Part shown: positions 1 to 64,000 of the stretch, in pieces
Numbering within the stretch: the stretch's first letter is position 1
Layout of the letters: each line of letters starts with the position of its first letter
DNA from: Isoetes taiwanensis
Lineage: Eukaryota > Streptophyta > Lycopodiopsida > Isoetales > Isoetaceae
NCBI GenBank assembly: GCA_021234155.1
Contig: JAJEKV010000013.1
Coordinates: forward strand, 12,488,669 to 12,552,668
DNA: 64,000 nt
Direction: 5' to 3'
Program-made: the position numbers and the translations under genes
The notes under the pieces: generated by a model
What the model saw: only the letters and a program-made list of their open reading frames with translations
Database searches by the model: none
What the model was told of the DNA's origin: nothing

Positions 1-769
1 ATGGATGGAATTAAATGAGGCCGAAGCCATTTACTAAGGATTTCCAAATCTTTTTCAGTCTATTTTATGTCATGGGATAAGACTGTCTAAACGGTATATC
101 AAACTTGTTAAGTATAACCAATACATGAAGTTGTAAAGACGTGACAATTTTGTTATTTGCAATAATATGAATGTGATAAAATTTGTGTTCGACAAGGACG
201 TCGGATCTAAACATCATAAAATTTGTGCTTAATCTTATAAATAAAAGAGAGGTATGACATGGCAAAAGTGGATGACAACAAAAGGATGGATAAGAAAAAC
301 TAGGGAGCTGAAGAAGCATTTTGAGAGGTAAGACAATATTTTATGTTTTATAAGCAGCAATCCTTCTAATCTGTAAAACACAATTCATAAACTATTATAA
401 TCAAGGCAGTTCCGACAGCCCAAGATCTGCACACCCAGTCTTCTTTTAATAAGAAATCTATTCTTTCTTGCAAATTGATCCTGGCTTGAATTTAATAAGC
501 AATAATCAAGAATGAATAAAAATATATGCAAAAGGTAGCCACAAGCAACCTGGTTTGGACTTAAGCTCCCAATTCGACTCTTCCAAATTGGAGCCGTTGT
601 ATTTGCATGATCAATCCAACATCTCCTCTGTTGCAATACCGTGGTCGGACCATCTATTTTTGGCCAAACCCCAATTGACTGGTTGGCAGATTTTAGGACT
701 TAAAACAGACGTAGTTAGGTCATTCTATCATACCAGATATAAAGTGAAATATAAGTTTTTTCAACATTA
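1..769. other. No gene recognised
   Basis: This AT-rich stretch holds only short open frames without recognisable motifs. I see no conserved protein, RNA gene or repeat boundary in it. Confidence 0.5.
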
Positions 770-772
770 AGG

Positions 773-840
773 CTGTAGTCTATTGGTTAGGGCCTTGGCC
801 GTTTAGACAAGCGACTAGGGTTTAATTCTCGTTCTAGATA
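773..840 (+). repeat. tRNA-like SINE head
   Basis: The sequence contains TAGTCTATTGG, a good match to the RNA polymerase III A box, and about 45 bases later GGGTTTAATTCTCG, a decayed B box. That spacing and order are those of a tRNA-derived SINE head or a tRNA pseudogene. The arms do not pair well enough for a working tRNA. No clear tail or target duplication was found. Confidence 0.45.
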
Positions 841-1062
841 AAGTAGAAATACTTAGTTGTTTTTAGAGTTTACTTTTGGTTTAGTTTAGACTCCAATAAC
901 TATCTATGCAGAATCATTCTAGTTTTTGATACATATTTTTGTAAGATCAATTTAAATTATCTTAATTATTGACTTAGGGTTTTATCTTTTGCAAGACTGA
1001 TTTCAATCTTAATTATTGATTAAGTAGGCTATAAGATATTTTGGCAAGAAGGCCAAATTTTT

Positions 1063-1450
1063 ATTTTTATTTTGAAGGACGACAAACTCTTATTCAATAT
1101 TCCGGAAGAAGTACATACATAGATGCAGAGACAGGAATAAAATCTCAGCAGACAAAGATAATCCACTGAGTGCAGCCACCTGTCTGGCCACCTGTCAGGC
1201 CAAATTATTTGATTGGTCTTTCAGCTTGTTGCTAGCCTAGCTGGTCTGCCCACAGCTCTTGGGAGAGACTAAGCAGAAACCGAGGCCACAAATGTTTATC
1301 ATCGATACTAGCGAGTGGGCTGTGATGAAGCTCCCTAGTGAGGACTTGACGTTGCTCATGTCAAGTTGTATCTAGTTGAAGGTTGTCTCTTGGGCTAGAG
1401 AAGACCAGTAGTTCAGAGATGCCATAACATACTATTTTGGGTTTTGGGAC
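1063..1450 (-). repeat. 3' end fragment of a minus-strand retroelement
   Basis: A T-rich run is followed by a stretch that resembles 53850-53965: both have a T-rich leader, then 'gatgcagagacaggaataaaat'-like text ending in CCACTGAGT. The T-rich head fits the poly(A) tail of an element read on the minus strand. Nothing coding is recognisable. Confidence 0.35.
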
Positions 1451-1500
1451 GATATATTGGTTCTGCACCTAAGGCTCCTGAGGTATTTGTATAACGTATT

Positions 1501-1753
1501 TTAGTATAAATTAGTGTCGGGCAAAGGGCCATCACATCCTTTAAGCCAAAAGTGAGGCAACGTATTTGGCTTCGGTGTCTTCAAATTGGTTTATATCATT
1601 TTCTATTGAGGAGTAATTACATTGTGCTTCACTCTTGTGTTCCTATGACATCTTCCTGTGCTTACATAGTTAGATGAGACATGTACATTCTATACTTTTT
1701 ATATCTAATTAATAAACTTTTTGCTTTCGTCTTCAAAAAAAAAAAAAAAAAAA
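1501..1753 (+). repeat. Plus-strand retroelement 3' tail with poly(A)
   Basis: An AATAAAC signal lies just upstream of an 18-base A run (about 1736-1753), as at the 3' end of an L1-type retroposon or a retrocopied transcript. The sequence upstream of the tail is non-coding and unidentified. Confidence 0.35.
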
Positions 1754-1803
1754 GAGAGAATAAAGGATGCTTCATTATGTTAGATCAGCTGAGGAAACTT
1801 TCT

Positions 1804-2200
1804 CTTTTTTTTTTTTTTTTCAAGAACTTGAGTGTTTTATTCATTACACATCTACATGTATCTCTGCACCTAATCACTTGCCTTTGAGTTAAAACAGACT
1901 GTACATAAAGTAGTAGACCTAGACCATCAATCACATTTTGTACATTACGTGGATCGCATCGTTAATTTACGTGCTCCAACTTTGGTCAGCCAACTAAGCC
2001 CTCGATTACGCACTCACATGGAGACTTATGCCTGCATGCTCGTATGCCCAGATGCTCACAAACACCTTAAAGGAAATTTTGTTCTACCACATGTGCTGAT
2101 GTATCAACCGGCTTGGTCAATGTGCTTCCGATCACAACAGATGTTTCAGAGTAGCTTTCATCCACAAGCAATTTTAGGATATGACCTTCCTCATAACTAG
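1804..2200 (-). repeat. Minus-strand retroelement 3' tail headed by poly(T)
   Basis: A run of 15 or more T (about 1806-1820), with TTTTATT just after it, reads on the minus strand as an AATAAAA signal followed by poly(A). It faces the plus-strand tail that ends at 1753, so two retroelement 3' ends meet here. The body is unidentified. Confidence 0.3.
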
Positions 2201-2263
2201 TAGTTTACGATGATAACATAGGGACCCTCAAACACTAGCTTCACCAGTAACTAATCCATTTTT

Positions 2264-3480
2264 GTGTCTTCTTGCGATCAGACGGTACCATACTTTTCCA
2301 AAGGGAGAAAAAGCCAAATACATTGCCGAGTGCACCAGAGGGAGATATTATATCTCCTGGACCGTTATCCCAAGAGATTTTGGAGAAAAGTGTTAAAAAA
2401 ACCTCTGCAGCCTATGATAAACATCACTGACCAATGGATACAATATTCGCAGCAACTCTATGATCCTCTTGGGGTCTAATCAACAATACCCCCACAGATG
2501 GACCTAGCACTGGTAATTATAGAGGCAGAGGTCTCTCAGGGCTTGCAATGTCTCACCAATGGCAAGGCAACAGACTTTGATGGCATGCAGGCAAAGCTAC
2601 TCAAATGGGCAGGGCCACTAATAGTGCCCTTCCTAACTGCATTGTTCAACAGGGCATTATAAAAAGGATTTCTCCAAGAGTGGATTACTAGTAGGGTAGT
2701 TCCCATCTAAAAGGTAGGCAACCCACACAACCCAGCCAATAACCAAAGATTCATTGTCAGTTCACTATTTGCAAAATTGTTTGGGGGCATTCTTTAACAA
2801 CAGTTGACGATGTGGGCAGAGGAGGCAGAGGAACGACCTCTCATACATGCAGGGTTCAAGCTCCAACACTCCACCATTGATCATATTTTCACACTACGGG
2901 GCTTGATTGAGAATAGTAGGAATCGTCTATAAGACCTCTAATACTGCTTTGTTGACTTTGCAAAGGCTTTTGACGTTGTGCCTCGGGAAAAGTTGAGGGA
3001 AAGATTGAGGCAGTTGGGGACCCCTACAGACTTACAAAATCCAGTATACAAGTTGTATGAGACATGCTCAGGTTGACTGGCATTAGCTGGACAACTTTTC
3101 AACAGTAGTATTGGAGTCTGCCAGGGATGCCCGCTCTCTTTAACATGGTTTAGCCTCCATATTGATCAAGTGAAAGGGCGGTTTGTTGAACATGGGGCAG
3201 ATGTAGTTCAGCTTGTGCACCAGATTACTAGCCAGTTCATATATGCCGATGACGTGGACCTCTTATCCTATGCCCGAGTAACATGCAGCATCATCCAGAT
3301 GCCATGTATACTTTCTGCAGGGTCATTGGAATGCAGGTCAATTTGGCCAAGACTAAGGTACTTCTTATATCATCTTTTCACCAGCCAAGGCCTCCTTCCT
3401 TCAGTTATTAGGACAAAATATGGAGGTTGTGCTCACCTACAAGTACTTGGACATAGAGTTTCATTCTATAATATATTGGG
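2264..3480 (+). pseudogene. Decayed LINE reverse transcriptase
   Basis: Broken frames spell a non-LTR reverse transcriptase in the right order: NGKATDFDGMQAKLLKWAG, TSRVVPI, HAGFKLQHSTIDHIFTLRG, FVDFAKAFDVVPREKL (about 2950-2995), QGCPLS (about 3124) and FIYADDVDLL (3237-3266, the catalytic YADD). Several stops and frame changes interrupt it, so it is dead. The wording matches the RT of the minus-strand LINE at 22.7-25.4 kb (FVDFAKAFDMVPREKLW, IYADDVDL), so both belong to one family, distinct from the L1-type LINE at 9.85-14.3 kb. The upstream part (2264-2480) aligns with the region between endonuclease and RT. No endonuclease half is present, so the copy is 5' truncated. Confidence 0.8.
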
Positions 3481-3562
3481 ATACTTTTATAAAGTTATAT
3501 TCAATTTAAATCAATTCTCACTTCTAAACTCTCCATTTAAAAAGCCACCACTTGTAAATTAA

Positions 3563-3908
3563 GCCTTAAAAATGTTTAACATTTATCAAAGGAAAAGAAA
3601 GTACCAGATTTGAATTTCTGTGCAACCTTGGAGGCATGCTTGAATTTCAAAGCAATCTTGAAGTCATGTTGGATAGAAGAGCAGAATTTGCTATATACAA
3701 TTCATCTATTTTGGGCCAGTCTTTTGAAGCTAGAAATCCAACTCAAGCAACCTGCTAAACCTGAAATCACAATCTTGTAATCCAGCAACCAGTAAGTCCA
3801 TGTAATCACATCTAGTGCAAGAACATCATGTCAAACTGAACAAGGTACTAGAAACAAGCAGACATATTTAACTTGTTTGAACCGAAGCTATATGCTAAGA
3901 ATCAGCCT
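3563..3908. other. No gene recognised
   Basis: Anonymous AT-rich sequence between the LINE remnant and the left edge of the DIRS-like element. Nothing recognisable is seen. Confidence 0.5.
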
Positions 3909-3943
3909 ATTCTGGGAAGGGACTCGGGAGAGACACAAAACCG
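3909..3943 (-). repeat. B2 terminal repeat of the DIRS-like element
   Basis: These 35 bases (beginning ATTCTGGGAAGGGACTCG) recur at 4850-4884 with one visible mismatch. On the minus strand they form the 3' terminus of the element. Similarity stops at about 3944, possibly because a LINE tail inserted just beyond. Confidence 0.7.
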
Positions 3944-3974
3944 ATAGATAGGCTTGTCATTCATCACATCAGCA

Positions 3975-3993
3975 GTATACAATGTGAAAGACT

Positions 3994-4024
<31 letters not shown>

Positions 4025-4160
4025 GCCGACCATAGGAACAATATCGGACTATAAAAAGAAATGTGCCGAGGCAATATAGAAGGGTAATGGCGACAACTTC
4101 TCATCGGGATTAAAAAACCCTGCTCTTTCGGGTTTTCGAGAAAAACCCTAATGAGAAATG
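3975..4160 (-). repeat. 5'-truncated LINE 3' tail
   Basis: On the minus strand this reads a hairpin-like GGTTTTTCTCGAAAACCC..GGGTTTTTTAATCC, a TATTGCCTCG..CGATATTG stretch, and then a CT-dinucleotide tail. The LINE at 22.7 kb ends with the same order of text at 22700-22832, but its tail is (CCTT)n. This therefore looks like a short LINE 3' end, or a SINE borrowing that tail, inserted into the DIRS-like terminal region. The plus strand shows the tail as (GA)n at about 3993-4019. Confidence 0.5.
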
Positions 4161-4184
4161 GTCGCCAACAACCTTGAATGTGTT

Positions 4185-4380
4185 GCCCGGAGAATGGAGA
4201 GAAACGGGTTGATGGCGAACGCAAAATAGGGCAAGACCCCAGAAGACGGCGAAAAAAACCCCTGAATGTGTCCATGGAGAACCGAAGGAGATGGGTGATG
4301 GCGAGCAATCTGGCGAGACCCCGAAGGCATCGGGAATCCCCGCAAAACAACACCAAAACTCCCCAAAAAACACCCGTAAA
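4185..4380. repeat. Degenerate ~93-bp tandem repeat
   Basis: The text 'GAATGTGT..GGAGAA..GATGGCGA..GCAAGACCCC..AGAAG' occurs twice about 93 bases apart, and a third, weaker copy may begin near 4375. It lies between the B2 and A2 repeats and is non-coding. Confidence 0.4.
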
Positions 4381-4488
4381 TGGTTAGAGAAAACAAACAG
4401 GCATAACCATGAAAAACAAGCTGCACCAAGAAGGTCCGAAGATATGAGGAATGAAAACAGATGAAAAAAGAACATAACAGAAAAAGAT

Positions 4489-4640
4489 AGCATCACCCAT
4501 AGAGTGGAAAAGCATCACCCAGCGGGTGGAGAACCATTATGAAAAAATATGCATCACCCTTGAGGTGGAGAATAACGCAGCAAGATGCCGATGAAACAGA
4601 AAACATGAGAATAGCAACACCCACAGGTGGAGAACAACAA
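4489..4640. repeat. Four short hairpin repeats (GCATCACCC..GGGTGGAG)
   Basis: Imperfect copies begin at about 4491, 4512, 4549 and 4613. Each has the form GCATCACCC, three to four bases, then G(G)GTGGAG, so each can fold into a short stem. They precede the A2 repeat in the terminal non-coding part of the DIRS-like element. Confidence 0.55.
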
Positions 4641-4713
4641 AGAGTGTATGAACAACAAAAAAATACAAATGAAAAAGACGCATGCGCCCACGCTTGTGAG
4701 GGGGGGAAGGGAG

Positions 4714-4852
4714 GGAAGCCACGAGGAGAAGAAGAAGAGCTGCTATGAGAAGGCAGCCGATAACCGGGCGAAAACAAAATGGCCTAATATAGGCGCCATC
4801 CCTTCCTGCATCGGCAATCCAATGGCTCGGATCGATGGGATTCTGGGAAGGG
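4714..4852 (-). repeat. A2 repeat of the DIRS-like element
   Basis: About 139 bases resemble the right end of the element (16996-17130), sharing GAGAAGAAGAGCTGCT, TGGCCTAATATAGGCG and ATGGCTCGGATCGATGGGATT-like text. Similarity ends exactly where the B1 repeat begins. Confidence 0.75.
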
Positions 4853-4945
4853 ACTCGCGAGAGACACAAAACCGGCTGACTACCAAAGGACTTCCTCAAC
4901 TATAAGCCCGGTCGCCAAAACCTCCAAGTGTTGAGTTGGGTCGCG
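4850..4945 (-). repeat. B1 repeat of the DIRS-like element
   Basis: It starts with the same 35 bases as the left end of the element (3909-3943) and abuts A2. Beyond 4884, GTCGCCAAAACCTCCAAGTGTTG weakly resembles 4159-4183, which would be the displaced remainder of B2 beyond the LINE tail. Confidence 0.6.
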
Positions 4946-4989
4946 CTACATAGCGGAGTGAGAAGAAGAGGGCCAAATACCGCGAGCGC

Positions 4990-5876
4990 CAAGTAAAGAT
5001 CATGTGGAACCCCCGAAGGCAGCCGCCGAGGCCCCGGCCGACGAAAGCAGAATGTACCATTATCGGGATGGATTTAAGCCGATAAGCGAGAAGACACTCC
5101 TCCACCACCCCGGCACGGATAGGATAAAGGACGCAGAGAGGAAGGAGAGGAGCGAAAAAGGGGTCGCCGGACCTGAGTATCGAGGAGATGATAAGAACCG
5201 TAGAAATTAGGGCTGAAGGATAGTGACGGGCATGCGAACGGCTGGCAAGCGAAGCTAAGAAATCGTATGACCACAGGCAAGTTGGTCTCGCTTGGAGGGC
5301 GGATAAGAACATCAACGTCGCGACAAGGAAAAAAGAAAGATCCGTAATTGAGGGCAAGGGCCTGCAAAATAGCGGCAAAGGAAAGTACGACGAAAGCAAA
5401 GCGAAGCCGGAGAGGGAAAAGGACGTTGGGGATCGCATGCGCGGGGAGAACAATAGGCGTACATGCTAAGGCAGGAGAGGAAGAAAGCGACGAGAGGTAG
5501 ACTGAAGAGCCAAAGAGGGTAAAGGTAAAATGGCGGGAGAGGGAAGGTTGAAAATTTGATGAAAAAAGGATATGGCTGCCGAGGCCGAAGAAATGGAGGA
5601 GGGTGACATCTGAGGATGATGAAGGGAGGCGAAAAAGGCCGCGACAACAAAGGGGGAAGCCGGGAGATAAGGAACAGCATGTAGACGGCACCAAACAGCA
5701 AAGTGGCGGAACATAACGATGTAAGCCGTGAGAGTAGATGGGGCGCGGGAGGAAAAGACCAAAGACAAAGTCGAAAGGAATAAGGGAACCTCCTGGGGGG
5801 TGAGCAAGTGAGAGGTAGCTGCCACAACAACATAAAAAACCATGTTAACTTTATTCGAATTGACAACGAAAAACAT
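4990..5876 (-). pseudogene. Tyrosine recombinase of the DIRS-like element (broken)
   Basis: The frame at 5876-5466 gives a SAM-like core-binding domain of a lambda-integrase-type recombinase (SSRAPSTLTAYIVMFRHFAVWC, PASPFVVAAFFASLHH). Beyond it, the catalytic domain is spread over shifted frames. LALNYGSF lies near 5340, and the box II region, H-S..FRR..(A/P), is seen at about 5060-5035, followed by GVPHDLYLAL. The H-x-x-R box is readable but split by a frameshift, and I could not locate the nucleophilic tyrosine. This enzyme would integrate the circular cDNA at a short core shared by element and target. It follows RT-RNase H, as in PAT and Ngaro elements. Confidence 0.75.
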
Positions 5877-6133
5877 AAAGAGCTACATGACGCCGACACC
5901 CTGCAAAGGTTGCCGATATATGGGGCAATAAAGCCAATGAAAATGCATCAAAAAATAGAAATTCTTTAATAAAAGACGCCCACGTCGATCCCGTCCAGAG
6001 TAAGGGCCACCACGGTGCAGAAGGCCAATGAAGAACCACCAGTGTGATACGAGCATGACATGCGGCCGCATGATGTAAAACGCAGGGAACTAAAGAGGGC
6101 AGGGAAAAACAAAAATTGTTAAAGAGGCGCCAA

Positions 6134-6667
6134 TCATAAGTAAAAGCATCGAAGCGGAATCACGGTGTGGATATAGGAACCGAGTATTATAAGCGGGAGC
6201 TTGTGGTTAAGGGAAGAGGCAAAACGATCAACATGATGCGGGCCCCACAAAGAATCAATATAGTAAAAATACCACGGGCCAAGGGCAAATTCAGCAGATT
6301 GAGGAAGGCGAGAAAGATAATCGGCCCACTCGTTTTGGGAACGCGGAATCCACACAGGCTCCAAGGAAACAGAAAAGTGAAAACGAAATAGGAAGATCTC
6401 TAAGGTGAGAAAATGAATATCGGGTGAAGAAGAACCCCCTTTTTGGAGAATGGTGGCAACGTTCAAATTATCCCCCCGAACAATGACCAGGCGAGCATGG
6501 AGAGAAGGCAAGGCGGAGCGCAAGACTTGATAGAAAGCGAAGAGTTCACGCCAAGTGGAAGAATGAGACAGTTCCGACTCGAAAAAAAGGCCAACAAAAT
6601 CCACGTGGTTCTGTCCCGGGAGAAGGAGCCCTCCTTCAAAAACCGAATGAACTGGCATCGAAACCAA
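6134..6667 (-). pseudogene. DIRS-type RNase H domain
   Basis: A single 177-codon frame shows the RNase H domain typical of DIRS/Ngaro polyproteins: HSSTWRELFAFYQVL, then VRGDNLNVATILQKGGS, then VWIPRSQNEWADYLSR, then WGPHHVDRFASSLN. The last motif is characteristic of this group rather than of LINE or LTR RNase H. It is the best-preserved part of the element. It acts after RT in the same polyprotein, removing RNA from RNA-DNA hybrids. It lies between the RT (right) and the recombinase (left). Confidence 0.8.
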
Positions 6668-6689
6668 GGACGGCAGAAGGACGACGGGA

Positions 6690-7831
6690 TGGGGAAATAG
6701 GGCAAAAACTCAAAGACGAGGCGATGGATTCCCATAAAACAATTTCCATGCAGGCTAAGGAGGATAAAGAAATAGGAGCATCCAATGTTGAATAAGGCGA
6801 TAACAAAAAAAGGTTAAAGCGGAGACAAGGGAGCCGAAAACAATGCGATGGGACTGGAGAAAGCCCAAGAATTTGGCGAGATAACGCGAGGTAAGATGAG
6901 AAGAGGAAAGAAGCGAAGAGGAGAGGTGAAAAAACTTGCTAATTTCTTGGACGATAGGCAAATAACCATGGCAGAAGCATCAAGGAGAAAACCGAGGAAA
7001 ATAATCAGTGTGACAAATCACGAGGCGACACTTAGGCCAAGCAATGAGAAACCCAAAGAGATTGCAAATCGAAATGATCTGATGTTGAAGAGAACTAGGG
7101 TCCTACTGAAAGTGTTAAAAAAGGAAATCATCCATATAAGGGGTGCAACGAATACCGGCCGCTCGCCAATGGCGGACTAAAGGGCGCATCAATTTGGTAA
7201 AGACAAAGGAGCAGAGGCCGCCCAAAAGGAAGCATAGTGAAGACAAAAAGTGGGAGTCAAATTGAAAACCCAAAAGGTGTGATAAGGAGGCCAGATGGGA
7301 ACATGGTGGTAACAGTTTCAGATCCAAGGTAAAAAGAAAATCCCGGGGTTGAAGGACAGCCAAAGCATCGGAAAAGCGACTACGTGAACGAAAGAAGGAA
7401 CAGCACAAAAAGGAGTTAAGATAAGCGTGAGGTCGAGAATCAAAAGCTTTAACTTGTGGTCGCCTTTGGTTACAACGCCAAGGGGTGAGCAGAAAAAGGG
7501 ACAAGATGGGACTTGCATAACAAAGCACTGAATCGCAAAAGATCTTGAATATGGGAGGGGCAAAAGGAATATGGGAGGAAAGGGAAAGGTTGAGGCGAAA
7601 AAATGGTTGAGATGGGGTTCCACCTGGCCCAAGAGCATAACCATACCGGATCCAAGACAATACAAGAGGGCGAAAGCGAAATAGAGCCAAAAAGGTAAAG
7701 ATGCAAGGAGACGCGTCACGCATGCACAAGGTCACATAGTAGGAATCGAGAGCCACCGGATCAAAGGGAAGGTGGGGTAAAGGAGAGGTAAAAAGTTGGC
7801 AATCTGCAAAAAGAGACTCGTTAGAAAACAA
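6690..7831 (-). pseudogene. DIRS-type reverse transcriptase
   Basis: Frames on the minus strand give, in order, GVVTKGD..(L)ILDLT near 7470-7420, VVAF..ALAVLQPRDFLFTLDLK near 7370-7315, LGFQFD near 7270, and FTKLMRPLVRHWRAAGIRCTPYMDDFLF ending near 7115. The YMDD box is the catalytic aspartate pair. Order and spacing fit a complete palm domain, but the segments lie in different frames, so indels have broken it. The part left of 7115 would be thumb and connection. It is the RT half of the polyprotein whose RNase H is at 6134-6667. Confidence 0.78.
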
Positions 7832-7890
7832 GATCCTTTATTAATGATCAAAAGTAAATACAACACATAGTGCAGAACAACTAAAACGGC

Positions 7891-8911
7891 TCAAGAAGAC
7901 CAAGGCCGAGGCAAGACAGGAGGAGGAAGGGTCGGATGATGTGGTGGCGGCAGAACAACCATCAAAGGGGTGGGGTTGAATGGTACAGATTGAGAAAAAG
8001 GGAAAGAAAAAGAAGGAACGACGTTATGGAGGAACTGGCGACGAAAACAATTGTCAAGGGTGTCGAAAACGACCACAAAAAGTACAACGAAGGGCGGAGG
8101 GATTGGCAGGGGAAGAAGCAGAAGGAGAAAAAGAAGCAGAGGAAGGGTACGGCGAAGGGCGAGTATGAGATAGGCGCTTCTCCTGGGCGAATTTCTTAGC
8201 CTGATGCAGGCGTTTGGACTCATCCGAAGAAAAGTTCAAACTAGGGGACTCGCTAAAGTGCAAAGCGGCCATATCCATGTTGATCGCCAATAAGGACAAA
8301 TTTCATCTCTTGATCCGCCAAACGCTTACCTTCTTCCCGGGCACGCAAAACTCATAGTAATGCCGCATGGAGTCGCCGCCAAAAGAAGGAGTAGGGGCAG
8401 CGCCCCACTCTCGAATGTCCCGCTGGAGATGCTCGTTAGTCCGAACAGATAACCGCCGGGTCATCGACGCCCGAGTGCCTCGAGGTGGCCCAATCGCCGT
8501 GAAGCCTGCGCAAAGAATCGGGTGTACTCGTGAGAAACTAGCGCTGAAGAAACGCGGGCCGAGGCGAAAGATGCGCGGCGGCAGAAAGAGAAAAGAGGAT
8601 CCATCCGAAAGGGGAGAAACAGAGGAGCAAGACATCACGAGAGAAGAGAAAGGAGCAAAGAAAAGGCCGAGGGGACCAAAAGAGAAAGTAGACGAGATAG
8701 AAACCGGGCGAGGCGGTGGGGAGAAAGGGAACCAGGGTCCAAGAGTCCGTTCAAGCGAGAGGAAGCTTCGATTGACGACGAACCAAACCAGCAGCCACAG
8801 CGAGCCGCCGTGGGGAGAAAGCGAAAACCAAGGAGAGAAGAGCCTGGCGCCCGCTATGGACGGCATGAGCTCAATGACCTGAAAAGGAAGGACATTAGAG
8901 AACAAAAACAA
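7891..8911 (-). pseudogene. Gag-like ORF remnant with a zinc knuckle
   Basis: Two adjoining frames (8911-8303 and 8299-8054) lead into a Cys-His knuckle. CTFCGRFRH is in one frame, and the final cysteine (LDNC) follows in the next frame after a one-base shift near 8055, so the CX2CX4HX4C pattern is present but interrupted. Upstream text such as EHLQRDIREWG and DSMRHYYEF looks protein-coding, and downstream is a proline-rich tail. Position upstream of RT supports gag. I could not identify a finer domain. Confidence 0.55.
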
Positions 8912-9199
8912 TGAAAAGAAAAGCCCGCCGCCACGATGACGAATCTAAGGAGGCGCCCCGGCATGCCAACGAGAACGGCAACAAGGCGATGAAAAACAAA
9001 CCACGTCAATGCGTACAATGCACACATGATATGAATGCAGATCATGGACTTATGTCCGTGGATAGTTTTCTTATTTGAATACAGATTACGGACCGAAGTC
9101 CGTGAATGTGGCTACGGACTGAAGTCCGCGTGAATGTAACTATTATTCCTTCGAACACGTGGCCAATATCTAGATGGGATAGGTCAACAAAGGAAAATG

Positions 9200-9740
9200 G
9201 AATCCTTCATCATGGATCCGCAAAAGGAAACAACAATAACGATAAATAATAAGGAAGAATGACAAATAACTGAGGTAATAAGGCAAAGAGGAAAAAACTT
9301 ACCCATGGGAATGTAAAAATGCATATAGACATAAAGAAGACAAAGTGCAACCCGACATATGTTGTCAAAAAAAAGTGCAATCGCGCATATGGCGGACAAA
9401 AAAACACATCATAAACAATAACAAAAGGAAAAATGAGACCCTGGGAATGACTCGTATGCCAAAAAACAAGGAAACCCAACGCTGGAAGGTGCGGAAAAAC
9501 AACCGAGTTAATGCAGGTAGTGAATAAAAGGATGCCCACGTGCATGCAAGCCCCCAAGTGATCAACAAGAATGATGAATAATGAGGAAAAATGACAAAAA
9601 ACCGCGGGAATAAGAGAAAGAGGAAAAACGCACCCATGGTAATGTGCAAAATGCATAGACGTAAAAAAGACAAAGTGTGACCCAACATATGATGCCAATA
9701 AATCACAAAGCGAGATAGGTAGCAGAATCACAAACATGAT
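9200..9740. repeat. Two ~350-bp-spaced copies of a non-coding repeat
   Basis: Text of the form 'AATGACAAA..AA..GAGGAAAAA..CACCCATGG.AATGT.AAAATGCATA..AAGACAAAGTG..ACCC.ACATATG' occurs at about 9258-9360 and again at 9589-9690. The long minus-strand open frames here are products of this repeat and carry no domain. It belongs to the leader region of the DIRS-like element. Confidence 0.5.
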
Positions 9741-9836
9741 ATATGCAATAAAAGGAAAGAAAACCATGATGAGGTAGCATATAAAATATGAAACAATGGC
9801 AACATCCCAAGGAAATTACAACCGAGACCATAAGAG

Positions 9837-9851
9837 TAAAATGAAAAAAGC
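9837..9851. repeat. Target-site duplication, left copy
   Basis: TAAAATGAAAAAAGC (15 bases) is repeated exactly at 14302-14316 and brackets the L1-type LINE. Confidence 0.85.
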
Positions 9852-10007
9852 CTATGCATTATTTGGAGACATCTTATACATAGCTATGTTCATACTAGCC
9901 CTTGCAGGTCCTGGCAATCTGTCATCTACAAGCACAATGATTTTAGCTTTGGAATTATAAACATTTATGCTTCCACTGATTCAAGAATTAGAGCTAACAC
10001 TTGGCCC

Positions 10008-10600
10008 ATGGTTAGCAATTTTATTACATCTCAGGCCTGTGACACTTGGATCATGGCAGGGGATTTTAATAACACACCTACTTGGGATATGAAGATAGGA
10101 AAAAATCTTAACATGTCATCTGAAGAGATTTTACAGTGGGATCAAATGCTTGACAGGCATTTCTTTCAGCATATTCCCTCCTCTACCTCTGCCTACACTT
10201 GGTCCAATAAGCAAGAAGGAAACAGCAGGGTTTATTGTGCTCTGGATAGGTTCTACATAAACAACACTCATAATGATATTTGGAATAACTGTCTGGTTAG
10301 CAGTGATGAGTGCACATCTATATCTGATCACCAGCCTCAATTCTTCACTATCAATTACACTCTATCTGTTAAGAGGCATGGCAATACCCCTTTTAAGCCG
10401 AATTGCTCCCTTCTTGACTCTGATACTTTCTGCAAAGACTTCATTGCCTTCTATGGAACTCTCCCCAAAGTTAGATCCACAAATTCCATGAAATCCTTTT
10501 ATACCAACATAAAAGACTCCAAAACCTGGATCAAACAGTGGTCGAAGAATTTACATGAAAGCAAGCAGAGAAAAGTGTCTATCTTAAAGAAATGAAAGAG
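10008..10600 (+). pseudogene. LINE endonuclease, C-terminal part
   Basis: The frame contains WIMAGDFNNTP (the GDFN box of the exonuclease-endonuclease-phosphatase fold), YTWSNKQ, ALDRFYIN and SISDHQPQ (the SDH box with the catalytic Asp-His). This endonuclease nicks target DNA to prime reverse transcription. The first half of the domain is missing because of the 5' truncation. It runs into the RT region after a frame change near 10600. Confidence 0.8.
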
Positions 10601-12994
10601 GTAAGAATGCAGTTGCAAGAGGACCCCCTTAATGTTGAGCTTCATTGGCAAGAAGGTAATCTAGAAAGGGTTATCAAAACAATTGAAGAGATGGAAGCAA
10701 AAAGGTGCATCCATCGGGATGCAAAATCAAGTATCTTTCCAACATGGATCATGGAAATTCCAAGTTCTTTTTCTGAGAGTTGCCAAATCCAGGACTTTTA
10801 AAGAGTCAATGACCAGCATCAAAGATGAAAATGGTCATATCTACTCAGATCAAAAAGAAATTTCCAATTTCTTTTGCTCCAACTATGAGAAAATTTTCTC
10901 CCAACCAGTAGACAGCTCTGTGCAAACTATTGAAGCCAAATCTTTTACTGATCTCATTGAAAATAATGGTCTACATAGTAATCTGATCATGACCCCCTCC
11001 ACAGATGCTATCCCCACTGCAGAATAGACTTTCTCTATCCTCAAGAGTCTTGCCAAAGGTAAAAGCCCTGGCCCTGATGGTCTTCCACCCGAATTCTACA
11101 TTAGATTCTGGGATACTATTAAAAATGACTTTATGCACATGATTAAGGGTTTTTGGAATTCCAACCATCTGCATCCTGCTCTTTCTTCTGGCCTTATCAC
11201 TCTAATCCCTAAAGTTGACAATCCTCAATCTTTCTCAGACTGGAGACCTATCTCTTTAACAAACTCCACCTATAAGGTCTGTGCTAAGATTATAGCCAAC
11301 AGGGTAAAAGCTCATCTTCAAGAGATCATCAGCCAGAATCAATCTGCTTTTCTCCCAAACAGATACATCCTAGATAACTACATTGCAGCCATGGAAGGAA
11401 TGCATTGGAACAATCTAACTAAACAGAATTGTATTTTATTGAAGTTAGATTTTTCAAAAGCCTTTGACACTGTAAGGTGGAATTTCTTAGAATTCTCACT
11501 GCAAAAACTGGGCTTTAGTGAAAAAATTATCAAGCTTATCTTGGGATTAAATTCTAGATCCCAATCAATTGTTCTTGTGAATGGCCCCCCTGGATACTTC
11601 TTCCCTCTGGCTCGAGGTGTCAGACAAGGTTGCCCCCTAGCCCCTTATCTCTTTACAGTAGCATGTAGATGCTCACTAGAGTGATTATACATCAACAATC
11701 TGTGGGAAACATAGTTGGTCTGAATCTTCCTGACAATACTTCCAACCTTTCCATTCTGCAATATGCAGATGACTCCTTTAGCTTCCTCAAGAATGAGTCA
11801 GGCATTATTGCCAACTTTCTGAACACAATTCACATCTTTGGAGCTGCCTCTGGAATACATCTCAACAGAAACAAATGCACTATTATTGGAGATTTAGATG
11901 TTGATAGTATTGCTGGCATCAAGTGCATCAAATCAACTAAGACAACCAACCTTTTGGGTATGCCATTGTCCCACAATCCCAGTCTCAAAGGATTATGGAC
12001 ACCTATTGTCTCCAAAATCAGAAAAAAGCTAGGCAATTATGGCAATTGTCTTTCTCTTGCAGGCAGAATCATAATTGCTAATTCTGTTCTTGCTGCCTCT
12101 TACATTTATTACTCTTCTGCCCTTTTAGCTCCAAAATGTATCTATCAACAAATTGAGAGAATTGTTAGAAACTTCATCTGGAAGAAACATCATATGGTTA
12201 ACTGGAATACTATTACCAGAAGCAAGAAGCAGGGTGGCATAGGATGTAAGAACTTGGCTCTTCAGGGCTATGCTTTGGCTGGAAAATATATTTGGAAATC
12301 CTTGTTTCTGCATAATAATCCAGCCACAATTTTTATCAAATACTGGCTTTCATGCAGTCATCCTAAAGGACATCCTTCTATCAGTCATGATCTGCCTTCT
12401 TCAGCTTTCACAACTCTGAAACCTGCACCAAACATATCTCCTCTTATGAGAGGCATTATCCTGGCCTGGAACAAAGTTCACATTAACTTTGAACATTCAA
12501 GCACTCAAAATAGCCACTCGAGCACAAGCATTTTTTGGAATCCTAATCTTTCCAGAGACAATAGTACTCCTTTGGCTATTAAGCATCCTAAGTTATACAA
12601 AAAGTGGACAGACTATGGTATTTCTAAACTTGGTGATTTATGGGTTCAAACAAGATGGATTTCCTGGACAAATCTGAAAAATAAGCTTAGAGGCAGCTCA
12701 TCTGATAAGCTTTTGTTTAGATTCATCAGGCAAAAACTTAGCAACATCAATCTCCTTGACAATCCTGTCATTAATGACTGGTTCATTATGGGTAAGCCTA
12801 GTTATAGTGTTTCCAAAGTCTACACCTGTTTAAATACGCCCCACCAGCCCTCCAAATCAAAACTTTATTGGGGTCTCTCTGATGATTATGAAAAAAGGCT
12901 TTTTAAGAATATCTGGAACTCATACTTGCCACCAAAGATTTCCTATTTCATCTGGTTAATTGCCAACAAGAGCTTGCCAATATGGAAACTTTAG
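10600..12994 (+). pseudogene. LINE reverse transcriptase
   Basis: Motifs appear in order across three frames: KGKSPGPDGLPPEFY (about 11058), LIPKVDNPQSFSDWRPISL (about 11197), NQSAFLPNRYILDNYI, LKLDFSKAFDTVRW (about 11440, first catalytic Asp), GVRQGCPLAPYLF (about 11616), LQYADDS (about 11755, the catalytic Asp pair) and LLGMPLSHNP. Breaks include a stop at about 11024, a short disruption near 11670 where palm motif text is missing, and a stop at 12992. The family is plant L1. The following domain continues at 12982. Confidence 0.88.
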
Positions 12995-13440
12995 CGAGGC
13001 ACTCGAATTCTTTAACAAATCCTGTGCATCCCAGCTGCCCTCTTGGTTGCAATAATGTTGAATCTCTAGAACATATCTTTGGCTGTGCTATTCTAAATTC
13101 TTTCTGGAGATGGTTTGAATTTACTTTCAATATCACTTGTCCTGCTACTTTGCTTGAGTTCCTAATGAATGATGATGCATTTAAGAATTCCTTGTGTTAC
13201 ATTGCTTTGTGGAATGTATGGAAGCATAGAAATAGGTGTCAGTATGGTGGAAAGACAATTTCTATATTCTGGATTAAATCTCAAGTTATCTATGACATAG
13301 AAATGGTTGCAACAAGTCAGATACACCAACATAAAGATTCCTTAGATTCTTTGGATAATAAATGGTTAAGTATAGGCAATTTCTCTGGTGCCTATAAAAT
13401 ATTTAAACTACATTGTCATGAATCTCTTACTGACACTTAA
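12982..13440 (+). pseudogene. LINE zf-RVT zinc-binding tail
   Basis: The frame shows NPVHPSCPLGCNNVESLEHIFGCAILNSFWRWF, the Cys/His-rich region that follows the RT in plant L1 elements. LCYIALWNVWKHRNRCQYGG comes after it, the usual C-terminal text. A frame change separates it from the RT frame ending at 12994. Confidence 0.75.
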
Positions 13441-14301
13441 TTTGTTACTGGTAGATTACATGAGGAGCCTAAGTAGGGACATTGGCACTTCGGTTGAGCC
13501 TGCAGAGTACAGACTGTTCCCAGGACAGAGGCTAGTTCATGATATACAGTATACATATGACATGTGGACAGGTCCAGTCAGGGGCATCACTGACATTGAC
13601 ATACCATACATCCCGGATGATGAACTAGATTGGGCTATGGAATTTTGCAGAAGCACATATCTTATGGTGCAGCTATGGTGGTTTATGGAATGTAACAGCA
13701 AAAGAATGACTGATCAACAGTTTGAGAATTACAGAGAATGTTATTACCACTAAAGGGGTTTGGCAGATGCATATGGAACATTAATCATTCTAATGTCCAC
13801 CACAAATGCAGATAGGTTGATTATTGAGTTGAATTGGGGAAATGGTCGCACTCTTATACTCCAACCTCAGTTCCAAGCTCACTTTGATTACCTTAGCTCC
13901 TACCACTTCCATTGACATCCCTATTCTCTTCCTATCCGTTGATCTGCACCTCACCTTTGGGACCACATACTGATCTTCATATAATTGCAGTATTTCATTA
14001 GCACTTAATCTATTTTGCAGGAATTCATTTTGGACTGGTCTTTGACTGGTTAAGGCAGATGTTGCTGAACTTTTTCAACAATGTTCTTCTCAGTTGCAGC
14101 ACAACAAACTTACCAGCTACTAATAAGGCTGAGTAATATTTTGGACACTACTATGTGCTTCTCACAGCACTTATCCTATTTGTATTTATCTATTTGCTTT
14201 TCTATGAGTGGCCTACTTATAAAGGCTCACTCAGTATGTTGTACCTTTTTCTATAATTAATGAAAAAAACCCCATTCACTCAAAAAAATAAAAATAAAAA
14301 A
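13441..14301 (+). other. LINE 3' UTR and tail
   Basis: This is non-coding sequence ending in TAATTAATGAAAAAAACC and an A-rich tail. A frame at 13388-13753 (121 codons) has no recognisable domain and is probably incidental. Confidence 0.6.
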
Positions 14302-14316
14302 TAAAATGAAAAAAGC
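14302..14316. repeat. Target-site duplication, right copy
   Basis: It is an exact match to 9837-9851. Removing 9852-14316 rejoins the DIRS-like leader. Confidence 0.85.
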
Positions 14317-14448
14317 GAGCGAGAACATAGACAAGAAAAAAACAACTTCGATTGAATATTGTGGTGTATCGTCAGAATGCAAGATAAAACATAAGCGCAA
14401 AGGATAAAAATCCGAACAACCACATATAATGCCACATCTCGAAAACGC

Positions 14449-14960
14449 ACATGGGAACCAAAATGTAAAAGTAACATATGAAAGATATACCTAGCGGAAG
14501 GAAGAACCACCCCCTATTATAAATCCCCTAGTGGCTTCAGACAGGAGAAGAACAAGAGATAAATAGACGACCCCTCATAGAAAAAAGCCTAAAATTTATA
14601 AGAGAATGACACATATAGAAAACCCGCATGTCAACGCAACTGTAAAAAATACCATATGAAAAATATACAACTCGGAGGGAAGAACCGCCCCCTATTACAA
14701 ATGCCCTAGATAAAAGAGACATAACACAGTAATCCGAATAGCGCGAAGAACCATTGAATAGTCTTGAAGCATCGAAATCCAATAGAAAGACAATTGCAAA
14801 GGAGAAAAGAATTCGAACCCACCATGGGAAAACATAAAAATTCTAAGATCGTGCTATATATCAAGAAACCACATGGGCAACTCAAACGAAAAATGTAAAA
14901 GGAACATAGGAAAAGAGACTCATAACCAAATGAAGCACCGTATTACAAATCCCCTAGTTG
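14449..14960. repeat. Three degenerate copies of a leader repeat
   Basis: Text like 'CATGGG..AACC..AAATGTAAAA..ACATA..GAAAGA..GGAAGAACC.CCCCCTATTA.AAAT(C/G)CCCTAG' begins near 14449, 14629 and 14868. It is non-coding and lies in the DIRS-like leader right of the inserted LINE. Confidence 0.45.
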
Positions 14961-15124
14961 CCTTGTACATGAGAACAACAACAAATAAAGAGGCAACCCC
15001 CTCAAGGAAAAAGAAAAAACACGTAGGAACCACAATAAAACCGCATTTTTAGAACATGAAGGGTCCAAAAAACATGAAAAGAGGCATAAGACAAATGTTT
15101 TATTTCATATTATTCAGCAGAGGA

Positions 15125-16556
15125 GGACGACAGCAGGATGGTGCCAAAGGACAGAGCAGAACCGTCGCCCCGAGGCAAGGACAATCACGCTGAAAGCGAC
15201 CCCAAAGAGATCGCCGATAAGTGGGAAGAAATTGTATGGATATACTCCGTCATGATGAGAAAAAATTCATGCAACTGAATGGGGCGTAAGGATGAAAACC
15301 CCCATAGCAAAATGACGTTCCCCAAGAAACGAGCACGAGCTGGGGCGAGAAGTTTATAGGAACGGAATACTCGACGGACAGAAGGAGAAAAGGAGGCAAG
15401 GCGCTTAAGCCTGAAGTACTTCGCAGCCATCAATGTCCGCCCGGTAAACTGGTGAAGGCATTGCCACCGGATGCAATGCATTCAGATGTGATGTATAAAG
15501 ATGGTGAGTAGTCATCGCCATCTCCGGAGGTGCAAAAGGGGAAAAAAAACCAAGAGGGAAGATCTGGGTGGAACAAAGGGGGCAAGGGAACGGCATCGGA
15601 GTCAGTAAAGAACCAACAGAGGAACGGAAATGAAGTGAGAGGGGAAACAAAAGCCCGTGGAAAGGGAACCGTGGGCGTAACAAATTAAAAGAGCAAACGA
15701 AAAAGAACCAGGAGGAGCGCATTTAATGGCCGAAAACACATGCAAGCAAAATGAGTGAATGGAAAAGCATGCAGCAGAAAGAGGGGCAGCCCAAATCCGA
15801 TAACAATAGATGGCCCTAAGAAGGAAGAGCCCAAATTACAGCAGAGGAGTGGTGAGAATCGAGGAAAAAAGAAGCATAAATAGAGCAAGAGCCCTTGGAT
15901 CGTGGTCCGCCAAAGAATGAAGGAAAGAAACCTCGTGTTCACCAGCATGCCAAGAGTTGATGAAGCCGAGACAGCGCCCACTTGCCCAGGACGATGCCGA
16001 AACACCCATTCGGCCAACAAGGGATCAAATCGGCAAAAAAAGAGAGAAGAAGCGACAGAGACAGGCAGGGGTTAAGCTGAACCAGGATCACGAAAAAACA
16101 GAGATTGGTCAGGGCAAAAAGACAATAGAAGAAATGAAAAGGAAAACGTGAAGAGCACATGGTATGGGTCAGCAGGACAAGCGAAGCTTGGAGAAGAGAG
16201 CGGAAACCAAACGAACCAGAGAGCAAGCAGCCTGGCAAGTTTGGAGCAGCAGATGGAATAAACGCAAGAATGCAAACTCAGAACCATAAGGACGGATGGT
16301 GAAATCCACTGATAGGCCCAAACCGGAAAAATGGGTTAGATAGAGGGAAAATGGAACCAAAAAAGGTGAACAAGGGCGAAAATAGAAGATTAAACCAAAA
16401 CCGAGCAGCAAGACCCAACACAACGAAATCATCATATCTTAAAAATCCAAATATCCAAATCAAACTAAATCGTGAGGACAACGAAACTGCCAATTGTTGT
16501 GCAAAGATTAAGCAACCTGCAAATACATCCACAAGCCGTGCGAACAAAGAAAACAA
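15125..16556 (-). pseudogene. Possible upstream ORF remnant of the DIRS-like element
   Basis: Several minus-strand frames (15481-15185, 15722-15405, 16435-16169) overlap without one dominating. The frame at 15481-15185 (RSYKLLAPARARFLGNVILLWGF, LHEFFLIMTEYIHTI) reads like protein and weakly resembles text in the gag remnant near 8400. I cannot name a domain. It could be the first part of a split gag, or a leader with chance frames. Confidence 0.3.
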
Positions 16557-16571
16557 TAGAACAAAGAAATG

Positions 16572-16850
16572 TACAAGATGAATGGTGATTCAACATGCGA
16601 ATACATCAAACAATAGAACAAAGAAATCCTACAAGATTCATGGTGATTCAACATGCGAATACTGCAACAAGCGAAAAACAACAGAACAAAGAGAAATCTA
16701 CAAGATTAATGGTGATTCAACATGCGAATACATCAAACAAGAGAATCAAGAAATCTACAAGAGTCATGGTAATTCATCATGCAAATACCTCACCATCGTG
16801 CGAACAAGGAAAACAATAGAATAATGAAATCCACAAGAGTACTGGTGAGG
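16572..16850. repeat. Tandem repeat, ~57-68-bp units, about 4.5 copies
   Basis: Units contain ACAAGAT(T)..ATGGTGATTCAACATGCGAATAC and start near 16572, 16631, 16699 and 16756, with a fading fifth at about 16833. A weaker forerunner lies at about 16520. The array sits about 150 bases inside the A1 terminus of the DIRS-like element. Confidence 0.75.
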
Positions 16851-16995
16851 AATTCCAGGCATAACGAGCAAGAGAAGAAATAGCGTACCTTCCAAAGAAG
16901 GGTAAGAAAACTCGCGAGGAAGATGCCGGTGGCGAGGACGTAGAGACATGAGCCGAAAGAGAAGCTCAAGAGGAAATCCATTGGTCGAAGAGCCA

Positions 16996-17130
16996 TGGGA
17001 AGCTACGAGAGGAGAAGAAGAGCTGCTGTGAGAAGACGCCGATAACGGGCAAAACGGAATGGCCTAATATAGGCGCTCGTCCCTTCCCTGAATGGCGATC
17101 TGATGGCTCGGATCGATGGGATTATAGTCA
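16996..17130 (-). repeat. A1 terminal repeat of the DIRS-like element
   Basis: It aligns with A2 at 4714-4852 (shared TGGCCTAATATAGGCG and GGCTCGGATCGATGGGATT). After GGGATT the sequences part: here ATAGTCACGC, at A2 CTGGGAAGGG. That point defines the right end of the element. Confidence 0.75.
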
Positions 17131-17546
17131 CGCGACTAGGCATAAAGAGTGAGATTCTGTCTAGAGCAACTACATGAACAAATATTATCAGGTTGATATT
17201 CACATCACAGATGCTTGATGGAATCTAAGTCTTCCTAACTTGGCAAAGCAAAGTAGTTAATCCACTGCCTAGGCCTTAGATTTATCTATAGACAATACAT
17301 ATATCCTGATTTTTTCTTTTATTTTACAATTTGAAACACTTCAGTCTACGTGTACATCTTACTTAACATGTAGCATATATACATCCATATTACACAAGAG
17401 TCACCCAGGCAGGATTTAGTTAAAGCTTTTTCCAAATGTTAATATCAATATTCATGTAATTTCCTTAGCCAGTTATCCTAGCTAGTCAACTTTTACTGCT
17501 ATATGCTGCAAGAATCAAATGCAGCCATGAAATGTGTCAGATCCTG
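17131..17546. other. No gene recognised
   Basis: Anonymous sequence between the DIRS-like element and the first TIR transposon. I see nothing in it. Confidence 0.5.
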
Positions 17547-18096
17547 TAAGAAGTCGTATTTAATTAAAGTGGGACTCATTCCATTCCCATTTTTTTTTGG
17601 AACCCTGTTAATTTACATGAAAAAGAGCACCCCGACCCGAAAACTATCCTTAATTCGATTTTTTGTCTAGAACTCTGCATCGAAGCTTTCCTCCAGTTTT
17701 CCCTGATTAGCGAGTCGAGAACAAGAACAATGCAACTGAAACAATGGAAATTCATTACAGATTGAAATCAAAGTTCTAGATTGAAACCAAAGTTTACAAT
17801 GGTTGAAGATATCATGATGGTCGGGCTGACACAAATATTACATCATCTTCGCGACACGCACACCACCCTCCCATCGGGAACAACATGCGAGCAAGGTCCG
17901 AGTTCCAAGCCACAAGAGCAACTTGAAGAGAATAGAAATCTGAACACGCTAGCCCCATTATGGCTCCCGATCATGTCCTTTCTGTTCGCGATTTGTACTG
18001 GGAAAGGCAAAATCAAGTTAGTGCAAGTGATGCTACAGACAATACAAATAAGAAAACAACCAGTTCTAAGGGCCATTTCTGAAGAATGTAGGTGTG

Positions 18097-18530
18097 AGGC
18101 CTTTCTCAACTTCCTTGAGTCGAAAGGCCCCTCTGATGTAGCTTAGAGCCCAAAAAAACAAAAAAACAAGAAAAAAAAAATTCCTTCTTTTTCTAAGTAG
18201 GCAAAAAAAAAAATTTTTTGAGGGCCTTTCTCGACTTCAGCCGGTCGAAAAAAGACCCTCAAGGCCCTTCTATCGGCCTTTCTCGACTTCATGAGTCGAG
18301 AAACGTAGCTCGAGTAAAAATTTTTTTTTTTTTTTTAACTAGGAAAAAAAAGGTTTTTTTTTCAAGAAATTTTTAAGGGCCTTTCTCGACTCGTGGGTCG
18401 AGAAAAGCATCTGAGAGTAAAAAAACGCAGTTTTGGGGGGTTGAGAAAGGAAGCTCAAAGTGAAAAACAGAGTTCGAGGTCGAGAACCGCTAGATCGAGG
18501 ACCTTTCTCGACTTCATGAAGTCGAAAGGC
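18097..18530. repeat. Reiterated palindromes, CCTTTCTCGACT..AGTCGAGAAAGG type
   Basis: Inverted-repeat units occur near 18097-18127, 18222-18250, 18274-18305, 18376-18407 and 18497-18525. They are built on GGCCTTTCTCGACTTC and its complement around a short centre. The same palindrome type recurs at 61159-61650 in copy 2. Confidence 0.75.
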
Positions 18531-19974
18531 AACTTCGTGGTGGAAAACACAGTTCTGAGGTTCAAGAAATGCAGTTGCCTACAGATATAATTTCTAGCTC
18601 CAATCTCATAGAGCACCAATCATGACTAACTGGACCAGCAATGGTATTTTCTATGTATTTTCTAATGCACACCATATCTTATGCATTTATTATGTATACA
18701 TATCTAAAAAAATAGACCCCTCCCCTTTTATAATATATCAATGTTTACCCATAGCTTATTTCAAATATAGATTTTTCCAAATGGGACACTATGCCTAGCA
18801 CCACTAAAGGTCAACATAAGGGTAAAATATGATTATACAACCATACATATATAAACACACAACCATGCTATTAATTTATGCAAAAAAATTCAAATATTTA
18901 TACGGGTGACACTAATAAAATGATAGCCCACGCTATAAGGATTTTAATAATAAGGATTTTAATAATTCAAATTTTCCCATAACCTTAGAAAAAAAACCCA
19001 TTAACCTTAGAAAAATAACTCATTTGCCACGCTATATCCGTATTTTTTTTTTCTCTAGTATTTGGCTTTTTTTTCCTCCCACCTCTTAAGTTCGAAATTT
19101 AAAATTGAAAAGGGGGGAGATTTTCGAAATTTGAAATTGAAAAGGGGGGGAGATTTGGTACGTACCTTTTGAGAAGAAGAAATTTGGTACACTTACGAAA
19201 TCGTGGCTGGCTATGGCGACCTCTCAAGAACCTGGCTATGGCATGGAAGCGGAGCTATTCAAGAACCCTCTACGCTACATCCTCCATATTCATTGCAGCA
19301 ATTCTCCATATCCATCGCTGTAAACAAGCTGGATTCAAATCAAGCATCCTCATACTGTTTTTTCCAACTATAACCTCAAGAACTCATATCCGAAAGCCTC
19401 CTCCAGGGTTTGCATCCGAAAGCCGATTTCTTGTAATAAATCTGTATTACAGAATCGAAGCATTCCTTGAAGATCAGACCGGAAGGAAAGAATCGATCGG
19501 ATTGAGCGAGGGACTACCGTCATAGTCGAGCTCGAGGTAAGATCTTGCATTTATAAGTGTAAGAAAGAAGCCGCCATAGCCAGGGTAAAATCTGATAGTG
19601 GAATCCGAATCTCCATAGTGGAATCCGATCTGATAGAGGGAAAACCAGCGGCTAAGAGACCGCGGAATTGATGGCGCCGGAACTGGAAATGTATTGGAGC
19701 CCTCCCAGCCCAGACCGGGATGATTCCACGCCTGATTTGCTCGGTTTTAGCAGTTCCGGATATTGCTCGGTTTTAGCAGTTCCGGATATTGCCAGCAACA
19801 CATCGGATGGGAAATAGAAAAGGGGCGGGGGCCAGCTACAACAAGAAACAGCAGTCAAGGGAGCAAAGCAGGGAGGGAGGCTATGGAGGCAGGGAGCAAA
19901 TGGAAGGAATTGGATCTGCGAAATTAGAATTGGAAGGTATGCGAAATTGGATTTGGCAACGGGGGGTTCTGCAG

Positions 19975-20220
19975 GGCGAATTTTTTTGGCGGAAGGGGGG
20001 TTCGGAGAATCGCCTGCACAGGGGCGTTCTGTCGGATGGGCAAGCCATAGCCGTGAAGCAGCACAAGCCTGCCAGTGCCCAAGGGGATAAAGAGTTCTGA
20101 GCAGAAGTTGAGGTCCTCAGCTGCGCCCAGCACCGAAACGTGGTCATGCTCATCGGGTACTGCATCGAAGATAGCAGGCGGAGTTCATCTGCAACGGATC
20201 TCTAGATGCCCATTTGTATG
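19975..20220 (+). pseudogene. Captured receptor-like kinase exon(s), N-lobe
   Basis: The frame reads HRGVLSDGQAIAVKQHK (beta-3 strand with the VAIK-type lysine), then QGDKEF, a stop at the next codon, then AEVEVLSCAQHRNVVMLIGY (helix C and beta-4), then FICNGSLDAHLYG followed by a GTGAG donor. This is the N-lobe of a plant receptor-like kinase of the type annotated as inactive kinase SELMODRAFT or PERK-like. The glycine loop is degraded, the text between beta-4 and FICNGS is partly deleted, and the TGA interrupts it. It is a captured fragment and not a gene. Confidence 0.75.
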
Positions 20221-20944
20221 GTGAGATTCATGGAATAAATTACTATTCCTATATTTTAGTGTAGCCAAAATAGGTTTAGCTAAACTACCTTCAAATTGGA
20301 GCTAGAAGTTTCTAACACTTGGCTAAACTAAATGGTTTTTCTCCATCACAGTTTCTTGCTTTTGGCTAAACTTTCACAAAATGGAAAGGCAAATATTAGC
20401 CATCACGCTATAGTAATTAAAAAAAATCCAAGCATTTTGGCAAAGACATTGAATTTATTGTAGATACATAAATTAAGACACTAACATACATGAACATGTT
20501 CAAAAACCTATAAAAGGACTACATTGTTCATTTTCCTCTAATGCTTCAACTTTGTAATTGGTTCAAGAAAGAAAATAGAAAAAAAAAAGATATAAACCCT
20601 ATGTGAAATTTCTTAAAGATAGTACATACATTGGTGTTGAATTTTAGGCTAATCTATCCATTTTTCCAAGCCCACTCTATCTTAGGTTTAGCTAATCGAT
20701 GTCCTGATGGATATGTCTGGAGGTAAAGGTTTGGCTATTCAACCTAAAAATTCACTTGGGCAGAAAAAAAATTGGGCTAAAATTTTCTTTTTTTGGGGCC
20801 ATTTTTCCATTTACTTTAGCCGTTTTTCTTGGCAAAACTGCTACAAAATAGCCATTTGGCTAAACTTAGCCGTTATTTTATTCCATGGTGAGATTTGCCA
20901 ACCGAAGATTTATTTGCCCAGTGCTAATTGGGTTGGTTTCATTT

Positions 20945-21080
20945 TTGCAGGACGGAACCGGCCCACTTTGGAGTGGTGTTCTTGTGAGAAAATCGCTATT
21001 GGAGCTGCTAGAGGACTAAGCTATTTGCATAAAGAATGCTGCGTTGGTTGCATTGTGCGTCCCAACATATCACCATGCTG
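20945..21080 (+). pseudogene. Captured receptor-like kinase exon, C-lobe start
   Basis: After an AG acceptor the frame reads LEWCSCEKIAIGAARGLSYLHKEC, the helix D-E region of the same kinase, then GCIVRPNISP, which is where the catalytic loop HRD should be. The HRD residues are not there, and a stop follows at about 21079. An intron-sized gap separates it from the N-lobe fragment, so genomic DNA with introns was captured. A processed mRNA source is ruled out. Confidence 0.72.
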
Positions 21081-21239
21081 AGCCCATTCTCGCCACGCGG
21101 GGCGAGAAAAAAAAACAAAGGAAAAAAAAATTATCTAGTTAATTATGTTTGATTTGTATTTAATAAATCATTTATTGTATTTTAATTGTATTAGTTATTA
21201 TATTGTATTTATTATATTTATTTATTTTATTATTTACAA

Positions 21240-21560
21240 TCCCTACTTTTGGATTCATCCCTTCTCCCCTTTTTTCCCTCCCCTTGCCATCTCCTCTTTG
21301 CCATCTCCTCTTTGCCATCCCCTCTTCGACTTTGCTTCTCCCCTTGTCATCCCCTTTGCCATCTCCCTCCTCCTTTGCCCCTCCTTGTGCCCCCCGTTTG
21401 CCCTTTGCCATCCCCTCATCCTTAGCCCCTCCATGTGCCCCTTTGTCCCTCCTTGCCATCAGATTGCCCATTGCCACCCCTCCCCCTTTGCCCCTCCCTG
21501 TGCACCTTTGCCCCTTGCCCAGCCACCCTCCATGGGCATTTCCTTTCCACTCTTCTCCCG
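21240..21560. repeat. Pyrimidine-rich low-complexity arm
   Basis: Repeated CCCCTTTGCCATC-like text. The corresponding arm in copy 2 (58640-58965) is purine-rich on the plus strand, as expected for the opposite orientation. Long open frames on both strands here are compositional. Confidence 0.6.
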
Positions 21561-21676
21561 GTGAACTAGTTGTAAATTCTATGAGAAAATCATGTGAACT
21601 AGTTGTATGAGTCCCATTTTCAGTCCGAGTCCCAAAATTCAAGATTTGTCCCACTTTAATTAAATGCGACTTTAAG

Positions 21677-22640
21677 ATTAATAATGTAAAAAGTGCTAAG
21701 TGTCAAATCACCAACCCAATGGCAGAGTCTCATGCAAACACAGTAAAACATCACCTGTCTACTCAAAAGATGCAAGATGCATGGTTCAAGCACGCCAAGT
21801 AGAGTAACCTTAGATCTAATACATGCCTGACCAATTTAACATTACAAAAATTTAAGCAATATTTTGTTGGCCCAAATACATGGGGCCATATGCTCGTTTT
21901 TTAAAGCTTGTTTCCAAAGGAGCTCGTGTTTAGTCACCTTTATATGCTCAAAATTTATCTTAAGTTCATCTTGTTACTAATCTATTCCTTCTATTTACAT
22001 TTGGATCCTGTCCTTTATATTTTTTGGTTTAAGATTAGTGTTCAGAGCTATCAAGAAAAAACTATACATTCGAATTATTTTGCCATAGGTCATTCTTTAT
22101 AGGCCATCATTTTCTTAATATTTTATTTCCTTCATTTCTCTGTTGCTACCCATCTGAGGATTGCAAATAGACCAGACACGCTAATGCCACTAGCTTTACA
22201 TATATTCAAACATTTTAACTAGATTGATGCTTAATGCTTAAGTTACTGCATTCATAAACAATTTAAATCATTATGAACCAATATGTATTGTTCAACAAGC
22301 TAGATCAATAGATGAAATGCAATTAAATATGCTTCCAACCTGATTTGCTTCCATAACTTGAGCAGTTTCTGGATTGCATTCTCTCGATTATGTTTATCGA
22401 TTCTTGTGCGCCTCTCACCATTCATTCTGATAGGAGGGTAATATTTGATGCTTTTTTTCTTGACCTTCAATATCTCCTCGTGCCTTGCTAGCCGGCTCTT
22501 GCAGATTGCTCAACGAGTCCAATGAGTCCATAAGGAATTCCTAGCAGACAAATACAATATGCAAGGTTGTCATGCACATGCTAGTTTTGTGGTATGCTAA
22601 GCCAACAAGCAAAAACACAACAAAAATTGAACTGGCTGAA
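21677..22640. other. No gene recognised
   Basis: AT-rich anonymous sequence without recognisable coding or repeat features. Confidence 0.5.
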
Positions 22641-22689
22641 TTAAACTACCAACATACGTAACTTTGTTCTTACTAATTTCATTTCTTTA

Positions 22690-25388
22690 CTTAAAGAGGA
22701 AGGAAGGAAGGAAGGTATTTTTATCGCCCACGAGAGACCAATCGGGGCTATGGAGCCAATACAAAAGCGCAGCAAGCAGATTACTATCCGGATTAAAAAA
22801 CCCCCACCCCGAAGGGTTTTCGAGGGAAAAACCGTGGCAGCAATCAGCCTGCTGACAAACTGTTCTAATACAAAATGCAAAAATACACAAATATATACAC
22901 TCATGCACCGCCCGTAGTGTGCCCGATGTGGCACCAGTGAGGGGACAAAGGTGAGCTCGCGATCTAGTACCTCCCGGAATATACGACCCGGAGAACGTCT
23001 TGGCGGTGTGTTCATCAGCAAATGTAGGGGCAAGTCCGTAGGTACTAAGGGAGTGTATCTGGCCCGGATCTGGCCCGAATCTTTGGGCAACTCAAAAGTG
23101 TGAGACTCATCCTCAATGGCACCCGTTTGACAAGACCGGCAGAGCATGTCTGGCGGGGAGCTCCCAATCCACTCCGCCTCTACATTTGCGAAGATGGTGG
23201 GCACCTGTCGCGAATGGAGGCAATGAGTGCGCGCTTTTCGAGGGGCAGGTAGGAACGCAGTAGAGCTCTGGGCCCCGGCTAACACCGGGGTTGATGTGCT
23301 CCTTGTAATGGGCGTTTTGACCTGCTCTAGAGCGCCGGGGTCCCAGAGCTTGCCAAGGAAGCAAGCGTCCAGGTACTCCTGCAGGCTGTCATGATCGGCC
23401 TCTGTGTCCACCTGCATGCATCTGTGCTCCTGCACGTTCCATCTGGCGAACCAGCGATCTCTCTTACCCCTCCAGCAGGCCCCGAGCGTTCGCGGGCCCA
23501 TTGCCCGCAGTGTAAGCCCGGTCGCGGGGCCGAGCATCACCCATATTTAACCACTTTCAAAAATAGACGATGTGTCTATCAAAGGGCTGCCGCTGGCGGC
23601 AAGAATCGATTTCACATGGCGAGAATCTGATAGGGGCCCGGAAGGTTTCACCCAAGTGCGTGCCAAAAATGCCTTACGCACCTTGCTCCAAGTCATTCCA
23701 GTTAAGCCAAAGAGGCGGCCAGGGCCCCAAACCTCGACCGATCTGGAAGAACGGCTCGACCCGGTGCGAAAGCGGATGTGGTGATGGACCCAATCATAGA
23801 GCTATGCACGGTGACTATTGTTACGCATGGCATAAAGCGCTTTCCGGCCTCTTTGTCACCATAGCGGATGGACACCTCCCAACAGGCGAGGATGGGAACT
23901 CCACCCCTAGGTACTTGTAGGTGGGCGTGACCTCTGAGTATCCCCCCGATATGTGAGTGCGGGGGCGTGGGGTGGCGTGAAGAGGATATGAGAACCACCA
24001 CGGTCTTGGCGATTCACGCGCGCATGTCGAGCGACGACGAATGTGTCTAGGGCATCCGGATGAGACCGCATAGCTTCGGGGTGTGGGGAAGGTCAACATC
24101 GTCCGCATAGATGAGCTGGCGGATGACCTGGTGCAAAAGCTGTATGCCATCCCCCCATGCTCGGTAAGCCGGGTTCTAACCCCGATCAATGTAGAGGCCA
24201 AAAAGTGTTGGTGAGGGGGCAGCCTGCCGGGACCCGATACTCTTGGTGAATGCTTGGCGGTGGTTGCATCCCCGCCAAAACAACTCTCATACAGCGTGTA
24301 TATGGCATTACGCACGGCGCGCAGCGGCAGCCCCAGTTGACGCCGTCTAGCCCATAGCTTTTCCCGGGGGACCATATCAAAAGCCTTCGCGAAGTCCACA
24401 AAGCAGCAATACAAGTCCTACCGATGGTTCCGGTTGTCTTCAATCAGTGCCGATGTAAAGATATGGTCAATCGTTGAGTGGCGGGGTCTAAAGCCCGCTT
24501 GTGTGAGGGCTTCGCACATCTGCCGCCTCTGCCCGGTCAATTCTTCGAGAATGCCGATCAACGGTTTGGCAAATCTTGAATCGATCATGATCGTCCGGTA
24601 ATTGGCCGGACAGTGTGGGTCGCCCGCCTTGTGAATGGGGACAACCCTGCTTGTGGTCCATTGTCGGGGGAAACCTTCTTGCAATGCTCTGTTGAGCAAT
24701 GGTAGTGAGGATCGGCACCGGGTTGCCCCGCCCATTTGAGTAACTTCGGCACGCATACCATCGAGTCGGGGCTTTCCCATTATCCGGCCGTTCACGGGCC
24801 CTCCACAACATCCTCCTCCGCGAGAACCAATGGGGGCCCTCCCGTGGGGGTATGGGCGTCGCCGTCCGGTGGGTCATAGAGGCTGCTGCAAATCGCTTCC
24901 CCTTGCCTGGATGTGATGTCCCTACATGCAGGAGCCTTGAAAAAGGTCTGTGCCAAAAGGTTCGAGGATGAGTGTCAAAGGGCGAACATCTCCCCGATGC
25001 ACGGCAAGGTACGGCGCTGTCTCGCCGGATGGGCGTGATGCGTGTGGTGGCCCGCATAGGGTACACGGATCCGAATCGTGTGGCCAAGCTGGCGTTCTTT
25101 ACACTCGCATCAAACCGCCGATTTGCGGAAATGTTGATGACCACGGCGGCGTGGGGTTACGGTGGCGCCAAAAGCACATCCCTTGCCGCATCCCGTAATA
25201 GCCAAGTCAAGGTGCAATATGGTACGTCTATTGCTCTAGTGTGGGGTTTCCCGTTCCTTTCGGAATTCATGGGATGGCTATCGGGCATCCATGAGCATCT
25301 TGAGTAGTCCTCTGCCTGCTCATAATCTAGTCGCAACTGAGGATGGCGAGGGGCTAGCATAGTGGGGGTTCTGGTGGCTTGCCAAACC
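22690..25388 (-). mobile_element. LINE, RT-containing 3' half (split by Copia)
   Basis: Read on the minus strand from 25388, it continues the endonuclease frame of the 43.4-46.1 kb half. It then gives LPLLNRALQEGFPRQWTTSRVVPIHKAGDP, QAGFRPRHSTIDHIF, FVDFAKAFDMVPREKLW (about 24410-24360), IYADDVDL (about 24109-24086, catalytic), TYKYLGVEF, and a C-terminal zinc motif (CRSCQTGAIEDESHTFE, about 23145-23095). The 3' end has a hairpin (22788-22832) and a (CCTT)n tail (about 22700-22720). Frameshifts are frequent. The clade is not L1; I cannot place it further. Confidence 0.85.
25384..25388. repeat. Copia target-site duplication, left (AAACC)
   Basis: AAACC directly precedes the 5' LTR and recurs directly after the 3' LTR at 43432-43436. 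Confidence 0.85.
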
Positions 25389-26088
25389 TGTTAAGATTTA
25401 GGTCATATAATACTTTCTTCAGTTGAAGCCAGATCTATAGCCTCAGATCATATTGGAGCTTGATATGAATTTGAAGGTGCAATGGTATAGAAAAGGGTAC
25501 ATCTCTTGAAAAAAAAAACAAGCATTAAAAGTTCGATTTGTGAATCAATGGTTTCCAAGTTCATTTCTAAAAGAATGCATGTGGGATAATTCTATACGAA
25601 AGCTTGTTTTCGTTGTAACGAATGTGGGATATATCGAAAGCTCCAGATTCTCAAGTTAGCAGGTTTATCCAGCCGAAACCGACTGCGGGTCATAGATAAA
25701 TACCAAGAATACAATGTGCTTGATCGACAACGGAGCATAGACCATTAATTCAGTGCCGGAATTATGGTTATAAGTTGAAGCAGACTATTGCTACAGTGTT
25801 CGAAGTGATCCCATTGCTACAGTACCATTTCGGTATTAATGGCTAAGGTTTAGCTTAATGGTTGAATGGATTTGTGTTTGCACTTGATGTTTGCAAGGGA
25901 TTAGAGACCAAATTGTGGCTCCCTTGTGATGTATTTGCTAGCCAAATACATGTTGCTATCAAGATGCATTTGAAAAATTAAGTCTATAACTTTTTCCTTT
26001 TGAATCATTGCATTTGTATCATTTGAACAAGTTATAAGCTTGTGATTCTTGTGAGAAGAAAAGCATTAAGTAGATTTCATTTCTAACA
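25389..26088 (+). repeat. Copia 5' LTR (700 bp)
   Basis: It begins TGTTAAGATTTAGGTC and ends CATTTCTAACA. Its text at 25495-25510 (GGGTACATCTCTTG) is the uninterrupted form of the site where the TIR transposon entered the 3' LTR. Confidence 0.92.
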
Positions 26089-26089
26089 T

Positions 26090-26102
26090 TGGTATCAGAG
26101 CC
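26090..26102 (+). promoter_or_regulatory. Primer-binding site
   Basis: TGGTATCAGAGCC follows the 5' LTR by one base. It matches the usual plant Copia site complementary to initiator methionine tRNA. Confidence 0.9.
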
Positions 26103-26120
26103 AAGTTGGCTAAAGTCATA

Positions 26121-26870
26121 ATGTCTACTAGATTTGCAGCAAATTTGTTAAATCAAATTGAAGTATTTAAGGGGGATACTGGATTTCAAGTCTGGAAGGA
26201 ATCTATTAAGTCTGTCTTGGAGTTTGAGCATTTGTGGCATCTTATAGATGGAAGTCAAGCTAGAGTTACTAGCTCAGCCAGCTCTGGGAGTACAAGTCCA
26301 GGTACTAGTTCAAGCAATCCAGGTGGAGGGAGTGGAAATCCAGAAGGTTCAGGAGCATCTTCTGCTCCAAGAGCATCTTCTGCCTCCATTGTTGCTGAAG
26401 TAGATGACACCAAGGTTATGGAAGCACAGCAGATTATTCTGAGCAAAGTTGGCACTGCTCTTAAGCTGAGGTTAAGGGGTTTGAAGCCACATGAAATGTG
26501 GCAGTACCTTTATAAGCCAAAGATGAGGTAAAAAGCTCATCTCAAATTGATTTGTTAGAAAAACAACTAAGGAAGCTAAAGTTGTTTGAAAAAGATAATC
26601 TAACAGAATTTTTGAAGAAGTTTGATTCAATTGTGGCAGATCTTGAAGGAGCTGGAAATGTTCTAAGTGAACAATACCAAATTTTGGCTCTATCTAGGGC
26701 TGTCTCACATAATTCTCAGCTTGCAACTCTAGTAAGAAATATAGCTACCTCAAAAGAACATGCTCTAAGGATAATCCGAACTGAGTTTGAACAGACAAAG
26801 GGCATGCAAGAGGATGACCAATCTCCAGAGGTATTGTTTGCAAGAAAACAGAAAAAAAGAGGCAGCTCTA
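26121..26870 (+). pseudogene. Copia gag
   Basis: ATG at 26121 opens MSTRFAANLLNQIEVFKGD. The reading to FQVWKESIKSVLEFEHLWHLI is typical of Copia gag. The frame stops at 26529-26531 and the protein resumes in another frame (LLEKQLRKLKLFEKDNLTEFLKKF), so one frameshift lies near 26520. A Ser/Gly-rich linker occupies about residues 52-95. The capsid-like part packages RNA. The zinc knuckles follow in the next entry. Confidence 0.82.
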
Positions 26871-28276
26871 ACTTTGTAAAAGAGAGATTGGGGCCTTGTT
26901 ACTCTTGTAATCAGTATGGGCATTTGAAAAATGAGTGTCCAAGTGGAGGTAAGCAATTTAAGTGTTTTAATTGTGATGGGAAAGGGCATATGTCTGCAGA
27001 CTGCCCAAGTCCAAAGGGAATTGGAGGAAGAGGCAGAGGTCGAGGTAGAACTCAAATGGATTCAAGGAGAGGAAGGGGACGTTTTAAAGAAAGTTCAAGT
27101 CTGAACATTATGGAAGAAGCAACTGAAGAAAATTCTGATGATATTGAGGTAAAGGATGTATTGAATATTTCTGAATATCTTGCCAAAAATAATAACAAGT
27201 TTCTCATTATAGATTCAGGAGCAGAAAAATCAGTAGTGCATGATATCAAGATTTTAAAGGAATGTAAAAGGGAGAATGGTCATGTTCAGCTAGGAGATGG
27301 TGGGGTGCAGAAAATCCGAGATTCTGGAATCTTAGAGTTATTTGATTTGAATGGCAAAAGTGTGTTGCTTAAAGAAGTTTTGTGTGTGCCAACTCTTGTG
27401 AGAAACTTAATTTCTGTGTGCCAACTTGTGGACCTTGGATTTAAGGTTGTTTTTGAAAAGCTTGAATGCAAAATATTTCTTAATAATATTTTGAAATTCA
27501 TTGGAAGAAGAGTAGGAAATTTGTTTGGCTTTGACAAGGATCACTCATTGTCTGTCAATATTGTTGAATGTACATCAAAGACAATGTGGCATAATAGATT
27601 GTGTCATACTCATTCATCAAATATTGATCTGCTCATTAAAAACAAATTTATAACAGCAAATGTGGATGGAGAAAAGAAGCTATGTGCTGGCTGTCAGCTT
27701 GGCAGGCAATCAAGGCTAGCTTTTAAAACAAAAGCCAAGAGAGCTCAAAGGGTGTTGGATTTAATCCACACAGATTTGTGTGGACCTATTAACATCACTG
27801 GAATAGAAGGGCATAGATATTTTATGACATTCATAGATGATTTCAGCAGAAGAACAAGATGTTTTTTGTTAAAAACAAAAGATCAAGCTTTTGAAGCTCT
27901 AAAATTATTTGTGGCTGAAGTTGAGTTAGAGACAGAAAGGAAAGTGAAATGCATAAGATCAGACAGAGGGGGGGAATACTTGTCAAAGGAATTTAAATGG
28001 TTTTGTGTTAACCGTGGTATTAATGATGATAATTCCTTAGAGGTAGATAAGTCTAACTCTGAGGTAAAAGAAATGGTTGAGCATACTGCTCAGACTGAAT
28101 TCAAAGTGCAGGATACAAGTGACCTTGATGTTGACAGTGACAATGAAAATGGAGATGAAGAAAAGGTTGAGGCACAAGATACTGCAGTAGAAGTTGAACC
28201 TTTGCAGAGAAACTTCCACAAAGAGAGCCCGCAGCAGAACCGCAAGATCGAACATATGGCGCGTAACCCATTATAG
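26871..28276 (+). pseudogene. Copia zinc knuckles, protease and truncated integrase
   Basis: Two CCHC knuckles are visible, CYSCNQYGHLKNEC (about 26898) and CFNCDGKGHMSADC (about 26962), followed by an RGRGRGR basic run. The protease active site is FLIIDSGAEKSVVHD (about 27200). The integrase zinc region is MWHNRLCH..CAGC, and the catalytic core shows HTDLCGP (about 27765) and RSDRGGEYLS (about 27958), the two aspartates. The frame then jumps from FCVNRG into an acidic spacer (NSEVKEMVEH, DVDSDNENGDEEKVEAQD), so the part with the third catalytic residue, glutamate, is gone. Stop at 28276. Confidence 0.85.
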
Positions 28277-28329
28277 TTGAACCTGTTGCAAAGCCAAAGA
28301 GGAAAACTAGAAGAACTGAGGCTCAGATC

Positions 28330-29532
28330 TTGGCTGATGAAAGCAAGCACAAGTTAGAATTGCATGGTAGAACTGAAGCTGGTAGAAGCAAAAGACACCA
28401 TGGAGACACAGGTGAAATACATTCTGTGTTTGATATTCTGTTTTTGGAAACTGACAAGCTGCCAAGTAATGTTGGAGAAGTGTTAAAAAGTAAGGATTCA
28501 GCCAGTTGGAACAAAGCTATGGAGGATGAGATGCTATCCTTTGAAAGAACAGGAACTTATACTGTGGTTGATAAACCACCAGGAAAAAATATTATTGGGA
28601 GCAAATGGATCTTTAGGATCAAGCCAGGCATTAATGGGCAAACAAAGAAATTTAAAGCAAGGCTTGTTGCACAAGGATTCACTCAGAAAAAGGGATTAGA
28701 TTTTGATGAGACGTTCTCTCCCTTAGTCAAAATAAATAGCTTGAGAATGTTACTAGCAATTGCCAACTCATGGAACATGGAGATTCACCATATGGACGTC
28801 AGTACAGCTTTTCTTAATGCAAAACTAGAATAGGAGATCTATTTGAAACCTGCTCCAGGGTTTGAGGAAGAAGAAGGGAAAGTTTGGAAGTTAAATAGGG
28901 CAGTTTATGGTTTGAGACAGGCTCCAAGAGAATGGTACAAATGTATGGATAATTATCTTTTAGAGCAAGGGTTTGAAAAATTGAGGCATGATGGAAATTT
29001 GTACAGGTACAATGATGGGAAGAAATGGTGTATTATAGCTCAGTATGTTGATGATAACATCATGGTCGCAAATGAAAAAAACATTCTAGCTCATTGTAAA
29101 CAATTGCTCAACAGGAGATTTCAAATGACAGATTTAGGTGAGCTTAAGAGATTTCTTGGGATTGATGTATATAGAGACAGGAAGAATAAAATTCTGAAGT
29201 TGAGCCAGTCAACTCATATTACAAACATGTTAAAAAAATTTAATATGAATGAGTGCAACATAGCACATACACCTTTAGTTCCGGACACGGGATCTCACCG
29301 TATGTGTCCAACTACAGAGAAGGAGTTGAAGCAAATAAATATACCCTACAGATCACTAATTGGATGTCTATCTTATCTAGCAAATTGTACAAGGCCAGAT
29401 ATAGCCTTTGGCGTAAATATATTAAGCAGGTACAACAATAATCCCGGTCCGGAACATTGGACAAATTGCAAAAAGAATTCTGAGATATCTCAAGGGACTC
29501 TAAATGTTGGGATTATGTACAACTTCGGATGA
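28330..29532 (+). pseudogene. Copia reverse transcriptase
   Basis: The frame gives SWNKAMEDEM, GSKWIFRIKPG, ARLVAQGFTQKKGLDF, HHMDVSTAFLNAKLE, then an in-frame TAG at 28831. It continues with VYGLRQAPREWYKCMD, AQYVDDNIMVA (YVDD, about 29040), FLGIDVYRD and LSYLANCTRPDIAF. A single stop in the middle of the palm and a frame change at about 29450-29530 interrupt it. The family is Copia (Ty1), with the RT after the integrase. Confidence 0.88.
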
Positions 29533-30029
29533 ACTGCAACTCAAAGCTTCTTGTGACTCGATTGGGCGGAGATCTAGATCAAAGAAAGTCAACTTCGGTT
29601 ATGTTGTTTTACTTGGAGGTGCTCCTATAGCTTGGAAATGCAAAAAGCAAGGAAGCATAGCTCTCTCTAGTGCGTAAGAGAATACAATCAAAGACAGCTC
29701 TATTAACTAAAGAAGTGGTTTGGGAAAGAAGGTTGTTATCTGAACTTGGTGTAGAACAATCTGAACCTACAATCATTTTTTGTGATAGCACGAGCTGCAT
29801 TGCCATGTCAAAAAACCCTGTGTTGCATGAAAGAAGTAAACATATAGAGATGGAAATACATTTTGTACGAGACATGGTTGAAAAGAATCTAGTACAGCTT
29901 GCCTATGTGAATACAGTTGATCAAAAAGCAGATCTGCTAACTAAAGCATTGTCACTGGGGAGGTTTCAGAACTTAAGAGATTCAGTGCAATACAATGGTA
30001 AGAAAGATTATATGAAGGGGGAATGTTAA
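29533..30029 (+). pseudogene. Copia RNase H
   Basis: Two frames give GYVVLLGGAPIAWKCKKQGSIALSS, then EQSEPTIIFCDSTSCIAMSKNPVLHERSKHIEMEIHFVRD and VDQKADLLTKAL, the standard Copia RNase H. The ATG-less frame at 29670-30029 ends ten bases before the 3' LTR. A premature stop at about 29678 separates the halves. Confidence 0.85.
30015..30023 (+). promoter_or_regulatory. Polypurine tract
   Basis: AAGGGGGAA immediately precedes the 3' LTR and would prime plus-strand DNA. Confidence 0.8.
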
Positions 30030-30137
30030 GATTTAGGTCATATAATACTTTCTTCAGTTGAAGCCAGATCTATAGCCTCAGATCATATTGGAGCTTGATA
30101 TGAATTTGAAGGTGCAATGGTATAGAAAAGGGTACAT
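30024..30137 (+). repeat. Copia 3' LTR, first part
   Basis: These 114 bases are identical by eye to the start of the 5' LTR and end in ACAT, where the TIR transposon begins. Confidence 0.92.
30134..30137. repeat. TIR transposon target duplication, left (ACAT)
   Basis: ACAT occurs once at the matching place in the 5' LTR (25499-25502) and twice here, at 30134-30137 and 42840-42843. Confidence 0.85.
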
Positions 30138-30166
30138 AACCATCATTCAATTAAATTGGAATTATG
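30138..30166 (+). repeat. Left terminal inverted repeat
   Basis: It begins AACCATCATTCAATTAAA and is 29 bases long. It pairs with 42811-42839 with one mismatch. Confidence 0.92.
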
Positions 30167-31097
30167 TCTATTCCAAAATCGCGCCGTATAAGCATTTTAT
30201 TGACCATTATATTGAATTAACCACACTTTTGCACTGTGTTCATTTTCGGGCTAGGAAGATGCATTTTATGTTGAAATGCAAAGGCATTCAAATATTGGAT
30301 GCAAATGACCCATATTATAACAGAATGTTGGCAATAGAAAAAGCAGGAAATTGCTTATTAATTCGCACATTCACGAACAACAACGAAATCTAAACATTGA
30401 AATTGTAATGCTTTACGAATAAATAACAGCAAGCAAGTTGCTACAAAACAGAGATTTTCGTGGTTCAAATCGCGCGTGGCGCGATTTGCTTGGCATAAAT
30501 AACGCATTATAATAGAACATAAACTTAAAAAACTAATCCGATTCATCGCCGTCAATTATTTTGGTCCCGAGATCCCGTCGATCATGAACAAACCATGCTC
30601 GGATTCCATATAAGATGGATTACAACATCAAAGGGATCAGGATAGAAGCGGGCCGGGATTCATAGCAACGCGACATCAAGCCAGTCCCAAGTTCTATTTC
30701 TAGCTCGCGGCACCGCAGAGGTCCGCATGGTTCATCGTCGCGGTAATAGAATGTGCCATAATAACAAGCGTATATGAGACCGGCCGATGGTTTGCCAATT
30801 TCATGCATGCCTATTTATACACACCTAAATTATTGACCGGTATATACATACAAATTATTGCAAGTATAGCAACTCATACACATAATATAAAAAAAAATAT
30901 TACCACGTAACCAATAATGCTGATATAAGAACACAATATATATTCAAAACCTTTACGTGTAAAGTATATTTCATATTCAAAACTTTTGGAAAGTGTATTT
31001 TCTCAGATACATATATATCAAAAAGTTCCCTTTCTAGAACGATTTTCTCAAGGTCCCCGTCAATTTCCCCGTCCGATCAAGTTATGGGTGTAGTGTT
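30167..31097. other. Left subterminal region of the 12.7-kb transposon
   Basis: No gene is recognised. It holds one GCGC palindrome at 30466-30488. A plus-strand frame at 30088-30393 spans the LTR-transposon border and is therefore incidental. Confidence 0.5.
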
Positions 31098-31127
31098 TGT
31101 ATCTCTTCGATTTGTTTTTTCCTGAAG

Positions 31128-31650
31128 CTATTTCCTGCAAGACACTAACAAAGCGGCGGTGAAGTCATCTTTGTCAAAATCTTGAGGATGATAGGGTGGC
31201 GGATTCAATGACTGTGACTGATTGAAGCAACACTTTAGAGCGTCATCATCCACAATGATCATGCCTTCCTTATCCTCAACACCTAGGGCATCCATCATGT
31301 TGCGCAAGCATTTCACAAATATCTTTTTACCTGTCGGTTCTTTAGGGTTTGTGAATGAAGCACATTTGCTTTGATCCCAGATGGACGCCCAATCTCTATT
31401 TAGCTCAGGCACTACTTTCAAAACATCCTGTATATTTCTATGCTCCATAGATGACCAAATTGCACAACGAAACATACTGAAGGCCTGGTCCAACATCTCC
31501 TTCGGATAAGGGCGGGTAAACATATTTGGTAATGTGTCTCTCAAATGGTTGTTAAGCATACCATGACTTTTCGAACGTTGCTTTAGGTAACATTCTACAT
31601 AGCACACCATTCAAATCAAAGACCAAAGACTTTTGGGGAAGCCAAATCAT
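31128..31650 (-). pseudogene. FCP1/NIF-type HAD phosphatase-like domain
   Basis: The minus strand gives VFDLNGVLC (31598-31624), where HAD enzymes have the nucleophile motif DxDx, then RPYPKEMLDQAF, RCAIWSSMEHRNIQDVL, DWASIWDQSKCASF, KKIFVKCLRN, IIVDDDALKCCFN and YHPQDFDKDDFTAALL. The order and text fit the NIF/FCP1 domain (PF03031), which dephosphorylates the RNA polymerase II tail or related targets. The second aspartate of motif I is asparagine, so catalysis is doubtful. A frameshift lies between motif I and the rest (near 31560). It may be the C-terminal module of the ParB-methylase gene through splicing, or a separate downstream gene. Confidence 0.75.
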
Positions 31651-31849
31651 TTTACGTAAGGAGAACAATAACGTATGAGATAAAAGAAATGGTAAACGAA
31701 AACGCGCCAGGCGCGATTTCATGAATGATGCATGTCAACATAATTTAAAAATATGATCTCTAGGAAACTATAAATCGCGCCTGGCGCGATTTCTATATGC
31801 TTGCAGTTTGTAAAATGCATGGATATCAAAAAAAGGAATATTGTTACGA

Positions 31850-32318
31850 TACCTTTCTTCTTCTTCATTCCCCGTTGTGACTTCTTCCGTTGCATCCTTA
31901 TTCTGAGTTGTCTCCGGTCTGATAGAAGCACCAACCACATCAGTTGAGATCTGTACAGTGTGAACTATGCTTGATAGTTCATTACTCTTTAAGCTAACCT
32001 GGCTAGTGTTTTCAGATTTGGAGTCTGCTTCATCCTCATTATTGTTATTATCATCATCCTTGTTATCTTCAACCTGTTCTATATTTTTAGGGTCAAGGAT
32101 GTTCACAGGGATGTCGATAGGTATTTGGTAATTTGGCTGATCTTCGGTTTCATCCATGATGTTGTGGCCAACGAATAGCTTTCTCAATCCTTCCCGTTCC
32201 TTAAGCAAATCTGCAGGTATTTCGGCCTTAGAGGTAGAAGCTTTGCTTTTTGCACTGTCGATTGGTCCCCTAGTTGCTTCCTCTAGTACTTTCTCAAAGA
32301 AGAGGTCCAAGAAATTTT
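31850..32318 (-). pseudogene. Acidic tail after the methylase-like domain
   Basis: RAKNFLDLFFEKVLEEATRG continues the methylase C-terminus. A linker follows with a long acidic run (EDNKDDDNNNNEDEADSKSEN) and ends at EEEER with a GTATCG donor near 31850. It has no enzymatic motif and probably links to the phosphatase-like module. The frame itself runs on to 31768 past the putative donor. Confidence 0.5.
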
Positions 32319-33410
32319 TGGCTCGATCATCCGAGAGACGGCGCCCGACATTTCCTTGCTAACTTCAAAGCTTCTCTACCGATGTAACCTCCAACGTGAA
32401 GTTCCCAGCAAGTTGTTCCCAATGGACAAAATGCTTCAATGAGATACTGGGAAAGGTCCATAGAGAACCCGTTCTTGTTTAGCTTACCCTTATGTGAAGT
32501 TAGGAGCTCATACTTAATGTGGCCCACAAGAATTGGGTCGTCCTCGTTTTCATCCTCTTCTTCCTCTAACTCTTCCACGACCTTGACACCCTTCCCCTTG
32601 TCTTCTTGCTCCGGATAGAAGGCGTTTTAGCGATATCGTTCATCTAACTGATAGCACTGTCATGCTAGTTTGTCTCCATCTGGTTTTCCCTTGAGCCTTT
32701 CATATTCCTTATCATCCATCATGACTATCATAATTATAAGCACATGAAAAATTTTACTTTAAATCTTTGAAGTCACCGGCCCCCTCGCTTTTTCATCTAT
32801 GAGGATCGCCGTCATTATGACTTTCACGCATTCTAAGTCATTTGCAGCAGTTAGAGCATATGCATAGGACATGTCGGAGGGACATATAGTGATAATTGTG
32901 TAGTTCATCTCCGTGGTGAAACCATTGCATATGTTGAAGAACGTATTATAGTCATCAAGCGACCATCTGGTGCCTCGGCTATCAAGGACGAAGAGTGTGA
33001 TATCATGGGGACCAGCACCCACTTCTGGCAAGGCACACTTGAAACCAGTGGACACTTGATAAAAGAAAGTGGATTCTGTCTCCGGAGTCTGCTTCACCAT
33101 CGCGACTTTTCGTTTCAAGTCGGATGCAACTTTAGTGTGAAGCCCACTGATCTTTGCAACGTTCTTCAACTTCTGCTGCTTGACAAAGTCCTTGGACCAA
33201 AATACATACTTCTTCAGGTCGTCGTTGGAGACGTTATACTTTTGCATGACTCCTAACTCCGACAACGATCACTCTCCTGTAAGCCTTTGTAATTCCTCAC
33301 CAACTGCCTTCTTGAGCACTCTAATATTCTTCAGCTCGTCGCATGCATCTTCAAATGATTCTAGAGCCTTTGCTGCCGAGGTTTTCTTGTAAAGAATTTC
33401 CTTTACGATT
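32319..33410 (-). pseudogene. Beta-class DNA methyltransferase-like domain
   Basis: The frame at 33265-32759 contains ITLFVLDSRGTRWSLDDYNTFF, in the place and context of the catalytic DPPY motif of N6-adenine/N4-cytosine methylases. It is followed by YTIITICPSDMSYAYAL, a typical next strand. The frame at 32578-32327 then gives KNGFSMDLSQYLIEAFCPLG, WELHVGGYIGREALKLARKC, the place of the AdoMet-binding FxGxG motif. Catalytic motif first and AdoMet motif last is the permuted beta-class order (N6_N4_Mtase). Both signatures are altered (DSRG for DPPY; HVGGY for FxGxG), so methylation activity is unlikely in this copy. An upstream helical stretch (KEILYKKTSAAKALESFEDA, 33390-33330) continues from the spacer. 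Frameshifts lie near 33265 and 32600. Confidence 0.6.
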
Positions 33411-33484
33411 AACTTTGTCGGGCGAGATCAGCTCTTGATCGTCCAATCCAATCTGAGCCTTCCTCATCTCTCATTATATGTATA

Positions 33485-33835
33485 TCAAAATTGATGTGTC
33501 AACGGGAGGAAATCTTCCTTGTGAATCGGCAACTTCTTCTCGACGTAGGCATCCCAGAATTCATTCCATTTCTCCCATACTGGATCTGAAGCAAATACTA
33601 TCTTGCAGGCATCCTTGGGCACAATTGGTTCCTCAGAAGCGTCACCCTTTTCATCCCCTTTTTTTTTCTTTGATCTGGTGCTCTTGGTTTTGTCTTGTAT
33701 TATCGTCTGACTAAGTGTCCTCTCCAGCAACTTGAATTCAGCCGCTTTTATCGGCCCGGCAATGGTTGGCATTGGCTTCCCATATTCAATCCATTGGTTC
33801 CGGAGCATGCGAAGTTGCTCTATATAGGGACCAAA
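33485..33835 (-). pseudogene. Spacer exon between ParB-like and methylase-like domains
   Basis: After a CCTATATAG acceptor near 33828 the frame reads MLRNQWIEYGKPMP, then a basic run KSTRSKKKKGDEKGD, then DPVWEKWNEFWDAYVEKKLP. The basic run could be a nuclear localisation signal. I recognise no enzyme motif. Confidence 0.5.
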
Positions 33836-33904
33836 GGAGTGACCTTGTTAGCTTCATAATCGGAATGAAATAAATCCTTCTAGTTTAAAATCGCGCTGCA
33901 GGCG

Positions 33905-34265
33905 CGATTTCATATTAAAGCAAATCGCGCCCGGTAGCGATTTGCCTACTCTAAAGAGAAAACGCTTATTGATCCGTTTCGTCAAACAAATCATCATCGG
34001 CGCCGGGCGCGATTTCATATTAGAATGCAAATCGCGTCAGCGAGGCCTAGCCCGGAGGAGGCTTGGCTATTAGGCGGATAGCCTTTTCTCCGAGGGTAGG
34101 CAAATCCCGCGTGGGGCGTTTAACATTCTAATATGAAATCGCTGGCGAGGCGCCATTTGTTGTTTGACGAAACGACTATCAATCCGTGAGCGTTTTTTCT
34201 CTTCCGAGGGGCAAATCGCGCTGGCTCATTTGATTCTAATATGAAATCGCTACCGGCGCTGATTT
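33905..34265. repeat. Large imperfect foldback built from GCGC palindromes
   Basis: The left arm (about 33905-34035) and right arm (about 34120-34260) are inverted copies sharing TTTGACGAAACG/CGTTTCGTCAAA, ATTCTAATATGAAATCGC and AGCGTTTTCTCTT. The centre, near 34040-34115, has its own GGCTATTAGGCGGATAGCC stem. The foldback lies in the non-coding gap between the ParB-like exon and the spacer exon, probably an intron. Confidence 0.7.
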
Positions 34266-34407
34266 GCAAATAAGCGAAAACCTAAGGGAGGAAAATTACC
34301 TTTTTGTATAAGAATGTTTTTCCCATGTCATTCGTGAGGCGCTTATTTCGCTAGCTTCGGCGGTGTGGTTGAGCCGCCAGAACCCGGCGGTTTAAATGTA
34401 ATACGAC

Positions 34408-35418
34408 TTATAGAACAACCGATGCCCGGTTATCTTGTGCCTTCTTGATCGAGAACCTTCGGGCCTCTATTGAATGCTGGCCATCTATTATCATGAAATG
34501 TATGTCAGGATTCTCGATGAAGTCCTCCAGCTTGCTCCACATGATTACCTTCCTCGTTCTGGTATCGTACGGCACTACATCTGCAGGCATTGGCACTTGC
34601 CCTGGATTTTCGATCATGATGTTCACTATCTCCAAGGAGTGCTGCTTGTCATACCTTCTGCTGATATAAATGGCTTTAGTGGACCTGAAAAGCCTATCCA
34701 CGTGGACTGGATGGGTGAAGCTCAGGCCCAGTGGATATTTGTCAGCATATTTTTTGAGCTTGCTCATCGCCTCCAACTGCCTGGCCTTGTCATCGTCACT
34801 TGTAAGGCCTGCTGTCGCTTCTGTAATTTCCCTGCCTTTAGAGCTTTCTTCTTCCTTATCCTTCACTGCCTGTAAGTAGACACTGCCCGAGGGCCTCGTG
34901 CTAATGGCTCGCTGTAAGCCCCTCGCATATTCTTTTAGGAGTCAATGGCTCGCCAACTGTCCAGCCAAATTTGAAGAGGTTATCGGCCATGTCGTCTGAT
35001 CTTAATGCAGTCTCTTTAAAAGAGCTAGCACTGCATCGATTGATCTTCTTTAGGCTCTTCTTATGTTTTTGGCCCACTTCAACTAGCACAGAACAGAAAG
35101 AATCGTCTTGTACTTCGCATGTAATAAGAATTCCCTGCTTCTTCATTTGATCAGTCTCTCTTACCCTTGACATGAATATGAGGTCTGTCTTCCCACCAGT
35201 TTTGAATATCTCCACATACCATTCTGACCCCTCTACAAGATCCTCTTCTGGACATGTAGGTTCTACCTGAGCCTTTATTATTCCAGATGTATCTTCTAAC
35301 GTCAATACATCTTTGCAGTGCATAATAAGATAACATCTTCATCATCCCTTTGCTTTTTTCGGGTCAGTAGAGGTCTCACCTTGCTTGGTCCTCCCTCTTT
35401 TGCTTGTCTTTTGTGATC
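34408..35418 (-). pseudogene. N-terminal and ParB/Srx-like part of the multidomain gene
   Basis: An exon opens after ATTTCACAG at 35418 with a basic stretch (SQKTSKRGRTKQGE). A domain of unknown type follows (EGSEWYVEIFKTGGKTDLIFMSRV, CEVQDDSFCSVLVEVG). Then comes GLSFTHPVHVDRLFRSTKAIYISRRYDKQHS, MIENPGQVPMPADVV and HFMIIDGQHSIEA (about 34500-34462). A paired 'P' region and a terminal I-DGQH-x-x-A motif are the mark of the ParB/sulfiredoxin fold, including DGQHR-type proteins. In bacteria and phages such domains are often fused to N6/N4 methylases, and here a methylase-like domain follows. Frameshifts fall near 35330 and 34905. Confidence 0.6.
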
Positions 35419-36014
35419 CTGTGAAATTACAGCACATGGGTTAATCTTTTAATGCTCAAATATATGCTGTCGACACATATGCAACAAAAAAAAGCGGCAA
35501 GCGATTTGAAAATGAATACACAGCAAGTTCATTTAGTTTATTGGGGTCAGGGGCCAGGCGCGTTTTGTCCCAGTCAAAATGCAACAAATACGCGCTTGGC
35601 GCACTTTAGAAGTGACCTGAAAGACAAAGAAACTAATGTAATGCCTAATTAAACTGCACCAGGGGCGTTTTGTCCGAATCAAAATGCTCAGGACACAACT
35701 AACTATAAAAAATGCAACTTAAAGAGTTGAATCTTCATTAGAGGACACAACTAACTATAAAAAACACAACTAGCTACTGAATACTGTTCAGCTAAGTATA
35801 CAAGCTTCAAACAGCATATACAGCATTAAAAGAGAAACCAACATGCACACATTAAGCATTTATTTCCATACATTTTTGGGACATATGAACTTAAATATTA
35901 GAGGACACGTGCTTCTTATCAGATAATAACTATATTATTACAGAAAAACATCCTAAAAATCTAACAAAAAAAGGGACACAGAAATCAATTACAGAACAAA
36001 AACAGATCAATTAC

Positions 36015-36142
36015 CTGAGGCGCTTGTTGGATTTGTGCTTTCTGCTTGTTCAGCAAAATTCTCCGGGCTTGGGATTTGTGCTTTGGGTCATTTGCCCACC
36101 TCTACCAAATACTTCGGCGGCGGCGGATTCTCTAGACGCCAT
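36015..36142 (-). pseudogene. Probable first exon of the multidomain gene
   Basis: ATG at 36142 opens MASRESAAAEVFGRGG. The reading ends at a CTCAG/GTAATT donor near 36015, but a one-base shift puts a TGA in the frame at about 36050. The exon lies 600 bases upstream of the next exon (35418). Its start faces the plus-strand exon beginning near 36578, so a divergent promoter of a few hundred bases (about 36143-36520) probably serves both. Confidence 0.5.
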
Positions 36143-36577
36143 AGAACTGCAAGTGCGGATAATATGAGACTGGGGTTTTGGTTTAAACTTATATGTATGC
36201 GTTCATAATCTAGGCCATCAGATTTACAACCGTAAATTCAAATTCGCGTCCTTTTAAATTTATACCGCCTTAATTAACCGCCCGTCCCGCTCATTTACAA
36301 ATTTAAATTGTGTTTTTCTTTTTAGTGCAATTTCAAGATAACAATTAATTATTAATTTCAAAAAACGATATGTGGCAATCTACTACCACCTAATCGGCCA
36401 CCTACTATCGAGGCCCAAGATCATTCCTACTATCGAGGCGCCCAAGAACAATCGACTATCGAGCGCCCATTCGATCGAGCGCCTTCAATCCCATTCGATA
36501 TCTCTGAACTATGGTGAGTGTGATTCCATTCGAATGCATTCTCTTGTTCTCTATTTTTTGTCCTCTATTTTTTTCCA

Positions 36578-36848
36578 ATGCATTACGGTTCTTTATCGAT
36601 TAATGGGAGAAGAATGCTATCTTTTAACAACAAACTTGAAGCTTGGAAGGTAGGCTTACGTAAAATCGAAGATCTGAATCCAAGTTCTATGTGTCATGGT
36701 GTTCCTCTTGGAAACAGTTTCTGTAAGATTTTTATTATAAACTGCAATTATGAAGATGAGGCTCTTTCAAGAAGACATCCCGGTGGCGATACAGTTGGTG
36801 AAAGTGTGGGCACATTTGTAGCATGGCCAAAAGAACGTCTGAAAAAGG
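36578..36848 (+). pseudogene. Plus-strand exon with a VAWP-type domain
   Basis: The frame gives LRKIEDLNPSSMCHGVPLGNSFCKIFI and GGDTVGESVGTFVAWPKERLKK, then a GTATGT donor. This LG..F..(TVG..)VAWP text resembles a beta-rich domain common in plant transposon-associated proteins (DUF8039-like). The transposase gene at 39.9 kb carries a similar stretch (NDERLGEDRLGVAI..TIVAWPRESIQ), so it may be a duplicated exon or an upstream exon of the same gene. Confidence 0.5.
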
Positions 36849-37150
36849 TATGTATATTTGGATATTCAAAAAAAAATGAATATATCATAACATCTGCGTG
36901 ATGTTGTGAATTTTGAATTCTTTGATGTTCTTTAGCCAGTCATATCAACCCCATGAAACTACACATTAATGAAAATATGTAGTTTCTTGGGGTTGGTCAT
37001 ACTGGCTGGAGGGCATCAAAGGATTCAATGTTTTCGACATTGCATATAAAAAAACATAATAAACTAATGACATAAAAATTCATATTCCAAAAAAGTGTAT
37101 GTACATTTCTTCTTCTGCAAAAATGCGCCAGGCGCGAATTCTTTCTATCT

Positions 37151-37579
37151 CTACAATATGTCACATAGGCCCACCTCATCGGCCCAATACCGCAAAAAGT
37201 CCCACCTGAACCACTCTGATATGACAGGATCCTCATCTTCCCTGCGAATGTCGAGTCTCCAAACCAGAGTGTTGTATCGATCCTTGATACTATAAATCAA
37301 ATCCTCGTACTTATTTGTTGGCATGAGCCTTACTAAGAGCATGAGGAGCCGCATATGTCCAGAGATGCGATGGAAGTGTTCCCATGGCCCCTGATACAGA
37401 CTGTCTAATGGATTCTCCAACTCTCTTTGAACGTTTTGAACAGCACAAGCAAGTAATATCTTGTACAGGGTCCAGAGTTGATGGTCGTCCAGGGGAAGTG
37501 TATTTGAACTAGAACCAGCCCGGTTAATATTTGAACTAGGATCAGCCAAAGGTCCATTCATAAGGAAAATCCATGGCAC
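37151..37579 (-). pseudogene. Unrecognised minus-strand coding exon
   Basis: The open frame of 142 codons is preceded by a TTCTCGTTCTAG acceptor at about 37580. It reads LPLDDHQLWTLYKILLACAVQNVQRELENPL, GPWEHFHRISGHMRLLMLLVRLMP and RYNTLVWRLDIRREDEDPVISEWFRWDFLRYWADEVG, which looks like a helical, protein-coding domain. I do not recognise it. It lies upstream of the multidomain gene on the same strand and is bracketed by GCGC palindromes (37119-37140 and 37655-37822). It may be an exon of a further transposon gene. Confidence 0.45.
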
Positions 37580-37822
37580 TAGAACGAGAAAATTAAGTAA
37601 TTAGCAAATGATATATTACTCTCCCCATAAAACGATTCTCAACATACATAATTCAAAAACGCCAGCGTTTGTTTTATTTTTTCACAGATCTATTTCACGC
37701 TACCTGGCGCGATTTGTATAGAACCGTATGAAATAGAAAAGCCAAACTAAAACGCCGCTGGCGGCGCTTTGATTAACCTAGTGGAAAATCGAAACCAAAA
37801 TAGAAATGCGTCCAAGCGATTT

Positions 37823-39620
37823 CTCCCATTCTAACGTATTATTCTAACGTAATGCATAATGCGAAATCACGAGAATTCAAAATATGAAGCCAAAATAATA
37901 TGAAGGCGAGAATATAATAAAATAGAATGAAGACGATAGAGCGGATATATAATAATAATACTCCTTGTTTAGTTCAATATTTAGTTCATTGTTTTAGTTC
38001 ATTATTTAGAGCAGATAGAGGAAGAGCTAGTGAAATAGAATAAGAGCAGATACAGCAAAATCATATAAGCAAGATCATAGAGCAGATAGATCATAGAGCA
38101 GATAGATCATAGATCATAGAGCAGATAGATCATAGAGCAGATAGATCATAGATCATAGATCATAGATCATAGATCATAGAGCAAGATCATAGAGCAGATA
38201 GATCATAAATCATTATTTACTTCATTATTTTAGATCATTAATTAGAACAGATAGAGGAAGAGCTAGTGAAATAGAATAAGAGCAGATCATATAGGCAAGA
38301 TCACAGAACAAGATCATAGAGCAGGATCTATATATGAAGGTGCTAGGGCAGTTTAGGGCTGATGCATGTAAAAGTCTAAGCCAGAAACCTGAAGCTCATA
38401 TAGTACTTTAAGTAAAGAACAGAAAATACTAATCTATTTGTGTTCTGTACCCGAGAATTGAGCCTTTGCCTTTGAGCCGAAACCAAAAAATCGAAAACCA
38501 AAGTTGATTTGATTCGAGAAGCCAATAGCAGATGATTTGAGCCTTAAGAAGCCAAGAAGAAGCAAACCGAGAAGCCGAGAAGCTTCAACACAAAAACAAA
38601 AAACCAGAAAACTTTGTTATTCAAAAGCCAAAAAATCCAGAGACATTGTACAGAGCCTACAAACCTTTGAGCCGAAAACACCTTTGAGCCGAAAACACCT
38701 TTGAGCCGAAAACCCTAAAGTAGATGATTGTAGAAGCCGAAAAGCTCGAAAACGCAGATAAAAGCAGATAAAAAGCAGATAGAAGCCGAGTTTAAAGCAT
38801 ATAGAAGCCGAGTTTAAAGCAGATAGAAGCCGAGAAGCCGAGATTGAGCAGATAGAAGCCGAAGTTTAAAAAAGCGGATAGAAGCCGAGAAGTCGAGATT
38901 GAAGCAGATAGAAGCCGAGAAGCAGATAAAAGCCGAATTTGGAAGCCAAGATTGGAAGCAGAAGCGGAAGCGGAAGCGCCTGTAATTAGCTTGGAATGCG
39001 AAAAGTTCGAAGTGAGAAAAAAGGTTCAAAAAAGGGTAATGCTAACTTCAAATAATAACCGCCTTCAAAATTTATCACACAGCGCAATTATCACTTTTGG
39101 GCCTTGAAATTTATTACAAAGATTTTTTGTTTTAAGGACCGTGACTTTAAAAGTTTAAAAGTTATGAGTTAATAGTTAAGTTAGTTGTTAATAGTTATAA
39201 GTTAATAGTTAATAGTTAAGTTATAAGTTATAAGTTAATAGTTTAAAAGTTATAAGTTAATAGTTAAGTTAGTGACCTTAAAACTAACCTTAAAACTTAG
39301 TTCTAACCTTAAAACTTTTAACCTACAATAACTTTCCAACCTTAAAATTTCTAACCTATAATAACCTATAATAAACTTCTTAACCTTAAAACTGCTAACC
39401 TATAATTAATAACCTTAAAAGTTGTTGCTAAGGTTATTATAGGATAAAAATTAGAAGGTTATAAGTAGAGGGTTTTATTTATATATAATGTTGAGGAAAA
39501 TAATTTGGGGAATCCCATTATATAAATAGAATGATCAAATAGAATAAGACATATATGAGGCTTTCATTTATGAACATGTTAGTGAGAGGTTATTTGGATA
39601 TGCTAACTTACTATATGTTT
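37823..39620. repeat. Simple-repeat block inside the 12.7-kb transposon
   Basis: Three low-complexity tracts follow one another: AGATCATAGAGCAGAT-type repeats (about 38040-38340), GAAGCCGAGAAGCAGAT-type repeats (about 38660-38970) and TTAATAGTTAAGTTATAAG / AACCTTAAAAC repeats (about 39150-39440). No gene is seen. Confidence 0.75.
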
Positions 39621-39642
39621 TTATGCATTCTAGGTCAATGGC

Positions 39643-42587
39643 ATGCAAAATGCTAAAAAAAAAGCCCCCAATGATGCTGATCAAGGCAAGGAAAAATCCC
39701 CAACTAATGAACATGATGGCCAAGGAAAGGAAAATACCTCAAATGATGTTGATGATGGCAAAGGAAAGGAAAAGACTCCAAATGATGTTGATGATGGCAA
39801 AGGAAAGGAAAAGACCTCAAATGAAAAGAAAGGAAATTGTACTTTATACTCGGGTCGATTGGAAAAACAAAAAGGTCAAGATCCGGCATGCATGCAATAG
39901 AGAGGCAGTAGGAGAAGGGATTATTGTTCTAGCAGATCCTATCAATGCAGTGAATGATGAAAGACTAGGGGAGGACAGGTTAGGTGTGGCAATCTCAAAA
40001 TTATATGACAATTGGAAGGAAAAGGGTTCAGGCAAACAAGAATGCCTAGCTTGTGTGAAGCAACTAGAGGTTCCAACTATTGTTGCATGGCCTAGGGAAA
40101 GTATTCAACTGGAGGGGAACTACACGTTTCCTATAGATGTAGAACCATTGTCAACAATGTTCACACAGTGTAGCAAGAGGCCACTTCCAACTTTCAAACA
40201 TTATCCCACCAAAAGATGCAAGTCAGATTATGATTGTTCTCCTGAAGCTATGATGAAGGTTAGAGGAGGTGAATGTTGTTGGGCTTCTTGTGTTAGAATG
40301 TTCACAATAGAGGAGTTGGTGGGAACAAGAGCTACATATCGGGAACATAAGTGTGATAGCGGGAGGAATTTCATGTACACCATATTTGGCTATGCAATTA
40401 GGGATGAAAGATCAAAGAAGAAAAGATTCCCATTGAATGGAAAGTGGATATGTTCAAAAGCATGGATGGCTATACATGGAATTCCAACCTCTTCTTGGCA
40501 CAACCGGCAAAAGAGACATGAAAATGGTAGTAAAATTGCATTGCATGGGAACACCGGCCGGTAAGGCCTACCTCAAGAACTATAGCCGCAAAGGAAATAT
40601 TTGAAAGATATGTGGATTTCAATGCGTAAAAACATGCCACATAAGAGTAAGAAGGATGAACAGGGATAGAGTTATTGTTGAAAAGAGATTGTCATCCCAT
40701 TGTACCCGGGAGAGCATATTAGAGGAAATAAATGCATTGCTTCGGGAACTTGGAGTGGCCTCTATATCCCAGCCCAGTTTTAGTAGGCTATGGAATAAGC
40801 ATTTCAAGCATGTGACCATAGCAACTTCAAACAACTTTGCCAAGTGCAATTTATATGCTAAGTTGAAGGAGACACTAGATAAGATTGTGCAACCAAGTCT
40901 AAGGGCAAAGATAAGGGAACATATGAAGGACCATATGACGGATCAACTATCATGTAGATCAACTTATTGGATGTGGAGGACCTTATCGCAATGGAACCTA
41001 ATAACTATCTATGTATTATACATGATAAAATGGACCAACAGAAGACTTGTCTTCCACAATTCAAGTACATTCCTAAGTCATGTGAAAGATCATACCCTTT
41101 TGCGATTTCAATGATCAAAGCAATATTGCATGGGCGCCCCTCGGACCTATTATGGTCATTTCAGTTTAGAGTTGTGGAGTGATGGTCCAGATTTTCACAT
41201 TGGGAGTATCATGAGGTGTTTAAGAAACTATGAGAAGGGTTACAATGGTCACCTCTGGGATCCCACGGCTAGCCGTGCACTACATAGTGCATTGTTGGAT
41301 GGAACCCTAATAGTATTGAAAAGTTTAGCAAGGCAAGATTTAGGAGGAATGGACCTAATGAACATGTTGGAGCTTCAACATCTCGTGCTAAACCTCGAGA
41401 TCCGCCCTTGAAAGCTCCTCTTGCAACTAGATAATTGTGCTTTGGTCAAAATAAGAACAGTGGATGTTTTCTTTCCTATCCTACTTACTAATTTGTGGGT
41501 ATTTTTGAAAGAGTCAATTTGGGGTTCCTAATGCCCTATTATACTCATGAGGATGTGGATGCATTGTTTGGAAAATATAGTCATGTATTGAGACAACAGA
41601 CAGTTACCAACTTTCCCAGGCTATTGGAAATATTTCATGGATGTACAAATCCATCTCCTATAGGATCTATCATAGAAGAAGTGCCTGATTGGAAGAGTTT
41701 TGTGGATGGTTATGCTCTCGACATGGAAGGTCATTCTAGACCTCTTCAATTCACTTTTGGGTGAGAGAAGGGATTCCAATCATGCAATGGAAAATGAGAC
41801 CTTCAGGAGGAGAAGTGGAGAGGTGGGGCAGAAATTTGGCACGGGGATGCAAATGGCAAGCCTATGATACCTCTGGTCAACCAAAAGCTCTAAAACCAAC
41901 CGAAGAAGTCAAGCAATTGGGATTGACTAAGGATGGCATCAATGACTACATCAAGCAATCGCAAACTAATTTAATCGTGCATTGATAGATTATTGGAAGA
42001 AGGTGATCAACTTGTTGGATGAGGTAGACACATCCTCGGAAAAGCCGAAAGAAGGGTGGTTCCCTAAAAATAAGTGGAAAACATTAGCTGGTGCTTTAAG
42101 ATGATGGTACCATTAGTAGCATTGTGAAGGCATATGCTCCTCCTCAATCGATAAACACTATGTTGGTCCTAAGAAGGATATGCCAAAATATTTAGGCATG
42201 GATTGTTATGAACCTTCTCTTGACGTGGAGTGCCACCAATTTGTAGTAGTAAAACCAAGATCTAGAGACCTATCCAAAGGTGGTTGGGATACACTATCTC
42301 GGATATTTGCAAAGAAGAAGGTGATGTTAACTTCAATAAGGTGCGCGTGGAATGGTGGTGTCCAGTACATCAGTTGAGTAATGTCACCGAAAAAAGAAAG
42401 ATATTCAGATTGTTGGGCAAAGAGGTGGAGGAGAAATCCAAGTGATCCTGATCTTTGGCTAGACATTGAAACCGTATTGTACTCGTGGACTCCAAAAACT
42501 ATTCCTAGTAAAACAGCGAGAGTTACAATACCTCAGGATGTAAGGAATAAGGTTCTCATATCCTTGGGGATGCTAGTGAAAAAATGA
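39643..42587 (+). pseudogene. DDE-type transposase gene (decayed)
   Basis: The N-terminus (39643-39900) has an acidic repeat, DDGKGKEKT(P/S)ND. The next frame has a VAWP-type domain and Cys/His-rich text (KRCKSDYDC, GGECCWASC, HKCDSGRNF). HFKHVTIATSNNFAKCNLY then leads to the catalytic core. NYLCIIHDKMDQQKT (first D, about 41008-41038), LLQLDNC (second D, 41415-41435) and YYTHEDVDALFGKYSH (E, 41537-41570) fit the DDE triad of a family found in plants and cnidarians with an LQLDNC..GHTHEDID signature. Frameshifts occur near 39850, 40560, 40960, 41180, 41410 and 41760. It stands divergently from the multidomain gene and near the right TIR, as the element's own mobilising enzyme. Confidence 0.7.
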
Positions 42588-42810
42588 AAAACAGTTACTA
42601 TGTATCTTTTCTACAGTTAATAAAAGTTGTGTACTACTTGAGTTCCATGATATATGATTTTGTAATTTGAAGTTAAGGTGTGAGTTTATATTCCCGTGTG
42701 TGATTATATGTTAACGTCTATTCTAGTCTAAGGGCAACAAAGTTACTAAAAAAGTGAATTTAACAAAGTTACTAAAAAAGTGCAATATAAAATTTATCCC
42801 AAAATTAAGA

Positions 42811-42839
42811 CATAATCCCAATTTAATTGAATGATGGTT
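42811..42839 (-). repeat. Right terminal inverted repeat
   Basis: It is the reverse complement of 30138-30166 with one mismatch and is followed by the duplicated ACAT. Confidence 0.92.
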
Positions 42840-43431
42840 ACATCTCTTGAAAAGAAAAAAACAAGCATTAAAAGTTCGATTTGTGAATCAATGGTTTCCA
42901 AGTTCGTTTCTAAAAGAATGCATGTGGGATAATTCTATACGAAAGCTTGTTTTCGTTGTAATGAATGTGGGATATATCGAAAGCTCCAGATTCTCAAGTT
43001 AGCAGGTTTATCCGGCCGAAACCGACTGCGGGTCACAGATAAATACCAAGAATACAATGTGCTTGATCGACAACGGAGCATAGACCATTAATTCAGTGCC
43101 GGAATTATGGTTATAAGTTGAAGCAGACTATTGCTACAGTGTTCGAAGTGATCCCATTGCTACAGTACCATTTCGGTATTAATGGCTAAGGTTTAGCTTA
43201 ATGGTTGAATGGATTTGTGTTTGCACTTGATGTTTGCAAGGGATTAGAGACCAAATTGTGGCTCCCTTGTGATGTATTTGCTAGCCAAATACATGTTGCT
43301 ATCAAGATGCATTTGAAAAATTAAGTCTATAACTTTTCCCTTTTGAATCATTGCATTTGTATCATTTGAACAAGTTATAAGCTTGTGATTCTTGTGAGAA
43401 GAAAAGCATCTAGTAGATTTCATTTCTAACA
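42840..43431 (+). repeat. Copia 3' LTR, remaining part
   Basis: It continues the LTR from ACATCTCTTG to CATTTCTAACA. Added to 30024-30137, minus the four duplicated bases, it makes 702 bases against 700 for the 5' LTR. The two-base difference is in an A run. Confidence 0.92.
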
Positions 43432-43436
43432 AAACC
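43432..43436. repeat. Copia target-site duplication, right (AAACC)
   Basis: It matches 25384-25388. Confidence 0.85.
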
Positions 43437-46140
43437 ATGTCCAAATAAAGTGGGAGGTGATCTGAGTCGACCTCCTCATCCTGACTGTCGGTGCCCACCC
43501 GGAAACGACTGATGAGATGCATATCTTGCGCAACTACGAGCACATAGTCCACCACACTAGACCCTCCCCACGATTGTCCCATGCTCGCATGTGCACTTGC
43601 GGCGAAGCCCTTTGTGGATGTGCCATTTGTTTGGGGTCTGGGTTCGGGAACTCCTGCAAGACAGCCCTCTGTGAGGACCCTTGGATCTAACAGGAGAATC
43701 CGGAGACTATGTCACGCGGGATTTGCAAGAAAACAAAGGAAAGGGGGAAGAAAACAAAGAACAATGAGACAACAATGATAAGCTTCCTTGATATCAATGA
43801 TGATGAAACATGAACTCTCATAGAACCGAGAGAAACCCAAGAGAGACAAGACTCAAAACTCATCTAAAACTCATGTGCTAGCTCTACTCATATATATAGT
43901 ACAATGGCCTTTGGCCCAATATAGACACCGGATCGATCTCGCGCCGACTCACGGAAGGAGGCCCGATTTGCAGGAATCTTTGGCGGTGCCTCTTGAAGTG
44001 CACGAATCACGCCGACGCCGACGCCTTGGGCGGCCGGGTCATCACTTGTCTGACGGGCCGTCACTTGCCTGACTGTGGATCCTTGGACTTGACCTGGTCC
44101 GTTGTATGCATGAATAGTCATGTACCAGGAGGCACAGGACTAACACCATTGCAAATTATCAAGTCAAAAATACCACATAGCAGGAGCAACTGTCTGCCAA
44201 AGCGAGTGACCTGGCTGTCATCGGATCCTCGTGGCCAGGTTGCTTCTGCGGTACGTAGCTGCAGGACATCGTCAGCGAGGGGGTCAAGTCTCATGGGCTG
44301 CTCTACTCCTGTCCGTGCATTGAAATCCCCAAGAAGGACGATCCTACCCAACTGCTTGTGCTGCTGTATGTCATCATATAGATCGACATAGAGGTCCATC
44401 CTATCCCGCATCGAGGTGGCTGCGATAGAAGGTGCTCTCTGCGTGAGGGAAATAACAGGCGGCCAGAAAAAGAGGGTTGCCACTGGTATTATGCACACGA
44501 ACCCACAAGTACCGGTTGTGTTCGGCTCGTCTCGGAGGGTAACCGAATGTGCCAAGGTTGTCCTAGGTAGCAAGCAACCCCACCATGACCCCTCTATCCC
44601 GTGCACGTGTATTGAAGACCGAGAAATGTTGGTAATCCGGCGGTCGTAGCTTGTGCTCCGGCATGCTCCCATGTCTCCATGAGAAAGATGAGATCCATAT
44701 CGGCTGCCACGGAGTTGAGACTGTCTCCCTTCTGCCAAGAGAAGCCTCGACAATTCCATGAGACCACCCGGGGCACAATTCCCATTTGTCGCCACCGTGG
44801 TATGCGCAGCCTGAAAGTGGCGGGAAGGACGGGAAGCAGAGGGCCGAAAGTGAGAAGTAGATGGAGCTGGAGGCAAAGATGTGGTCAGAGGGCGTGGGTC
44901 GTGAGGGAGCGAGTAGGAGGCGGGGAGAAGGGGGGCCGTGGTAGGAGAAGCGCAAGGTGGCCAATGCTCACCGCGGTTGGGGCTGCAGTTCGGTAGCAGC
45001 GATGTGTGTTGGCGGAAAATGTGCATCCTGCCCCGAACCAATCCTGCGGCACCCCCCTTGGTGGCGGATGCCTCGACCACGACAAGCCCCGTCTGCGTGC
45101 CTCCCCGGCGCGGGTGTGAGGTCCCGCCCACGTCACGTGCCCTTCAAGATCTTGCCCTCGGGCGCAATATGGCATCATGCACTTGGCGCATCCGCAACCG
45201 CTAATATGACAATGCGGGTCACGCGACCGGTGAGCCCCATGGCGGCTGCTTTCGAGAAATGTGAACTAGCCCGGAATGTCATCCGGGACGAGAATGTGTG
45301 TTCGATGTTGTGGGGCAGGGGCCTTTGGGGTGGCTTTGGGGGCGTCTTGGTGGCGGCCGGATGGCGTGGGGTGGCTTGAGTCGCGGGGGGCGGTCGTGGT
45401 CACCGCTGCCGGAGTGGAGGGCGTGCGGGAGTGGTGCGAGGCAGCGATCCTCGGCCTGTGAAGTCGAGAACCACGGCTCTTGCGGGGCCTGTTCTTTGGG
45501 CCATCTCACGCACCTCGCTTTGCGGTGACTATGAACCTCGGTAGGGAGACCACAGCCCCGTCTATAAATGGCTTCCCGAACCCACAGAGCTCAGTGCTCC
45601 CGAGTAGCGAGGCGTGCTCGAGCCCCAAAGATCTGACGTCTAAATGCGGGCTTGCTACTCCGTCATTACTCTGAAGAACCCGGCCGTAATGCGATTTGCG
45701 CAAGCTGCCTGCGCTCCCCGTCGCGGTGGTGGTGGCTTCCTCAACCTCGGCCGGCCCAGAACCGCAGGTGACCATCGTCTCATGCATTGCCCGCTCCCTC
45801 TTTGTCATGGTGTCGAGTGGTGAACCACGAGTCTTCAGCGGGCCCGCATGTCAGCGAGCTCTTGCACGGCTTTATTGCCGCCGAAGTGTGCCGGCCAAGG
45901 CCATCTTCACGTCTTTGTGTGCGGGTCTCCGACCTATGATGCGGTTCTTCGACCACCACCCGGTTGCCTTCTCGAGCACATGGGGTGCCGAGGACTCCAT
46001 CTCCACGCCATGCCCGGCCCGGTGCACCGCTGTTAGCCTCAATCACGGACCTTTGTTAGCCTCCACGCTGCTTTGGCGTGGCTCCAATTCTCTGTCGGGC
46101 AGGAGTTCCCGTGGTGGTCTCGAGCAATCAATCCCTTAGG
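43432..46140 (-). mobile_element. LINE, endonuclease-containing 5' half (split by Copia)
   Basis: Starting with the duplicated AAACC, the minus strand gives the end of an apurinic endonuclease: SVVDYVLV..DSDHLPLYLDMV (about 43560-43440), where SDH is catalytic. Farther right come IVLLGDFNARTG (about 44345-44310), FDLIICNG and FLMETWEHAG (about 44690). These are in the order expected of an EEP endonuclease. The frame ending DMV at the Copia edge resumes in the LINE RT half at 25383, which proves the two halves were one. Sequence to the right (45.1-46.1 kb) is GC-rich and would hold ORF1, but frames are broken. Confidence 0.85.
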
Positions 46141-46939
46141 GCCGCTACCAGGGGGCCTTAGCCTTAGCCCGAGCCTCCTTCTTCATGGAGGATGACTCTA
46201 TCGGGACCGTTTGCGTGGCGGCCCCTCGCCTTGGGTTTCCCAGGCTAGCCCATCTTCTTTGGCCATGACTTCCAAAGTTTGAGGGGTCTCTGGTTGCGAA
46301 AAGGGTGCTTAGAATCCAATTTGGGGACTCAAAAACGCGGGCAGAGCACGTTTTGGGGATGCCCTTGCTACCGACTATACAAGCCAAACCAGTTGTAGAT
46401 TCATACCTAAGGGTTGGGATACATCCATCGAGGTGGATTCTTGCATTCCAGTTTTTCCCAAATTTACATATGTCATCCTCTGTACACAGTCCTCTCGAAC
46501 AATGGTGCATGGCAAATAAAATTTACCTTAACCCTCTTTTTTTTCCTTTTATATATGAATTTTTTGTTGCTGAGCACAATAAGCTTATTGGGCGCATTAA
46601 ATTACAGCTTGGCCAGCAAACCATCAAGTTCTTCAAGATACATCTGTATCAAGTCTGCAAATAAACCAATGTATCAAGCATAAATGCATTCCACATTATT
46701 TATAATAATAATAAAAAAAAAAAAGGCAAAGAAGGTAAAAGATATTTTACATCACACCTAAGCTCTTAATCATCCAAAATAGATCACCCCATCAAATGAA
46801 TCTAGACCGCTCGTCATCCCACCCCAAACTAATGTGGACGTTTAAACCTTCTACAACAAATCTCCCCACTTAAGACGATCACCCATCACCTATCCCAAAC
46901 CAATTTTAAGACACAAGACACAAATCTCAAAAGCCCAAA
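46141..46939. other. No gene recognised
   Basis: It lies between the LINE 5' region and the repeats downstream of the CCG-binding-protein gene. A minus-strand frame at 46510-46145 could be a LINE ORF1 remnant, but I see no motif in it. Confidence 0.4.
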
Positions 46940-47700
46940 AAACTACTCACACCAAGATACAAGACCAATTCTAAGACACTTTAAACGAAATATTGAAATA
47001 CATTAACTAGTCTCAAAAGTACTAAAGTGTCCAAGATTCCCTATCAAATGAATGATACGATGTATTTGTTTGGACTCTAAACCTAAAGTCTTATGTGTAT
47101 ACTAGCCATTGATGCCGATGGGCCCATTACCATAAAAGTAAAAGAAGCAGCAATTTTTAAGGAGAGAGAGAAATAAATATCTTAGATACAACGGTTGGAC
47201 AAAATAGTGTTCCACTTGTTAGGTAAATGTACACATGTTATGGATAAGCTCAACTAGGCAAACGATTAAGACGAGTTAATCAATCTGTTTCAACTATGTA
47301 AATGTACATATATATGTTACATATGTTATGTTATGGATAAGCTCAACTATGTTATGCAACCCAAAAAACTTTACTCCAAGACAAAAAAGACCAATTATAA
47401 GACAACACTAGTGACTTAGTTTGGAACCAAATATTCAAATACATCCACTAGCCTCAACACAAGTAGCATGCACACAGACTGTAGGTTTAGGATCATGACA
47501 TTCAGTTAATATAATCTGGTATTTGAAAACAATACTCTTTAGCCACCGAAGGGCCCATAAGAGAAAAGGAGATAAATATCTTCGATACAACGGTTGGACA
47601 AAAACAGTGTTTCAGTGTTAGCTAATGTAATTTACATATGGCATGGATAACTCAACTATGTACATGTATTGAGAGGAGTTAATCAATCTGTCTCATGCTC
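46940..47700. repeat. Degenerate direct duplication (~390-bp unit) at the gene's 3' flank
   Basis: Two units, about 46950-47305 and 47355-47700, share GACCAAT.(C/A)TAAGACA, AAATATCTT.GATACAACGGTTGGACAAA and GAGTTAATCAATCTGT.TCA. The second unit runs into the last codons and stop of the CCG-binding-protein gene, so the 3' flank of this gene has been duplicated downstream. Confidence 0.6.
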
Positions 47701-48608
47701 TGGAGGTGGAGTGAACCATGAAGAACCATGTAGACCTCTTCTTTTCAATAACCTAGTGAAGCTAGATTCAGGCATCTTGGCACTTTCTTCCATCTCAAGT
47801 TCCTCTTTGGTTTTGGGGAGGCCTCCTGATTCTGGAAAAAAATGAAGCTCCTTTTTTTCTTCCTCTATCTTACTACTTTCTGGCCTTGCCTCCTCCTCTT
47901 CTTTTTGTTGATCAGTTTTTTTGTTCTTGGCAGTCTGAGCTAGCATTCTCACATTTTGAATAAGAGTAGACACTCCTCCTGACTGTCTTACCATGTTTTC
48001 AAATCTTTCCAATGGCTGACATGCAGATCTGCGATCTTCTGGCGTTGCTAATGAGCACTGCTGCTCATAACTCTCCTGTGTTGAAAAAGAGCCCCAAATT
48101 GGTCTCAAAATTAGGTTACTAATAAGTAATCTTAGAAACAAGTTACTAATCTGGTTGATAATCAGATTACTAAGTACTCTTAGAAATAGGTTACCAGGAA
48201 ACAGAACATATAAAACAGAGCAGGAAACTAACCTTAATATTTTCAAAATCGGCCAAAGCCTCCCAACAATCATATGCCTCTTCGCCCTTGAGAAGCATAC
48301 ATCGATCTGCATAACAAAAGAAGTGAAAATGTGTGACAAACTCTAGAAAAACAGGAGAAAAACAAGATTTTGTGAAGAAGAATACCGGAAAGGGCTTGCT
48401 CGGCCTTCTTAAGGAAAGGAGGTTCCTTGATGAGGCGGCTAAGTCTAGACTGGTTGAAGGGCTCCATTTTAGGGATAGAGTTGGATTGCTCGGCCAAAGA
48501 CATTCTGATACGCAGAGGGTGTTTGGATTGGGAAGCTTGAGGGGCAGAGATGGGGGCGAAGGCAAGGGCGGATAGCTCCGACACGGGCTGAAGCGTAAGA
48601 GGCGCCAT
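47683..48608 (-). CDS. CBP1: CCG-binding protein 1 homologue, three exons
   Basis: The only intact-looking host gene here. Exons on the minus strand are 48608-48386, 48306-48233 and 48075-47683, each bounded by GT..AG (CCG/GTATTC, TGCAG/ATCG, AAG/GTTAG, CACAG/GAGAG) and keeping frame, giving about 229 residues. The N-terminus is Ser/Ala/Pro-rich (MAPLTLQPVSELSALAF), like a plastid transit peptide. The core reads IPKMEPFNQSRLSRLIKEPP, CWEALADFENIK and ENMVRQSGGVSTLIQNV, the conserved pattern of CCG-binding protein 1 (Arabidopsis CBP1/MEE14, implicated in central-cell transcription). A Lys/Glu-rich tail follows. The name is from recall of the family, and its role in a seedless plant is unknown. 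Confidence 0.72.
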
Positions 48609-49730
48609 TTTTGGTGCAGATTAGAACAGAGAATAGAATGGAATACCTGAAGAGATATTTGAAGGGGGTTTAAAATGAGTGCACTTATTATGCGATAAGG
48701 TGGACGGCCGCTGCCGCAGCCGCCAGTGATTTTAGCAAGTTGCAGTATGGACGCACTTCTGGTTGCCCCCTTTCTGTGTGAGAGCATATTCCATGGAATA
48801 TGCTTTGTTTACCAATCGTGCATCGCATTGTAGCCACATATTCCATAAATATCCTTGCCTCTTGGTTACTCCGCACTTTCTCTGGTTCGTGTCTGCTCTT
48901 TGCTTGTCCACATAATGAAACCGGCATGATCAAACAAATTACGTATACAGGAAAGGCATGTAGATCGCCTTTCTTGTAACGTGGAAAAGAGTTAGGAGAC
49001 ATTCTGATGCGGGTAAAAAGCTTAAGAATGGCCCTCGCAGGTAAACAGTTTTGCTTGGTAAACTCTCCTAATGAAGGTAAACGAGCGATAGAAGCAGAGC
49101 AGCCGCCGTAGAAGCTCCGCCGTGATCGAAATTTTTTACTAACATTTCTTTGTTTGAAACAAATGCCACGTGGCCTCTTGGCGACGCCTTGTGAATGTCT
49201 CCTAACTGTTTTTACGTATAGGGAAAGGCCCCCTCGCTTTGCTTTACTTTTTACTTCGATGATCAAATTACGATAAGAGAAAGGCCCCTCGCCAATTTTA
49301 CGCTTTCGGGAAAGGGGCGGCCCGGGAGGAGGCTTTGCTTGACTTGGCGTAAAACAAGCACGAGGGCCTTTGCCCTAACGTAAAGGTCGGCTGCGCCCAA
49401 TCCAGTCGTGCCACGCGGACAACAACAAAACAGCAGGTAAAAACAACGGAACATCGAGTAAAAAAACAACGAAACATCGAGTAAAAAACAGCGGGAAGTC
49501 GAGTTAAATTGTTGCGCTTTCGGACTTAGAAAGTGTTACACGTGTCGTGTTATGTCCGGGCGCGATGGGCTGGATTGGGCGATCGTCGTCCTTTATGAAT
49601 CTCGTAAGCCGATAGTTTTATGTGAGCCAGATTTGGGCTGGTTTCCTAAAGAAACTCAACAACAAAACTAAAGGAGGGCCACTTCATAAGCTTGGTTTTG
49701 GTGCCACACACACCATTTCTTGTATACAAA
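48609..49730. other. Upstream region of the CCG-binding-protein gene
   Basis: It holds the presumed promoter and leader. A minus-strand frame at 49266-48688 has no recognisable domain, and I see no other gene. Confidence 0.5.
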
Positions 49731-49799
49731 AATGGTTCTTCACCATTTTGGTGTGGAAACGTTGCCAAGTCACACCAAAATCTCTGGTGAAGAACCATT
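49731..49799. repeat. Perfect-stem foldback
   Basis: AATGGTTCTTCACCA..TTTTGGTGTG (49731-49755) pairs with CACACCAAAA..TGGTGAAGAACCATT (49771-49799), leaving a loop of about 15 bases. It lies directly beside the MITE-like element. Confidence 0.65.
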
Positions 49800-49809
49800 C
49801 TTGAAACGT

Positions 49810-50080
49810 AAAAATAGTTTAGATAAAATTTTGCCACAGTAAAACTCTTCAGAATCGCGGGTAAACTCCTTAGAATGTAGGGTAGATCTTTAGAATCGCT
49901 GGTAAACTCCTTCAGAATGCAAGGTAAATCTCTGATCTCTGGGTAAAACTGCCAGAGCAGCCAAGAAACGCCACCACAAGAAGAAACTCAGAAAAAAGGG
50001 CTTACATTCAGGGTTTGAATGTGTGCCACGTGGCGTGGCGCTATTGGACGCGCAAGCAGAATTTTATCTAAACTGTTTTT
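49810..50080. mobile_element. MITE-like element, 271 bp
   Basis: Terminal inverted repeats of 25 bases (49810-49834 and 50056-50080; AAAAA.AGTTTAGATAAAATT.TGC) have two mismatches. The inside holds short direct repeats (TTCAGAATCGC.GGTAAACTCC) and no coding. A TA duplication would fit a Stowaway-type element, but the flanks are too A/T-rich to be sure. Confidence 0.6.
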
Positions 50081-50099
50081 AACAGTATTCTAAGAAAAG

Positions 50100-51130
50100 T
50101 TCTAGCCTAATAAATGTATTACTACAAGCATTAAGAGAAAACAACAAATTATTACTATTGCGGGGACATTATCCTTCCTATGTAATTGAGTGTCTAATTT
50201 CTGTTCTCCTTCATTTTGTTCCTTCAAAATTCTTAAAACATGGCACGTGTACTGTGTGCATTTATTACTTATATAAATGCATTTATTGCGGCCACTTAAT
50301 AACCTGTGCATTCATTGATTATAAAGCATTTATTGCGGTAACCTCGAATATTTCGTGACGTTGACGTGATTACAGTGTATCTTGGAGAAGAGCCATGGCC
50401 GGCCGAAGCTCAGTTCTGTTGGAGCTTCGCTAGAGCAAACATTCGTTTTGCGAGGCGAGTTTTTTTCCCTAGCTAAACTTTGTTAAATCTGCGAACATAA
50501 TGCAAAAGCACGAACGAGTGAAAACTTAGTGGCAAAGGGGCAGTATTCAAATCAAAATCTGCCGATTTATGACTACAGGATGCTATTCTGGGAGGCTAGG
50601 GCTTGGATTTGATACGAGAGGTGCAAAAGCATGAAACTACTCACACAATCAAACCCAAATGTTTTAATACTCATGCCTTACATGATGATTAGTATCAATT
50701 TACTGCCCGAGTTTCATTTTGAATCTTAAAAAAAGAAGAGTTGGACCCAATTAGGGTGTAGAAGCTACGGATTCTTTACGAGAATGCATCCCAAACCCGA
50801 AGTATTTACCTAGAACGCCAAGAAAGGCGGAAGAAATGTTAGCTCCGGGCAATTTTCCTTTCACAAAAACAACCATATCTGAAAGCATGGTCTTCATCAT
50901 AGCATAAGAAAATGCACGGGCAACAAAGGAGAGGATAAGAAAGACGACTACCATGGCATGGCTTAAAAGGAGCCTTCTTGAAGATCCGATGAAAACTCAT
51001 TTGCGAAAAAAGGCAGCGAGCAAGGTAAGGCCCACCTGATTTGGCTTAAGTATTAGGTCGGATTTGGAAATTTCCATTCGAATTTGGACACCCATCAAGA
51101 AGAGCAGAGTACAGAGGGCGATTTTAAGGC
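50100..51130. other. No gene firmly recognised
   Basis: A minus-strand frame at 50954-50751 (67 codons, hydrophobic start) is the only candidate. I see no motif in it. Confidence 0.4.
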
Positions 51131-51133
51131 CCA

Positions 51134-51627
51134 TCAAGCTCGATTTGTAGCTACCAGAGCCGATTCAAAGTCTGCATTTAAACAAATGAAGAAAGAACCT
51201 AAAACACAAAGGAAAACAGACCTGCATGCAAGTGTGACATTCTGCACAGTGTTCTTGGAGCAGTCTGAAGAAGTGAAAACTTGGAGCCGAAGACCCACAA
51301 AGCTATTTCCGGCAGATGAGGAAGATCCAAGCTTGGACGAAGGCACAGAGCATAAGTTAGGGGCGACTATGGCGGCCATTTTTGCAACAATCGCTTCACC
51401 ATGAAAACCATGTAAATGATTCGTTCCAACAGACTCCGGACTCGGATCAATAGCTTAATTTCTAGATAAGCAAGCATCGGAAGAGCCAAGATGCCCTGAA
51501 GCAATCTGTCAAATGACCAAGCCGCCATCACATTCTCATGGTTCAGCATGGTATGGCGGATGCTGACATTCTCAATGGCGCTGTCCACAGCCAAACCCAT
51601 CTGCAAGAAAAAACCATAATTAATCAC
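51134..51627 (-). other. Possible exons of an unidentified plastid or membrane protein
   Basis: The frame 51627-51367 follows a CTTGCAG acceptor and reads hydrophobic, protein-like text (AAWSFDRLLQGILALPMLAYLEIKLLIRV). An overlapping frame from an ATG at 51379 reads MAAIVAPNLCSVPSSKLGSSSSAG, like a transit peptide, and ends at GCATGCAG/GTCTGT. I could not join either to downstream exons in a consistent frame, so this is tentative. Confidence 0.25.
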
Positions 51628-51699
51628 AAAGAAAGGCCGGACTCTTCAAACGACTGCCTCGAAAACTCTTACCACAACCTCTACACCATACGAAAGACT

Positions 51700-52129
51700 C
51701 TTACCGGGGATATGAGCCAATATAATAGTAGTTTTGAGGTCAGTGCAAGATGCAAGAGCGGTACTTGCACTCACCCAAGAAGGAACCTTGCTACATAACA
51801 TTCCAGACAAGGGACAAATCGTATATAAACCAACATAATAATAGTTTTGAGAAACTAAAATTGTGTAAGTTCCACTATTCGACCTTCCGCTGCAAGTACA
51901 ATGAAAGTGACAAAAGCGATAACCTTATGATCTATTATTATATGGGCAAATTAACACAAGGCAATAGCACAAGTTCAAATCCCGTATCTTCTCAAACTAA
52001 TACATAGTCCGAGTAAAATTTTAGCATGTAAGCGAGTAAAGATAAGAAGATTGGGAAAGAGAAATGTTCGCGGCGGCCTTGGCTGCCGCGATAAATTTCT
52101 TGTATAGATAAAATAACACCACAACTACC
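51700..52129. other. No gene recognised
   Basis: Anonymous sequence. CAAGTTCAAATCCCGT at about 51969-51984 looks like a B box, so a SINE end may lie here. Confidence 0.35.
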
Positions 52130-52135
52130 ACTAGA

Positions 52136-52200
52136 CCCCTCACATGATCTAGTGGTAAGACGTTAAACTACCACATGTAAAATGTCAAATTTTAAGTCCT
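52136..52200 (+). repeat. tRNA-like SINE fragment
   Basis: TGATCTAGTGGTAAGACG resembles an A box and AAATTTTAAGTCC a decayed B box about 40 bases later. No acceptor stem forms. Confidence 0.35.
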
Positions 52201-52699
52201 TTTGTTGATAACATAATTAAGTTTACCCAATTCGTTTGGTATTGCGGGAGGGTATTCGCGCAATGGTGGGAACTATGATTCTGGTATTGTATTGTATCGA
52301 AAACAGTATATATTGCCATATTTGAGGAGCTTAATGTCATCTAGCGGTCATGTTGCTTTTTTGGGTTTTTAGATAAGTTATTTTTGGAAAGGTGAAGAAG
52401 AATAAAATAAAAATTGGAGGCCTTTTTAAGGGTGTGGATAAGAAGGGACGCTCCCTTCTTTTTTTGGCAACGACAACGGAGCAGAGACAGAGGGCATTTA
52501 GGCGGAGAGGGCGGCTTCATACAGCAAATGCATTAGTAATGGGTGGCTTGATCGTTGTAAATCGTGAATGGAGGGTTGTCTTGTGAGGCGGGAGAAGCGA
52601 GAGCTTGAAGCGGTGAGGTGGAAGCGAGAGAGGTGGAGGAGCGGAGAGGCGAGAAGCGAGAGGCGGCTTTGAAGCCCACAGATGCTATGGTGGATGAAG

Positions 52700-53036
52700 C
52701 CCACAGATGCTATGGCGGATGATGGCATATCCCCTAGTGGCAGGGCTAATTTGTGGCATGTCGGCTTTGCTGCTGTTTGCTTGTAGGATTTAGGCATCTG
52801 AATGCCTTGCTTTGCTGCTGCTTGCTTGTAGCATTTATGCATTTATGCAGGGTAGGTAAGATGGCATTAGAAGGGTTCTGGTGAGGCCGAGATGGCCTGG
52901 AGGTTCGAATCCTCCAGCCCTGGTTAGGATTAATAGGGGGATTAATTAGAAGTAGTTTTCTGTGCCCTCTTTGCTTCTCTGCTTTGTTTTTTCTATTTGA
53001 AAGTTTTGGTACCGTGGGTTCAAATCCCACATGCCA
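52700..53036 (+). repeat. Split tRNA-like modules
   Basis: GATGGCAT at about 52722 could pair with ATGCCATC at about 53029. Two T-arm-like hairpins are present: GGAGGTTCGAATCCTCC (about 52900) and GTGGGTTCAAATCCCAC (about 53014). Between them TTGCTGCTG..TTGCTTGTAG..ATTTA is repeated. These look like SINE-type tRNA derivatives; a working tRNA gene is unlikely. Confidence 0.4.
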
Positions 53037-53528
53037 TCTTCACAGCAACAACGCAGAGATGAATAGCAGTAGATGGATAGACGAGAGTCGCTTATTGAAT
53101 GGGTTTTTTTTGCTCCTCTTTGCTTCAACCATATGATCGGCATGCGGATTACAGTGCACGGTTGCAGACAATGGAGCCGGGTAGTACAGGCCGCCGCTAG
53201 TGTTTGTTGTGTGCAATATTTGGTATTTTAAATTTTAAGGCCATGTCAGGCCAATGGTTGTTTCTGTTCGATGTGCACCATTGTAATTTTCGTGGGGGTC
53301 ATGTGACTAAAAATCACGGGCTTTTGATCCGGCACAATGGGGGGAATATTCTTCCCATCTAAGGCTAGCAACAAAAGTGTGGAACATCCCATTAATATTG
53401 AAAAAAACACGTCTTTTTCAAAAAAAATAAGAAAAGTGGTAAGTGCTTACTTAAGTGGTAAGTGCTTACTGATGACCTTTATGTGATGTAGTTCATGGAT
53501 GCTGCCAATGTGGCATGACGTAAAAATA
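53037..53528. other. No gene recognised
   Basis: Anonymous sequence with a short direct repeat (AAGTGGTAAGTGCTTACT, twice near 53434-53472). Confidence 0.5.

Positions 53529-53572
<44 letters not shown>
53529..53572. repeat. (TCTA)n microsatellite
   Basis: About eleven uninterrupted CTAT repeats. Confidence 0.95.
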
Positions 53573-53849
53573 AAGCTTTACATTTGTAGATGTTCTTTAA
53601 AATGGTTATGACATGCATTTGCATTTCACAATGCATTCTTTGTCAACAAAAGATAGATAGTTAAATATTACTTTTTACATCATACCATGTGGCAACATCC
53701 CATAGCGATATATGAAGGTCCTCTAAGTGTCCCAAGAGAGAGAACACAAATTTTTTGAATTGCTACCCCAAAGGAACTATCCACCAAACAAAAGAGAGGA
53801 GATCATATATAGATTGTAAAGCACATTTTCCATGCAAGAAAGCTCCACT

Positions 53850-54984
53850 TTTATTTTTACTTTTTTTTCCCGGACGTTAGACTCTATTTGGCAAGAAGCA
53901 CAAGTACAAATAAAGATGCAAAGACACAAATAAAATCCCAGCCAAAACCCACTGAGTAAAGTAGCATGCCTATGCATATGAGCACACACCCAAATACACC
54001 TCAAAGACAAGCACCTATTACGAGAGGCAAGTGAAGGACACTAATAAGCCTTAGCAATGCTACCTTCGGCATGTTGAAGAACAAGGTCACCACCCACATC
54101 TAGACATTTGAAGACAACTAGTCTTCTTCATTTTCAAATAGTCTAAAACAACAAGCCTGATGCTAGATGGATATCTTGGCTTTGTAATTTAGCCTAGGTA
54201 CTAGAGTAAATTGCCAAAAGCACTTGTTGACTTGTTAGTAAGACATAAAAAGAGAGAACAACCAATCACAACATGTCTAACATGGCTACACGGAAATAAG
54301 CGACGCTCAATATTTTCAGCCCTCAACTTGCATGATCTAACACTCTAGGGTCAATTTTGTAGACAAGCATATTAACCTGGAGACACCTTTAAAGAATCTG
54401 CGACCAAAAGTACTGCCACTTTATGATGAAGTATTATCCCATGCCCAAGTCCACATCTTCTTCCATTGAGGAGGAAGGAGTTGATGGTGCCACTTAATAG
54501 AAGAGAAAAAAAATATCAACGTCAACGAGTAGCTTATGCATAGAGTTCACAAGCCTGCATTCCTTAATCTCCTGGACGACAAACCCACCACACTAAGATA
54601 TCTTCTCATTGTGGCAGAATAGGTAGAGAATCGACAACTTTGCCAAGAACTCATCCCATCGCTCCCCAATGAAAAATTCAGCCGAAAATGCTCTTATGTT
54701 AACAAATTGTTCAAGTCATACCGAGCTGCAATTGTGAAATGGTTCCACGTGGATTTATTCAAGTTGAGTTCTTGAAGTGCATCTAAGAATGTTAACCCCT
54801 CAAGATGGAGCAAAAATCTACTCTTTACGAAAGCGGGGAATAGTGGTTTGATACCGATCTTAAACACTTTCCTTCTCACCAGATTGGTTGCTAGTTTTGT
54901 TATTGCAAGGATTGTTTTGTTATGAAGATTATTATAGTTACTATGATCGAAATTGGGGCTGACTTGATAGAAGTACATTATCAA
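53850..54984 (-). pseudogene. Decayed LINE 3' end (zf-RVT region)
   Basis: A T-rich head at 53848-53870 corresponds to a poly(A) tail on the minus strand. Upstream on that strand, broken frames include KWHHQLLPPQWKKMWTWAWD and an 84-residue open part at 54984-54694, similar in flavour to the W..W..K region of the plant L1 zinc-binding tail. The tail region resembles 1063-1200. The assignment is tentative. Confidence 0.4.
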
Positions 54985-55440
54985 TCCTACCCCTCATTGG
55001 AATATTTTTGCTCGTAGAAGTAGGTTATTGGGAGGAAAATCTATTCATGAACCATGCATGCTAAGAGTTTTAGACATTGTCTTGCACCAAATGCACTTCA
55101 ATAAGTGTTTTAAGAAAAAATAAAAAAATTGAAGGATCAATTTAATTAATAATAAGGAGTAAAGTACAAGAAGAGCGATATAGGGGAACACCGGCCCGAG
55201 TGACCGCGTTTTAAGAAATTTTCAAATGCATCCATAATAATAATAATTGGTCCTTATTTATTAGTCTTCGACAAATGCAATATAGATGAAGTGAATAAGA
55301 GGGTTGTTGAACATAACCTATCTTCTAATTGTTGCATCTCCATCTTTGAAAATAACGTGTCTCAAAAATCCGTATCACTTATTGCTCTCTTAGTACTATT
55401 GCTTGGAATTAAACTTCGCAGTCCTCTAGTGCCTTGTTTT
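54985..55440. other. No gene recognised
   Basis: Anonymous AT-rich sequence. Confidence 0.5.
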
Positions 55441-55448
55441 CTGATGAT

Positions 55449-55810
55449 TTTGAAACATGAAATACGAGTTCGCCTATGGTTTTGGAATATGGAATATAAG
55501 GACTAGAGGTGCACCTGGGCTACCTCACTCATCGTATTTGTCAATCCTACGGCTCAGACCGTATGTTGGGGCCTCTGGGCGTCTCTCACTATGATTATGG
55601 TCATTTATGATTGGGGTGCCTATGATTTTGAAACATTAAATACGAGTTCACCTATAGTTCTGGAATATGGAATACATGGACTCGAACCTCTATATGCTTC
55701 ATCTAAGGTTTTAGAATATGAAATACGAGTTCACCTTTTTGGAATACAGGGACTCGAATCTCTATATGCTTCGCTTAAGGTTTTCGAATATGAAATATGG
55801 GTGCTCGTAC
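55449..55810. repeat. Degenerate tandem repeat, GAATATG(A/G)AATACGAG type
   Basis: The text 'TTTTGAAACAT.AAATACGAGTTC.CCTAT.GTT(T/C)TGGAATATGGAATA' and 'CTCGAA(C/T)CTCTATATGCTTC' recurs at least four times with variable spacing. Plus-strand open frames here are by-products. Confidence 0.6.
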
Positions 55811-56605
55811 CTCTACCAAAATAACTCAATGTTCTAATAAGAATGCTTTGACCAATATAACCAGTGGGCTAACGCGATTATTTTATATCTTAAATCTATA
55901 TTTTCTTTTATAATAACCTATTCAATTATTTTAGGGATATGGCTTCATTTCTATACCCATATCAAATCCTCATGGAACCCCATGTTATTGTGCTACATAT
56001 TCTAGCATCTTGACAGTGCCCTTATCTAGGGTTTTTCTCCCTCTAGATTTTTAGCGCTTCAAAGACAATTCTCACATATCTCAATAGCTTGCAGCTAGAT
56101 CTTTCCATAGCAACAAGAATCTTGCAAGTAGAGCATCCGGCAAAAAGATCTTTTAATTTCTTCAAGGTGGCTATAGGTCCATTTTTTGTATCAGATTTCA
56201 ATTTTAAATTTGATTATACCCTTACGAGCTACCCTATTAAACTTACCTTAGTTCAATTAATGCAATTTGTTTATGAATTCTAGAAGCAGTATTGGGGTGG
56301 TATTGCTTCTTTACTTGAATCAAATCCTCATTTGTATCTAGCTTGAGTGTATTCCATTATAGCAAGGAGAAATAGCAATAAAGAATAATCAACTAAGGAG
56401 GTCGTCTACAAAGTTTGCAATGCAAGTGGATGGTCCACCCTTCGTGGTGCTATATCAATATGTAGCATAATAACAGGGGGTTTTCTTTGTGTTTTTGTAC
56501 GCTTTTCACTAAGGTTTTCCTATGATTTCGTGATGTATTCAAATGGATGTACTAATGCGTACATCTAGAGTGCACCATTTCTGAGCCATTGATTTTAGCC
56601 CTTTT
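55811..56605. other. No gene recognised
   Basis: Anonymous sequence; a 64-codon plus-strand frame at 56089-56283 has no motif. Confidence 0.45.
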
Positions 56606-56610
56606 TTTTT

Positions 56611-56800
56611 CCAATGGTCAACAACCAATGGCTCACAACAAAAGCCCTTTTTTTTGTGCGTGTGGTGCATAATGGTCAACAACCAATGGCTCAAAACAAA
56701 AGTCCTCTTTTTTGTGTGTGTGGTGCATAATGGTCAACAACCAATGGCTCACAACAAAAGTCCTCTTTTTGTGTGTGTGGTGCATAATGGGCACATGAAG
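56611..56800. repeat. 58-bp tandem repeat, 3.2 copies
   Basis: Units starting AATGGTCAACAACCAATGGC begin at 56613, 56671 and 56729, and a partial one at 56786. Each ends in a T run and GTGTGTGTGGTGCAT. Confidence 0.85.
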
Positions 56801-57439
56801 GGCGCATGTAGTGCAGTTTCCCCGCCGGCAACACATTTCTTATCATAACTTTTGATCCAGAGCTCTGTTTGAGATGATTTTTATTGCGTTGGAAAGCTCT
56901 CTCCGAGATCTTTTTAATAGTGTATGATATGGATATGTTTGGTTAAGTTATCTATGCTAAAACAGCAATTTTCCGGCCGGGTTTGGTAGGCTTTTACATC
57001 CTACCAAATGATTATCTGAGTTGCGCTTATTGGATATTGTTTTATGGCTCATTCGAATGAAGCCTGCAAAAATTACCATGCATTTTTAGATTTTGAGGCT
57101 TCTAGATCCTTGTGCTAACAAGCGAAAAAGTTCCACTTTGGTTTCTCACCACAAGAATCCATGGAGGCCAAAGGTTCTTGTTAACTTCCGGTTGCAAAAT
57201 GTTTGTGTATGGGTGTTGCAAACTTTATGACTTTCAGAATAATGGGATCAATCTGCTCTATCTTTATGGTAACTTTTACTTATGTTCTATTTGTTTTATT
57301 GTGATGAAATTCAAAAGCTACAGGTGATGAAAGCCTCAAATGAATTCTAGTTTTTTTCTGGTTTGAATTCTAAAATGTTTGTCTCACCGGGGGGGAGGGG
57401 GGCTGTGACGTCCTTAAGGCCCCGAAGGGGCCAAAAAAA

Positions 57440-57600
57440 ATTTTTTGCAACACAAACCATTAACATCCAACATATAAAAATTAAACCCCCCACATAACAA
57501 CCAACACATAACAACCATTGACATTAACAACCAACACATAACTACCATTGACATTAATTAACACAACCATTGGGTCCAACACATTTAAATTAAAATCCCC
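57440..57600. repeat. Short tandem repeats (ACAACCA.. type)
   Basis: CCATTGACATTAA and CAACACATAACAACCA recur several times. Confidence 0.55.
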
Positions 57601-57799
57601 CTTAAACCCCCTTTGGTTTGGGTGCATATTCACACGGGGGGTGACGTAGGGCAGCGAGAGCCCTCATAATTGTATTTTGCACGTATGAAATCAACACCAT
57701 ATAGTATTCTGCTTGAAATCTTATAGTATTTTGCGAATCTTGTTATACAGTATAGCAAATTTTGTACTTGCATACCCCACAAACGAGGAACTTTACGTA

Positions 57800-58057
57800 C
57801 GGTGTAGATTAAGGAATAAGGGGTGAATATGCCTATCCAACAGCTAACATTTAGACATGCTTCTGCAGTATATGATGTTCCAGAGGAGGACTGGGCCAAT
57901 GACATCTCCGTGTCCTTTGCTCGGGCGCATGGCCATCCCAAGTGGTCCGTGCTAGACGGAGGGCCTTTCTTAGTGATAGAGTCAGTGATAGAGTCATCGA
58001 GAAGGGGGAATGAGAGAATTGTATTGGTTCAGGGAGCATCATAATGGTATTAGAGCC
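57800..58057 (+). repeat. Possible LTR end with primer-binding site
   Basis: A stretch ending GGGAGCATCA is followed by TAATGGTATTAGAGCCA, a one-mismatch variant of the Copia primer-binding site. No gag follows and the LTR start is not clear, so this may be a decayed LTR retrotransposon border. Confidence 0.35.
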
Positions 58058-58061
58058 ACGA

Positions 58062-58480
58062 TGGATTATGTGGCAGATTAATTGCTTTTGTTTTTCAACT
58101 AGCAGAAGTGCTTTATAATATTAATGTATGTGTTGATCTATGAGGGTTACTATTTTGGGAGAAATTTGCACCAAAATCTTATGTTATGTGCATGCCTATC
58201 TTCAGGGTAGTACACACCTTTTTTGGTTTTTGGGTAAATTTGAGCTGGAGTAATTTTTGGTGTAGACCTATTTTGGATGGTAGATGTCATAGATACAAGC
58301 CAAATTTGTGGGCATTCTTGCAGGGATGCTTTTGTATGTCTTGTGGATTTGTATTCTGGGGCAATAGCTGACTACATCCGTCAGATTCAGTTATGGTAAG
58401 GACAAGGTTGCTTGTGCTTCAATTTTTCTGCTTTCGAGCTGGTCGAAATTGCTTTGGCTTCATTATGTTGCTTGGGAACT
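58062..58480 (+). repeat. Direct repeat, copy a (partner near 63515-63880)
   Basis: Text such as GTTGATCTATGAGGGTTA, AAATTTGAGCTGGA.(T/C)AATTTTTGG and TTGGCTTCAT(T/C)ATGTTGCTT is shared with the second copy, about 5.4 kb away. TIR transposon copy 2 lies between them. Confidence 0.6.
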
Positions 58481-58639
58481 GACAGAAATTGCCTTTGGCT
58501 GGAGTGTGTTCCATCTCCATATCCCGCGGCTGAACAAGGTTGTACGAGTATGACAGATAAGTCGTATTTAATTGAAGTGGGACAAATCTCGAATTTTGGG
58601 ACTCGGACTGAAAATGGGACTCATACTAAAGAGAATTCA

Positions 58640-58965
58640 GACTGAATTGGAGGGAGAGGGGGCACATCTTGATAAGGAGAAGGGTAGGAGGAGAAGGAGG
58701 GAGGAGCCACAAGTTGAAGAGGGGAAGGGGCTAGGTTGGAAGAAGGGGGGGGTAGGGGCGGGGGGGGGGAGAGGAGAAAAAAAAGCAAAGGAGGACGGGG
58801 AGGGGATACGTTGGAAGAAGGGGGTGGGGGGAGGGAAGGGGCAGGGAGAGGGAGAGCAAAGAGGGAAGGGATAAGTTGGAAGAAGGGATGGGGGAGGGAG
58901 AGTAGAGAAGAGCAAAAGGGCGGAGAGGCAGGGGCAAAGGGGGGCAAGGGTCTCCCCCCTCCCTC
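58640..58965. repeat. Purine-rich low-complexity arm
   Basis: AGGGAGAGGGGG-type sequence, the counterpart of 21240-21560. Open frames here on both strands are compositional. Confidence 0.7.
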
Positions 58966-59139
58966 CAAAATAATAATAAATATATAAGTATTAATAAATA
59001 AATAGCTATATAATGCATTAATAAATATAAGTATAAACAATTTAAATTATTATTGTTATATTGAATATAATTATATTAAATATAATAATAACATGGATGG
59101 GTTTTTACTCGCCTCACGAGGCGAGAATGGGCTTAGTTC

Positions 59140-60470
59140 AGAAAGCCCATTAAGAGAGGGGCCCCATTCGTGGGTCCATACCAAAACAGAATAAGAAAAT
59201 AACTCACCAGACAGAGATACCAAAGCAATTAACTCACAGAAATTTTCTCAGCTGTGGCGAATCAAAGCGGCGGATCAAAGTGGCGAATCAAAGTGGCGGA
59301 TCACCTCATACATAATCAAAGCATGTTTTCTCAGCTGTGGTGGATCCATAATCACAGTACAGTATCCTGCATCTATGCCAAAGTCCTTAGTCTCAAATCC
59401 GGTGAACAATATTCTCCGATAGCGAACTGCCTGTGCCTTCTCTTAACAAATGTATGAGGATATTGCCAGGATTCAACATGGGATTCGAAAACCTTTGAAA
59501 AAGATAAGGCAGCCTCTCTTACCCGAGGAATCGTGGTGTTAAAAAGCGTAGGAGTGGCAGATGAATCGAAATAAGAGTTTCCAGGATTGTGCGTGGCGTT
59601 TGCAGCTTCAATCTCCTTCATTCTGTTCCTTCAATCTTCATTTTGTTGCACGTCACTTATGGCGGTATGGCGGACGATGGCGGCGGAAGTCTCTGCTTCA
59701 GGATCTTGTTCAAGAAGCTATGGCTAATTCCCTATTCACGCAAGAAGCTATCCATCCCATCTCGTGGCGTCATTTGTGGCCCCGAATATGTTGTCTCACG
59801 GCTCGAAATCTTTTATTAGAACCAACTACACGGCGGATCAGATCAATCTCTTATTAAAACCAAATTGCGGCTCTGCTTTCTTCAATAATCTTCTATTATT
59901 GCTTTCTTGTGCATCTTGATCCTTGCCACTGATCCAGGCATTAGGCGACAGCACTCCATATCCGGTGCAAGCTGGGATTTGGCCCTTTCTTAAGGATTTT
60001 CTTTATCTTTTTAGGATTCGGCCTGCTTTTTTTTTTTTTTCTGTCTTTGTCCTGCCCTATAAATCGGCCTGTCGTCCGAATCCTCAAGTTCCAGAAACAG
60101 GATGATAATCGGCCTTGGCAATTTCGCTGGGCAGCAACACATTCTGCCCTTTCTTTTCTTTAGGGCTAATTTATTTCTTTTCTTTAGGACCTTCTCAAGC
60201 AACTCGCAGGCTTCAGCCTCCAAGAAGCTTCGAATCGATAGTATTTGCTCATGGTGTCTCCAGTCTTGAAAAGAACGGAAATGAGGCGCCCATATATTTT
60301 GTTATTGGCTGATGGGTTTGGCGAATCCGGGCTTTGCACAGCATCAAAATAGCATGTGTTACTGCCGAAAATAGCTTCGAGAAGGAGTAAAGAGAGGATG
60401 TCATCGCCATAGCCATCGCCATAGCCGGAGCAGGGGATTAGAGCCATCGTGGGAAAGAGCAGGACCAAAA
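59140..60470 (-). other. Cargo region of TIR transposon copy 2
   Basis: The minus strand holds an open frame from an ATG near 60447 to 60184 (MALIPCSGYGDGYGDDILSLLLLEAIFG..) that I do not recognise. Its start sits just inside the shared backbone text GGTAC(G/A)TACC. It could be the first exon of another captured gene. No kinase text is present. Confidence 0.35.
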
Positions 60471-61158
60471 GGTATGTACCAAATTCAAATTTCGAAAATG
60501 AGGGGGAAAAAAAAGCGGGGTAGAGTAAAAAGAACAATAAATATGTACCAAATTCAAATTTCGAAAATGAGGGGGAAAAAAAGCGGGGTAGAGTAAAAAT
60601 AACAATAAAGATTTAAAAAAGAAATAGAGGATTTATTTGTTTGAAGCTTTACATTTTCCGCAAGTTCTAGTCATATTTGGCAAGTTTAATTTGGCAAGTT
60701 TTATGCATTCTTTCAAGCATTCTTTGTATGCTCGTTTAGAGTTTGTGATAGTCTATTTTTCATAGAAAATATATAGGGAGTGTATTTTTCATAGAAAATA
60801 CATAGGATATTGTGTTTATTGAAAAATACATAGTATATAGGATATTGTGCTTTGTATGGACCGTGTGCTAGTATGCTAATGCGTGTATTATGAAATTGTG
60901 GTAGTATAAAGTACTAATGTGTCTGCTTTTTAGGTGTGCTAGTATAAAAATGCTAATGTGTGCTAATACTAATGTGTGCTAGTATAAAAACCATTGTTAA
61001 ATACTAATGTGTGCTAAATACTAATGTGCTGTGAGAAAAACAATAAACTATGGTGTGATAGAATAATAAACTATGGTGGAAAATTAGATGGATAGATAGA
61101 TAAAATGATGCTCCGCAAAAATAATCTCTGGCCCTTGAAATTGCCTTTTTTTACTCTG

Positions 61159-61650
61159 AGCTGCCTTTCTCAACTCGCGAGTCGAGAAAGGCCCTCAAAC
61201 CTGCGTGCTTTGAGCTGCCTTTCTCGACTCGCGAGTCGAGAAAGGCCTTCTGACCCCTAAAACCTGCGTTTTTCACTTTGAGCTGCCTTTCTCGACTTCG
61301 CGAATTCGAAAGGCCTTTCCCGACCTAAAACTGCGTTTTCACTTTGGTGCCTTTCTCAACTTCGCGAAGTCGAGAAAGGCCTTCGACCTAAAACCTGCGT
61401 TTTCTGCAGCCGGGAAGGCCTTTCTCGACTTCATGAAGTCAAAAGGCCTTTGACCCTAAAACTGCGTTTTTTAAACTTTGGTACGCCTTTCTCGACTTCG
61501 CGAGTCGAAAAGGCCTTCAACCCCTAAAACCTGCGCTTTTAGCTTTGAGTCGCCTTTCGACTCGCGAGTCGAAAAGGCCTACTCGACACCTAAAACTTGC
61601 GCTTTTAAGCTTTGGTACGCCTTTCTCGACTCGGGCTCTCGGACCTATAT
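61159..61650. repeat. Reiterated palindromes, CCTTTCTCGACTCGCGAGTCGAG type, ~8 copies
   Basis: Units begin near 61161, 61215, 61283, 61348, 61427, 61486, 61551 and 61618. Each has CCTTTCTCGACT, a centre CGCG (or CATG), and the complement AGTCGAGAAAGG, followed by ACC(TA)AAAACCTGCGTTTT. Spacing is about 54-79 bases. The matching tract in copy 1 is at 18097-18530. Confidence 0.82.
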
Positions 61651-61679
61651 TTTTCAAAAATGGCCCTAAGAACGTGTTT

Positions 61680-62840
61680 TATTTTTATTTTTTTTGCCTG
61701 TAGCATCACTTGACTAACTTGATTTTGTCGTTTGCAGTCCTTATCTCGACCAGATAGTACATGCTTGGGAGCAATGAAAAGACCAGTTCATTGAAGAAAG
61801 ATGCCGAGAAGAGGGTGGTGACATCAGTTGGACACAGGGTAGCCCTTAAGGACGAAAGTTCGCCAAAAGGCTATTTTTTAAGGGTATCGAGAAATTTTGA
61901 CGCTATGGTTTAGTAGGACCCGTTATAGATGACAAAAATATAATTAGCCAACTTTTCTACGAACAAATCTCAGTCCACTTGAAAATTCGCCACATCCACT
62001 AAGCATCATAACTATGGATTCGCCTTATCCTCTACCCTCCTTCTCGAAGATTTCTTAAGGAATCGCTCAATATTCTAGGCTTTCTTCATAACCTAATCTA
62101 TTCTCCATATCCATCCAGGTATATATGATAATATTAAGAGTTATTTTTGTAGCTATTGTGTTTCAAATACTTTTAAGGATGCAGTGGAAAGCATTTTTTT
62201 ACTGACCTCCCTTTAAATAGATTTGTTTTAATTACAAGGATAAGCCACGTTCGCATCTGCAAAGGTTAAGTTGTGGTATTGCATCATGCAACTATAGTTA
62301 TAATGTGTTTGTGTCCTTGATTAAATATGGATGCCGGTGAATAAAATTTCACCACAAAAATTCCACTTGAAAAATAAAGACACTTAAATCTTTGCAAAGT
62401 ATTATTGGCCATGATTCGCCTAGATTTCTATAAAAAACAATCATGTCTAGAAAACATTCGCCAACATAACTAATCTTGCAACTCTATTATTCGCCCGACC
62501 TTCTAAATTATGCTTAGACAAATTTGGCCTTAAGGGCAACCCTGGTTGGACATACAAGCACGTGGCCTATGAAGGAACTCCTCATATAAATTTCTATCGT
62601 CTGTAAGTTGCTCCGTGACTTGGACAGAGCTCCACGCGCCGTTTGCACTAGGTGGTTCATGTGTGAAGAGGGTGTAATCATTGTGATAATATGACCACTA
62701 TGGTCGCTTCACCCACTGTAATATATATTGTAATGAGCCCATTTATAAATATAAGGTATCTCAAAACTAGTATTTTTTGGTGATTAAGTAAACAATTTGC
62801 TTAATTTTTGTTGGAATTTGTGATCTCTTGTCTACCCACC
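61680..62840. other. No gene recognised
   Basis: Backbone of TIR transposon copy 2 between the palindrome tract and its right arm; I see no coding motif. Confidence 0.45.
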
Positions 62841-63173
62841 TAAGAAAATAGAGCCAAAATGTCTTGGTAAAGGAATTCACAGTAACAGACAAAAATTCGA
62901 ATTAAGGACAGTTTTCGGGTCGGGGTGCTCCTTTTTCTGTAAAATAACAGAGTTCCGAAAAAAAGTGGGAATGGAATGAGTCCCACTTTAATTAAATACG
63001 ACTTAGATGCATCTGCTTTTGTTCCCCCCCTCCCTAGACATTTGCACTTAGAGGTAGATTTAACCCATTGACACAAGTATTTTCTAGCCAAAATTTGCTT
63101 TGGGTTGGTCCCTGGGCTTTGGAGCTGGCCAAAATCCTCTCTTGGTTCATCCTAGAGTTTGAAAGCTAGCTGA

Positions 63174-63443
63174 TTGCTCTTGTTGTGGATTTTTAGAGCT
63201 ATGCCAAAGCCTTTGTCGGGTATTCAAAGCATTTTGGTTTCTTGCTTGATTCTTTTGTATTTTTGTTTAGAAATGTCTGCAATGCAGATGGCATATGCAT
63301 CTAGTGAGTCAGAGAGTATTATTACTCCTGATTATCCTGATGGAGAAATGCCAGAGGCTTCGAAGATATCTAGGCCTCTGGTCCCTTCTCCTGGTTCTCT
63401 TGTCTATGATTCTTTATTGGCAGGAACACATCCTTTGAACTAG
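63174..63443 (+). other. Small unrecognised open frame
   Basis: An 89-codon frame with a hydrophobic start (SILVSCLILLYFCLEMS) and a polar second half (SSESESIITPDYPDGEMPEAS). It could be a signal-peptide-like start or a retroelement remnant. There is no supporting motif. Confidence 0.2.
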
Positions 63444-63514
63444 AAACAAATGCCAATGCATCCATCCCATGATATAAATATTAGGACAATTGAAGACGAT
63501 GAATTTTTTAAAAT

Positions 63515-63880
63515 TGATGGATTGTGTAACAGATTAAGTGCTTTTGTTTCCCAACCAGTGCTTGGTAATCAATGTGTTGATCTATGAGGGTTATTATTTT
63601 GGGCCAAACCTGCACTAAAACCTTATGGTACTTACATGTACGTCACAGTAGTACCCTCTAATATTTTATTTTTAGGGCAAATTTGAGCTGGAACAATTTT
63701 TGGCATGCACCTATTTTGCAGGCATGACATGTGTATTTTGTTGATTATATCATGGAGCAAGAGGTGACTACATCAGCCAAATTTTGTTTAAGTAAGGCCA
63801 GAATTGTTTGTGCTTCAATGTTTCTGTACTGGAGCTGGGATAAATTATATTTGGCTTCATCATGTTGCTTAAGAACTTGC
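63515..63880 (+). repeat. Direct repeat, copy b
   Basis: The partner of 58062-58480. The flanking text 'TTTGGAGCTGGCCAAAATCCTCT.TTGGTT.ATCCT' also occurs twice here, near 63119 and 63952. Confidence 0.6.
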
Positions 63881-64000
63881 CGAAATTACCTTTGGCTTCA
63901 TCTTACTTTTTTTGAGCTGATCAAAATTTGCTCTGGATTGATCCCTAGGCTTTGGAGCTCGCCAAAATCCTCTTTTGGTTTATCCTTGGGTTTGGCAGCT

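Follow-up and report, generated by a model that had tools for sequence, protein, structure and literature searches.

What does a gene with ParB-like, methylase-like and FCP1-like parts do inside a DNA transposon of a lycophyte? Prokaryote-like DNA-binding and methylase-like accessory proteins have been noted in algal transposons. We analysed a window of 64,000 nucleotides from Isoetes taiwanensis (contig JAJEKV010000013.1, positions 12,488,669 to 12,552,668), to which all coordinates below refer; strands are given in brackets for features that have one. The window contains a cut-and-paste DNA transposon with 32-bp terminal repeats and a 4-bp target duplication. Its ends lie at 30138 and 42839, where the original prediction had put them: the terminal inverted repeats (TIRs) at 30138-30169 (+) and 42808-42839 (-) are identical at 31 of 32 positions, ACAT is duplicated on both sides (30134-30137 and 42840-42843), and the sister LTR retains the empty target site intact (...GGGTACATCTC..., 25499-25502). 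When joined, the flanks of the element are 98.7% identical to the sister LTR over 702 aligned columns. An Rfam search of the whole window at gathering thresholds gave no match. Our best reading of the unusual gene is that its product is an accessory protein which serves the element in self-recognition or regulation and probably does not work as a methylase.

The other gene of the element lies on the plus strand (39634-42584) and is identified by its homology to DUF7869 proteins; its frames are broken, and its limits were drawn from those frames. The DUF7869 domain itself is at 41492-41761 (Pfam PF25273, 2.3e-17). A search of the protein database that we also used for the accessory gene found 16 homologues, all carrying PF25273, so that relatives of this transposon are represented in it; the plus-strand gene matches DUF7869 proteins at that domain and in its N-terminal half. 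Pfam gives no function for DUF7869; we infer that the gene is the transposase, as it sits between the TIRs, at least in part, in all 20 of the copies that we sampled (see below). The element thus combines a DUF7869 domain, TIRs and a target site duplication (TSD) with a fixed length of 4 bp, as in DNA transposons of the DUF7869 type. The Sola1 superfamily, described by Bao and colleagues in 2009, reportedly also makes a 4-bp TSD, and our element agrees with it in this respect but is not assigned to Sola1. A conserved plus-strand frame at 36524-36898 (89% mean identity over 25 matched pieces) is a possible upstream transposase exon; its codon-position signal is weak (162/134/193), and a Pfam search with it found no match.

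The accessory gene occupies the minus strand, and we divided it at inferred splice sites into exon 1 (36015-36142, from frames, with an inferred splice donor CAG/GTAATT), exon 2 (34300-35418), which contains an N-terminal conserved part and the ParB/DGQH-like segment, and exon 3 (31853-33843), which contains a linker, the methylase-like region and an acidic tail. A frame for a NIF/FCP1-like phosphatase domain follows at 31131-31656 (-; Pfam PF03031), as either the last exon or a separate gene. Read through with these exons, the product has 1002 residues without the NIF domain and 1176 with it. The minus-strand frames on which the gene was originally called do exist: five of them, of 145-196 codons, are present in the window. 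A single long frame is unexceptional (the longest in 500 Markov resamples had 208 codons), but none of the 500 resamples had four or more frames of 145 or more codons, and we rejected chance frames as an explanation. Searches for protein homologues of the accessory core without NIF found none (7994 candidates sharing the most words were scored), and neither did a search focused on the ParB-like part at E <= 10 (26 candidates). No relative of the gene was found in the viral contigs or the bacterial and archaeal genomes that we scanned, and of our tblastn searches against phages one gave no match and the other three chance-level matches (E 7-10). A viral relic was rejected because the scans of viral contigs contained no viral relative.

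To judge whether the accessory gene belongs to the transposon, we turned to other copies. The first 22 bases of the left TIR have 971 + 982 exact matches in the 1.66-Gb I. taiwanensis genome and the reversed control has none, so the family perhaps has several hundred copies. We chose 20 copies from the first places listed, taking TIR pairs that face each other, so that the counts below are not proportions of all copies; for the ten longer copies the comparison covers the parts outside their middles. The 4-bp flanks are identical in 18 of the 20, as they are in the window copy. The accessory gene is present over more than 800 of the 1176 query residues in 17 copies, and in the remaining three the match extends for 155 residues in one and at most 150 in two. 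Its strand is opposite to that of the transposase in all 10 copies checked. Because most of the gene is present in 17 of the 20 copies, it is a regular component of the transposon family. The claim that the cargo is part of the mobile unit is borne out by this and by the purifying selection described next.

The accessory gene exists in two versions, A (11 of the 17 copies, and the version in the window) and B (6 of 17). We compared A with B by testing the 6 B copies against three query pieces from the ParB-like and methylase-like parts, and set aside blocks below 40% identity over 15 codons, a filter that lowers dN. Synonymous divergence was saturated in 11 of the 18 comparisons and was 1.4-2.9 in the other 7; dN was 0.17-0.31, giving dN/dS of 0.07-0.15 in the 7 unsaturated comparisons. 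For example, exon 2 (query 34411-34941) has dN/dS of 0.09-0.12 against three B copies, and its dS is saturated against the other three. In the NIF domain, dN/dS between A and B is 0.20-0.30 in six of six comparisons. The accessory gene has therefore evolved under purifying selection. When we aligned four A and four B copies to the window, the region from 31.3 to 35.3 kb was only 72-81% identical to the B copies and had stretches that do not align. Identity is higher elsewhere, at 84-94% near the left end, 89-98% from 36.1 to 37.7 kb and 94-99% in the transposase half from 39.7 kb; a low-complexity tract at 37.7-39.7 kb varies widely among A and B copies alike. Transposase dS is 0.04-0.31 to B copies and 0.11-0.74 to A copies. 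Since near-saturated dS in the accessory gene coexists with a transposase half that is 94-99% identical, the two versions are old and divergent, and elements that otherwise resemble each other have swapped them as a cassette. A gene under selection, with two versions on one backbone in a sequenced vascular plant, amounts to a natural experiment.

The identity of the individual domains varies in strength. The FCP1/NIF-like domain proposed originally is well supported, with Pfam scores of 4.2e-11 on the window frame, 2.6e-13 when the upstream piece is read through, and 2e-17 in another copy, L112 (63.8 bits against a cut-off of 21.8). Phosphatases of the NIF/FCP1 type have the catalytic motif DxDx(T/V). 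In this family the second catalytic Asp reads Asn, and the motif is DLN wherever it is readable in A and B copies (mostly DLNGVL), so the DxDx(T/V) pattern is not present. We infer that the NIF domain is within the same protein as the upstream accessory parts. For the ParB/Srx-like domain, what stands of the original prediction is the DGQH motif and its conservation: IIDGQHSIEA (34462-34491, -) belongs to the 15-residue blocks in which A and B agree best. Profile support is absent, as the segment matched no Pfam, NCBIfam or PHROGs profile and none of the phage ParB-methylase profiles described below, and a whole-genome search with PF02195 gave 0 matches (its control was found in 10 of 14). Compared with the DGQxR or GHRR-type signature of ParB/Srx proteins (PMC4619093), the site reads FMIIDGQHSIEA in A and FMIIDGQRSLEA in B (copy L095), with the usual final Arg out of place. 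A single-sequence AlphaFold2 model of the part was unusable (mean pLDDT 34.6). The ParB-like assignment thus stays at the level of a motif. An NCBIfam match to Csx26 at 34904-35338 (0.006; 16.4 bits, where the cut-off is 50) was taken as chance.

The noncoding DNA of both versions contains repeats of a 21-bp palindrome, AAATCGCGCC-N-GGCGCGATTT. The window has four full palindromes, all within the element (0 in 100 shuffles): one some 330 bp inside the left end (30467-30487, 1 mismatch), two in the gap separating exon 3 from the NIF frame (31699-31719, 1 mismatch, and 31772-31792, perfect) and one between the two genes (37120-37140, 3 mismatches). Degenerate copies and half-sites cluster at 33888-34265, in the intron between exons 2 and 3, and a further half-site is at 37706-37715. 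In the noncoding DNA of the cassette there are 3-14 half-sites in six A copies and 2-8 in six B copies, compared to shuffled means of 0.03-0.23; the 2 sites in each of the B copies L095 and L121 do not exceed the maximum of 200 shuffles (3 and 2, respectively). The presence of one palindrome in both versions suggests that the element's DNA is recognised by a protein which the element itself encodes.

Most likely, the multi-domain accessory protein, with its ParB/DGQH-like segment, methylase-like region, acidic tail and NIF/FCP1-like domain, would bind the element through the dispersed palindromes, as candidate binding sites, and would assist its transcription or movement or help it to escape silencing. 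A brown-algal transposon described below provides a precedent for this gene layout (PMC12477816). We put at about an even chance the whole picture of a high-copy DUF7869 transposon with a self-recognising accessory protein in two cassette-swapped versions. A bolder form of it, in which a ParB-like binder and its palindrome array make up an exchangeable self-recognition module with two ancient versions and a CTD-phosphatase-like link to host transcription, seems doubtful to us; in bacteria, plasmid partition and restriction-specificity modules are swapped in much this way. The many copies, the selection on the gene, its two versions and a candidate binding site make it directly testable whether a plant transposon carries machinery of its own for DNA recognition and anti-silencing.

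The palindromes might instead be bound by the transposase, with the accessory gene doing something unrelated, for example through a NIF domain acting on host transcription. Other transposons have repeated transposase binding sites near their ends. Palindromes are not restricted to the cassette: the window and several other copies carry them about 330 bp inward of the end on the accessory side, and many copies have them in the space separating the two genes. The transposase may therefore be the binder; a transposase common to both versions would also account for one palindrome being shared by two cassettes. However, 12 of the 17 half-sites in the window are in gaps of the accessory gene, and the cassette's noncoding DNA is rich in them in other copies too, so that we regard this alternative as somewhat unlikely.

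Less likely still is active DNA methylation: the accessory protein would be guided by its ParB part, would modify adenine at N6 or cytosine at N4 and would thereby mark the transposon that encodes it, as has been proposed for algal transposons. Green-algal transposons reportedly carry ParB-methylase genes, as noted by Iyer and colleagues in 2011. A closer parallel is Sola1-1_Ec32, a giant transposon of 21.5 kb in the brown alga Ectocarpus. It has a gene for a 1104-aa product with ParB and N4/N6 methyltransferase domains, for which self-recognition is proposed (PMC12477816). That paper also cites similar ParB-methylase accessory proteins for green algae (DOI 10.1016/B978-0-12-387685-0.00002-0) and red algae, the red-algal case (Bostrychia) as Petroll et al. 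2025. The Isoetes gene has the same layout, opposite the transposase, and a similar length (about 1000-1100 aa; 1002 without and 1176 with NIF), as well as ParB-like and methylase-like parts. It differs in being in a lycophyte and in having a NIF/FCP1-like domain, two exchangeable versions, a palindrome array and no canonical methylase motif. A ParB-methyltransferase gene opposite a transposase is therefore not a new idea, having been published for brown-algal Sola1 (PMC12477816); the original statement that no described plant transposon has this set of domains was uncontradicted for land plants in our searches.

For active methylation there is also the order of the motifs, a by-eye likeness of WELHVGGYIGREALKLARKC (32348-32407, -) to AdoMet motif I, which has no statistical support and whose glycines differ between A and B, and purifying selection on the region. 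Against it, of 19 rows examined 18 extend into the methylase-like region, and none of these has a (D/N/S)PP(Y/F/W) tetrapeptide there; several A copies and two B copies have LDSRG instead at the expected place (32972-32986, -). Among Pfam and NCBIfam profiles nothing came close to a curated cut-off, PHROGs gave no relevant match, and the hits obtained were weak and unrelated. Profiles of phage ParB-methylases that we built from 79 proteins scored no better than with shuffled sequence, by hmmsearch --max or profile-profile alignment. In phage fusions (for example in Vibrio phage D93 and Morganella phage Mecenats66) ParB comes first and is followed by a methylase of permuted order, in which motif IV precedes motif I; those proteins carry DPPY and have no detectable sequence similarity to ours. 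A single-sequence AlphaFold model of this part was likewise unusable (mean pLDDT 34.7). The permuted N6/N4-methylase-like domain of the original prediction thus failed to find support in either version: the region's methylase identity is unproven, and on sequence grounds it is probably non-catalytic, having apparently lost catalysis. One NPPY does occur in copy L099, inside the NIF part.

NIF domains are common in eukaryotes and the window copy is broken, as a captured host fragment carried as a passenger might be. Such a passenger is very improbable: most of the gene is in 17 of 20 copies, its two divergent versions are both under purifying selection, it lies opposite the transposase in all 10 copies checked, and the same layout was independently reported in an alga (PMC12477816). 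No fully intact accessory gene was present among the 20 copies. The assembly combined nanopore, Illumina and optical-map data with pilon polishing (PMC8566536), so some of the frame-breaking indels in the window copy may not be biological. In copy L125, the methylase-like region and tail, which are broken in the window, form a single open frame of 478 codons.

The 12.7-kb DNA transposon (positions 30138-42839) sits within one LTR of a plant retrotransposon, which we take from its motifs to be Copia-like. Its terminal inverted repeats (TIRs) are identical at 31 of 32 bases, ACAT borders it at both ends, and the same site is unbroken in the sister LTR (25499-25502), so both ends are proven, as in the original prediction. 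The flanks, when joined with a single ACAT, are 98.7% identical to the sister LTR across 702 aligned columns, with seven mismatches (six of them transitions) and two gaps. The intact site and this flank identity indicate that the retrotransposon is older than the element's insertion, and the retrotransposon is itself young; its LTR pair (25389-26088 and the interrupted 30024-43431) is 98.7% identical. Because the element's genes are broken despite the young insertion, it was probably mobilised in trans, or some of the breaks are assembly errors.

We searched the genome (1,658,258,908 bases in 1110 pieces) with a 22-base TIR word and found 971 forward and 982 reverse matches, which are ends and not counted elements; the reversed word had no match in the same genome. 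From the first places listed we drew 20 facing-end pairs, 10 at a spacing of 12.1-12.5 kb and 10 at 13.8-25.7 kb, and read about 6.4 kb inward from each end, so that the ten longer copies are covered only in their end portions. The four bases flanking both ends are identical in 18 of the 20 copies. The facing pairs L117/L118 and L123/L124 have unequal 4-bp flanks; in each the two ends probably come from separate copies, or the element has been rearranged. A 579-residue query for the transposase gene is matched over 500 residues in 18 copies and partially in two, and a 1176-residue query for the accessory gene over more than 800 residues in 17; these shares are not valid for all copies, since the choice of facing pairs favours complete elements. 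The other three, all of them longer copies covered only near their ends, had 155 accessory residues (one copy) or at most 150 (two). In all ten shorter copies, where strand was checked, the accessory gene lies opposite to the transposase gene. In the elements read, the accessory gene is a regular part maintained by selection, and the claim that this cargo belongs to a mobile unit is borne out.

The plus-strand gene matches DUF7869 (PF25273, 2.3e-17), which was named in no paper found by our literature search. A database search with it retrieved 16 homologues, all with PF25273 (E-values from 3.9e-57 to 2.5e-12), and one of these is also matched by its N-terminal frame (single-comparison E-values of 2e-10 and 5e-10). 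From its position between the TIRs we infer that it is the transposase.

The accessory gene on the minus strand, with splice sites inferred, comprises a short exon 1, an exon 2 with the ParB/DGQH-like segment, a palindrome-filled intron, an exon 3 with a helical linker, the methylase-like region and an acidic tail, and then, after a second palindrome-bearing gap, the NIF domain, which is either its last exon or a separate gene. The gene is broken in the window copy. Parts of it are better preserved elsewhere: copy L125 has a single open frame of 478 codons spanning the methylase-like region and tail, copy L112 a NIF frame of 232 codons, and copy L130 the N-terminal and ParB-like parts with just one stop within 362 codons.

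The accessory gene exists in two divergent versions, A (11 of the 17 copies, plus the window copy) and B (six copies: L095, L097, L104, L105, L118 and L121). We compared the window in 400-bp steps with four copies of each. It matches B copies at 84-94% in the left end (30.1-31.3 kb), at 89-98% over 36.1-37.7 kb, and at 94-99% from 39.7 kb onwards in the transposase half. Over 31.3-35.3 kb the identity to B falls to 72-81%, and two steps there, like the next one (35.3-35.7 kb), are unalignable; identity to A at 31.3-35.3 kb is 81-97%. Transposase dS from the window is 0.04-0.31 to B copies and 0.11-0.74 to A copies. This divergent stretch on a similar backbone shows that the accessory gene has been exchanged as a block, or cassette, between otherwise similar elements, most simply by recombination of two element lineages. 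A low-complexity tract at 37.7-39.7 kb varies widely in both versions; within it, purine-rich and AT-rich repeats (37970-39480), little conserved among copies, separate the accessory and transposase halves.

Of 18 A-B comparisons covering the ParB-like and methylase-like parts, 11 have saturated dS and seven a dS of 1.4-2.9. Estimated from blocks at least 40% identical in 15 codons, a filter that lowers dN, dN is 0.17-0.31 and dN/dS 0.07-0.15 in the seven unsaturated comparisons. For NIF, dN/dS is 0.20-0.30 and dS 0.55-1.12 (all six comparisons). Even with that filter, third codon positions in the 18 comparisons carry 1.9 to 3.1 times as many differences as whichever of the first two positions has more. 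The low dN/dS and third-position excess show that the accessory gene stayed functional in source elements for a long time. A copies compared with one another give dN/dS of 0.20-0.83, as decaying copies should.

With up to 3 mismatches allowed, the window has four copies of the palindrome AAATCGCGCC-N-GGCGCGATTT, every one inside the element; 100 shuffles had none. Half-sites (up to 1 mismatch) number 17 inside the element, 12 of them in accessory-gene gaps, and 2 outside, with 2.63 expected in the whole window. Across 12 copies (six of 11 A, all six B), cassette noncoding DNA holds 3-14 half-sites in A and 2-8 in B, compared to shuffled means of 0.03-0.23; L095 and L121 have two each, no higher than the largest of 200 shuffles. 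Stretches counted as coding, meaning covered by a protein match that can extend into introns, hold 0-4. One B copy, L097, has three perfect palindromes 42 bp apart. Since B introns are otherwise unalignable to A, the palindrome has been retained or re-acquired in both versions. We see about an even chance that the accessory protein would recognise its element via these palindromes and affect transcription, silencing or transposition in cis. In several copies palindromes also lie beyond the cassette, some about 330 bp from one end and some in the space that separates the accessory and transposase genes, which makes the transposase a possible binder; that they serve it instead of the accessory protein seems to us unlikely. 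Between the genes there is also a minus-strand open frame of about 149 codons (37151-37600), 86% conserved in 16 matched pieces; its codon-position pattern (153/205/177) is not coding-like, a Pfam search gave no match, and it is probably noncoding.

The domains originally predicted for the accessory protein fared differently. The FCP1/NIF-like domain is confirmed (Pfam 2e-17 in L112). In place of the DxDx(T/V) motif of HAD phosphatases it has DLN, in most cases DLNGVL, and it may have lost catalysis as well. For the ParB domain, the best conserved A-B blocks include MSKLKKYADKYPLGL, NPGQVPMPADVVPYD and DIHFMIIDGQ-H/R-S-I/L-EA, the last two in the order typical of ParB N-domains. DGQQR or DGQHR motifs mark ParB/Srx-type proteins elsewhere (PMC4619093). 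The usual Arg is not at its position in our protein, and no ParB support came from searches with Pfam, NCBIfam, PHROGs, PDB sequences and, over the whole genome, PF02195, or from profiles of phage ParB-methylases and profile-profile alignment; a ParB-like nature is plausible on the conserved blocks and the DGQ motif. The permuted N6/N4-methylase was not confirmed: the same searches were negative for it, a DPPY-type motif is present in 0 of the 18 rows that reach the region (19 examined), both A and B include copies with LDSRG at its place, and the glycines resembling motif I differ between the versions. For these reasons a working amino-methylase is unlikely, though a methylase-derived fold is possible, and an active self-methylating enzyme is slightly less probable than palindromes serving the transposase.

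Literature searches, with subscription papers largely outside their reach, found no land-plant report of such a transposon, in keeping, for land plants, with the original prediction, which knew of no described plant transposon with this set. A transposon of the brown alga Ectocarpus, Sola1-1_Ec32, is reported to have a gene with ParB and N4/N6 methyltransferase domains opposite its transposase, the same layout as here (PMC12477816). The Isoetes element is set apart by its land-plant host, NIF domain, two exchangeable versions and palindrome array. Outside the element, the window also contains several inverted repeat pairs of 40-130 nt, about 43-45 kb apart (17551-18446 and 61125-63004), and, near 61.2 kb, a repeat that bears the motif CTCGACTCGCGAGTCGAG.
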